From positions 1 to 45,541 of the IMG/VR virus record IMGVR_UViG_3300008267_000093: a stretch of 45,541 nucleotides of DNA, one strand, 5' to 3'. The position numbers were made by a program, and so were the translations under genes. This document shows positions 1-45,541 of this stretch, in pieces. The stretch comes from a virus. The notes beneath the pieces were generated by a model. The model made no database searches, was not told where the DNA came from, and saw nothing but the letters and a program-made list of their open reading frames with translations. Each line of letters opens with the position of its first letter. The stretch's first letter is position 1.

Positions 1-24
1 AAGAATATATTAAAAAATAAATAG

Positions 25-1242
25 TTAAATATTTATTTTTATCGATAAAGCTAAAAATTGATTAATGTTTTTGGTGATATGTCTGTCTGTTTTACCATAT
101 GCAATCAACTCACCTAATTCATCATATAAACCTACTTCACTAATTCTAGGTGTATCATCATCACCGAAATATAAACTAGTAGAAGAACCAAATTCACCTC
201 TTTCAGCTAAACATGTGATAACTTGACTAACATTTGTTGACACACTATCAAACGTAATGGTTGTTGCTGTGTAATTAGAATGTATTGTTGTACCACTATC
301 TAAAATATCGTTTACAATAGTAGGGTTTGTTATCACTACAAACCCTTTATCTAAATAAGCAATACCGATTGCGGTATCAGCTGTTTTAGATAAATTTGAA
401 TTAGTCTGCAAATTGTAAGCTTGTTTACCGTTTAAACTAAATGGTTTATTCAACCCGTAACCAGTAGACCAACTTAATGAATTATCGTTGTTTGGTTTAT
501 TTATTGCATCACAAAATAATGGAGCAACATTAAGACCAAAATTAACTACATTATTAGCCACATCTCTATGGTTAGCATCTAACTCAGTAGTTTTAGCTGA
601 ACCGTACTGATAACTACTATAAATACTATAAGTACCAGCAGATGTTGGTAATTCTAAATTAATTGATTTACCATCAATCATTTCACCATACATTGAATTA
701 TTGATTCCGATGACTAATATTCTATTTGTTGCAATTCCACTAAAACATGTATCAAAATAACCACCATTAGCATAAGTTAGTCCAGTATAGTTAATGTCTG
801 ATGTTGTATCTAGTGGTAAGTTAAAAGTTGTAAATAAGTTAACTAAGGTATCTGTATCTAGATTTTCTCTATTAACCACATTAAAAGTTAAACTGTTAGC
901 ACTAATAGTAACAAACCCATTATTAGTTGTCTCAGTTAAAACATTAATTGATTGTGGTGAAACTGGCTTAGTTAAATTACCAGCTTGGTCAACTATTAAA
1001 TAGCTTCTAATACCAGTTGTTTGTGGTGTACTATTACTAATAGTGTTTCCATAACCTACACTCCCATTTATTGATGGGACTTGTCCAGACTGTAAGGTTA
1101 AATTAGTATAATAATTAGCGTCAGAGTCACCTAAACTAAAAAATTTAATTAGTGCGTTATTAGTAGATACTAATTTTTGTCTACCAATCGGTGTTAACTT
1201 AGCTGTTAATGTAATCGATGTTGCTGAAGTATTAAATCCCAT
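25..1242 (-). CDS. Tail fibre/collar-like virion protein (405 aa)
   Basis: Likely a tail-fibre or fibre-adaptor protein at the distal end of the late operon. The N-terminus has KLTPIGRQKL and then GDSDANY, and the next gene upstream (733 aa) has the matching KLTEVGRMQL and GDSEINY, so the two share an N-terminal domain that probably docks on the tail. The C-terminus has SEVGLYDELGELIAYGK, the pattern seen near the end of P2 gpH-type/tail-collar proteins. The middle is rich in Thr, Ser and Asn, as in beta-structured fibres, and matches nothing I recognise. The gene starts at ATG 1242, two bases after the stop of the 733-aa gene, and ends in TAA. Host-receptor binding is inferred from position and composition. 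Confidence 0.6.
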   Translation of the reverse strand: MGFNTSATSITLTAKLTPIGRQKLVSTNNALIKFFSLGDSDANYYTNLTLQSGQVPSINGSVGYGNTISNSTPQTTGIRSYLIVDQAGNLTKPVSPQSINVLTETTNNGFVTISANSLTFNVVNRENLDTDTLVNLFTTFNLPLDTTSDINYTGLTYANGGYFDTCFSGIATNRILVIGINNSMYGEMIDGKSINLELPTSAGTYSIYSSYQYGSAKTTELDANHRDVANNVVNFGLNVAPLFCDAINKPNNDNSLSWSTGYGLNKPFSLNGKQAYNLQTNSNLSKTADTAIGIAYLDKGFVVITNPTIVNDILDSGTTIHSNYTATTITFDSVSTNVSQVITCLAERGEFGSSTSLYFGDDDTPRISEVGLYDELGELIAYGKTDRHITKNINQFLALSIKINI

Positions 1243-1244
1243 TT

Positions 1245-3446
1245 TTAGAAGTCAATTGATAATTCTAATGTTATTGTGTTGTTATTGGCTAACGCTATTG
1301 GTGTACTTAGTTTACCAATACAAACTAGATTCTTATCAGAATCATAGATACCAACCTCACTTACCTTTAAATTAGGTGGGTTTGTTGATGGGTCAGCACT
1401 TCTAGTTAAATTTGTTGTGTCATTAAAAAAGCTTGAATTAACTCTGATATCAAAAATAGTTTTAAATATTGTAGCACCTATATGTGTGTTTATATTACCA
1501 TAGAAAAATCTCTCATCACCAAATTGTAATTTATCAAAAGATACATTAGGTACATAACTAACTAATGTATCTAGACAAAAGTCTTTAGCATCATTAGCTT
1601 TAATTAAATCTAACACAAAATTATTTGTAGTTGGTGTTTGAATTTCTAAATAAAAAGGGTCAATAGTTTGATTACTAACACCAGTTAATAAAGGTGAAGT
1701 GTAATTTAATTCTTTCCATAAAGCTGGGTCTGGTCTATCTATTACCGAATCAACAACTTGATATAATAATCTAAAATTATGAGCGTAAAAACCGTAACCA
1801 TCATAATTTAAATCTTCAATTTTTCTCATGTATGGTAATAAATCAACATCACTTATTTTAAATTGAATATCTTTAGCGGTTGTAGTCGTATTAGTTAGTT
1901 TAATATATTTCTGACAAGGTAACGAAGACGTGAAACCAGAGGATACACCTAAATTATCTAATGAATAAGTTAAATAAATAGTTTTATTCGCAGCTAATAT
2001 ACCAGTAGATGTGTTACCACTTGGCGATGCTAATGATGCTGAAAGTTCTGGTAATGTCCAATTTCTATTTGATTTGTAAGACATTGCTGCAACAATTTCA
2101 TCATCATGTATAACAATCGTTTTCAATTGAGGGTAAACTCTACCTACCACTTCTGGAACTGTAGAAGATATTTTAGTTGGGTCTTCAATTAAATCAATGT
2201 ATTGTAAATCTTTACCTAGTGTTTTTGTTTGACCAGTAGCGATAAATCTCATACCCATTTCTGTACCAAAACCAGTTGCAAAATTTCTTCTATGATACAT
2301 TAAGTCTGGTAAATCTAAATAAAGATATTTGTTAGTAGTCATATCCATATAGAAAAATTCACCATAAATACTAGACATCATGTTATTAGTATAATGAATT
2401 ATAGAAATTGATTTAGATACATCGTCTATTCTACTATTTCCTGGTGTGTCACAAGCTTGTGTAAACAAATCACTAGTAGAACCAGTAGATTGACATAGAT
2501 ATTCAAAATAAGGGTTTTTAGAACCTAAATAATCAAATGAACCATATTTAGTATAATCCTCATATAATTTAGTTGTTGTTAAACCAGTAACACCAGCTAA
2601 CGTTTCACACCAAACATTATTCATATTCCAAACTGGTACTTCACTACAGTTAACTGGACAAAGCGAATCAAAAGATAAAGTGTTTGTATCCCAATAATAA
2701 GTTTGAGTGTCAGCACCAAATTCTGTATAAACCTCACCACCACCATATAAATAAACTTGTGAAGCACCAGTGAAATTAGTTAAATTAAGATTAGGTAACT
2801 CTCTATCTAAAGTAACCGTATAACCAGTGTTAGTTGGTGTCATACTTTGTACCTTATACCATAAATTTTGTAATGGTTTATCATTTGTATTAGTAACCAA
2901 AGCACCACCAGGTAAACTAGTAATACCATTAGCCCCAAAACTACTATATTTAATCAAAACAAAATCACCTAAACTCACACCACTATAATTAATAAATAAA
3001 TTAGTAGTACCACTAAAAATTGAATTTCCAGCTATGTTAGATGCAATGTAGTTTGTATATTTAACGTGGTCTGAATCTGTTTTAGTTTCAAAATTACCAC
3101 CAGTTAAAGTAAAAAAACCTTTTTCATCTGCTTTATTGTTAACCACTGACTTAATAACATTAAGATTTGAGTTATTAATCACTTGAAACGCATCTCCAGT
3201 TGAATTAGGATAAATAAACGATTTGATATCTGGTTGTCTATCAAATGGTCTTAATATCATACTAGTTGCTGATAATGTAACGTGTGATGGGTTAGCATCA
3301 ACTATAGTTTCCCTAGAATAATTTATTTCTGAGTCACCAATAGCCCAATGAGAAAAATTTAATTTCCCTAATGATAATTGCATTCTACCAACCTCAGTTA
3401 ATTTAATTGAAACGAATGGACTACTACTTTTTATAATGTATGACAT
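1245..3446 (-). CDS. Tail fibre/collar-like virion protein (733 aa), paralogue of the 405-aa protein
   Basis: A large fibre-like protein sharing both ends with the 405-aa protein just downstream. The N-terminal motif is KLTEVGRMQL followed by GDSEINY, and the C-terminal motif is SEVGIYDSDKNLVCIGK. The centre, about 600 residues rich in Thr, Asn, Ser and Tyr, is unrelated to that of the partner, which suggests duplication followed by exchange of the receptor-binding part. The C-terminal motif resembles P2 gpH/tail-collar fibres, and the gene's place after a gpI-like gene fits the P2 J-I-H order. The 71-base gap upstream is AT-rich and may hold a promoter. No catalytic motif was seen. Confidence 0.6.
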   Translation of the reverse strand: MSYIIKSSSPFVSIKLTEVGRMQLSLGKLNFSHWAIGDSEINYSRETIVDANPSHVTLSATSMILRPFDRQPDIKSFIYPNSTGDAFQVINNSNLNVIKSVVNNKADEKGFFTLTGGNFETKTDSDHVKYTNYIASNIAGNSIFSGTTNLFINYSGVSLGDFVLIKYSSFGANGITSLPGGALVTNTNDKPLQNLWYKVQSMTPTNTGYTVTLDRELPNLNLTNFTGASQVYLYGGGEVYTEFGADTQTYYWDTNTLSFDSLCPVNCSEVPVWNMNNVWCETLAGVTGLTTTKLYEDYTKYGSFDYLGSKNPYFEYLCQSTGSTSDLFTQACDTPGNSRIDDVSKSISIIHYTNNMMSSIYGEFFYMDMTTNKYLYLDLPDLMYHRRNFATGFGTEMGMRFIATGQTKTLGKDLQYIDLIEDPTKISSTVPEVVGRVYPQLKTIVIHDDEIVAAMSYKSNRNWTLPELSASLASPSGNTSTGILAANKTIYLTYSLDNLGVSSGFTSSLPCQKYIKLTNTTTTAKDIQFKISDVDLLPYMRKIEDLNYDGYGFYAHNFRLLYQVVDSVIDRPDPALWKELNYTSPLLTGVSNQTIDPFYLEIQTPTTNNFVLDLIKANDAKDFCLDTLVSYVPNVSFDKLQFGDERFFYGNINTHIGATIFKTIFDIRVNSSFFNDTTNLTRSADPSTNPPNLKVSEVGIYDSDKNLVCIGKLSTPIALANNNTITLELSIDF

Positions 3447-3517
3447 ATTTTTTTTATTTTCTTGGTATTATAAATCTTTTCTATATTTTAATTATAAATA
3501 TTCAATAGTAAATAATA

Positions 3518-4951
3518 TTAATACGAATTTATAGAATTAGTTATTATTTTTATTGGTATTGCATCACTATACGCTATACTGTTTATCTCCGACCCACAAA
3601 TTGTTGTATATTTTTTATTATTTTTTACTCTATAGTAATATTGACTTCCAATAGACCCAGTAATAGTAAAACTATTTAAATATATTGAAGTATTTTCTAT
3701 ATAATCGGTGTTTCCAGTAAAATAAAACGTTGAAAAAGAGCTATTATTACTAACCTCTAAAGTAAACACCCCTTCACTAGTTTGTGGTGGTGGTGTAATT
3801 TCCCAACTTACTGTTACCACTTTTGTGTTTATATTATTAGAATAAGCCAAATAAGGATAATAAACTAAAGTTATTAAATCACCGTCAACCAAATCACCTT
3901 CTAAAATTATTCTTTTAGGGTTAGTTGTTGATAAATAATAATCAATACCATCAGTTAATGTTGCACCATTTATCATTACTATTATTTTACTCAAACCATT
4001 TGATTTAATAGATGTATATACTTCATACTTACCAGTACTAGTATTATAATAAAATAAATTATTACCTTCACCATCAGTTGGTCCACTAGGTATTGGGTCG
4101 ATTATATCAATATTATCAATTGTTAATGTTTCTGAATTTAATGGAGTGTAAATTAAAGTTACTATATCATCTTCTACTGTTGGTCCAAACAATGTAATAA
4201 CACTTCCACTATAAGTATAATCATACCCTTTAGATAATGCTAACCCATTTAATGTTAAAATAAAATCACCATTCGGTGTATTTGGAATGAGAATATTTGT
4301 AGTGTTTGGTTCTGGTAAAAAAATTGATTGGTATAAATAATTAATGGGAACACCTACATCACTATTAATTAATGTGGGTGTTGCAGCTGACGTAAATGCT
4401 ACAAAATAGTAGTCTAAATTGTTATCGTATATATCATATTCAGTACCATATAAATAAACACTAGTATCAATAACTTTATTTAATTTATTTAAATAATCAG
4501 TATTAGCATTATATTCAAAAAATCCTTTTATTAAATACTCTCCATCCAATGTTAGTCCACTAGTAGGTACGTATTGTGTTGTTGTGTTTGTTGCACTAAA
4601 AGCTGAATATTTTATTGATTCAGATGTAAATATAGGTGTTGTTGTAAACCCAGAAAATATAGGTGTATATTTAAATATGGAATACTTAAAGTTAGGGTCA
4701 GAATCTAAAAATGTTTGTGTATTTGCAGTAAAATAAAAAGTTAATGGTATAGTATTAGTATTCGATGTTGAAACAATGTGAATTCCATCGGATAACGTAT
4801 TTCCAGTACAATTTATTTTTGTAGCTCCACTAACATTAAATAAAGGTGTTTCAAAAGTATATATGTCAGAACTCATATTGACATTATTCTTTTTATAATT
4901 CCTTACCCCAGAATGTTGTGTTTGTGAATATATTCTTTCTTGATATCTCAT
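3518..4951 (-). CDS. Putative tail-fibre protein with two repeated beta modules (477 aa)
   Basis: Unrecognised as a whole, but built like a fibre. Two related modules lie at about residues 226-270 and 323-368. Each has a hydrophobic strand, then NGLALSKGYDY or NGATLTDGIDY, and then a strand ending DIVTLIYTP or DLITLVYYP. This 'NG..L..G.DY ... gD.iTLvY' pattern is common in phage tail-fibre repeats. A fibronectin-like stretch follows toward the C-terminus (from about residue 385). The start ATG at 4951 overlaps the stop of the 80-aa gene by one base (TAATG), which suggests translational coupling. A second Met at residue 26 is a possible alternative start. Role as an adhesin or fibre is inferred. 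Confidence 0.5.
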   Translation of the reverse strand: MRYQERIYSQTQHSGVRNYKKNNVNMSSDIYTFETPLFNVSGATKINCTGNTLSDGIHIVSTSNTNTIPLTFYFTANTQTFLDSDPNFKYSIFKYTPIFSGFTTTPIFTSESIKYSAFSATNTTTQYVPTSGLTLDGEYLIKGFFEYNANTDYLNKLNKVIDTSVYLYGTEYDIYDNNLDYYFVAFTSAATPTLINSDVGVPINYLYQSIFLPEPNTTNILIPNTPNGDFILTLNGLALSKGYDYTYSGSVITLFGPTVEDDIVTLIYTPLNSETLTIDNIDIIDPIPSGPTDGEGNNLFYYNTSTGKYEVYTSIKSNGLSKIIVMINGATLTDGIDYYLSTTNPKRIILEGDLVDGDLITLVYYPYLAYSNNINTKVVTVSWEITPPPQTSEGVFTLEVSNNSSFSTFYFTGNTDYIENTSIYLNSFTITGSIGSQYYYRVKNNKKYTTICGSEINSIAYSDAIPIKIITNSINSY

Positions 4952-5193
4952 TAGTAACTAATTTCAATTTCTTTAATTTCAACATCATATTTATTTTTCA
5001 AACCAAATAATGTTGGTTTTGACATTCTAGATGTGTCTTCAATTTTAGAAAAATTTTGTAAAAAGGCTATAAATCCGTAAATATTAACAAAATCCTCACC
5101 TTGTATTTCACATATTATATTTTTAACCGCATACATTGAACCAATATATTCAGTTACTATCTCTCCTTGAATGTTCTGTAAAAGTGTTAACAT
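4951..5193 (-). CDS. Small unknown protein in the fibre operon (80 aa)
   Basis: Not recognised. It is a compact protein with no Cys-pair motif, signal peptide or clear membrane segment, and it ends in the acidic, Ile-rich stretch DVEIKEIEISY. Its stop overlaps the start of the fibre-like gene downstream (TAATG), and it follows the 1036-aa gene after 43 bases. That placement would suit a small fibre chaperone or connector, but nothing in the sequence proves it. The ATG sits directly in an AT-rich TATAAATATG context, leaving little room for a ribosome site, so the exact start is uncertain. Confidence 0.55.
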   Translation of the reverse strand: MLTLLQNIQGEIVTEYIGSMYAVKNIICEIQGEDFVNIYGFIAFLQNFSKIEDTSRMSKPTLFGLKNKYDVEIKEIEISY

Positions 5194-5236
5194 ATTTATA
5201 AATATTATTTGAAAATGTTTTTTATTATTATTTATG

Positions 5237-8200
5237 TTAACCTATTGAAACATTTACACTACCAATAAATTCTGACCCGATATCTATTTTTTTCATGTAA
5301 ATACCACAACACTTAATTGTTATCGGTTTTTCAGCAGTAATATTTGTGTTTTCAACACATGGATTGTTATCATAAATTTTAAATTCATTTATATTGACAT
5401 TATTCATACAAGTATATAAATTACCTTTTTTATATTGGAATTTTTGTTGGTCGAAAACAGTGTTAGCGTATATCTTAGTACTACCCCATATTGTTGTTGA
5501 TGGAACTACTTGTTCAACCACATCTGACCAATAATTACCAACCATTTTTGTTAAGTCATTCATTTTATCGTATGTATATGCTAGACTAACGTTTGTAGTG
5601 AATAACGATGACGTTAAATATCTATCATAAAGAGCTCTTAATGTTGCATAATCAGAAATAGTTTTTCTATTTTTAACATCAATCATTTCTGTAGATACAA
5701 CTTCAGTGAAATTTTCTGCTGTATCAATAGTTGTTAAATCTGTTGTTGTTAAAGATGTAAATGACATACAATCAGCACCACAACTACATGAATTAATAGT
5801 TTGACCACTGCAAATATTATCATAGATACCTAAAATATCATTATTTTTATTAATATAGCACCAAACATCAGTTTCAATTGCCGATGCGATATTCATATCT
5901 AAATCAATCTCTTTACTGTTAATAACTAATCTTTCATCAAAAACACCGTAACTTGTATTCCTAATTTGAGTACCTCCAGTTGAATTAGCGATTAAAAATT
6001 CTCTATCTACATATGAAGAGTTATTAACCCATGATTTTTTATTATCTATAACCCTTCTTAAATTAAACCCAGGCGATTGTGTTAATGTAATTAAACCTTT
6101 TGTTCCGTTAACACAATCTCTATTTAATTTAATGTTATCTAATAATACACAAATATCTGAACAAGTATTGTTTACTTTTAAAGATATTGTTAATTTTTTA
6201 TTTTTTATTTTTTCAATAATCTCATCATCTGTTATTTCTTCACTATAACTTAACCATTCTGAAGAAAAAATCTTAGGTGTTAAAGAAGATTTAAATGTTT
6301 CTAATTCTGTAGAATCATAACCAGATTCATTAATTAAAGATTTATATAAAACATCTTTAATCATTCTACATGAAGAAACATTACAAAAATCACCATTTGA
6401 TGTTTTTTTATCTTTACATAGTTCTGGATTTAACAAATAAAAACCTAACGGTACTGAAGGTCCGTATAAATTTTCTTTTTCATAAACAATAGGTATACAT
6501 GTATTAGAACCAGCCCAATTTTCTTCTTGACTATTAGGTGTTCCACAAATATAGAAACCACTTTTAGTTTGGTTCGCTAATAAGTAATCATATAAATTAC
6601 CAATACCTATTGATGGAAATAAACTATACTCATACACTGAAGTTAGTGTACCATTTGATTCTATAACATCTAAACTAACACTTACATCTAAAGTTTCTAA
6701 AGCTTCAGTAATTGTTTTACAAGATTGGAGTGACGTAGATTGACTTTCTAATAAAGATAATTCGTTTTTTAATTCATTTATCTTTTTTGTACATTCTTGT
6801 GATTTAATAATTGTATCATCGATTAGTTTTTTTAAACTAGATTTATATCCAAATGCTGTAGTACACTCATACATTAAAAACCTACCAGTATTTTCTTGTA
6901 ATTTAAATAAATCAATTACTTTCTGACATGTATATGAAGTATCATCCCCATCAATAAATTTTTTATAGTTTACTGTTCCTAATAATTTCTCCCATTCAAT
7001 TAACCCATTGTCAGTTAAACAAAAGTTTTTAGGGTTACCAAGCATATATAAACCAAAAGGTGTTGTGTCACCTAAATTACCAAAACCAGTTTTATTAAAA
7101 TTAGTAGTATTTGTTACTTTAACACGATTTATTGGGTTAATAGTGTAAGGTAAAATCATGAAATTATACGCATCTTGTTCAGAATTAACATCATAATACC
7201 ATATTGGAAATTCACTCCAATTTATAAGACCATTAAAATTTCCACTATTGTACCAATTGTTTATGGTATTAGTTGATGCACCAACACATTTTGTTGTTAC
7301 CGATTTAGTTATTAATTTACCACTTGAATCTTTAACTGCAAACCAATATGTCGCATCAACAGTAGCTGAAACATCAAGTAATATTGTGTTATTTTGAACC
7401 CAATTAGCATTTGATAATGCTTGTGATTCAGTAGTTAACACATCTTTAGAAATTTGATAACTACCGTCACCACCAGTAATATTCTTTACACCTATACTAA
7501 CAGTATTAACACCACATACATAGTATGTCTCAAAGTTTAACGGTATAATAGTTTGTGGTGTAATAGCACTTTCTTTTAGTTTATTTTGTTGGATGGTGAA
7601 ATCACTGCAATAAACTGAATAACTAGTTTTTGTATATTCTTCAGTTAAACCGTCTATCCTTTCAGTTAATAATTGACAAGACACTTCATTTTCAGAAATA
7701 GATTTTTTAACCGAAATTATATTAGCTTCGATTGTGCTGGTTTGAATTGAGGTATTTGGGTTTGTTATTTGTGATAATTTAGCACAATCTAATTTAAATA
7801 AATAATCAAATTCTATCGTTACTGAACAATCGTTATCATTTTTACCAATATTAAAAATTGCACCATCATTACCTTGTGGGTTAAGTACTATTTTAAATGG
7901 GGTATCACATGATTCTTCTAAATTTTGTTTTGGTTTAATTCTACAAGATTGTGAATCAGCATCCCAAAATGGTGTTATATTTTCATCAAATACATTTTCT
8001 TGTATTTCTACTTGTGAGATACGGTTTATCTCTGGTATTATTGTTTTAAGTGTTTGTTCACAACACTGTTTACCTAAGATATTAACTTGGTAATCACTTT
8101 TTTTATTTTCATAAGGGTCAATAAAAAATTTAAACTCACCATCTGAAGATAAAACTATGATTTCTTGTTTTGGTTTAAATCCTTCATTAGTCCCCTTTTC

Positions 8201-8347
8201 TTGAAAATAGGTAGTTTTTTGGGTATAGAAATTATCACTCCAAACATTTATAATCTTATCTTTATTAACTCTACACGTTGCAGCACTATCTTCTGGGTCA
8301 AACCCTCTATATTGTGGAATATTTACGTTTTCTAAAAAATAACTCAT
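5237..8347 (-). CDS. Large Cys-rich virion protein, probable baseplate/fibre component (1036 aa)
   Basis: Not recognised by family. The protein has many cysteines, including CC pairs (GKQCCEQT and IKCCGIYMKK near the two ends) and a CSCGADC cluster at about residue 835. A short coiled-coil-like stretch (KKINELKNELSLLESQ) lies at about residues 525-545. A segment around 280-350 (NITGGDGSYQIS then TYWFAVKDSSGK) resembles the SprB-like modules of the 1527-aa protein. It sits three bases after the gpI-like gene and just before fibre-like genes, so a baseplate-to-fibre connector is the best guess. No enzyme motif was seen. Confidence 0.5.
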   Translation of the reverse strand: MSYFLENVNIPQYRGFDPEDSAATCRVNKDKIINVWSDNFYTQKTTYFQEKGTNEGFKPKQEIIVLSSDGEFKFFIDPYENKKSDYQVNILGKQCCEQTLKTIIPEINRISQVEIQENVFDENITPFWDADSQSCRIKPKQNLEESCDTPFKIVLNPQGNDGAIFNIGKNDNDCSVTIEFDYLFKLDCAKLSQITNPNTSIQTSTIEANIISVKKSISENEVSCQLLTERIDGLTEEYTKTSYSVYCSDFTIQQNKLKESAITPQTIIPLNFETYYVCGVNTVSIGVKNITGGDGSYQISKDVLTTESQALSNANWVQNNTILLDVSATVDATYWFAVKDSSGKLITKSVTTKCVGASTNTINNWYNSGNFNGLINWSEFPIWYYDVNSEQDAYNFMILPYTINPINRVKVTNTTNFNKTGFGNLGDTTPFGLYMLGNPKNFCLTDNGLIEWEKLLGTVNYKKFIDGDDTSYTCQKVIDLFKLQENTGRFLMYECTTAFGYKSSLKKLIDDTIIKSQECTKKINELKNELSLLESQSTSLQSCKTITEALETLDVSVSLDVIESNGTLTSVYEYSLFPSIGIGNLYDYLLANQTKSGFYICGTPNSQEENWAGSNTCIPIVYEKENLYGPSVPLGFYLLNPELCKDKKTSNGDFCNVSSCRMIKDVLYKSLINESGYDSTELETFKSSLTPKIFSSEWLSYSEEITDDEIIEKIKNKKLTISLKVNNTCSDICVLLDNIKLNRDCVNGTKGLITLTQSPGFNLRRVIDNKKSWVNNSSYVDREFLIANSTGGTQIRNTSYGVFDERLVINSKEIDLDMNIASAIETDVWCYINKNNDILGIYDNICSGQTINSCSCGADCMSFTSLTTTDLTTIDTAENFTEVVSTEMIDVKNRKTISDYATLRALYDRYLTSSLFTTNVSLAYTYDKMNDLTKMVGNYWSDVVEQVVPSTTIWGSTKIYANTVFDQQKFQYKKGNLYTCMNNVNINEFKIYDNNPCVENTNITAEKPITIKCCGIYMKKIDIGSEFIGSVNVSIG

Positions 8348-8350
8348 ACT

Positions 8351-11035
8351 TTATCCATTTATTATTATCGGTTCACAGCAACCAATTTCATTTGTTAATT
8401 TTCCAGTGAAATATTTTAATAATTTACTATTTTCACCTAAAGATAAATCTGAAATACCAGACTGTGTTAATTTACAACCAAATCCTATTTCATTTGTAAA
8501 AGGGTCTGTTATTTTAGTAGCAATAGTATATTGTGAAGGACAATTAGACCCATCTACTGATGCTACAATATCTTTACCGTAACCATAAAAAGTTTTAAAT
8601 TTTAAAAATTTATTACCACTTTTAGCTGGTATTTCTATTGGTTCCAAAATGTTACCATAAACATAAGTATTAGATTCTGTTAATTCATAAGGTTTAATAT
8701 ACCATTTACACCCAGCATTACACCCACATTTAGTATTAACACTACAACAAATATTACCACTAGTATACATAGTATATTCATTAGTATCTTCTATACCATT
8801 TTCCCAATAACTTTCAAAATAAGTAGAATTACCACCAATTGCTTTACAACATTCTGTATCTATAAATATAGTTTTATGTTTTGTTAATGTGTTTTCATTA
8901 TTAACATCTTTATTATAAACATTAAAAACATAAAAACCAGTCTCTTCATCAATAAATTTATCTGAAACATTGTTACATGATAATTGAGCATTATTTTTAA
9001 TTTTATTAACACAAACTTTTAAAGCATCATCATCACTATCAGTTGGACAACCACAAATATTTAAACTTTGAACTGGCATAGGGTCTTCAATAATTTCAGA
9101 AGTATAAACATAACACTGACTTAAATCATTACCTACATTATCTACAATGTCTATAAAAGTTTGACCATTATAACCATTAATAAGACCTAAATTGTAATTT
9201 GTAAATAGATTACTAGAATTAATAATATTAGTTGAACTTCTTACTGTGACTGGAGTAAAGTTAGGAATTAAAGTTCTAAATTGATTGATATATTTAGAAC
9301 CACCATCATAAGGTCCAGCATGTGGGTTATTACCTAATAAAATATCAATATCGCTATTGATACCACCAGTTTGTCTATACCATAATCCGTCTGATTGATA
9401 ACATAACTCATCGGTGTTTGGTAAAGGTTTAGGGTATCCATCAAAATCAACTGGATATAATGACAAATCAACTTCTAACCCATTAGCACTTAAAACTTGA
9501 GCAAATAAATCAATATCTATTGGTTTATCAGCAATGTATATATATTCGTTAAATTTAATTAATCCATTTGGTATACCCATAAATTTCATTAGAAATTCTA
9601 TGGATTTTCTAGCACCTTTTGATTTCCATATCCATGGTGAGTTTATTATCAATCTTCTCCACAACTCAATATCTAATTCTGAAGGTGTCATACCAATTGA
9701 TTGACCAGCATATTGAGCTGATGAATTATTTGTAAAAGTGTTAATAAAATCATCACCTAAAGCTGTTGAAATTAGTTCCCAACCTAAAACTCTAGCTAAA
9801 TCTTTTAAATATTTATCTGGCATATTATTTTTCTTGTTGTATGTAACAACATGGGCGAAAGATATGCCTTTTATAAATTTATTTATATCATCAAAAGACC
9901 TACCATAGATATTTAATGTTTTTGTAACTTTTTGACCAGTAGAGGTATCTAAATGTTGGTCATCTAAATGGTAAGGCAGCGTATCAAAACTGCTTATCGA
10001 TTCCGAAACGAAAAACCTAGAAACTAAACTAGTTTCATTTGAATCGTAATTGTTAACAATAGAAAGTAAATCACCCACATAAGATTCATAACTTCCAGAA
10101 GCAAAATCTAAATTATAACCATCAGTTACTGGCCAAGTAACAGTTTTATTTTTAATTAATAAATTACCATCTTCTGTTTTTTCTGGGTATTCAAAAGTGG
10201 TTGTATATTTAGGTATTGTTTCTAAGTTTAATAATTGTTTTTTTAATCCATCAATAGAATTAAAAAACACATCAACTATTTTTTTAATAGGTTTAATATG
10301 GTAAATATCATTAGTTGCTGTACCTCCAGTAAACGGGTTACCATTAATGGTTAAATATATGTAACTGTCACTTATATCAGTTGCCCCAGTGAATGAAACT
10401 ATTTTATATTCTTCTTGGTTGAAATAAACACAAAAATTGCTATAATTAGTTGTTAAATTTCTAATTGTATTATTTTCGTTAAATGTATCGGATAGAGTAC
10501 CGTTAGTAACATAATTAATTTCAAAAGGATTAATGATTAAGTTTGTATTAACTTTAAAAGTAGCTATATCATTAAGTGAATCATAATTATATGATTCAAC
10601 TGTATTACCAAAAGATAAACTAGATGCAATTACTGGGTTAATATATAAAGCTGCTGGCCAAGTAATAATTATATCTTCAAGTGTTACTCTAAGATATTCA
10701 CTTAACGACCCAAATAAAGCATGATTTTTAAGGTTAGTTTGGTCTAATCTTAAAATAGTTTTATTGTTAAATTCAATTACCGAGTTTAAATTTTTTTCTT
10801 CAACTTTTAATTCATCAATAGTATAATAATTTGAAAAATTATTAGTTGAATAAATTTTTGTTACTTTTGGGTCTAAGTTTGTTGTTACACTAAAGTTACC
10901 AATTGTGAATAAAGTATTACCCCCATTGTTGGTAAGTTGTAAACCAACTAAGTCTGGACTATATTCAGAATATTCTATATCACGATTATATTTTGTGATT
11001 TTTGAATACCCAGGTACTTTAATTTTTTTAGCCAT
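8351..11035 (-). CDS. Baseplate protein with P2 gpI-like (tail protein I) segment (894 aa)
   Basis: The central part (about residues 400-500) resembles phage tail protein I, a baseplate component that links to the fibres. Visible features are DLARVLGWEL, then LWRRLIINSPWIWKSKGARK, then SIEFLMKFMGIP; the 'LWRRLL.N.p...ksKGtrksIe.ll..fGip' pattern is typical of that family. At 894 aa it is far longer than P2 gpI (about 180 aa), with long additions on both sides. The C-terminal third is Cys-rich (CGCPTDSDDD, TECCKAIGG, CGCNAGCKWY). It follows the gp25- and gp6-like genes and precedes fibre-like genes, as I follows J in P2. The assignment rests on motif recall. Confidence 0.6.
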   Translation of the reverse strand: MAKKIKVPGYSKITKYNRDIEYSEYSPDLVGLQLTNNGGNTLFTIGNFSVTTNLDPKVTKIYSTNNFSNYYTIDELKVEEKNLNSVIEFNNKTILRLDQTNLKNHALFGSLSEYLRVTLEDIIITWPAALYINPVIASSLSFGNTVESYNYDSLNDIATFKVNTNLIINPFEINYVTNGTLSDTFNENNTIRNLTTNYSNFCVYFNQEEYKIVSFTGATDISDSYIYLTINGNPFTGGTATNDIYHIKPIKKIVDVFFNSIDGLKKQLLNLETIPKYTTTFEYPEKTEDGNLLIKNKTVTWPVTDGYNLDFASGSYESYVGDLLSIVNNYDSNETSLVSRFFVSESISSFDTLPYHLDDQHLDTSTGQKVTKTLNIYGRSFDDINKFIKGISFAHVVTYNKKNNMPDKYLKDLARVLGWELISTALGDDFINTFTNNSSAQYAGQSIGMTPSELDIELWRRLIINSPWIWKSKGARKSIEFLMKFMGIPNGLIKFNEYIYIADKPIDIDLFAQVLSANGLEVDLSLYPVDFDGYPKPLPNTDELCYQSDGLWYRQTGGINSDIDILLGNNPHAGPYDGGSKYINQFRTLIPNFTPVTVRSSTNIINSSNLFTNYNLGLINGYNGQTFIDIVDNVGNDLSQCYVYTSEIIEDPMPVQSLNICGCPTDSDDDALKVCVNKIKNNAQLSCNNVSDKFIDEETGFYVFNVYNKDVNNENTLTKHKTIFIDTECCKAIGGNSTYFESYWENGIEDTNEYTMYTSGNICCSVNTKCGCNAGCKWYIKPYELTESNTYVYGNILEPIEIPAKSGNKFLKFKTFYGYGKDIVASVDGSNCPSQYTIATKITDPFTNEIGFGCKLTQSGISDLSLGENSKLLKYFTGKLTNEIGCCEPIIING

Positions 11036-11045
11036 TTTTTATTAA

Positions 11046-11969
11046 TTAAATTGTTGTAATATTAGTAAAAGTTTTAGCAAAATCAATCACACTTCTTTCT
11101 TCTCTAACTTCAAATAATTGCGAACCAGTAATTTGGTCTTTAATTTCATATAGGTTATATTGTTTGTAAATGTTATTACTAAAGTTGTATATAGTATAAA
11201 TACCATCCTCGATACTTTTTGTTTGATTTCCATACAATGCAATTGCTAAAGTTTCAATATCATGCTCTACCATTTCAACTTCAATCATTATAGGGTTAAA
11301 AAAAGTATTAGTTAAAATAATTTCTTGATTAGGTTGCCCAATGAATGGTGTAGCGTTTGGTTTAACGTTAGGAGCTGAAGATGGTGATAAAGTACAAAAT
11401 GCTAAACTAGAATTATCATTTAGACGATATCTAATAGCTTTTTGATTTGAGTTAGTTAAGTTTTGATTAACTGGTTCTGCTCTGTTGTTAGATGTTATAA
11501 CTCTATAGAAATTATTTATTTTAGCATCAGTAGTTGATGATGTTGTATTAAGATATTCAATTCTATAACCTACTAACCCATTATTCTCAAATCTATTAGC
11601 AAAATTTGAAGGAATACTAGATATATCGAACAAAATACCTTTTATATCTGGATATGCAGATAAAACACCCACATCAACAATCTTAGTTCTTATTTCAACT
11701 GGTTTGATTATTATAGTATAAAAACCTTTTACTGAAAATTGAGAGACTGGTAATTTTAACGTATATAAACCACCAAAAACTTCAAAACCAGTCACATTTG
11801 ATTGAGACTTGTTTGGGTTATCTATTTTTTCCAATACATTATTTGGATTTAGTTTTATTAAATTAGGTGTATCATTTCTATCCCTACTAGGTGTAAAATG
11901 ATAGAATATTTCAACATCATCTGGTGAAATATCAGCTGGTCTTATTGTTCCGTATGTTCCACTAGCCAT
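11046..11969 (-). CDS. Unknown baseplate-region virion protein (307 aa)
   Basis: Not recognised. Starts MASGTYGTIRPADISPDDVE, a polar N-terminus without signal or membrane segment. The body alternates hydrophobic beta-type strands with Asn/Ser/Thr-rich loops and contains a single visible Cys (SLAFCTLS). It ends 10 bases before the gpI-like gene. A 147-base gap lies upstream, one of the few non-coding breaks in the operon, so this gene may start its own transcript. A structural role is inferred only from position. Confidence 0.5.
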   Translation of the reverse strand: MASGTYGTIRPADISPDDVEIFYHFTPSRDRNDTPNLIKLNPNNVLEKIDNPNKSQSNVTGFEVFGGLYTLKLPVSQFSVKGFYTIIIKPVEIRTKIVDVGVLSAYPDIKGILFDISSIPSNFANRFENNGLVGYRIEYLNTTSSTTDAKINNFYRVITSNNRAEPVNQNLTNSNQKAIRYRLNDNSSLAFCTLSPSSAPNVKPNATPFIGQPNQEIILTNTFFNPIMIEVEMVEHDIETLAIALYGNQTKSIEDGIYTIYNFSNNIYKQYNLYEIKDQITGSQLFEVREERSVIDFAKTFTNITTI

Positions 11970-12116
11970 ATTACTTTTTTATTTATTTATTTTTATTTCA
12001 TTAACCATTAAATTGAATTAGTGATTAGATAATTTATTTATTTAATATAAAGGTAATGACAAATGTTTTGAAAGTAACCATTTATCATTATATTCTTTTT
12101 GTTTTATAGTAATACT
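11970..12116 (-). other. Intergenic gap with a possible hairpin
   Basis: No gene is seen here. On the minus strand a 12-bp stem can form from 12090-12079 and 12065-12054 (one G-U pair, 13-base loop). AT-rich sequence follows, including AAATAAATAAA runs that precede the ATG at 11969. No clean U-tract follows the stem, so it is a weak terminator candidate at best. It may instead be a processing or stability element between the 293-aa and 307-aa genes. Confidence 0.4.
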
Positions 12117-12998
12117 TTATTGTCTTATAACCTTAAAATACCCGTTATTATAACCAGAAACATCACCTAGTGTTTTTATCTCAGATAATCTTAAATGGTT
12201 TTCAAAAACACTATTAATACCTCTTTCTATAAATACATCATCATATACTTCTGGTGCTGATGTTATACCTAATAAATATTCTTCTTTTATAATTCCAGAT
12301 AATGAAGTATTTGTTGGGTTAAAACCTTCACCTATATAATTAACAACAGTTAAAGGTATTTGTAATCTTCTACCATCTAAATTAACTTCCCTAAATTTAT
12401 CAGTATAATCTAAATATCTTAACCCATGTGTTTGATTATCGGTCCCTATAGTTGCATCATCAACCGCATCAAAAACATAAATATTTGGATTACTTAAAGA
12501 GGTTATCCTATCAACACCATTTATTGGGTTTCCTAAGTAGTTATCATAAATCGTTTTATTTATATCGAAATTTGTTTTAAATTTAACTTTACTATCATAT
12601 GTTTTTAAATCTTCTATTTTACTTTCAGTAACAGCTGAAAGTGATATACTCAAATAGTTATAATAATCGCTCTCAACGCTTGTAGGGTACCTTAATGGGT
12701 AACTTAAATTGATAGGAGTATTTGATTTTGTGAAAATAGGGTTAGGTGTTCCTTTCATAAAAGGAAAAGTAATATTTAAATTAGTCAATTTATTTTTAAG
12801 AATTGTGTAATCAACTGGAGTTGCAGCTTTGTCGTACTTATCAAATTCTAAATCAGTATATAACCCTATATCATCCATTGTTTGTGTTAACAAAATTTTA
12901 ATATAGAATGTATTGGCTGTTAAACTACCCCAGTTTTTAGAGTAATTATCTCTATCAATGCTATTTTCTAATAATATTTGTCTTTTTATTGTTTCCAT
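12117..12998 (-). CDS. Unknown baseplate-region virion protein (293 aa)
   Basis: Not recognised. It begins METIKRQILLENSIDRDNYS and is rich in Tyr, Asn and Asp, with no Cys clusters, signal peptide or membrane segment. A stretch FREVNLDGRRLQIPLTVVNY reads as a beta-rich virion segment. The start ATG overlaps the stop of the 276-aa gene by one base (TAATG), so the two are probably made in linked amounts. Position between gp6/1527-aa and gpI-like genes suggests a baseplate wedge or fibre-connector part; this is inference. Confidence 0.5.
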   Translation of the reverse strand: METIKRQILLENSIDRDNYSKNWGSLTANTFYIKILLTQTMDDIGLYTDLEFDKYDKAATPVDYTILKNKLTNLNITFPFMKGTPNPIFTKSNTPINLSYPLRYPTSVESDYYNYLSISLSAVTESKIEDLKTYDSKVKFKTNFDINKTIYDNYLGNPINGVDRITSLSNPNIYVFDAVDDATIGTDNQTHGLRYLDYTDKFREVNLDGRRLQIPLTVVNYIGEGFNPTNTSLSGIIKEEYLLGITSAPEVYDDVFIERGINSVFENHLRLSEIKTLGDVSGYNNGYFKVIRQ

Positions 12999-13828
12999 TA
13001 TAATGCATTTATTTCATATAAATCAACAGTTATTGTATCGTTATTATAAGTAACATTATTACTAATCTTTAAATTATTACCTTGATACGTATCATCTATA
13101 AAATAATTAAAACCAGTTTTAGTTCTTATTATTTTATATCTAACATATAATTCTTTAACTAACATATCAATAAACTGTGGTGTGTTTTTAACCATCATGT
13201 TTAATGACTTACCAGTTTTAGCGTTTTTAAAAAGTGCTTTCATATATATGTATTTAGAATCACCAATTTTTAATTCATTTTTATAATCATATATATAAAA
13301 ACCATCTGTAAACCCATTTTTATATTTAAAAGGGTCTTGTGAAATCATTTTAATTTGTACTTGATTTGCACCTTTTGGTTTACCATCTGCTTTAAAATCA
13401 ATGCTATTTAACTTACAAGATAAACTAATCTTATTAACTAATTTTTGGACTAAAGGATTATCACTATCATAAAATAATAAATCTACCATACTTAGTTTGA
13501 AATTGTTTTTTCTATTAGCAATATCATCATCACTAAAACCTATATCGCTATAAAAATTTGTATATGAATTGTTTTTTAAAAAATTAAGATTATAAATTAT
13601 GGTATTTATCTTATTACCATTAGCATCTATAGGTGAAAATCTAGTTTTCTCCCAATCAATAATAGGATTTATTGATAAATCTACTTGTTCATTAACAAAA
13701 ACTTTATCTATTAACTCACCATTATCAACAATTTGATTATCATTGGAGATTGGTAAATTAAAATACAAAAAATTAGATTTTGTATTAATTAAACTAGCGG
13801 TACTTATTTTAAATTTATTAACATACAT
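12998..13828 (-). CDS. Unknown baseplate-region virion protein (276 aa)
   Basis: Not recognised. It starts MYVNKFKISTASLIN and has a Lys/Asn-rich, beta-type composition throughout. The segment QVQIKMISQDPFKYKNGFTD is the only locally distinctive part. The 5' end overlaps the 610-aa gene by 11 bases, and the 3' end overlaps the 293-aa gene by one base. Such tight packing on both sides marks it as a true operon member. A structural role is inferred from context. Confidence 0.5.
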   Translation of the reverse strand: MYVNKFKISTASLINTKSNFLYFNLPISNDNQIVDNGELIDKVFVNEQVDLSINPIIDWEKTRFSPIDANGNKINTIIYNLNFLKNNSYTNFYSDIGFSDDDIANRKNNFKLSMVDLLFYDSDNPLVQKLVNKISLSCKLNSIDFKADGKPKGANQVQIKMISQDPFKYKNGFTDGFYIYDYKNELKIGDSKYIYMKALFKNAKTGKSLNMMVKNTPQFIDMLVKELYVRYKIIRTKTGFNYFIDDTYQGNNLKISNNVTYNNDTITVDLYEINAL

Positions 13829-15623
13829 CTTCTGAACCTTTTGAATTAATTCTATCTGTTATTCTACTTCCAGCAAAATCAGCTGGGAATTTACTCCAAA
13901 GTAAATTCCAAACCCCAAATGGGTCTTGTCTTTTCACTTTAAATATATAATTTTGATATAAATAATGTGAACCATTTAAAAATGGGTACTCTAAAGCTTT
14001 CTCATCACTATCATTTTGCCCTATATCTAATAAATCTCTCCATATTATTCTACCATCACCTAAATTAACCGCATAACTGGGGATATCAAGAGTGAAACTA
14101 TCACCTTGCTCAACATAATTAGAAAAATTTCTAATTTGAGTCAGATAATGTGCTTTATAATAATACCCTTCTTGTCTAGGTCCTAAATCTATAGTTGTCG
14201 TACTTTGACCAGCTATTTTTGATGTTTTTTCGTCTATATAACTTAATTTAACATTTGTTTCTCGGTTTAAAGTATTAAATCTATAGTGCACGTCTTCTAA
14301 AGTCGTTTCTTCTAAAGTTTTTTTATTATATTCAACCAAATCACCATAATATTCTATATTACCAAGTATTGAATCATTGTCATTTATTTGAACCGTAGTT
14401 TCTAATGGTTTAAATGATGTAAATGGAGCACCAGAACCATTGTGAATTTTTTGTATAACTGGTAAATTTAAAATATGTTGTGGATTATTGTTATTATTAT
14501 ATTGAGTAAAGAATGGTAATTCTAATCCAGATGATACCCTAGAAAATAAATTATTGCTATTAGTTTTTATAATAGTTAAATAAAGTTGACTTAAAGGTCT
14601 ACCTAAGTTATCTTTTAAATCGGTAATATCTATATCTTCATTGAAGATAAATTGTTGTAATCTATCATTAAACAAATTTTGACTAAAACTAGCATTATAA
14701 ATTTCGTAATCATCTGGTTCAATAACTATGGATGATTTAGTTTTTATTTTTTTAAATTTTCTAAAATAATAAACACACTCTTCATCATTTATAAGTTTTT
14801 TAAATCTAGAATTTGTTGTTATTGAACCAACATTAACTGTATCAACAACAAAAATATAGTCCCTATACTCATTATTTTCATCACCTAATTTTGTTACGAT
14901 ATAATCATCATCAAGACCATTTGTGTTTACAACTCTTACTGTATCCCCAACTAATAAATTATGTCTACAAGGTACAGCAAATGCTGTCATTTGTTTCTCA
15001 GAAATATTTACTATAAATGTGTCAATAATTAATAATCCACCATTAACCAAACTATGTTTATCGTCTATAGTACTTGGATAAGTTATGGTTAATTCCCAAT
15101 TTTTAACGTTAGTTATAACACCATTACCATGAAATGGGTCCATATCTGGAATAAAATTAAATCTTTCTCTAGTTGGTTCTAAATCATAAAATTTACAACT
15201 TTCATTAATATCGGTACTAAAATAACCTATCCAACCATCTCTTTCGGTTAAAAAATTATCTAACGCAGTAGGAAAAGTATTATCTTTATTATCAGCGTTA
15301 TCTTTATCTTTAGGGTATGATAAATCTAAGAAATTAGACATAGAATTAAATCCAGCTAATGTATATAAATCTGATTTCAATGAATCATCAAGATTTGTTA
15401 ACACATTACTAATTATTGGGTTTATCGTACCAACTATTCTATAGAATTTACTATTTTGTCTTTCAATATTAAATCTTTCACCTACATCAATAATTTTTAA
15501 AATATCATTATTTGGCATTAATTTACTACTATTATCCAAATTAATTTTAATGTAATTATCTACATTTATAGATTGTTTTGATGTTTCGCTATTTAATCTT
15601 TGTTGTAATCTTTCATTATCCAT
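13818..15623 (-). CDS. Unknown large baseplate-region virion protein (about 601 aa)
   Basis: Not recognised. I chose ATG 15623 (MDNERLQQRL), which lies two bases after the TAA of the 1527-aa gene, over an in-frame ATG at 15650 that would overlap that gene by 25 bases and add nine residues. The protein has mixed alpha/beta composition with no membrane segment. Recognisable stretches are WELTITYP, IIDTFIVNIS and QDPFGVWNLLWSKFPADFAG near the C-terminus; the last is Trp/Phe-rich and could be an interaction surface. It ends EDVC and overlaps the next gene by 11 bases. A structural role is inferred from position. Confidence 0.55.
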   Translation of the reverse strand: MDNERLQQRLNSETSKQSINVDNYIKINLDNSSKLMPNNDILKIIDVGERFNIERQNSKFYRIVGTINPIISNVLTNLDDSLKSDLYTLAGFNSMSNFLDLSYPKDKDNADNKDNTFPTALDNFLTERDGWIGYFSTDINESCKFYDLEPTRERFNFIPDMDPFHGNGVITNVKNWELTITYPSTIDDKHSLVNGGLLIIDTFIVNISEKQMTAFAVPCRHNLLVGDTVRVVNTNGLDDDYIVTKLGDENNEYRDYIFVVDTVNVGSITTNSRFKKLINDEECVYYFRKFKKIKTKSSIVIEPDDYEIYNASFSQNLFNDRLQQFIFNEDIDITDLKDNLGRPLSQLYLTIIKTNSNNLFSRVSSGLELPFFTQYNNNNNPQHILNLPVIQKIHNGSGAPFTSFKPLETTVQINDNDSILGNIEYYGDLVEYNKKTLEETTLEDVHYRFNTLNRETNVKLSYIDEKTSKIAGQSTTTIDLGPRQEGYYYKAHYLTQIRNFSNYVEQGDSFTLDIPSYAVNLGDGRIIWRDLLDIGQNDSDEKALEYPFLNGSHYLYQNYIFKVKRQDPFGVWNLLWSKFPADFAGSRITDRINSKGSEDVC

Positions 15624-15625
15624 AA

Positions 15626-18600
15626 TTAACCGTTTAAAATAATTGAACAACCTACACTGTCAGTAATAGTTGTTGAAACTGTTGATGGTGTAGGACATCC
15701 AGCACCAGTACCAGCAGCATTAATAGTTGTTTTATCATTAACATCATAAATTACATATTTACTAGGTGTTAATGTACCTATACCACCATTAGCAACAACT
15801 GTGAATGTACACACATTAAGTTTAGGGTCGTTTTTATCAACAATTAAAGTTTGTCTATTAATAACCCCAGTTAACACTAAAGCTGGTACTTTAATATTTA
15901 AATCTCTTGTTGTTGTACAACCTACTCTATCTATTAATGTTAAACTTACTTTAACATCTGTTCCAACTAATGGTAATGGGATATTATCTGTAAATGTGTA
16001 TAAAGATTTTGGTGTTGTAATAGTAACAGTTTTTTCTGGTCCATTGTTTATTTTATATTTTAATGTGTATGGGAATCGTTTTATATATAAAATGTCTTTA
16101 TCTGTATGTGAAATACCAAAATTAAAAGTAACTGTAGTTCTACTACATTGTTTAATATTTTCTGGTTTGTCATTAATTGATAAAAATGTATTAGGTAATT
16201 CCATCTCAGATGCATTAATATTAACCCATGTTGGTATAGTTTGAACACAAGTTTTTAATTTATCTTTACCAAAATATTCGTTAGTTAAATAAACTCTCAT
16301 TTTATCAGTACTTGATAACTGAGAGGATGGTATATTAAAATAGTGTTGTGTACCAGCAACATATGGTATAACAACTAAAGTTTCTTTTGAACCAATCACG
16401 TAAACTAAATAAATATTATTATTAATAACACCAGAATTAATATCTATAGGTACAATATATTGATTAGGGTCACATTGTTTAGCCAATACAGCTGTTGAAG
16501 GTTTAGTCGCTTCTAGCTTTGGTGTTAAATGTTTTAAAATAGACGGTATAGTAGAAACAGTTTTAAACGCATCTTCAACCTTTATATTATACAGTCCAGC
16601 AAATAATTGTGTTACTTTAATATTTTCACCGTTATTACTAATCGCTTGGGTTTCATAGCCGCTTGGTCCAGTAATTGTAACAATAAATGGTTGTTTACCT
16701 CCATTGATAGTTACAATGATACCGTCTGTAGAACTAGTTTGACCACCATAACATTGAATATCAACATGTGTTTCAGTTATCACTAAAGGTGTTGGTCCAT
16801 TTATTTTTAAATTATTTATGTCAATTGAATTATTACACGAGTCTTTAATCGTTAGCTTATACCCAGTTAAATCCATATCAGATAATAAATTCTTAATCTC
16901 AAAAGGTATCTGAGCAACAGTAATTGAACCAGACGTTATTGATAGACCTTTACTGTTAAAAAGTTGATAGCTGTAATTACCACAACCTCCATCAATAGAA
17001 GTTATTCTAATTTCACCATCACCAACTGTAGCATTACTTGCATTCTTAGAAACACTAGCTGATGCTGATAATTTAGGTGGTGACGCTACTGTAACTGTTT
17101 GTTTTGTCGTGTTACCATTTTTATCTACTACTGTTATTATATAAGTACCAACATTTAAATTTGAAATAGTTGTTTTTAAATTGTTTGTTAATACACTACC
17201 TTTATTAATAAACCCATTTGGACCACTTACTGTAAAATCAAAAGGTGCTACTCCAAATAAAACTTCAAAAGAAATAGAGCCAGTTGGATTTGATACTGAA
17301 GCACCAACGCTACTAGCTTTTATCGTTAAACTATCAGTTATAGTTTTATTACAAACACCATAAAATCTTTGATTTAGTTTTTCTAAAGCAGATGCCCCAG
17401 GAATAATACCAAAATAGAAGTAATAAGAATGTGATGGTTGTGTAAATACATTTTTACCACCATATCCTCTAAATTTTGAATATTCAACACCATTATCAAC
17501 AGCATCATCAAAGTTATATGTTTTTTGGTCTCTAATATTAAAATAATTATTATAAGGTACAGAAGGAAAAGTATATTTTGGTGCATTAATATTAAAATAC
17601 GTTAAATCTTTATTTAAAGAATAAAATACATCTCTAAAATAAACTCCAGTGTCATTATCTATATCACCCATATCCAATCTATAATTTGGTCTAATAGTAA
17701 CGCCATTTGCAACATATGCGTCATCCAAATTAACACCATATTCACAACTATGTCTAACATTTAAACACTGTCTATAATCCATTGTTACACCTAAACAATT
17801 TATCGAGAAAAATAAACCTGGGACGTTTTTATTTAATTCAACCATACCAGCATTTATTGCTGTTGATGAATTATTTGGGTCTTCATAATCTATTTGTATT
17901 TGAGGAAGTTTATATGATGTAGGTTTTAATAGGTTATATAATATTGGTACACCTTGCCAATCACACGCATTTGTTGAACCTAGTAATGTTAATTCAGTAG
18001 CAAACAATTTATGTTGTGCATTGTGTCTACTTGCAGCGTAATATAATACATCTTCTACTTTAGTATTCTTAAAAAATACTTCAACGTTTTTAACAACACC
18101 ATCTTTTATACCACCACTATCAAATGTCTTATCCTCAGAACCATCTAACCCAAGAATGTTTGGGTCACCATCGTAACAAGAATCTAACAAATAATTTGTA
18201 AAACATGAATTATCAGCATCACCAGCATTATCAGTATCTACACCACTATATCCATCTGACCCTTTAAAATCTTCACAATCGTATTCACAAAATTTTGTTT
18301 CACTATTACTCTTCTTTTTGAATTGCACTAAAAATGCATATAGCGTACCAGTAACCCAATCATTGTAAAAATCAAATCGATATACGTTTAACGCTTCAGC
18401 TAAAGCTGCTTGTAAACAGTCATCAGCACCAGCAAAAACATCTAATAAAGTATTATCATCATCACCAGGATAAAAAACTCTTTTTTTACCATTATATTTG
18501 TCTTTAAGTAAATCTAAATGTGGTGGTGGTAATTCGAAACATCCTGGAGCATAAATATTACCATTAGTTGAGGGACATTCTAAACTAATACATGGTAGGT

Positions 18601-20209
18601 ATGGTAAAATACTAGTACAATTACAACAAGTATTTGGACTAATACAATAATCACATTTATTTTCATCTATAATCCAATCTGGTATTGCATCTAAAACAAT
18701 ACCAATACCAAAAATTATCACACAAATAGTTGCCAAAACTGCATTTAATATTAAAATAATAAGATTTAATAAAGGTACTAATATAGTATTTAATAATAAA
18801 ACAATTGTTAATACTATTGTTAATAAAATACATAAGAAAAAATATAGAGGGTCACCAGATGAATCAACCCTATTATATGGGAAAGGTGTTTTATCACCAG
18901 TACATGCATTAACGTCTTTAACACCAACAAAGTTCCTAACATTTAAACTACTTGCTTGAAATCTAGAAATAAATGAACTTACTGTGTATATTTTGTTCCA
19001 ATAAATTGACCTTAAACTAGTTGGTTTAGTTTTTGAACCAAACTCATAATCAATTTCACTAGTATTACTGGGGTTGTTAGGTATCAAATAATTTGCTCTA
19101 GTTCTATTTTCCAAGTCACCTATTTGATTCAAACCTATTCTGAATCTAACATTAGCTCTAGTTGCAATCCCTATACTTGGGTTATCTGAAGGTACTAGTT
19201 TACCAAATTCATCAGTAACTACATAATCCAAATTCATAGGTATTTGAAACGCCCATGTACCATCATCATCAATTAAATCACCACCATCTATGTCAAACCT
19301 TTCTATATTACCATCAATCGTTTCCCTAATCATATCTACCCTACCAGATGTAGTTATTTGTTCACATAATGTACCCATAACCCTTCTAGGTCTACACCAG
19401 TTACTAACACCGTCCGTATCTGAATCTCCAAAAATTGAACCCATAAAGATAGCGTTAGATTTAATATTTAAATTCAAATCTAAATCTACTCTATTTATAC
19501 CAATTTCACACGATTCAGTATCACCCCAGAATGGTTGTACGTTAACACCAGTATTTAATGATTTTACTTGTACTAAACTATCTATATTTTTACTATATTT
19601 AAATTTATTAGGTGATTCAAAAAATTTTTCTGGTGTTCCAGTAGAAATTAAATCGTATGGTTTTTGTGTTGCCATACCTATATCTGAAATATCAACATCT
19701 GCATGTATTGTATGGTTACCAACTGGTACACCAAATAACATAAAATCACCAGACTTATTAGTTGTAGCTGTGAATTTATAATATTTAGTAAAAATATATT
19801 CTAACTCTGGATTATCCAATATTTCTCTTTTTGTAGGCATAGTACCTATAGGTGTGAAACATGGGTCATTTTTTTCATTGTTTTTTGGTAGTAAATTATA
19901 TCTAATACCATCCATATCTTTATCTGTTACTATTTCATAAGGATATAGACCTTTAATTATCGGATTATCTTTATCTACTTCATCAATAGGTATAAAAACA
20001 CTAACTCTGGCGTTTGGAACACCAAACCCATTATTAACTATAACCCTACCAATAATAACACCGTAATCAGAACAGAAATTTCTATACGCTTCTTCTTGTG
20101 ATATTTTCAAACTAAGAGTTTCAATAAAATCAAACTCTTGGTCTATTTTAACTTTAATGTAATTATCACTCCCATTAGGTGTTGTTCTTATTCTAATAGT
20201 TTTTGACAT
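15626..20209 (-). CDS. Giant virion protein: carboxypeptidase-regulatory-like domain, hydrophobic segment, Cys cluster and SprB-like repeats (1527 aa)
   Basis: A very large protein of the baseplate operon. Residues about 50-180 (GVIIGRVIVNNGFGVPNARV ... GDFMLFGVPVGNHTIHAD) look like a carboxypeptidase-regulatory/transthyretin-type beta domain. Residues 455-506 are almost purely Leu, Ile and Val, long enough for two membrane passes, and are followed at once by a Cys cluster (CDYC, NTCCNC). From about 955 to the end there are three to four Ig-like modules with Gly-rich turns, such as CYGGQTSSTDGIIVTINGG near 1150-1170. These resemble the SprB repeats of Bacteroidota gliding adhesins. It is probably a tail spike, fibre or membrane-engaging protein; the function is inferred. 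The last module ends abruptly, near the stop codon. Confidence 0.6.
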   Translation of the reverse strand: MSKTIRIRTTPNGSDNYIKVKIDQEFDFIETLSLKISQEEAYRNFCSDYGVIIGRVIVNNGFGVPNARVSVFIPIDEVDKDNPIIKGLYPYEIVTDKDMDGIRYNLLPKNNEKNDPCFTPIGTMPTKREILDNPELEYIFTKYYKFTATTNKSGDFMLFGVPVGNHTIHADVDISDIGMATQKPYDLISTGTPEKFFESPNKFKYSKNIDSLVQVKSLNTGVNVQPFWGDTESCEIGINRVDLDLNLNIKSNAIFMGSIFGDSDTDGVSNWCRPRRVMGTLCEQITTSGRVDMIRETIDGNIERFDIDGGDLIDDDGTWAFQIPMNLDYVVTDEFGKLVPSDNPSIGIATRANVRFRIGLNQIGDLENRTRANYLIPNNPSNTSEIDYEFGSKTKPTSLRSIYWNKIYTVSSFISRFQASSLNVRNFVGVKDVNACTGDKTPFPYNRVDSSGDPLYFFLCILLTIVLTIVLLLNTILVPLLNLIILILNAVLATICVIIFGIGIVLDAIPDWIIDENKCDYCISPNTCCNCTSILPYLPCISLECPSTNGNIYAPGCFELPPPHLDLLKDKYNGKKRVFYPGDDDNTLLDVFAGADDCLQAALAEALNVYRFDFYNDWVTGTLYAFLVQFKKKSNSETKFCEYDCEDFKGSDGYSGVDTDNAGDADNSCFTNYLLDSCYDGDPNILGLDGSEDKTFDSGGIKDGVVKNVEVFFKNTKVEDVLYYAASRHNAQHKLFATELTLLGSTNACDWQGVPILYNLLKPTSYKLPQIQIDYEDPNNSSTAINAGMVELNKNVPGLFFSINCLGVTMDYRQCLNVRHSCEYGVNLDDAYVANGVTIRPNYRLDMGDIDNDTGVYFRDVFYSLNKDLTYFNINAPKYTFPSVPYNNYFNIRDQKTYNFDDAVDNGVEYSKFRGYGGKNVFTQPSHSYYFYFGIIPGASALEKLNQRFYGVCNKTITDSLTIKASSVGASVSNPTGSISFEVLFGVAPFDFTVSGPNGFINKGSVLTNNLKTTISNLNVGTYIITVVDKNGNTTKQTVTVASPPKLSASASVSKNASNATVGDGEIRITSIDGGCGNYSYQLFNSKGLSITSGSITVAQIPFEIKNLLSDMDLTGYKLTIKDSCNNSIDINNLKINGPTPLVITETHVDIQCYGGQTSSTDGIIVTINGGKQPFIVTITGPSGYETQAISNNGENIKVTQLFAGLYNIKVEDAFKTVSTIPSILKHLTPKLEATKPSTAVLAKQCDPNQYIVPIDINSGVINNNIYLVYVIGSKETLVVIPYVAGTQHYFNIPSSQLSSTDKMRVYLTNEYFGKDKLKTCVQTIPTWVNINASEMELPNTFLSINDKPENIKQCSRTTVTFNFGISHTDKDILYIKRFPYTLKYKINNGPEKTVTITTPKSLYTFTDNIPLPLVGTDVKVSLTLIDRVGCTTTRDLNIKVPALVLTGVINRQTLIVDKNDPKLNVCTFTVVANGGIGTLTPSKYVIYDVNDKTTINAAGTGAGCPTPSTVSTTITDSVGCSIILNG

Positions 20210-20215
20210 AACTAA

Positions 20216-20584
20216 TTAATCTATTTGAGTCTTGATTTTATTTACTGGGTACATAAATTTATTAGTAACTTCATTATTGGTTTCAGCTAGTAATTCTTCT
20301 TCGTCTTCTATTCTATCTTTAGCTTTTTTCCACTTACCAATTTGTTTAATAAGATTTGAAAAATCTATTTTACTATTTAAAACTAAAGTTTTAAACAAAA
20401 ACCATATAATCACAATATTAATTATTGGTATAAATAACAGACTTATTATAAACCCTATAATTTTTACACTAGTGTGCATTATTTTAACTAATGTAGTTTT
20501 TTCGTCTACGTTATTTAATTGATTAGAGTTAATATTATCTTGATTATTAACTAGATTGTTTTTAGTTTTACAATTGCATCCCAT
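20216..20584 (-). CDS. Small membrane protein with MGCNC N-terminus (122 aa)
   Basis: Not recognised by family. The N-terminus is MGCNCKTKNN, followed by an Asn-rich linker. One or two membrane segments span about residues 38-72 (IIGFIISLLFIPIINIVIIW at their core). The rest is a charged, probably helical tail (KWKKAKDRIEDEEELLAE). It lies between the gp6-like gene and the 1527-aa protein, six bases before the latter, and a 13-bp hairpin precedes it. The early Cys is not behind a normal signal peptide, so it is not a typical lipoprotein. It could be a virion membrane adaptor or a partner of the hydrophobic segment of the 1527-aa protein; both ideas are guesses. Confidence 0.55.
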   Translation of the reverse strand: MGCNCKTKNNLVNNQDNINSNQLNNVDEKTTLVKIMHTSVKIIGFIISLLFIPIINIVIIWFLFKTLVLNSKIDFSNLIKQIGKWKKAKDRIEDEEELLAETNNEVTNKFMYPVNKIKTQID

Positions 20585-20612
20585 TTTTTTTATTTTTTTT
20601 TAAAACATATTA

Positions 20613-20644
20613 TATATTGTAAAAATACCTTTTTTTACAATATA
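20613..20644 (-). other. 13-bp AU-rich hairpin upstream of the 122-aa gene
   Basis: Perfect inverted repeat: TATATTGTAAAAA (20613-20625) pairs with 20632-20644 across a six-base loop that reads AAGGTA on the minus strand. It lies in the 68-base gap between the gp6-like gene and the 122-aa gene. The stem is AU-rich and no run of Us follows directly, so it is a poor terminator. It could act in mRNA processing, stability or translation control. Confidence 0.5.
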
Positions 20645-20652
20645 AGTAAACA

Positions 20653-22464
20653 CTATTTTACCCTAACTCGAATATCAGTTGTATATTTAATTTCAAACAT
20701 GCTTGAAGGTTCTCCATACAATGTATAATCAGAACTAATATCAATTAATTTAGTTTGTTCATCTACATAACTTTGAGAAATTTCATTTAAACTATATTTA
20801 TTTTCACCAACTTTATTATAAACAAAAATGTTTACAAGATTAGTAACACCACCAATATTATTTATAACCTCAACTAATGGTGATAAATATATATTATCAC
20901 CCATATCAAATTTGTTAATATCCATATAATCTTTTGTTTTGGATATTATTTCTGAAATTATTTGTGATTGAGGGACATTTTTATCAATCATTACATCAAA
21001 ATCTATGGCTATGTTTATTATCCTACCATCTGTAACTTGAACATAATCATTTAACATTCTAAAATCAGCTAAATATGTTGATATATTCTCTTTCAAAACA
21101 CTTGTAGATTCATTTGTTAGTTTTCCATTAGCATCTAATGATAAAACATAAATTTTAATTTTATTTTGTTCTTCATAAATTCCATTTCTAAAAGGTGTAC
21201 CAAACTCGCCTGGCATTTGAGAAACTCTGTTTTGATAATCTTTTATTGTTACAGCTCTGTTTTGAGATGCGAAATTATATTTAACCATATATCTTATTTC
21301 TTCATTTGTAGGTGATTCTTTACCACCTATTGCTGGTAAAAGATTAATAACTTTTAATGAATTTTTAACACTTTGGTTTATATCTGCTCTACTACCGTTT
21401 ATTGTAATATCTAGAATACCCAACCCATTAATTGTGTTAGGACCAATATTAGTATCAGCACCACCACCAACTCTATATTTAACAAACATAGTACTATTAG
21501 CTGTGTGTGTTTGACCTAAAGACATATTATTTATAAAATTACCTATTTGATTAACCAATATTGGTTCAACATTGAAATCGCATAAACTACTAACGTCTTG
21601 TGACCCACCACCAAATATTATTTTGGTAAAACCTAAATCTGTAAATTCTCTAATAAAACGTTTGTTAGTCGTAATCCATTTACCTGGTGTGACTTTAGTA
21701 GAGTCGGTAACTTTATTTGTATCTTGGATGAAAACTTTATCTTCAGATAGTGAACTCATTTCATACCATCTAATATTTTTATCTAAAAATTGAGCATTGC
21801 TTGGTTGACCATTTAGGTTTGTTCCTGGTAGTGTTATTATTGATTCAATTGATAATACATTATCATCTGGTAGTACAATCTCTAAAAATGGTATAACATC
21901 TTGTGTTGTTAAAACTCTTTTAAAAATTTTAGTGAATCCATTAACAACTAATTCTCGTTTTGTTAACGTATAACTAATCGTTGTACCATTTGCATTTTTA
22001 TTAGGTATAACTTTTCTATTAGGTATACCGTTTTTGTTAAATGGATTTGAAAAATCGCTATCATAAATTAATTCAAAGACTTTACCAGCACCATTAAACT
22101 GAGAACCAGCTCTTAAAAATGGTGCATATGATACATCAAAAGTATCACCAAATGTTGGTACTGTAACACTAATGTCCACGATTGTTGCACTTGCACGTTT
22201 GCCTGGTATATTTAATCCAAATGTTCTAGCTAACGATAACAATGAATGACGCTCATTTGCGTAATCAATTTGCGTTTCAGCAAACATTCTATCAGTGTTA
22301 TGTGATAACATATCACCAACAGCAGCGTTTAATTCTAATAACATCATACCAACAGATGCATCATTAAAGTCGTTAAATATATCTGGGTAGTATTGTCTTA
22401 CATAATTAACTAAGTCAGTTCTAATATCGACAAAGTTCCTAGAGTCATAATTTACATTTGGCAT
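20653..22464 (-). CDS. Baseplate wedge protein, T4 gp6 / P2 gpJ (baseplate J) family (603 aa)
   Basis: Homologue of the baseplate J family; T4 gp6 builds the ring that holds the six wedges together and controls sheath contraction. The N-terminus has NVNYDSRNFVDIRTDLVNYV and SVGMMLLELNAAVGDML, the typical opening of gp6/J proteins, followed by a 'Y...RHSLLSLARTFG' segment. The C-terminal half has the conserved NEEIRYMVKYNFASQNRAVT and KDYQNRVSQMPGEFG, where the family carries 'RAVT..DY...'. The length is near T4 gp6 (about 660 aa). It begins four bases after the gp25-like gene, the usual W-J order, and ends in TAG. Membership in the family is secure. Confidence 0.9.
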   Translation of the reverse strand: MPNVNYDSRNFVDIRTDLVNYVRQYYPDIFNDFNDASVGMMLLELNAAVGDMLSHNTDRMFAETQIDYANERHSLLSLARTFGLNIPGKRASATIVDISVTVPTFGDTFDVSYAPFLRAGSQFNGAGKVFELIYDSDFSNPFNKNGIPNRKVIPNKNANGTTISYTLTKRELVVNGFTKIFKRVLTTQDVIPFLEIVLPDDNVLSIESIITLPGTNLNGQPSNAQFLDKNIRWYEMSSLSEDKVFIQDTNKVTDSTKVTPGKWITTNKRFIREFTDLGFTKIIFGGGSQDVSSLCDFNVEPILVNQIGNFINNMSLGQTHTANSTMFVKYRVGGGADTNIGPNTINGLGILDITINGSRADINQSVKNSLKVINLLPAIGGKESPTNEEIRYMVKYNFASQNRAVTIKDYQNRVSQMPGEFGTPFRNGIYEEQNKIKIYVLSLDANGKLTNESTSVLKENISTYLADFRMLNDYVQVTDGRIINIAIDFDVMIDKNVPQSQIISEIISKTKDYMDINKFDMGDNIYLSPLVEVINNIGGVTNLVNIFVYNKVGENKYSLNEISQSYVDEQTKLIDISSDYTLYGEPSSMFEIKYTTDIRVRVK

Positions 22465-22468
22465 ATAG

Positions 22469-22852
22469 TTATATTTTAATTTTTATTATTTCTTGTGTTT
22501 CAAATATACCTTCAGTTATTATATATTCGATAGTAATAATAGCAGCATAATCACTATCATCTACTGGTGCTATTTCTAATTGTTTAAATGATAAGTTAGG
22601 TAAGAACTTTTTAATTACGGTTTTAATTTCATCTAAAACACTAGCATAAGTAATTTCATCATTTGGTTCAAAAATAAACTTTATCAAATTAGTACCGAAG
22701 TCTGGGTTATATAAACGTTGACCTTTTTGAGTGAAAATAAGATGTAATAAATCAGATTTAATCGCTTGATTTGGGTCACTATTTAACTCAAGTAAAAACC
22801 CATTTTTACTATCGGAAAATGGATACTTAATGTTTATATATTTAGTAGGCAT
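22469..22852 (-). CDS. Baseplate wedge protein, GPW/gp25 family (127 aa)
   Basis: Homologue of T4 gp25/P2 gpW, a small wedge protein that pairs with gp6 and links the baseplate to the sheath. Family signs are PFSDSKNGFLLELNSDPNQA, then AIKSDLLHLIFTQKGQRLYN, then PDFGTNLIKFIFEP ('GeR.m.p.fG..l...lFep'), and a C-terminal strand pair ending TQEIIKIKI. I chose ATG 22852 because the longer reading frame begins with TTG at 22897 and adds a 15-residue non-conserved leader; 127 aa matches the family length (T4 gp25 is 132 aa). It is the first gene of the late operon, downstream of the terminator after nrdA, with a TATAAATA box 20 bases before the ATG. Confidence 0.93.
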   Translation of the reverse strand: MPTKYINIKYPFSDSKNGFLLELNSDPNQAIKSDLLHLIFTQKGQRLYNPDFGTNLIKFIFEPNDEITYASVLDEIKTVIKKFLPNLSFKQLEIAPVDDSDYAAIITIEYIITEGIFETQEIIKIKI

Positions 22853-22872
22853 ATTAATACTTTTTATTTTAT

Positions 22873-22880
22873 TATTTATA
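22873..22880 (-). promoter_or_regulatory. Candidate T4-type late promoter (TATAAATA) upstream of gp25
   Basis: The minus strand reads TATAAATA at 22880-22873, identical to the T4 late -10 consensus. It stands 20 bases before the chosen gp25 start and just after the terminator that ends the nrdA transcript, where a late promoter is expected. In such AT-rich DNA an 8-base match can occur by chance, so position is the main support. No gp55-like sigma factor is in this window. Confidence 0.4.
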
Positions 22881-22927
22881 GATAAATATAATAACAAAAA
22901 ATTTTTATAAGTAAATACGGTAAAATA

Positions 22928-22954
22928 AAAAAGGGAGCTAATTGCCCCCTTTTT
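22928..22954 (-). terminator. Intrinsic terminator after nrdA
   Basis: On the minus strand the RNA forms an 11-bp stem: AAAAAGGGGGC (22954-22944) pairs with GCUCCCUUUUU (22938-22928), with one G-U pair and a five-base loop. The 3' arm runs into a U-rich stretch (UUUUUUAUUUUACC). It lies 16 bases past the nrdA stop and before the gp25 start, so it separates the replication/nucleotide block from the late baseplate operon. The G-U pair appears only on the minus strand; the plus-strand version has an A-C mismatch, which supports minus-strand use. Confidence 0.85.
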
Positions 22955-22969
22955 ATTTTTTTTCGTATT

Positions 22970-25123
22970 TTACGCATTACAACCAAAACATTCAAACTGA
23001 CTGTCTTTAGGTTTTTCGGTTTGTACAATCTGATTTGACGCTAACTTAGAATTGGCCTCTAATTTTGATTTAGTTCTAGTGTAATATACACCAGTTTTTA
23101 ACCCACCTTTCCAAGCATACATAAGTGCACTAGCAATCTTAGCATATTTAGCATCAGAGTGATATAAATTTAAAGACTGTGATTGGTCAACAAATTTATT
23201 TCTGATTATTGCTAAATCTAATAATACTCTTTGAGGTATCTCCCAAACATCTTTATAACGATATCTTATATCTTCTGGGATTTCAACAATGTTTTGAACA
23301 CTCCCTTTATTTTTAATTATTTTATCAATCATATTTGAATCCCATAATTTTTCATCAATTAATTCATTCACTAAATATTTGTTGATAACCAAAAATTCAC
23401 CTTGACCTACACGTCTAGTAAATAAATTAGACGTAGGTGGTTCGAATGATTCAAACACACTTAATAAAATAGCTGAAGAAGCAGTTGGCATAAATCCTAA
23501 ACCTAAACTATTTATCATCGGAATAGGTTGACCTTCTGGTAACGGTGACCATCCCTCAACATATGTTTCACCTTTTGAGTATGGACTACCTTCCCATGAT
23601 GGGTAATTTTCACCTTTTTCAATTGCCAAATTCATAGATTCATAAACAAATGATTTATACATTGTTTCTGTAATATCTTTATTCCATTGTTTAGCTTCTT
23701 CACTTTCATATGATATTTTTCTTTTTGCAAAGAAATCAGCCATACCAGCAACACCAATAGCTAACGCCCTTTGGTCTTCACCAGCAGCTTTACTCCAATC
23801 ATCAGACCATTTATTTTTGTCGATAACTTTATTTAAAGCTTTAACCAAAATTCTAGTTGTTCTAGCAATTGATTCTAATGAATCTTGTTCAGCTAAGTTA
23901 ATAGATGCTAAAGTACATTGTGGTGTGTAACTAGGTTTAGAAGCTTGAAAAATCTCGATACATAAATTAGATTGTTTGATAATCCCTATATTTCTTTGCA
24001 TATTACGTTTATTAGCGTTATCTTTAAACATAACATAAGGTTTACCACTTTCTACTTGTGATTTAATCAGTGAATCGAAAATATCTTTAGGATTAACTTT
24101 TTTACCTAATCCTAATTCAACAGCTTTATAATATTCTGCTTCAAAGTCTTCACCTTGTAATTCATAAAGTGGTGTTAACCCAGATTTTTTAATATCATTT
24201 GGACAGAACAAATACCAATCTTCATTATTTTGTAATTTTTCCATGAATAAATCATTAATAATTACAGATGTGAATAAATCTCTTGTTCTTAATTGTTCAT
24301 CTCCAATAGGTAGTGTTAAATCTAAAAAATCAAATATATCTCTATGCCATACTGATAAGTATAACGCACAACTTCCAGAACGAGAACCTTGTTTATAAAA
24401 CCTCATTTTAGATTGTACCATATCTGCTAACCTAACAACACCACCAGCATTACCTTTAAACGATTCTACTATGCTATCTTTACTTCTAAGAGGGTCAATT
24501 AATAATCCGATACCAGAACCTTCTTTTGATGCTGAAGCTATCTTAGTTAACGTATTTTCAATACCTTCAAATGAATCATCTTCTAAATGTGTTAAATTAC
24601 AAGAAATCATACCATTTCTTTCTGGTACACCAGCATTTGTATATGTTGGTGTTGCAAAGTTTGCTTTTTTAGAAGTTATTTCGTTCATTAACTCTAAATA
24701 ATCATCGTAATTGTCATCGTGTAAATACCCAGCAACACGATTATACATACATGATGGTAATTCAATTGGTATCTTATTTTCATCTTTAATTGAGTACTTA
24801 GTTAAGAAAGTAGTTGCAGCGAAAAAATCATAAGTTAAATCAACCGCTTGTAATTCTTTACCAATTAATTTAGATTGTCTAGATAATAAAATTCTACCAC
24901 CTAATAAAGAATAATCAGAATGTTGAATGATTTTATCAGCAGCTTTAAAAGCTATAATCTCGTCAATCTCAGTTGTTGTAATGTTATCATTTATCAAAGG
25001 AATTACCTCTTGGAATAAAATATCTGAATCAACTTTTAACCCTTTAGCTTGTGTTTTGATTCTATTCAAAATTTTATTTGGCGTAAACGCTTGTGATGTT
25101 TTATCTCTTTTAATTATTCTCAT
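22970..25123 (-). CDS. nrdA: Class Ia ribonucleoside-diphosphate reductase, large subunit
   Basis: Catalytic subunit that reduces NDPs to dNDPs for phage DNA synthesis. An N-terminal ATP-cone covers about residues 1-90 (IIKRDKTSQAFTPNKI), so dATP/ATP control of activity is possible. The active site is complete: Cys175 (MISCNLTHL), the N386-x-C388-x-E390 catalytic triad (NLCIEI) and Cys403 (TPQCTLASINL). The radical-transfer pair is in YYTRTKS, and the C-terminal redox pair is in ECFGCNA (C-x2-C rather than the C-x4-C of the E. coli enzyme). Length 717 aa against 761 in E. coli. It follows nrdB by 11 bases and is the last gene before a strong terminator. Confidence 0.97.
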   Translation of the reverse strand: MRIIKRDKTSQAFTPNKILNRIKTQAKGLKVDSDILFQEVIPLINDNITTTEIDEIIAFKAADKIIQHSDYSLLGGRILLSRQSKLIGKELQAVDLTYDFFAATTFLTKYSIKDENKIPIELPSCMYNRVAGYLHDDNYDDYLELMNEITSKKANFATPTYTNAGVPERNGMISCNLTHLEDDSFEGIENTLTKIASASKEGSGIGLLIDPLRSKDSIVESFKGNAGGVVRLADMVQSKMRFYKQGSRSGSCALYLSVWHRDIFDFLDLTLPIGDEQLRTRDLFTSVIINDLFMEKLQNNEDWYLFCPNDIKKSGLTPLYELQGEDFEAEYYKAVELGLGKKVNPKDIFDSLIKSQVESGKPYVMFKDNANKRNMQRNIGIIKQSNLCIEIFQASKPSYTPQCTLASINLAEQDSLESIARTTRILVKALNKVIDKNKWSDDWSKAAGEDQRALAIGVAGMADFFAKRKISYESEEAKQWNKDITETMYKSFVYESMNLAIEKGENYPSWEGSPYSKGETYVEGWSPLPEGQPIPMINSLGLGFMPTASSAILLSVFESFEPPTSNLFTRRVGQGEFLVINKYLVNELIDEKLWDSNMIDKIIKNKGSVQNIVEIPEDIRYRYKDVWEIPQRVLLDLAIIRNKFVDQSQSLNLYHSDAKYAKIASALMYAWKGGLKTGVYYTRTKSKLEANSKLASNQIVQTEKPKDSQFECFGCNA

Positions 25124-25134
25124 ATTATTTTTAT

Positions 25135-26091
25135 TTAAAAATCTTCGTTAAACATTCCATCTATTGTTGTTGGTATCTCAACTCTAGTATATTCACCCTC
25201 TCTTTTTTCAAAAAAGTTATTTTTAGATGATAACCCAATTCTGGACATATATTCTAAGGGGTTTCTTACTTTAAATTCAGTTTCACAACCAAAATCATTT
25301 AAAACTATATCTGTTACATATTGTACATATTTAACCATATCTTGTTTTGTGAGACCTTGTAATCCATCTGGCATACTTTCTTCTACAAAAGTTTTTTCAG
25401 CTTCGTAACAGCTTAAAATAATCTTTCTAAGCTCTTCTTTTGATAACTTATATTCATCTTTTAAATAATTTTTATATAAGTTCAAAGCAAACTCATAATG
25501 AAAAGTCTCATCACGTAAAATCAATTCATTCATTGCGGCAAGGCCTGGCATTTTGTTTCTACTTCTATACCAGAATACCCCAGAAAAAACACTTGCAAAA
25601 GATATTCCTTCAACACATGCAAAAGCTATAAGTCTATGACCAAATGATGGGTGACCAATCCAATTTTCAGCCCATGATGCTTTTTTAGCTACAGCTGGGT
25701 TACTTTCCATTGAATTAAATAATTGTTCTCTCTCATTTAAATTCTTAATATAAGTTTCAATCAATAAAGAATAGCCATTAGCATGTACTTGTTCAATAAA
25801 TGCTTGGTGACCGTAGAAATATTGAGCTTCCAAGATTTCAACTTCATTTAAAAAATTTGTTGCTAGATTATCAATTACTAATCCATCTGAAATTGCGAAA
25901 AAAGCCAAAATATTTTTTAAATATACCTTTTCTTCTTCCTTTAATTCATCAAATCTATCTTTAGATAAATCTGGTTCTTCAGCTACCCATGTTTGTGCTT
26001 CAGCTTTTTTGTACATTTCCCATAAATCATTATGAATTATCGGGAAGATTGAATACCTTTTCTTTAATGTTTTGTCTTTTAAATACATCAA
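25135..26091 (-). CDS. nrdB: Class Ia ribonucleotide reductase, small (radical) subunit
   Basis: Holds the di-iron centre and tyrosyl radical that start each NrdA turnover. All ligands are visible: Asp69 (FFAISDGLV), Glu100 and His103 (EQVH), Glu161 (ACVEGIS), Glu195 and His198 (DETFH). The radical Tyr107 sits four residues after His103 (EQVHANGYS), as in E. coli Tyr122. The C-terminal tail ends FNEDF, which should bind NrdA. At 318 aa it is shorter than E. coli NrdB (376) and closer to compact/eukaryote-like forms. Two adjacent Met codons begin the frame. It lies 22 bases after the helicase gene with an A-rich leader and no Shine-Dalgarno site. Confidence 0.97.
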   Translation of the reverse strand: MMYLKDKTLKKRYSIFPIIHNDLWEMYKKAEAQTWVAEEPDLSKDRFDELKEEEKVYLKNILAFFAISDGLVIDNLATNFLNEVEILEAQYFYGHQAFIEQVHANGYSLLIETYIKNLNEREQLFNSMESNPAVAKKASWAENWIGHPSFGHRLIAFACVEGISFASVFSGVFWYRSRNKMPGLAAMNELILRDETFHYEFALNLYKNYLKDEYKLSKEELRKIILSCYEAEKTFVEESMPDGLQGLTKQDMVKYVQYVTDIVLNDFGCETEFKVRNPLEYMSRIGLSSKNNFFEKREGEYTRVEIPTTIDGMFNEDF

Positions 26092-26113
26092 TTTTAATTT
26101 TTTTTTGTTGTTA

Positions 26114-27535
26114 TTATTCTTCTAATTTTGGAACCGATAACGCATTTAGAACATTTTCTCTAGATTTCTTAGCATCAAAAACACTAGCAACTCGTTGTTT
26201 GTCACTTATTACTTTATCATTTTTATGTTCAGTTTGTGTTTTAGGTCCAGAACTATTACCCATATCTATTTGAATTCTAGCGTTATCAAATAATATGTTT
26301 TCGAAAATAACACCAGATTTACCAAATCTAGATTTTAATATAGCCATAGTTGCTGTATTATTTTCTTTTTGGTCTAACGTTTTAGCTATAGAAACTATAA
26401 AATGGGCAATCTGTGCTTTTTTAATAGCACCACCCATTTGGTCAGCTTCAACCACATCTGCTTTAATCGAACTTCTATTACCTTGAACAGCAGTCCAACC
26501 AGCTATATCTAATTCCGCTAACATAGCTTCAAATTGTCTCATCACACTTCCTTCTCCAGCGTTAACATCATCAAATCGTCTAGATGGTTCAACACAATCT
26601 ATATAATCTAATAATACAACATCTGGTCTAAACCCTTGAGCAATTAATTTTCGAATGTATTGTCTAATCATTGGAATAGTTGTACCGTCACTTGGGAACT
26701 TTTTAAGTTTCAATTGACCTTTACCGTTTACCATTTCTTCAACCATTGTTTCAAGTTCGCTTTTGTGTAACGCTAAGCTATTTAAGTCATAACCAGACCA
26801 ACACGATAAATGTTTTCTTTGTATAACTTTTGGGTTATCCTCAAAGAAAATTTGTAAAACTTTTAATCCATCACTCATAGCAGTATTAGCTAATTTTGTC
26901 ATCATAGTTGTTTTACCAACACCAAAAGGTGCTAATATAACAGCTAATTCTGATTTAGCTAAACCACCATCCATAATCTCGTCTAACCCTTTAATACCAG
27001 TTCTTATAGGTTTTCTAAAATCCTCATCTAACACTGAACTTATGTTATCAAAAATATCCATAACGTCATCTTTGCTATCACCATGTTCAAGTGCTTTTCG
27101 TAATATAGTTTCACATTGTTCGTAATCTTCTATATTACCTTTATTTATTATTTTTGTTATTTCAGCATTAGCTTTTTTCAACTCTTGAGTCTTACAAAAT
27201 TTCATAGCAATATCTTGAATCTTGAAACTATCATTTAAATCAGTTTCTTCGATTTTTCTAAGCTGTGAAATAGTATATTTTTGTTGATACTCATCAGTAA
27301 CATCTTCTAATAAACGAATCCTTAAACTACCTATGTCTGGAATAATATCATCAGTTGCTTTAGCTTCTTTTATTGTGGCAACAACGATTCTTAAATAAGG
27401 GTCTTCAAAGTAATTTGGGTTAACTATATCTATAATATTATTTGCAAATTTTCTATCTGTTAATATTTGTGCTATGAATCTTAATTGGTAATCATAACCT
27501 AAATAAGCCAAACTATTTTTATCAATTTTTGCCAT
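26114..27535 (-). CDS. Replicative DNA helicase, DnaB / T4 gp41 family
   Basis: Hexameric 5'-3' helicase of the phage replisome. The C-terminal RecA-like core has the Walker A motif APFGVGKTT (Lys208), a following LKVLQIFFEDN strand, Walker B in DVVLLDYIDC, an 'AVQGNRSS' motif with the DnaB-type Asn-Arg, and the late MAILKSRFGKSG, where the Arg is likely the finger. The N-terminal about 170 residues are helical, as in DnaB/gp41. The length of 473 aa is almost that of T4 gp41 (475 aa). A loader or primase gene is not in this window. It lies 49 bases after the 163-aa gene, with a hairpin between them. Confidence 0.93.
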   Translation of the reverse strand: MAKIDKNSLAYLGYDYQLRFIAQILTDRKFANNIIDIVNPNYFEDPYLRIVVATIKEAKATDDIIPDIGSLRIRLLEDVTDEYQQKYTISQLRKIEETDLNDSFKIQDIAMKFCKTQELKKANAEITKIINKGNIEDYEQCETILRKALEHGDSKDDVMDIFDNISSVLDEDFRKPIRTGIKGLDEIMDGGLAKSELAVILAPFGVGKTTMMTKLANTAMSDGLKVLQIFFEDNPKVIQRKHLSCWSGYDLNSLALHKSELETMVEEMVNGKGQLKLKKFPSDGTTIPMIRQYIRKLIAQGFRPDVVLLDYIDCVEPSRRFDDVNAGEGSVMRQFEAMLAELDIAGWTAVQGNRSSIKADVVEADQMGGAIKKAQIAHFIVSIAKTLDQKENNTATMAILKSRFGKSGVIFENILFDNARIQIDMGNSSGPKTQTEHKNDKVISDKQRVASVFDAKKSRENVLNALSVPKLEE

Positions 27536-27574
27536 TAATTTTTTATTTTAAAAACTTTGTTATAATAAATATAT

Positions 27575-27600
27575 GATGGTTGGCCTAAGCACCAACCATC
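27575..27600 (-). other. 9-bp hairpin across the stop codon of the 163-aa gene
   Basis: Perfect inverted repeat GATGGTTGG/CCAACCATC (27575-27583 with 27592-27600) with an eight-base loop. The upstream arm lies in the last codons of the 163-aa gene, and the TAG stop (27587-27585) is in the loop. No clear U-tract follows (AUAUAUUUAUUAUAAC), so this is either a weak terminator or an mRNA element controlling the helicase gene 40 bases further on. Confidence 0.5.
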
Positions 27601-28076
27601 GTATAATTTTTTTGACTGAAGTAGTATCTAATCTCGTTCATAATTGAAGGGATTATTTCTCTAACATCTACAGCATACCTAACTTTAGGAGGGAAGAAGT
27701 TACCACTAAATTCACTTTTAATAACTGATTTTTTATCAACTTTAATTTCAAATTGGAAATTATCTTGTTTATCAGAAACAACTTGTTTAACAGTTTCTTC
27801 ATTTTGTACCATGTATGGATTGTAATTACCCCATAAGTACTCCATAGATTTCTTCTGTAAGTATTTAGGTATAATACCTAAACCGCCATAATTACCATTA
27901 TTAAAACCAGTAATTTTATCAACTAATTCTTTTAAATCATAAGAATTCAAAATATCCTCATTGTAATCACGAATATTAAAATATCTTTGGCAAATTATAT
28001 TGTTATTAATATACAATACGAATTCAAATCTTTGTTCTTCAATCTTTTTTGTGTAGTTTTCTTTTTCTGTGCTCAT
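27585..28076 (-). CDS. Unknown protein of the replication block (163 aa)
   Basis: Not recognised. It opens with charged MSTEKENYTKKIEEQRFEFV, which leads into a strand with FVLYINNNIICQRYFNIRDY. A C-terminal stretch reads VDKKSVIKSEFSGNFFPPKV, and the end is FSQKNYTMVGA. No nuclease, helicase-loader or zinc motif was seen. It sits between the RNase H-like exonuclease and the helicase, with 10 bases before it. That placement makes a replication accessory protein, such as a helicase loader or a late-transcription/replication coupler, conceivable; the sequence alone does not decide. It is one of the few genes ending in TAG. Confidence 0.6.
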   Translation of the reverse strand: MSTEKENYTKKIEEQRFEFVLYINNNIICQRYFNIRDYNEDILNSYDLKELVDKITGFNNGNYGGLGIIPKYLQKKSMEYLWGNYNPYMVQNEETVKQVVSDKQDNFQFEIKVDKKSVIKSEFSGNFFPPKVRYAVDVREIIPSIMNEIRYYFSQKNYTMVGA

Positions 28077-28086
28077 AATTTTTAGT

Positions 28087-29139
28087 TTAAATTAAATTTT
28101 TTTCTCTTTCTATTAATTTTTTAAAAGGTATTAAGTAATCTTCGTTTCTTACTTCACCTAATATTTTATCGATTCCATCTTTGTGCATATATTCAGCTAT
28201 TCTTTTTATACTTCTATCAGTACCATACAATGTACCATTTTTTAAGTTTTCTAATTCTAAGATAGCACCTTTTGAAATCATAGGGTTTTTTAAATTTACT
28301 AATTTATCGTTTATTTCGTAAATTTTATCACCTTGAACACCATCTGTAACTGAGTTTATGATGTTATCTAAAACCGATAATGGTTTCTTTTTATTATCGA
28401 TTCTGTTTTCTTGAATTAATTTGGCTTCATCAATTATTTCGTTTATGGTTAATACTCTTTCTTTTAACTGTGGGAAATGTTGTAGTAATGTTTTTAACCC
28501 CAATCCTTTAATCCCTTTAATCATGTCTGAATCATCACCAATCATAGTTTTAATCAAGGCAGCATTTCCAACATGATAACTAAAGTACGAAGAAAAATTG
28601 GTTATGTCAACATAATTTTTTAAATGTAGAAAATAAATTTTAATATCTTCATTAATTAATTGAGCCATATCTGTATCATTAGTACAGATAGTAATTTTTT
28701 CATTTTCCTCTTTATTAAGGCAATAATAAGCTATTAGGTCATCACCCTCTATAAATTCGTATTTAAATTGTCTTACATAAAACTCATTTAAATAAACCCA
28801 TATTTTTTCTAATTGAATTGCTTGGTCTTCATCAATATTTTCTGTTAGATTGACGAAATCTTTGTTGCGGTTACTCTTATATTGATTGTAGATTTTAAAT
28901 CTCTCTAAACCGCTAATTTTACCATCCCAGAATATATATACTCTGTGGTATAAATCTTCCACTAGCATTTTTCTAACTAGTGTGATAAATTGATACAATG
29001 CACCAACAAATTCTCCTTTGTCGTTATATTCATCTTTGGCACCAGCAAATGCTCTTTTAAAAAGAGCATTGCCATCTACCAATAATGTATTTTGTATCTT
29101 TTTCACTGTTTCACCATTTCTAGGTGGTCTTTTATTCAC
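28087..29139 (-). CDS. 5'-3' exonuclease / RNase H (PIN-like FEN family)
   Basis: Flap-type nuclease that removes RNA primers and 5' flaps from lagging strands, as T4 RNase H does. Acidic metal-binding motifs appear in the family order: LLVDGNALF (Asp22), VYIFWDGK, EGDDLIAYY, CTNDTDMAQL and the helix-hairpin-helix approach GDDSDMIKGIKGLGLK. Length 350 aa against 305 for T4 RNase H. The start used is GTG 29139, because the in-frame codons upstream reach a TAA quickly and the nearby ATG is in another frame. It lies between the uvsX-like gene and the 163-aa gene. Confidence 0.9.
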   Translation of the reverse strand: MNKRPPRNGETVKKIQNTLLVDGNALFKRAFAGAKDEYNDKGEFVGALYQFITLVRKMLVEDLYHRVYIFWDGKISGLERFKIYNQYKSNRNKDFVNLTENIDEDQAIQLEKIWVYLNEFYVRQFKYEFIEGDDLIAYYCLNKEENEKITICTNDTDMAQLINEDIKIYFLHLKNYVDITNFSSYFSYHVGNAALIKTMIGDDSDMIKGIKGLGLKTLLQHFPQLKERVLTINEIIDEAKLIQENRIDNKKKPLSVLDNIINSVTDGVQGDKIYEINDKLVNLKNPMISKGAILELENLKNGTLYGTDRSIKRIAEYMHKDGIDKILGEVRNEDYLIPFKKLIEREKNLI

Positions 29140-29168
29140 AGCATAAAACTTTAAATGTTAAACAATAA

Positions 29169-30266
29169 TTAAGCAGACATATCCTCTCTACTTAACCCTA
29201 CTTCTTCTTTTACGATTTCAAAATCGTCATATTCAGTTTCCAATTGTGCCTTGAAAAATTCTTTGTATTCTTTTGTATACTCTGTAATTTTATCTGGACT
29301 CACATAACCATGTGGTACTGAAGCTATTTTACCTTTTTGAACAACACCGTTAACTTGATTTTTCTCACATCTAATTCTAGTCTCAACACCAAATTCATAT
29401 TCATTTCCATTTAATGTAGCTTTTAATTTTTCAGTTGAGTGAGTTAAAATACCACCGAAATGGAAAATAAGTCTAGGAGAGTAAAAGAATGCTTCACCAC
29501 CTTTGTGTTTAATAACTTTATTTTCGTTATCTAACCAAATTTGTTGTACAACAGCAAAAGTTGCAGTGTATGGTGAATCTTCACGTCTAGAAGATGGGAT
29601 ACGGTAATTGATTAATGATTTGAAACATGTAGCCAAAGCACCAGCTGTCCATTGATTATTAGTCGTTTTAGATGTAGCACCTTTGAAACAGTTAATTGAA
29701 CCTACTGAATCCCAATAGAAAGCAACATCTCTAGGTAATCTACCATCTTGTTGGTAATCCATCATAGTATTCATGTGATAAGAAATATCTTCCACAACTG
29801 GTTCATATCTTAATGGTTTTAACCCCATTTTACTATGTTGATGGTCATAATTAGCATACATTTTAACTAAGTCAGCACCTTGCAAGAAAATGAAATCACC
29901 TTCATAATTAATTTCACCAGTTTCTTCATCAACCACTTCTTCAAATTGTACACCGATTTTTTTAGCATGGTCCCAGTTCCAGTTACCTTCAGTTTCATAA
30001 ATGATTGGTAGAATGCCTAATTTTTGACATCCAGCAACACCTTCATAAATCGCAGTTGATTTACCAGTGTTTGAATATCCTCTAAAACTAGTAAAATAAC
30101 CAATCGGAATCCCAGGTACTTTAACTGCTTCATGAAACGCTTCAGATAAAGGAATCCAAGCTAAGTCTCTTTCTTTAATTTGAAAATCTAACCCTTCATT
30201 CTTTTTAAAATCTTTTAAGTTAAATTCTTTTTTTTCTATTGGGCTTTTTGTGGGTTTTTTAGCCAT
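29169..30266 (-). CDS. UvsX/RecA-like recombinase
   Basis: Strand-exchange ATPase for recombination-dependent replication. Walker A is GYSNTGKST (Lys72 counted from the upstream Met). The Walker B-like strand is RDVAFYWDSVGS, and a further core strand reads ATFAVVQQIWLD. The length of about 365 aa is close to T4 UvsX (391). Two starts are possible: ATG 30275 (MFIMAKK) and ATG 30266 (MAKKPTKSP). I prefer the second because of its typical MAKK opening, but the first has an A-rich leader too. The gene follows the ssDNA-binding-protein gene after a strong terminator, so it needs its own promoter or read-through. Confidence 0.88.
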   Translation of the reverse strand: MAKKPTKSPIEKKEFNLKDFKKNEGLDFQIKERDLAWIPLSEAFHEAVKVPGIPIGYFTSFRGYSNTGKSTAIYEGVAGCQKLGILPIIYETEGNWNWDHAKKIGVQFEEVVDEETGEINYEGDFIFLQGADLVKMYANYDHQHSKMGLKPLRYEPVVEDISYHMNTMMDYQQDGRLPRDVAFYWDSVGSINCFKGATSKTTNNQWTAGALATCFKSLINYRIPSSRREDSPYTATFAVVQQIWLDNENKVIKHKGGEAFFYSPRLIFHFGGILTHSTEKLKATLNGNEYEFGVETRIRCEKNQVNGVVQKGKIASVPHGYVSPDKITEYTKEYKEFFKAQLETEYDDFEIVKEEVGLSREDMSA

Positions 30267-30300
30267 TATAAACATTTTTAAAATTTGTTATTTTAGAACA

Positions 30301-30327
30301 AAAAAGAGGTTCTAAGAACCTCTTTTT
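30301..30327 (-). terminator. Intrinsic terminator after the gp32-like gene
   Basis: A perfect 12-bp stem, AAAAAGAGGTTC paired with GAACCTCTTTTT (30301-30312 with 30316-30327), has a three-base loop and is followed on the minus strand by UUUUUUGUUCU. It begins 13 bases past the stop of the ssDNA-binding protein. It would let that gene be made at a high level independent of uvsX. The symmetric form could also work on the plus strand, but no plus-strand gene exists here. Confidence 0.88.
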
Positions 30328-30339
30328 ATTTATTAACCA

Positions 30340-31260
30340 TTAAAATGGTAAGTCATCATCTTCATCGTTAGATGTGGTTCCAACAACTTCTGTTTTTTCT
30401 TCTGATACTGTAGTTGCTGCTTGAATATTTGATTTTATATTCTCAACACCTAAAGTTAATTCATCATCTAGTTTTGATTCTGTGGAAGTGTTACTTTTTA
30501 ACATTTCTTTATCAACAAACTTTTTCTCATCTTTATCCCAAACTGGAATACCACCTTTAACTATGATTTCCAAATACTCATAACTTTTAACTGAGTATAC
30601 ATCTTCCCAAGTTCTTTTGTCAGATAACCATTCAGTTTTAATTTCTTCGTTTTCATGTAATGGTGTTGCATCTAAAGAAACAATTGCTGACACAACTGGT
30701 ACGTTGTTCTGATTTCTATTAATTGTAATAGCTAAATCTCTACCAGATTCTGGGTCAGTGAAATTACGATTTGTTTTTAACGCTGTTAATACCCCATGAA
30801 TTTTATCATAAACACCCTCTTTACGATAATCGTGATTAAATCTCCAGAACTTAACACCTTCATCTTCACGTTCACGGTCAATTACTTTAACTACGTACAT
30901 TTGACGTGCTTTGTACTTTTTAGCTAATTCTTTATCAGTTTCTTTTCCAGTTGCTCTTAAAGCATCATATGCTTCACAGAATGGACATGGTTCGTTTTTT
31001 TCATGTTTTAAACATGCAAAAGTTTTATACTCACCATCAACCAATACTTTATGACCATGAACTTCAACGAATGGAGAAGAACCGTCTTGTGTTGGTAAAA
31101 TTCTGATTTCTTTAACTGCACTTTTTACACCTTCCTTGATGTAAGTGTTAAAATAGTTTTTAAGGTCGTAAACCTTTTCCGCTCTTTTTTCAAATTTAGG
31201 AGCATTGTTCTTTTCGTACTGTGCTAACATTTCAGATAGCGTGTCTTTTTGATTACTCAT
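30340..31260 (-). CDS. Single-stranded DNA-binding protein, T4 gp32 family
   Basis: Coats ssDNA at forks and organises the replisome. The zinc site matches gp32: His70-x12-Cys83-x8-Cys92-x2-Cys95 (FACLKHEKNEPCPFC), where T4 has H-x12-C-x9-C-x2-C. Aromatic and basic OB-fold stretches follow (ARQMYVVKVIDRE, FWRFNHDYRKEG). The C-terminus is acidic and ends DEDDDLPF, the usual protein-interaction tail. Length 306 aa against 301 in T4. It forms its own transcription unit, with a terminator at each side and a 197-base leader region. Confidence 0.92.
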   Translation of the reverse strand: MSNQKDTLSEMLAQYEKNNAPKFEKRAEKVYDLKNYFNTYIKEGVKSAVKEIRILPTQDGSSPFVEVHGHKVLVDGEYKTFACLKHEKNEPCPFCEAYDALRATGKETDKELAKKYKARQMYVVKVIDREREDEGVKFWRFNHDYRKEGVYDKIHGVLTALKTNRNFTDPESGRDLAITINRNQNNVPVVSAIVSLDATPLHENEEIKTEWLSDKRTWEDVYSVKSYEYLEIIVKGGIPVWDKDEKKFVDKEMLKSNTSTESKLDDELTLGVENIKSNIQAATTVSEEKTEVVGTTSNDEDDDLPF

Positions 31261-31431
31261 TTTTACTTCTTTTTTTTTTATGTTATTACTTATTTATTAC
31301 TATACTTATAAAATTTAATTTAATATACTTCAAAAATTTAAAATTTCAAGCATTATTTGAAATAAATTTTATTATCTCTAATATACTTCATTTAAAACCT
31401 AAATGCAAGTTTTTTTTAAAAAAAAAGATAA
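31261..31431 (-). promoter_or_regulatory. Leader/promoter region of the gp32-like gene with a direct repeat
   Basis: Non-coding, extremely AT-rich. It starts just after the terminator of the upstream block and ends at the ssDNA-binding-protein ATG, so it should hold that gene's promoter. The 12-mer TGAAGTATATTA occurs twice on the minus strand (31390-31379 and 31332-31321), 58 bases apart. I see no confident Bacteroidota -33/-7 pair. The A-rich run AAAAAAAAAGAAG before the ATG may serve as the ribosome site. In T4, gp32 represses its own translation at its leader; an unstructured AT-rich leader would suit that here. Confidence 0.5.
31321..31390 (-). repeat. Two copies of a 12-bp direct repeat
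   Basis: TGAAGTATATTA (minus strand) occurs at 31332-31321 and 31390-31379. Both copies are exact and have the same orientation. Their position in the leader of a highly expressed replication gene suggests promoter or operator use. Confidence 0.6.
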
Positions 31432-31453
31432 AAACCTCAAATTAATGAGGTTT
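31432..31453 (-). terminator. Intrinsic terminator after the acidic-repeat protein gene
   Basis: Eight-bp stem AAACCTCA/TGAGGTTT (31432-31439 with 31446-31453) with a six-base loop. On the minus strand it is followed by UUUUUAUCUUUUUUUUU. It lies five bases past the stop of the gene ending at 31458 and closes the first virion block before the gp32-like gene. Confidence 0.82.
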
Positions 31454-31457
31454 CACT

Positions 31458-32204
31458 TTAAATATCTTCTTCTTCGTAGTCGTTAAAACTATTTTTAATT
31501 TCTTCATCACTATATTCATCAACATCGTTTTGAGTCAAAACATATTCTTTCTCTTTTTCATCTCTTTCTTCCTTATCACCCCAATAATCACTTAAAGTTT
31601 GATTATATGGGAACGAACTTAAAGAAATTAAACTTTGTTTCTCATTAGGTGTTGGGTTTCTTTTAATTAATTCTTTTTCTAATGTATCAATTTTTGTATT
31701 AATATCACTCATACTTGAAATTCTATCCTCTAAATCTTGTAATTTTTGTAATAAAATTTCAGCGTTAGAATTTGCAGCTTCAGCGGCAGCTTTAGCTTCT
31801 TCAGTACCCTTAACTATTGACGTTACATCGATTTCAACTTCATCTCCAGCTACGTCAGTAGGCATTTCAGCATCATCAACTGGTAATTCAGCATCATCAA
31901 CTGGTAATTCAGCGTCATCAGTAGGTATTTCTGTATCATCAACTGGTTCTTCAGTTGGTTCTTCAGTTGGTACATCAGCAGCATCTACTGGTATATCAGT
32001 TCCGTCTTGGTTAGAATCGTCAGCGTTTAAATTTTCATCTTCTTCAGCTTCATCAATAGAAGAATCACCTAATATAACTGATTTATTTTTTTCATAACCC
32101 ATAATAGGTTCTTCAGTTGTTATAAAAGTATATTCAGATAAAAGTTTAAATCTTTTAAGTTCTTCGTTTAATAATATTTGGTTTAATTTATTCTTTTTTT
32201 CCAT
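31458..32204 (-). CDS. Acidic, repeat-containing protein with coiled coil (248 aa)
   Basis: Not recognised by family. The start at ATG 32204 (MEKKNKLN) follows the stop of the 70-aa gene by seven bases; an upstream in-frame ATG (32234) would overlap that gene. The N-terminus NEELKRFKLLSEY is amphipathic. A very acidic middle has tandem seven-residue units of the ELPVDDA type. Then comes an Ala-rich coiled coil (TEEAKAAAEAANSNAEIL and LEDRISSMSDINTKIDTLEK), and the protein ends in an acidic tail (FNDYEEEDI). Charge and helix content would suit a prohead core/scaffold or a DNA-mimic protein, but no motif proves either. It is last in its operon, before a terminator. Confidence 0.65.
   Translation of the reverse strand: MEKKNKLNQILLNEELKRFKLLSEYTFITTEEPIMGYEKNKSVILGDSSIDEAEEDENLNADDSNQDGTDIPVDAADVPTEEPTEEPVDDTEIPTDDAELPVDDAELPVDDAEMPTDVAGDEVEIDVTSIVKGTEEAKAAAEAANSNAEILLQKLQDLEDRISSMSDINTKIDTLEKELIKRNPTPNEKQSLISLSSFPYNQTLSDYWGDKEERDEKEKEYVLTQNDVDEYSDEEIKNSFNDYEEEDI
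31849..31950 (-). repeat. Tandem 21-bp repeats coding for ELPVDDA-type heptads
   Basis: Two exact 21-bp copies (31870-31890 and 31891-31911) are flanked by degenerate copies on both sides, giving about five acidic heptads in the protein. The pattern fits replication-slippage growth and should vary in copy number among relatives. It is within a reading frame and has no spacers, so it is not a CRISPR array. Confidence 0.75.
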
Positions 32205-32211
32205 TTTAAAA

Positions 32212-32424
32212 TTAAAATAATAATTGTCTACCATCTTCGGTAATTATTTTTTTGTTAATTCTTTCAATTAAACTTTTATCTCCTTTTATAACACATACAC
32301 CACTACTACAGTCCATGTTGTTATCTGATTGACCTAAATAGTTATCCAATGTATTGTTTAACTTTTTTTCGTCATTTATGTTTTTATCATTAGTTTCCAT
32401 AATTATAGTCTTTAATTCTGTCAT
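32212..32424 (-). CDS. Small protein with CSSGVC motif (70 aa)
   Basis: Not recognised. The N-terminal half is polar and Asn-rich. The C-terminal half has MDCSSGVCVIKGDKSLIERI and ends TEDGRQLLF. The C-x4-C pair could form a disulphide or bind a metal. Two starts are possible, ATG 32424 and ATG 32400 (METNDKN). It lies 25 bases after the 133-aa gene and just before the acidic-repeat gene, so these small genes are probably co-transcribed. Confidence 0.6.
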   Translation of the reverse strand: MTELKTIIMETNDKNINDEKKLNNTLDNYLGQSDNNMDCSSGVCVIKGDKSLIERINKKIITEDGRQLLF

Positions 32425-32449
32425 TATATATTATAAATATCAAAATAAA

Positions 32450-32851
32450 CTAAAAAATACGTGTTAAATTTAAAAAGCTTAAATTATTGTTACTTAATAA
32501 AATAAATTTATCTTTATAGTCATCCCAATTTATTTTAATCGATTTATAGTCAATATTACCAACAGATTCTGGGTAATTAGTTTCAATTAATTTATTTAAC
32601 GCATTAATGGTGTAAATTGTGCTACCTTTTTTATGTATAGGTAAAGCACTAGGGAATAACTTTTTTAAATTTAAAGGTTTATTATCATTTAAAGTTATTT
32701 TAAATGTTATAATATACTTAGATTCATCATCTAAATTTTTAAAACAAAAAACATTTTTTTTATCAATGTTAAATTTGTTTTTAAGATAACTCAAAAACCA
32801 TTCAACCCTCTCTGGGAATATGAATGCTGCTAGTAATATTTGTTTCTTCAT
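32450..32851 (-). CDS. Unknown protein (133 aa)
   Basis: Not recognised. It begins MKKQILLAAFIFPERVEWFL, which is moderately hydrophobic but carries Glu and Arg, so it is not a clean signal peptide. A strand KYIITFKITLNDNKPLNLKK follows, and the rest is Lys/Asn-rich. The first 50 bases overlap the end of the 212-aa gene in another frame, a long overlap for this phage. No later Met near the N-terminus would remove the overlap. Ends in TAG. The overlap suggests an old linked pair, perhaps partners; that is inference. Confidence 0.6.
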   Translation of the reverse strand: MKKQILLAAFIFPERVEWFLSYLKNKFNIDKKNVFCFKNLDDESKYIITFKITLNDNKPLNLKKLFPSALPIHKKGSTIYTINALNKLIETNYPESVGNIDYKSIKINWDDYKDKFILLSNNNLSFLNLTRIF

Positions 32852-33440
32852 TGTTTATCGAATATAGATAAGGAATATATTTAATAGGTAACCCTAATTC
32901 ATCGTAATACCTTTTATACTCTATAATTATTTCATTATTACATAAAAACACATTACTAATGTTTTTAATTTTATTTATTATTTTATTTCTATCTAATCCT
33001 ACGTATTCAACAAGATTTAAGTCAACACCAAAAATTAAATTTTCACCAGAAATATATACCATATCGTTATCAATATAGCTGATTATCTTGTTGATTGATT
33101 TTATTTTCTTAAATATTTTAATTAAAGAAACATTTTTTAACTGAATTAAATCGACAAAAATATAATTACAATTTTTTGTTAAATCATTATAAACTTTTTC
33201 TATAAACCAATTTAAATCATCATTATATTTATCTCTTTTCTCATTTTTTTTAAAAGTCCAATAAATGTTTTTTTCTACTTCAATATTTAAAATATCAAAA
33301 TTAGGATATAAATGATTAACTAACTTAAAACCTATTATTAATGTAGGGATTCCATGGATAATTTCATCCATGGAATTAACAACATTGAATTGATATGTTA
33401 ACGTTAATTTTGTATCCGTAACAATGTTTGCAATTTTCAT
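32802..33440 (-). CDS. Unknown protein (212 aa)
   Basis: Not recognised. Starts MKIANIVTDTKLTLTYQFNV and has alternating short strands and Lys/Asn/Ile-rich helices. A distinctive stretch is YISGENLIFGVDLNLVEYVG, followed by LDRNKIINKIKNISNVFLC. No nucleotide-binding, nuclease or membrane motif was seen. It starts 37 bases after the giant hub gene and overlaps the 133-aa gene by 50 bases; it is the only gene here ending in TGA. Position behind the hub gene would allow a tail-assembly or packaging role (T4 has small assembly proteins near such genes), but this is not supported by motif. Confidence 0.6.
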   Translation of the reverse strand: MKIANIVTDTKLTLTYQFNVVNSMDEIIHGIPTLIIGFKLVNHLYPNFDILNIEVEKNIYWTFKKNEKRDKYNDDLNWFIEKVYNDLTKNCNYIFVDLIQLKNVSLIKIFKKIKSINKIISYIDNDMVYISGENLIFGVDLNLVEYVGLDRNKIINKIKNISNVFLCNNEIIIEYKRYYDELGLPIKYIPYLYSINNEETNITSSIHIPREG

Positions 33441-33477
33441 TTTACAAATTTACAAAAAAAAATTGTTTATACCTATT

Positions 33478-36400
33478 TTATTGACCTAAATTTCTAAAGA
33501 AATGTGTATACTCTTCAAAGAATGCAAGCACCATTGGTGTGTGACCTAATTTAACGGCTTTAAAAATATTACGGTTTTCAGACATTGGTGATTTATTATC
33601 ATCCAATCCTTTTTGTATTTTTCGTAATCTATCACCAATTACTTTATATTTACCACCCCAGTTATTAGGATTAAACCACATAGCGTAATTTGTAGTGCTA
33701 TCACCTAAATTTTCCTCACATTGTTTAACGTTGTTATCATTTGTAGATGGGTCAATTAAAGCTACTCTAGAAAATTTTATTGGTGCATTTTTACCAACAT
33801 AAGGCCATATTTTAGTTCCACCAGCTGAAAAACCACAGATTGTTCCATAATTAGCATCATCTTTAGCTACTATTTGTTCAATTGTTCTTCCGTTATATTC
33901 TTCAAATACGATTTTAACATTAGTTGTGTCGATACCAGCTTTTTTAAACTCTCCTTCAATCCATTTAGCACCATATGGTGCAATCCCACCATAAATTATA
34001 ACACCATATGGTTTTTTAGGGTTAGATTTTTTTGTATTATTCTTATTATTTTCATTTGTTTTTTCTTTATATTGATATAAAGGTTTCCATGGAATTTTAT
34101 TTTGACTCAGAATCCTAGCAACATATGTGTCAATAGGTATACCAAGTTTACCTTTACAACCTACAGTACCTTGAACCCAAACACTAAAGTCTTTACATTT
34201 CTTCTGTTCTTCAACCGCTAAATTATATGCATCTTTTTGTGTTTGTAACCCTTTTTTCAATGCTGCTAAAATAGCACTATAATTTTTTATAGTTTCAGCA
34301 GTGGCCTTAACACCATCTTTTTGTGTTGCATAGTTATATACACCATCACTACCTTTTATTGCATTAGGCATTTGTTTTTTGGTATTTAATGGGTTCCATG
34401 TAAATTGACCACCTTCCCATTGATTCCAAGCTTGGAATAACGCTAGATTACCAGTTGAAATTGGTGCACCTAAATAAGTTAATACGTCAACAAAGAATTG
34501 TTTAGTATCAGCTTCAGAAACTTTAACTTTATCGGTAGTATTATCTTCCGAACCATCTGATTTGTTAACTTCAACATTTTTACATGATGTTGTATCAAAA
34601 ACATTTTCAGAACCATCTGATTTTTTAGGGTTTTTTACAACACTTTCATATTTAGCATCATCTGGTACTGTAAAGGTAGTTTTAGTTTTAAAAATAGTGT
34701 TACAACTTTTAGCTAAACAAATAGCAGCTTTACCGTGATATTCCCAATGCCATGATTCATCGTAACTACCACCATTATGGGCCCAACAAGGGTTAATAAA
34801 CCCATATCTAAATGAATTTTCATATAACCATTTTATAGCTGGGTTTTTATCAAAATCAAATTCATTTTTACCACTACCAGTACTATAATTCATAGATATT
34901 TCTTTACCTTCTTTATTAACCCATCGCATATCGACAGCTAATCCCCATCCGTGGTATGATGTACCAGCTTTTGCTTTAATATTACTTTTCAAGTTTTTTT
35001 GAGTCTCAAAACCTCTATATTTAGAACCTAAAAGACCGTAATAACCATCACTACCTTTCTTAAACCCTTGTTGTTCCATCCACGTACCCCAAGCATCTGC
35101 CATTGCATCTAAAGCTTCTGCTGCTTCTTTAATCATATAATCTGGTTTAGATACTTTGAAGTATTTTTTCTTACCACCAGTAACAGCTTTAGTCGTTACA
35201 GAACCATATTGTTTACCGAATTCAATATAACCGTTTCGTACACCATTTTCAATTAATACAGCAACCATTGGTGAAAACTTACCTTTGTAGTTTCCTCCAC
35301 CACCACCAGAACCTCCAGTACCTCCAGTACCTTCATTCGATTTCGCTGCTGATGTGTCTATTGAATCTATTAATTTCATATAGACATCTCTAGATGTAAT
35401 TAAAGGTGTTTGTGTGTATTTAACTCTTACACCTTTAAATCTTGTAGTCATTGAATTTGGAATAATAGAATGATTAACAGAAGTAATCATATACGCACCG
35501 TGAAACATTGGTATATTATCTAATTGAAAATACATCATAGGTTGAATCATGGCGTTACCCATCATTTCAACTTCAGCAGTATAACTTCTAACAGAATAAA
35601 CATTATAAATATTTTGCCCTATTATAGTTCTATTATTTTCTCTACCTTTTTGTGCAATATCATCTTGAATTTGTAATGATTCATCGGTTTCTGTAAATTC
35701 ACTTTGGTCTAAATTAATATCTTTAAATATATTTTGATTTTGTTGTCCATATCTAACAACAAAACTACCTACTGCTTCTTCATATTTCTGATTTGAGACT
35801 GACGTGAAATCATTAGGTACGTTAACACTTACATTTCTATTCTTATCACATCTTAAATCAAAACCATCATTAGGTGATTCATTATCGTAATAATCTAAAT
35901 GCTGTGAATTTTGACCTAAATAAACACTAACAAACGATGGACCACAAGTACCATCTTTTAATGTACCTTCAGAATAACTATATGGTTTAAAAATTGATTT
36001 TAAATTTTCTTCATTATTAAAATTAATAAAATTAGGTAATGGTATAAATTCAAAATTATTGGCTGCTAACAATGATGTTATACATTCGTATGAACTCATA
36101 TTATTATTTTCATACATCCAATCATTTATTGGTGATGGGTCAATATATAATAAATCCCCTATATCACTAAAAGCCCTACTCACAAACCTAAAACTATCAA
36201 TTAGTCTTGGTCTACTATTACCATATTTTTTAGATAGCTCTGTATCAATTATACTTCTAGAACCACACTGGAACATAAGCTCATCAACACTATTAGCACC
36301 AGCTAACCATTTATCATAAATATTTTTACATGTTCTATATAAACTTAATTTAATTTGGTATTCGTTTGTTGTTCCAAATACTTTTTGATTTAGTCTTTCA

Positions 36401-39400
36401 GTTTCTTTTGTTTGATTAAAATTATCTTTATTAGCTGCTAACGTTGCTACTACTTCATCTAAATAATCTTTAAGTACATTAGTTTTAATTGTTATACTTT
36501 CATATTCATTTTTACTACCAACATTATCACTCCAAATCTTATAATTATTATTTAGAATAATGACTTCTTCGTTTAACGCATCAATAATAGTTTTAGTCGC
36601 ATCAGTATTATCTCTTAATTCTAACCATAAATCATTTTCCTTATTACCAGTTAAACTATAATATTCTGTGGTTACCACATAATAATAATTATTTATATTT
36701 TGAGTGTTAACATCACCATAATTTAATATATAATCAATTGTTAAATCATTTTTGTTATAAACATCAGTTACAAATTTTTTAAATTTAGTGTAATTTCCAT
36801 CAAAAATTTCTAACTTACTTCTAATCTCATCCCAATCTGTAGTTCCAGCTCCGTTTACAAAATCTAAAAATATTTTAATAAATTCATCTTTAACTTGAAT
36901 TGGTAATGTGTTAATTAAATCAGATTTACCAATATTTGAAGTTTCGCCAAATTTTCTAGATAAATATTGGTTTCTATTAGGTGCGTCTAAATGACTAATA
37001 AACGCTATAGGGTCAGAACTACCAGAACCACCACCAACTATATCATCACCATCTAATATTGGTGCTCTTTCACTATTTCTCCAAATTATACTACCAACAA
37101 ATGCACACCATAATTTAGGTGCATGAATTATACCACCTTTATGTTTAAAAAGGTTAATAATCGATGGTTTAGCAAATGGGTCTAAATTATCTGAATCTAA
37201 ATTAAATGGTAATGTATGTAAAAAAGCCATAGCTTTTGCATATTTACCAACATTTGTACTGTTAATTTTAGAATTACCCAGATAATAATAATATGAACTA
37301 CCAAACAATGATATAGGTCTATCACCATCTAGATAATAAACGAATGGATAAGTTATTTTGTCAGTTTCATTTGAATTAAATAATTCTAAATTTTTCCCTA
37401 AATCAGAATGTATTATTTGAGACCCATCAGCTCTACCTAGGAAACTATCTATAAACCCTTGTTCTTTTCTTTCTTTTATTTTATATATGTCACTTATAGG
37501 TTCTAATTTTCTGTTGACATAGTAACTATATACATTAATTGTTGATTTATCTTTAACTTTAGTTAATTTTTCATACGTATATTCTTTATTATAACATAAC
37601 CCAACACCTATTTTTTCATTTGCAAACCCAGTTATGTCGTCTTGAATGTTTGTATAAAAAACATACCTTAATGGTAATCCTTCTAATTCATTTACACCCC
37701 AATTTAAATTTACATATTCTTGAATACCAAAACCACTACCAAAAGAATTAAAACCAGCTTCTGATGGGTTCTTTAAATCTTTATTTTTTAACCCCTCTAG
37801 TTTTATAATATTTTCAGTATTAGCAATTTCTAATGTAGGTAAACTACCCATGCTTATCTCAGTAGGTGATATAATTTTTAAATAAACACCACCATCATCT
37901 GCTTTGTAGATAGTGCTATCGTTAGTATTACTGTAATTAGTTAAGAAAACAAACCCGTTTTCTTGTTTATTTTTTAATTCAGTTTTTGTTTTTTTAATAT
38001 TATTAACATTATAATACCCCCAAGAGGTTTCGTTTATAATACCTTTATTAATTGGTATTATCTTTAATGGGTTATCTTTATATAAATAATTATATATATA
38101 CACCCCAGAATTCTCAACAATAATAGGTCGTTTAGTGCCATTAATTGTTGCTAGTGACGCTACGATATTTTCAACAGTTAACGTTGTTAAATTACGCTTT
38201 AATGTATTATTAGAATTATCTTGAACATCCTTAATCATTGCTTCAGCTTCAGCTTTTGCCATTAACTTAATTTCATCTTTACTTAACATAGTGTGATTGT
38301 TAGTGTAAGCTAAAAAGGTCATCGCTCTAGTTAATAATAAAGCATTAACATCATCAGATGTCTGTGGTGCAATTCTAAGGTATGGTTTATCTGTTGAATA
38401 TTCTTTTAAGTCCATAGGGTTTATTGCAAACCATGAACTTATATCATTTTGTTCTAAATTATTTTGATTTTCTTCGTCTTTCTTTTGTGTTTTTCTAAAT
38501 GCTATTACTAATTCGTCAATAAAATCTATTTCATTAACATCACTTGGGTTTTGTAAAACACCAGGCGACCCTAAATATTTTTCAACAAATGTATTTTTAT
38601 TTTCATCTTTTTCTTGATATGCTGGCCATGGTAAAAAATCATTACTTGTTAAAAATCTTCTTTTAACATCTGTATTTTTTGACTCACCAGAATCAAAATT
38701 AAAAACTTTTTTTAATTCATCAGTTCTTTTTGTGTTGGTTTTTGTTTTATCAGCAACAATAAAAATACATTCAGCTAAAACCTCAATAGCAGCAGTAAAA
38801 CATTCTACAATTGTTCTAACTGTTGGGTCAAAACCTAATTCAGTTTTAATTTCTTTTCTAAAAACATCAGCCAACTTTTTCTTTTCATCATCTTGTCTTC
38901 TAAAAGTATTACTCTTTTTTTCATTTACAGTTTTGATAATTAAAGTCATATCTATTATATCAAACTCTTCTTTTGATTTTAAATCTTTGTTGTTTCTTCT
39001 TAAAAATTCAATAATTTCATCAGCTTTTTCTTTGGTGTTACTATAATTACCAAGAATCGTTTTTAATACAGATTCTGTTGAATTTTCTAATTTATTAATA
39101 GACAACCCTTGGTAAACTCTGTTACCATTACCAGTGTTTGATTTAACAAAAATAAATTCATTTTCTGTCAATATATCAGTTGGTGATAATCCATTATATT
39201 TTAACACTAAAGACTCAGCGTCACCTTTTTTATATATTTTATCTTGATAGTCTTCTATCTTTTTTGTATTGAAGGCATTGGATATATCACCTTTTTTAAC
39301 TACAATATATTTAAAATCTGTTTTCCCATTATTTAAATCAATGGCACTACCCAATGTATTTATCTCATTAATTATATTATCTAAAGAGTCTATGGCTAAT

Positions 39401-40209
39401 TTAGTATCATTAAAATTACCTCCTTTCTCTTCAACTGTTCTATCTAGTTTATTATTTATAGTTGAAGCGTTTTCTGCTAATTCATTAAGGGTTAGCACTG
39501 GAACTGATTTACCATTATTATAATTAAGATATCTTTCTCGACCTAATTCAGTTTCACCAATAGCTTTTAAATAACCTAATAACATATCTGATAACATCGC
39601 ATATGTATAACCTACAAAATTACATGTGATTTCAAAATTACCATTTTTTGAGTTGAATTTTGAATTGAATTTATACATATGTAAACAGTATTTAACTGGA
39701 TACCCATAGAATCCCTTAATTTCTAATTCAAATAAAGGATACGGTAGTTGAAAAAATGTTGTAAATTTGTTTTCACTGTTAAGTATTCTTTCTTCATTTT
39801 GAAAAATTGAACTACCTCTAACGTCAACAAAATTTATAGTAATTAATGGAGCATATGCTGAATTAAATTCAATATCAATACTAGTAATACCCAGAGTCTC
39901 ATCGTTTATTTCATCACCAAAATCAGTAGTTAAATCAGTCCACTTTGTTGTTAAATATTTTTTACCATCGCCTCCAATATTAGAACCTTCAATAAAATTA
40001 ACTTTTAACGATTTAGTACTTTGTGCAGAACCACCACTATTTGTTTTGGTTAAAACAGTTTTACCTTTTTTAATAGATGTTAAAGCAACTGATATATTCA
40101 AATCTTCAAGTGAAACTGGAACATTATCACTTGAATTAAACCCATTAAAATCATTTGGGTCTATTATTTTAACTCTACCAGCACGACACCCTATATCATT
40201 TATAGCCAT
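33478..40209 (-). CDS. Giant baseplate-hub protein with M15 peptidase, lysozyme-like and alpha/beta-hydrolase-like domains (2243 aa)
   Basis: Probably the tail hub plus cell-wall lysin in one chain. The first about 1600 residues are structural; residues about 1544-1590 (VEMMGNAMIQPMMYFQLDNI then FHGAYMITSVNHSI) match the hub pattern seen in gp27/gpD-like proteins. A Gly-rich linker lies near 1630-1642. An M15 (VanY-like) DD-peptidase follows, with His1753 and Asp1760 (YHGWGLAVD) and Glu1818/His1821 (ESWHWEYHG). About 1905-2010 resembles a lysozyme/glucosaminidase-type domain (FQAWNQWEGGQFTWNPLN, Glu1932, then KDGVKATAETIKNY). The last 175 residues have GFSAGG (Ser2128), ALIDPS (Asp2153) and KLGHTP (His2223), an alpha/beta-hydrolase-like triad. 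The start overlaps the gp53-like stop by one base. Confidence is high for M15, moderate for the hub and hydrolase, lower for the lysozyme-like part. Confidence 0.78.
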   Translation of the reverse strand: MAINDIGCRAGRVKIIDPNDFNGFNSSDNVPVSLEDLNISVALTSIKKGKTVLTKTNSGGSAQSTKSLKVNFIEGSNIGGDGKKYLTTKWTDLTTDFGDEINDETLGITSIDIEFNSAYAPLITINFVDVRGSSIFQNEERILNSENKFTTFFQLPYPLFELEIKGFYGYPVKYCLHMYKFNSKFNSKNGNFEITCNFVGYTYAMLSDMLLGYLKAIGETELGRERYLNYNNGKSVPVLTLNELAENASTINNKLDRTVEEKGGNFNDTKLAIDSLDNIINEINTLGSAIDLNNGKTDFKYIVVKKGDISNAFNTKKIEDYQDKIYKKGDAESLVLKYNGLSPTDILTENEFIFVKSNTGNGNRVYQGLSINKLENSTESVLKTILGNYSNTKEKADEIIEFLRRNNKDLKSKEEFDIIDMTLIIKTVNEKKSNTFRRQDDEKKKLADVFRKEIKTELGFDPTVRTIVECFTAAIEVLAECIFIVADKTKTNTKRTDELKKVFNFDSGESKNTDVKRRFLTSNDFLPWPAYQEKDENKNTFVEKYLGSPGVLQNPSDVNEIDFIDELVIAFRKTQKKDEENQNNLEQNDISSWFAINPMDLKEYSTDKPYLRIAPQTSDDVNALLLTRAMTFLAYTNNHTMLSKDEIKLMAKAEAEAMIKDVQDNSNNTLKRNLTTLTVENIVASLATINGTKRPIIVENSGVYIYNYLYKDNPLKIIPINKGIINETSWGYYNVNNIKKTKTELKNKQENGFVFLTNYSNTNDSTIYKADDGGVYLKIISPTEISMGSLPTLEIANTENIIKLEGLKNKDLKNPSEAGFNSFGSGFGIQEYVNLNWGVNELEGLPLRYVFYTNIQDDITGFANEKIGVGLCYNKEYTYEKLTKVKDKSTINVYSYYVNRKLEPISDIYKIKERKEQGFIDSFLGRADGSQIIHSDLGKNLELFNSNETDKITYPFVYYLDGDRPISLFGSSYYYYLGNSKINSTNVGKYAKAMAFLHTLPFNLDSDNLDPFAKPSIINLFKHKGGIIHAPKLWCAFVGSIIWRNSERAPILDGDDIVGGGSGSSDPIAFISHLDAPNRNQYLSRKFGETSNIGKSDLINTLPIQVKDEFIKIFLDFVNGAGTTDWDEIRSKLEIFDGNYTKFKKFVTDVYNKNDLTIDYILNYGDVNTQNINNYYYVVTTEYYSLTGNKENDLWLELRDNTDATKTIIDALNEEVIILNNNYKIWSDNVGSKNEYESITIKTNVLKDYLDEVVATLAANKDNFNQTKETERLNQKVFGTTNEYQIKLSLYRTCKNIYDKWLAGANSVDELMFQCGSRSIIDTELSKKYGNSRPRLIDSFRFVSRAFSDIGDLLYIDPSPINDWMYENNNMSSYECITSLLAANNFEFIPLPNFINFNNEENLKSIFKPYSYSEGTLKDGTCGPSFVSVYLGQNSQHLDYYDNESPNDGFDLRCDKNRNVSVNVPNDFTSVSNQKYEEAVGSFVVRYGQQNQNIFKDINLDQSEFTETDESLQIQDDIAQKGRENNRTIIGQNIYNVYSVRSYTAEVEMMGNAMIQPMMYFQLDNIPMFHGAYMITSVNHSIIPNSMTTRFKGVRVKYTQTPLITSRDVYMKLIDSIDTSAAKSNEGTGGTGGSGGGGGNYKGKFSPMVAVLIENGVRNGYIEFGKQYGSVTTKAVTGGKKKYFKVSKPDYMIKEAAEALDAMADAWGTWMEQQGFKKGSDGYYGLLGSKYRGFETQKNLKSNIKAKAGTSYHGWGLAVDMRWVNKEGKEISMNYSTGSGKNEFDFDKNPAIKWLYENSFRYGFINPCWAHNGGSYDESWHWEYHGKAAICLAKSCNTIFKTKTTFTVPDDAKYESVVKNPKKSDGSENVFDTTSCKNVEVNKSDGSEDNTTDKVKVSEADTKQFFVDVLTYLGAPISTGNLALFQAWNQWEGGQFTWNPLNTKKQMPNAIKGSDGVYNYATQKDGVKATAETIKNYSAILAALKKGLQTQKDAYNLAVEEQKKCKDFSVWVQGTVGCKGKLGIPIDTYVARILSQNKIPWKPLYQYKEKTNENNKNNTKKSNPKKPYGVIIYGGIAPYGAKWIEGEFKKAGIDTTNVKIVFEEYNGRTIEQIVAKDDANYGTICGFSAGGTKIWPYVGKNAPIKFSRVALIDPSTNDNNVKQCEENLGDSTTNYAMWFNPNNWGGKYKVIGDRLRKIQKGLDDNKSPMSENRNIFKAVKLGHTPMVLAFFEEYTHFFRNLGQ

Positions 40210-40529
40210 TATTCTCCGTATAACAATTTATAATTTTTTATTTCTTCACTATACCTTTGCATAGCACTTTCAAATGGATATGGTATTATTATTTCTGACA
40301 TATCTGGTATGTTAAATTCCAAACCACCATATTTAGAATTGGCTAACATTATTAACCAACCACTCCATGGATTATTATAAAACATATTACTCAATTTGTC
40401 AAGTCTTGTTACTCCTTGTTTGTAAACATATGACAAATCTGTGTTTGATTTTGGTATATTTATACCAAATAAGGGTTTTATTTTTCCGTTTTCTTTAAAC
40501 GCTGAATATCTATCTACGTAATTAGCCAT
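40209..40529 (-). CDS. gp53/LysM-like small baseplate protein (106 aa)
   Basis: Looks like a small baseplate wedge or hub-capping protein. The pattern 'GVTRLDKLSNMFYNNPWSGW' then LIMLANSKYGGLEF is that of LysM-like/tail-protein-X segments (a start Thr-x-hydrophobic, then 'fY.dp..WwlI..aN'), and T4 gp53 carries such a LysM-like part. It then reads IPDMSEIIIPYP, the usual closing strand. The stop overlaps the hub gene start (TAATG), and the gene follows the 1452-aa baseplate protein by 18 bases, a sensible setting for a hub-wedge connector. gp53 identity is tentative; a LysM-like fold is more secure. Confidence 0.65.
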   Translation of the reverse strand: MANYVDRYSAFKENGKIKPLFGINIPKSNTDLSYVYKQGVTRLDKLSNMFYNNPWSGWLIMLANSKYGGLEFNIPDMSEIIIPYPFESAMQRYSEEIKNYKLLYGE

Positions 40530-40547
40530 AATTAATTTTTTTTATTT

Positions 40548-43500
40548 TTATGCATAAAATTCAAATTGTTCACTAGAACTATAACCATTATCTTTAGTCA
40601 TACCTATTCTAACTTTTTGAGTTTGAATTTTATTTCCTTCATAAGTTATCGTTAAATCATACTCACCCTTAATATTCTTAGTGTTAACAACAAAAGAACC
40701 AACATCAGAAAAAGTTTCACCTAATTCATAACCAGAACCAAATATACTCCATGGGTCTTTAGATGAATTATTGCCATTTTTACAACATGGGTTATCAAAT
40801 TTAATTTCTTCCTCATAAATAAAATCGTTAGCAGAGTCTGGACCACATAATTTAACTTTTAACCCCTTAGATAAAAAATCTTTAAATTTAGCATCATCTA
40901 GTAATCTAGTATATGACCCATCGTCATTCTTTTTTTCAATATTTTCTTGTTTAAGAGAAAATTTTACTATTTTAAACGCCTCTTTATCTACTCCAGAAAT
41001 ACCATTAGCTACAATAGATTTAAAGCCAGTTATCTTAGGTTCTGTTGAATTAGATTGTGGGAGTTCCTCTTGATTCGTAGCAAGTGCTGTTGATTCTACA
41101 ACTTTTTCTTGGTTAACTTCTGGTTCTGGTATTATCTCTTCTGATGTTTCAACTACTGCACTATCTAAATCTTTTGTTATATCACCCATTTTTAATTCAA
41201 AAGTTGGACTACTACCATTACCAGCAGATGTCGTAATGATATCAGACCTAGTTTCAAATACTTGTGTATTAGCAAAGAAATTAAATGATACCGCATTTTG
41301 TAATCTATTTATAGGTCCATATAATGATTCACCACCAATAAATTTAAATGACATATTTACATTTGCAATCATAGGTTGTACACCAATACCTTCTGGGTTT
41401 AAATCCCAAACAAGTGGTTCGTAATCAAAAGAAATATTATCAATAATAATTTTTGTATGATAAAAATCACCAATTCTCAATATACAAACTGGTGGACGAC
41501 CAAAAGCTAAGTTATTAGCACTTTGATTTTCCTTTGTTTGTCCTTGTCTAGTACATTGTAATAAAAAAGTTAATCTTTGATTTAATCCTTCTGGTGTCAT
41601 AGAATGAAACGAAGGGTGAAAATGTTTTATTTTTTCTCTAAACTTATCAAAAATAAAATCGTTTTTCTTTTTAAGTTTATCAAAAAATAACATTTCATTA
41701 TAAAATTTATTTCTAATCGTTTGTTTAAATCTTTTAGTTTCTGTTGTAACTGTATCTTCTGGTTGTGCAACAGCTGCATTTGCAGCAGCTTCATCAAAGG
41801 TGAATAATATCTGAACATATCTATCCAATTTACACCCTAATGTGTCTGGTGGACAAGCCACTTTTCGTTCAGCAGCTGATATTCCACCTTTAACTCCATC
41901 TTCTTTTCTAGGACAAACATTACAACCATTTGCTGACCTTTTAACTGTAACTTTTTTTTCTTTATTATTGTAAGTATAAATTACATCAACTTCATTATTA
42001 GCAACTAATTCTTTGGAACCTTGTTCTACAATAAAAATACTATCAGCATTAGGTAAATTTTGAGCTTTAGCTTCAGCTACTAATCTATCTTTAATAAATT
42101 GAGCTCTTTTAGGTGATAATGTGTTATTATTGATTGATTTCTTTCCTTGTGCACTGGCATAACCAACTAATCTTGCTTTACAGAATTTACATTCTTCTTT
42201 TAAATATTTAATTACAGCTTGTTCAAAAGTTTCACCATTAACTGAGTTAAAATAACCTCTAAAAGTTTTACTTCCAACTTTTGTTTCAATTGAGAACTTA
42301 CCTCCATTATTTAAACTATAATTTGTCCTATCTGGCCAATAACTATAACTATTTGTCACTTTCTTTTTACCGTCAGTTTGACTAGTAAATTTACCAGGAT
42401 ATGGTTGCTCACCAAACCCTTCTCCAGTAGCGTTAGAAGTATAATCTATAGGTGATGAAGGGTTTTCATAAACTTGGAATTTAGTATTAGGACCAACCTC
42501 AGTATTATCATTTGCAAAGTAAACTCTCATTTCACTTGGAGGAACTTCTTTAACTGCTGCTGGTTTTGGATTTGGTGTTCTTATTTCAGTTGTTACTGTT
42601 TGAACGTTATCTTTTAATGTGAATTTATCAGTCCATACACTATCTGGATTAATACAACCAGCCATAAAAGATGCAATATAATTATCGTCTGGCCCATCGT
42701 CACCTCTAAATGTGTTTGTATATGTTGAATGGTCAACAATAATTTTAAAAGATAATTGACCACTTCTTTCAGTGTTATTATATGTGTAAATATTTTCACC
42801 TCTACCAATAAATTTATGTGGTTCCCATTCAACTGATGAAGATTCACTAAACTGAATATCATAAGGAGGAAACCACATAATTCTACCCCTTTTACCAGTT
42901 ATTAAATCACCTGGACCTTGTTCTCTTTTTGGTAAACTATCTCTATCATCATACCATGCTAAATTTTCAATAGAAAACATGAATTTTTTAACATCTGTTT
43001 TATGGTCACTGATATTATCATCAGTATATGGAACCACTTTAACATGACCATTATCCTCTAAAACTGAGTTTTCAGCATTATATCTAAATGGAACTGAGAA
43101 TTTACCATCGGTAAATATTTTATCAGCCCTTATCTGTTTATAACCGTTATCATATCTATTAAATGTTGTCCATGCACGACAATAAACGTCTTCTGGTTCT
43201 TTATCTTTAACTTCCTTATATCTACGATTATCATTATACATATCTTTTGATAAAACAGCACTACCTTTAGAAATACCACCACCATTTGCCGTTTGTATTT
43301 GTGTTGATTTAATACCTAAGTCACCTTCTCTAGATACAATATTTTTCATACCATTACTATCAAACAATAACTGAGTTTTCCTTAATATGTTTTTTTTATT
43401 AGAATTGAAAGGAACTCCGTAAGTGAATCCATCTAGACGTGTGTTAGCCACACCACCTTCCTCACTTAACCATGAATGTCTAATTTTTTTAGTATTAGTA

Positions 43501-44906
43501 CCATCTTTTTGTTCGTAATCATTAAATCCTTTAGTTATAAAATCTTCAAAATCTTTTTCAACCAAAGCTTCTCTATTTGATATTAAATTAGGTATCGTAT
43601 AAATGTTACCTTTTCCACTACCATCATTCGTATCAAATAAATCAATAATTAATCCATTTTGTGAAAAAGCATATATCTCAGTATCTGTTAATCTTTCATT
43701 ACCTTTATTATCAGTAAAATAAGCTGGAACATAACCAGTTCTAAATTGATTTGTTGAATTACTAGGGTTGTCGTTACCGTCTTTAGAGGTACCATCTCTA
43801 TTAGTCATAACGTTAGATAATAACGCTAATACTTGACCTCTACCAGTTGTTTTGATTAATTCATTAGCTCTAGTCACATTATCAACATTACCGCTTTCAG
43901 ATTGAAAAATTGACCCGTAAGGGTTCATATAACTTCTAGGTAATGAAAACCCTAGTATTGTTGATGTAGCGTCTAAGAATCGACCTAAACCACTTTCTGG
44001 GATTGTTATTTTATAACTTGGTCTTAACCCAGCGAATCCAGTACCTTTAACTAAACTAACTAAGTTTTCTTTAATGTTTAATGCACCCAATATCGATTCT
44101 TGTAAATTAAAAGCAGCGTTATTAGCTAAAGCTAAAGCTAATTGTTGACCACCTATCATACCTAATTTAGTATCGCTAATTGTACCAGTTGCACCTAATA
44201 CTCTTCCAGCTAATGATGACCTTAAATCAAAATTAGCCACTGGACCAGAGGACGATATACCTACACCTTGTCCATTTACTAAACTACCTATTATATCAGC
44301 AGCTTGTGTTGATTTGCCACTAGAATTACCAAACATTAAGTTACCTTTATCATCAATATAACCTTTGGTTACTTTTGTTGGGTCTAAACTAGGTACATCA
44401 GTAGAGATTAGAGGTGCTATATCTTTTTGTTTATCTGAGTCTGAATATAAGTTTTTTGAAATATTATCGTTGACATAATTCTTATATTTTGTTTTACTTA
44501 ATATACCATATGTTTGTATTAAAGTATTATCAGAACTTGGATATACTTTCCAAGTTTTATTAGCAAATGTTGAAAAATCACCGAATATTGTTTCTAATTT
44601 AACGTTTTCAATTTCTTTTGGTTGGTTTGGAATTGATGAATCAGTTTTAAAAATATTTGAACCTATAATATCTTCCCTATAAGCACTTCCCATATCAACA
44701 ACATTATCACTTAAAGGAAAATTTGTCGGTAAATAATCAATTTTTGCTGGTAAACCTATTTTAGGACCTATAGCAATAGTTAATTGTTGAGCGTAATCTA
44801 GATAAGGTACTATATTTAAATTTAATAGATTATCACGGATATCTATCGATACACTATTTAATGTATTTTTATTTGTTGGTGTTGGGGGTAATTGACTTAT
44901 CGGCAT
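40548..44906 (-). CDS. Large baseplate/tail-tube-end protein with an internal OmpA-like domain (1452 aa)
   Basis: A structural protein upstream of the gp53-like and hub genes. Residues about 650-760 (RIMWFPPYDIQFSES then WEPHKFIGRGENIYTYNN) and about 1130-1220 (PPVCILRIGDFYHTKI then GIGVQPMIANVNMSFKFIGG) look like the two halves of an XkdP/tail-LysM-type baseplate module. Between them an OmpA-C-like peptidoglycan-binding domain (about 840-990) shows RLVGYASAQGKKS and NTLSPKRAQFIKDRL. That core is bracketed by two C-x2-C pairs, Cys906/909 and Cys995/998. The Ala/Gly-rich region near 200-300 may be helical. It is the first large gene after a terminator at 44965-44994. The role at the tail tip is inferred. 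Confidence 0.68.
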   Translation of the reverse strand: MPISQLPPTPTNKNTLNSVSIDIRDNLLNLNIVPYLDYAQQLTIAIGPKIGLPAKIDYLPTNFPLSDNVVDMGSAYREDIIGSNIFKTDSSIPNQPKEIENVKLETIFGDFSTFANKTWKVYPSSDNTLIQTYGILSKTKYKNYVNDNISKNLYSDSDKQKDIAPLISTDVPSLDPTKVTKGYIDDKGNLMFGNSSGKSTQAADIIGSLVNGQGVGISSSGPVANFDLRSSLAGRVLGATGTISDTKLGMIGGQQLALALANNAAFNLQESILGALNIKENLVSLVKGTGFAGLRPSYKITIPESGLGRFLDATSTILGFSLPRSYMNPYGSIFQSESGNVDNVTRANELIKTTGRGQVLALLSNVMTNRDGTSKDGNDNPSNSTNQFRTGYVPAYFTDNKGNERLTDTEIYAFSQNGLIIDLFDTNDGSGKGNIYTIPNLISNREALVEKDFEDFITKGFNDYEQKDGTNTKKIRHSWLSEEGGVANTRLDGFTYGVPFNSNKKNILRKTQLLFDSNGMKNIVSREGDLGIKSTQIQTANGGGISKGSAVLSKDMYNDNRRYKEVKDKEPEDVYCRAWTTFNRYDNGYKQIRADKIFTDGKFSVPFRYNAENSVLEDNGHVKVVPYTDDNISDHKTDVKKFMFSIENLAWYDDRDSLPKREQGPGDLITGKRGRIMWFPPYDIQFSESSSVEWEPHKFIGRGENIYTYNNTERSGQLSFKIIVDHSTYTNTFRGDDGPDDNYIASFMAGCINPDSVWTDKFTLKDNVQTVTTEIRTPNPKPAAVKEVPPSEMRVYFANDNTEVGPNTKFQVYENPSSPIDYTSNATGEGFGEQPYPGKFTSQTDGKKKVTNSYSYWPDRTNYSLNNGGKFSIETKVGSKTFRGYFNSVNGETFEQAVIKYLKEECKFCKARLVGYASAQGKKSINNNTLSPKRAQFIKDRLVAEAKAQNLPNADSIFIVEQGSKELVANNEVDVIYTYNNKEKKVTVKRSANGCNVCPRKEDGVKGGISAAERKVACPPDTLGCKLDRYVQILFTFDEAAANAAVAQPEDTVTTETKRFKQTIRNKFYNEMLFFDKLKKKNDFIFDKFREKIKHFHPSFHSMTPEGLNQRLTFLLQCTRQGQTKENQSANNLAFGRPPVCILRIGDFYHTKIIIDNISFDYEPLVWDLNPEGIGVQPMIANVNMSFKFIGGESLYGPINRLQNAVSFNFFANTQVFETRSDIITTSAGNGSSPTFELKMGDITKDLDSAVVETSEEIIPEPEVNQEKVVESTALATNQEELPQSNSTEPKITGFKSIVANGISGVDKEAFKIVKFSLKQENIEKKNDDGSYTRLLDDAKFKDFLSKGLKVKLCGPDSANDFIYEEEIKFDNPCCKNGNNSSKDPWSIFGSGYELGETFSDVGSFVVNTKNIKGEYDLTITYEGNKIQTQKVRIGMTKDNGYSSSEQFEFYA

Positions 44907-44964
44907 AACAACATTATTTTATTATATAAATACTATAATAGTTAAAAATTATGAAAAATAAATA
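44907..44964 (-). promoter_or_regulatory. Probable promoter region of the 1452-aa gene
   Basis: This AT-rich gap lies between the terminator of the UVR-like gene and the ATG at 44906, so it should hold a promoter. The minus strand has AGTATTTATATAATAAAAT, similar to ATATTTATCTATAAATAATA upstream of gp25. No exact TATAAATA is present, so the call rests on context and a loose match. Confidence 0.3.
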
Positions 44965-44994
44965 AAAAAGGGTACTAATATTAGTACCCTTTTT
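44965..44994 (-). terminator. Intrinsic terminator after the UVR-repeat gene
   Basis: A perfect 15+15 palindrome, with arms AAAAAGGGTACTAAT and ATTAGTACCCTTTTT and no unpaired centre, forms a stem with a tight loop. On the minus strand it runs into UUUUUUAUUUAUUUUU. It begins 19 bases past the stop of the gene at 45014. A symmetric stem could work in both directions. Confidence 0.88.
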
Positions 44995-45013
44995 CATAGT
45001 TTTTAAATGTATT

Positions 45014-45514
45014 TTATTTATTCTCAATTTTATTGATTGAATCTCTTAATTTAATAGCTTCTTCAAAATTTTGAGTTGATATCGCAGTTTCTAATTTAGT
45101 TTTTAATTCATTAATTTTTTCAGAGTTTTTTTCGTAAACTTTAATTAAATCTCTTAGTCTAACCGCTTCTTCAAAATTTTGAGTTTCAACAGCTGTATTT
45201 AATTGATTATTTAATTTAGTTAATTCTGTAACCTCAACCTCATTTTTAACGTCTTTAGTTGAATTAGAATATGAATAATTTTCTAAATCATGATTAGAAA
45301 CAAATGTAGAATAAGTGTAAGAACCATCATTTGAAGTGAAAGTCGTTTTATACCACTTTGAACCATCTTCATTAACACCATTTTCTGTTTTTGTTGTTCC
45401 TAAACTTGGAGTTAATTTATTTGTAATTTGATTGTAATAAGATTCAAATCTTTCCTTCTCAGAAAATAAAGAATCAAATAAATTTAAAAAAGAATTATTT
45501 TTTCTAAAATTCAT
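45014..45514 (-). CDS. Protein with two UVR-like repeats (166 aa)
   Basis: The C-terminal half holds two near-identical repeats, LNTAVETQNFEEAVRLRDLI (about 104-123) and LETAISTQNFEEAIKLRDSI (about 140-159). They follow the UVR pattern 'L..A...qnFEeA..LRD.I' known from UvrB, UvrC, ClpC and McsA, where it mediates protein contacts. The first 95 residues are unrelated: a polar start MNFRKNNSFLNLFDSLFSEK, then a beta-rich part with GSKWYKTTFTSNDGSYTYST. No nuclease motif is seen. Its terminator follows, so it may be the end of an operon that enters from the right edge. Function is unknown; an adaptor role is inferred from the repeats. Confidence 0.7.
   Translation of the reverse strand: MNFRKNNSFLNLFDSLFSEKERFESYYNQITNKLTPSLGTTKTENGVNEDGSKWYKTTFTSNDGSYTYSTFVSNHDLENYSYSNSTKDVKNEVEVTELTKLNNQLNTAVETQNFEEAVRLRDLIKVYEKNSEKINELKTKLETAISTQNFEEAIKLRDSINKIENK
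45057..45185 (-). repeat. 36-codon tandem repeat in the UVR-like gene
   Basis: An exact 21-bp block (GCTTCTTCAAAATTTTGAGTT on the plus strand, shown here without its last base to stay short: GCTTCTTCAAAATTTTGAGT) lies at 45057-45077 and 45165-45185, exactly 108 bases apart. The surrounding DNA also matches partly. The duplication is therefore recent enough to be seen at the DNA level. Confidence 0.7.
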
Positions 45515-45541
45515 AATTAATTATTTTTTTTTTATTATTAT

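Follow-up and report, generated by a model that had tools for sequence, protein, structure and literature searches.

A 45,541-base viral contig (hereafter the window, the whole stretch of DNA analysed here) encodes a 2243-aa protein that probably forms the hub at the tail tip of a contractile, T4-like phage. The final ~600 residues would make up a wall-opening kit, and the end of the hub would be a site at which such kits are exchanged; we hold this combined reading with good confidence. The reading frame is intact, its first C-terminal domain matches a peptidase family at every zinc-site residue, the presumed active-site residues of two further domains are conserved, related hubs combine cutting modules in different arrangements, and the DNA of close relatives loses and regains homology at precise breakpoints.

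Layout of the probable hub, its gene neighbourhood and a probable host

The window has a low G+C content (24-32%) and carries nearly all of its genes on the minus strand. The hub and its upstream neighbours are arranged as follows:

33478..40209, minus strand: likely tail hub or tail-tip protein, 2243 aa, with a C-terminal wall-cutting cassette; intact frame, role from synteny and the gp53-like gene
35335..40209, minus strand: conserved hub body, residues 1-1625, from comparison with relatives
35293..35331, minus strand: Gly-rich linker, residues 1627-1639; cassette boundary, with the DNA homology of relatives breaking at the equivalent point
40209..40529, minus strand: small gene for a gp53-like baseplate wedge protein, overlapping the start of the hub gene; weak Pfam Phage_gp53 match (E 0.07)
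40548..44906, minus strand: 1452-aa protein, positional counterpart of immuto gp035 by gene order alone

The hub frame starts with ATG and runs without an internal stop, and the expectation from a sequence-only reading of this DNA, that a single 2243-aa chain ends in three domains after a Gly-rich linker, was borne out, with the linker located at the residues listed. Conservation is highest at the C-terminal end of the body, where the last 320 residues are 51-77% identical over 80 loci; one scan of viral contigs with the last ~340 body residues (1300-1640) found 245 relatives.

The same reading had taken the protein for a tail hub. Because profile comparison with T4 gp27 and gp5 was negative (hhalign probability <1%, no detectable similarity), this identity rests on gene order. 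The hub also had no hub match in PHROGs, and searches with P0001, D2 and D3 (the second and third C-terminal domains) against 50,697 annotated phage records returned no matches. Directly upstream of the hub lies the gp53-like gene and then the 1452-aa protein; T4 has the gene order 53-5, and the window hub likewise stands directly downstream of its gp53-like gene. On the downstream side, small proteins are followed by genes reading as an ssDNA-binding protein, a RecA-type recombinase and an exonuclease, and further on as a DnaB-type helicase and ribonucleotide reductase. Flavobacterium phage immuto (NC_055915) has the same order: gp035, gp034 and gp033, then ssDNA-binding protein, recombinase, exonuclease, helicase and nrd genes, the part after gp033 running across the ends of its record. 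The gp53-like protein is 29% identical to the syntenic gp034 (E 2e-6). The positional counterpart of the hub is gp033, annotated 'carboxypeptidase', which shares a C-terminal M15 domain (32% identity over 102 aa); unlike the window protein, it has 938 aa and carries M15 only, without D2, D3 or a Gly-linked stack. The gp035-gp034-gp033 synteny and the gp53-like neighbour thus make the 2243-aa protein likely to be a tail hub, although the comparison with gp27 and gp5 failed.

The failed hhalign comparison and the absent hub PHROG match would also suit some other tail-tip protein with a lytic C terminus, such as a needle or tail-associated lysin, rather than a hub of the gp27/gp5 type. We consider this unlikely, since a gp53-like wedge gene lies directly upstream, as 53 precedes gene 5 in T4, the gene position is that of immuto gp033, and the very conserved C-terminal body is common to the 245 loci of that one scan. 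A separate hhalign pairing of the hub profile with immuto-like hubs (88%) was rejected, as it aligned opposite ends of the two, a C terminus with an N terminus.

In the phage collection, the window recombinase matched only immuto phages (35% identity over 97%), and immuto is the closest isolated relative by RecA. Given this match and the shared gene order, the host is probably a member of the Bacteroidota.

Two other window proteins drew our attention. The 1452-aa baseplate-cluster protein has a weak OmpA-like match at residues 899-973 (window 41988-42212, minus strand; E 0.029, under the cut-off), a stretch of peptidoglycan-binding type that is a possible wall anchor adjoining the cutting hub. 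A 1527-aa protein (15626-20209, minus strand) weakly matches Carboxypeptidase-regulatory, Por secretion-tail and Hoc-like domains, and its middle stretch is strongly hydrophobic and Cys-rich.

Three domains behind the linker

The cassette comprises these domains and residues:

34714..35277, minus strand: M15/VanY peptidase domain, about residues 1645-1832 (Pfam PF02557, PDB carboxypeptidases, family extent)
34951..34953, minus strand: His1753 codon, M15 zinc ligand, invariant 32/32
34930..34932, minus strand: Asp1760 codon, M15 zinc ligand, invariant 32/32
34756..34758, minus strand: Glu1818 codon, M15 catalytic Glu, invariant 32/32
34747..34749, minus strand: His1821 codon, M15 zinc ligand, invariant 32/32
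34087..34515, minus strand: D2 (residues 1899-2041), an unmodelled family and probable lysozyme-like glycan cutter; context, conservation, model
34414..34416, minus strand: Glu1932 codon, presumed D2 catalytic acid, invariant 21/21
33481..34014, minus strand: D3, residues 2066-2243, probable alpha/beta serine hydrolase (conserved residues, slot context)
33826..33828, minus strand: Ser2128 codon in GFSAGG, presumed nucleophile, invariant 4/4
33751..33753, minus strand: Asp2153 codon in LIDPST, presumed triad acid, invariant 4/4
33541..33543, minus strand: His2223 codon, presumed triad base, invariant 4/4

Judged by its E-value, the M15 domain is far beyond chance, and D2 and D3 are supported as domains by their conservation in independent relatives, without matches to database families. 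Pfam VanY (PF02557) aligned to residues 1735-1827 with E 2.6e-11 and 43.9 bits against a cut-off of 25, and phmmer matched structures of D,D-carboxypeptidases with E between 1e-4 and 1e-2. The zinc-site motif H-x6-D plus E-x2-H is present at exactly the positions proposed from the letters alone, and each of its four residues is invariant in the M15 domains of 32 of 32 relatives. Membership of the first domain in peptidase family M15 (VanY type) is established at the level of sequence.

D2 and its relatives matched no profile in Pfam, PHROGs or NCBIfam. A D2 profile scan of viral contigs gave 30 loci; the alignment holds 21 divergent members with 24-50% identity to the window, all of which keep Glu1932, W1938 and N1939 unchanged, along with a small number of further positions. 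The domain was defined from C-termini alone; a profile iterated over whole hubs had drifted into an unrelated hub segment and a SleB domain and was discarded. AlphaFold with the aligned relatives produced a helical model (pLDDT 86.5, pTM 0.84) in which Glu1932 (Glu40 of the model) closes the second helix (27-40) at its C-terminal end. In lysozyme-type enzymes, the catalytic Glu likewise lies at the C-terminal end of a helix. Foldseek with this model found no PDB match at E <= 0.001, SpmX muramidase appearing only at E 9.8; among viral models it found two uncharacterised phage proteins and a phage 'Peptidase M23' protein, with glucosaminidase-like and lysin proteins below significance.

The strongest evidence on D2 function is its context. 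In relatives, the D2 slot is filled by Phage_lysozyme2, Hydrolase_2 or Phage_lysozyme domains, and near relatives alternate between D2 and recognised lysozyme domains (locus L013 versus L014). Its partners are M15 in hubs, an M23 match in L093 and DUF2272 in L104, and it is the only C-terminal module found in four other tail proteins (L107, L108, L110 and L113). An actinobacterial Acidothermales MAG encodes a protein that pairs D2 with M15, and D2 is also present in more distant secreted actinobacterial proteins. As it occurs repeatedly with wall enzymes or in their place, D2 is most likely a lysozyme-like glycan cutter. The original lysozyme- or glucosaminidase-like assignment is well supported by the slot shared with recognised lysozyme domains, by the pairing with M15, M23 or DUF2272 in unrelated proteins and by the Glu (21/21), but D2 matches no known family or PDB fold. 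An unmodelled domain with a well-predicted structure and many natural variants, D2 is a candidate new lysozyme-type enzyme and a probable new enzyme domain family.

Having matched no glycoside hydrolase family and no PDB fold, D2 might instead bind the wall, which would leave a hub with one cutting activity (M15) plus anchors. This seems improbable: D2 is the sole C-terminal module found in those four tail proteins, where a cutter would be expected, near relatives have recognised lysozyme domains in its place, one Glu is fully conserved, and its top viral fold matches include tail or lysin proteins and, weakly, glucosaminidase-like ones. A glycan cutter remains our preferred reading of D2.

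The Acidothermales D2 and M15 protein (L120:3103-4131) adjoins a large membrane protein resembling conjugation channel proteins, and is possibly a wall-opening enzyme for conjugation.

D3 is known from four distinct sequences: the window, L001/L002, L003/L004 and the divergent L193 (27% identical), in which D3 directly follows M15 without D2. All four share a G-x-S-x-G elbow, an Asp and a His in alpha/beta-hydrolase order, namely Ser2128 (GFSxGG), Asp2153 (LIDPxT) and His2223. D3 was not found in bacterial genomes, and Pfam, PHROGs and NCBIfam gave no match to it. From the window, L001/L002 and L003/L004 sequences, AlphaFold built a poor model (pLDDT 65), for which Foldseek returned only non-significant, mixed Rossmann-like matches. 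A D3 profile including L193 had weak PDB matches (E 0.15-1, not significant alone), among them lipase/esterases and an alpha/beta-superfamily hydrolase that align with D3 at the elbow. In L073, L076, L053, L054, L061 and L079, the terminal slot of D3 is occupied by SGNH/GDSL domains.

With a non-significant fold search of a poor model, no family match and few known homologues, one could suppose that only M15 (perhaps also D2) is enzymatic, that D3 docks the hub on the wall, outer membrane or lipopolysaccharide, and that GFSAGG is a structural turn. This reading is rather unlikely. The Ser, Asp and His are invariant and in triad order even in the sequence that is only 27% identical, SGNH serine hydrolases fill the same slot in relatives, and the weak profile matches include alpha/beta-hydrolases and esterases aligned at the elbow. 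D3 is probably an alpha/beta-hydrolase or esterase; its early description as a third hydrolase-like domain and possible esterase is plausible in view of the invariant Ser-Asp-His set and of the SGNH hydrolases found in that slot.

Module sets in related hubs and in known virion lysins

Three hub scans together with the D2 and D3 scans gave 72 distinct hub C-termini, including the window, in a sample made up of the hubs nearest to three queries. Five C-termini are bare or broken. The other 67 carry a C-terminal extension with two recognised cutting modules in 47, three in 5 and one in 15, and some of them also hold sequence assigned to no module; as the module profiles were seeded from the same C-termini, the finding of a module in every one is partly by construction. 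The pairing of peptide and glycan cutter within the supposedly rare multi-tool proved to be the norm (two recognised modules in 47/67 relatives), and only the three-tool version is uncommon (5/67 extended relatives).

The modules fall into slots. Slot 1 holds a peptidase or amidase-like module (M15, M23, DUF2272 or a second M15-like type), slot 2 a glycan cutter (Phage_lysozyme2, D2, Hydrolase_2 (SleB), Phage_lysozyme or motif-labelled lysozyme-like types), and the rare slot 3 a serine esterase type, either D3 (alpha/beta) or SGNH. Pfam matches in 55 members comprised VanY (32), Phage_lysozyme2 (17), Hydrolase_2 (10), DUF2272 (8), M23 (5), Phage_lysozyme (2) and GDSL (2); the labels NPGNLR_lyz, GH73like, GH108, LT_L073 and M15_B come from motif reading or single weak matches, not from significant Pfam matches.

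Three hubs with bare C-termini (L030, L033 and L049) are each followed directly by a separate gene with a GH19/endolysin-like motif, RGRG(L/V)IQLTGR:

L049:9461-10436: separate gene after a cassette-less hub, GH19/endolysin-like
L033:9819-10872: separate gene after a cassette-less hub, GH19/endolysin-like
L030:4216-5266: separate gene after a cassette-less hub, GH19/endolysin-like

The L049 gene matches endolysin/chitinase families around RGRGLIQLTGR. As each bare hub has such a gene, the wall-cutting function seems to be kept even when detached from the hub. In L055 (9913-12038), the cassette is in several broken frames compared with the near-identical relative L048, which reflects either a pseudogene or assembly errors.

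The window protein resembles the T4 gp5/gp27 pair in being a tail-tip hub with a wall-cutting enzyme and a neighbouring gp53 gene; T4, however, has two proteins and one glycan cutter, whereas the window has one chain with up to three modules. In Staphylococcus phage 80-alpha, a gp27-like N-terminal hub domain is fused to an SGNH hydrolase (PMC7048315), and phi11 combines an endopeptidase with SGNH (PMC5380687). These Tal proteins (gp44/gp59 of phi11/80-alpha) share the gp27-like hub domain and SGNH/GDSL hydrolase, but belong to siphoviruses of a Gram-positive host and have no glycan cutter in the same chain. CwlP, HydH5, phiMR11 gp61 and phi11 gp49 do join a peptide or amide cutter to a lysozyme in one virion protein. 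The five virion lysins with a pair of lytic domains in a 2017 review all belong to phages of Gram-positive hosts, and the review tied this arrangement to the thick wall (PMC5380687). The window group differs in its probable Bacteroidota host, its occasional third module and its cassette exchange. With nearest isolates infecting Flavobacterium, two modules as the norm and three on occasion, it would break the Gram-positive-only rule. No description of three wall-cutting modules on one hub was found in the openly available literature searched.

Exchange at the hub end and a proposed entry mechanism

Phages that are ~96-99% identical in flanking DNA carry unrelated module sets at the hub end. Homology breaks at the end of the hub body or after M15 and resumes within ~25 bases past the stop. 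L061 and L065, for example, have core proteins 98.5% identical and flanking DNA 96-99% identical, yet L061 carries GH104-like and SGNH modules and L065 carries DUF2272 and Phage_lysozyme2; homology ends with the hub body and restarts 2-8 bases after the stop codons. Between L036 and L037/L038, the change is confined to slot 2: homology runs through M15, is then lost and is back 7-8 bases beyond the stop. Both slots differ between L022 and L026, with homology back about 20-25 bases after the stop, whereas between L073 and L080 slots 1 and 2 changed and slot 3 was kept in part.

The window itself fits into this series. At DNA level, L001 and L003 share most of its cassette or the whole of it, L013 is homologous through M15 only and L005 only up to the hub end, and in all four comparisons homology resumes just downstream of the stop. 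Chimeric assembly as a source of the swaps was rejected: both flanks are ~90-99% identical within one contig, and the cassettes recur independently, the L061 type in four contigs and the L037 type in three, which argues against such artefacts. Judged from these DNA comparisons, the hub end is a site of recent cassette exchange.

We propose the following order of events. At infection, sheath contraction would drive the hub tip through the outer membrane into the periplasm, where the modules would open a hole for the tube. The M15 zinc peptidase would cut peptide stems or cross-links, the lysozyme-like D2 would cut the glycan strand, and the D3 serine hydrolase would probably take off an ester, such as a sugar-chain O-acetyl group or an ester on a lipid, that would otherwise protect the glycan or lie in the way. 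Between close relatives, peptidase, glycan-cutter and esterase modules would be replaced singly or together, presumably through recombination in two conserved stretches, the hub end and the gene immediately after it. Enzymes of these families overlap those of endolysins, and the C-terminal domains might therefore act late, fused or proteolytically released, as a lysis enzyme. This is very unlikely in view of their permanent fusion to a conserved baseplate-operon body in this group and of tail-tip proteins with lytic domains being standard entry enzymes (PMC5380687). Action at entry, from the tail tip of the virion, is the reading we favour.

A more far-reaching version, which we put forward tentatively and with more doubt than belief, is that the hub end is a dedicated exchange site at which Gram-negative phages swap complete kits of peptidase, glycan cutter and esterase that track host wall chemistry, D2 being a new glycan-cleaving family with a fold absent from the PDB. 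Recent domain shuffling was described by Smug et al. (2023) in receptor-binding proteins and endolysins (PMC10684548); in the window group, by contrast, it is a tail hub lysin whose domains are exchanged, and the nucleotide breakpoints fall at one fixed site. No description of cassette exchange at a hub end was found in the openly available literature searched. With natural phage pairs that differ in little besides the lysin cassette, one could test directly whether wall opening limits host range, an issue usually considered for receptor binding only, and the module list is a source of enzymes working together from one tip. Near the exchange site in L030 (5936-7088), a few genes downstream of the hub, lies an open reading frame that reads as a TnpB-type protein.
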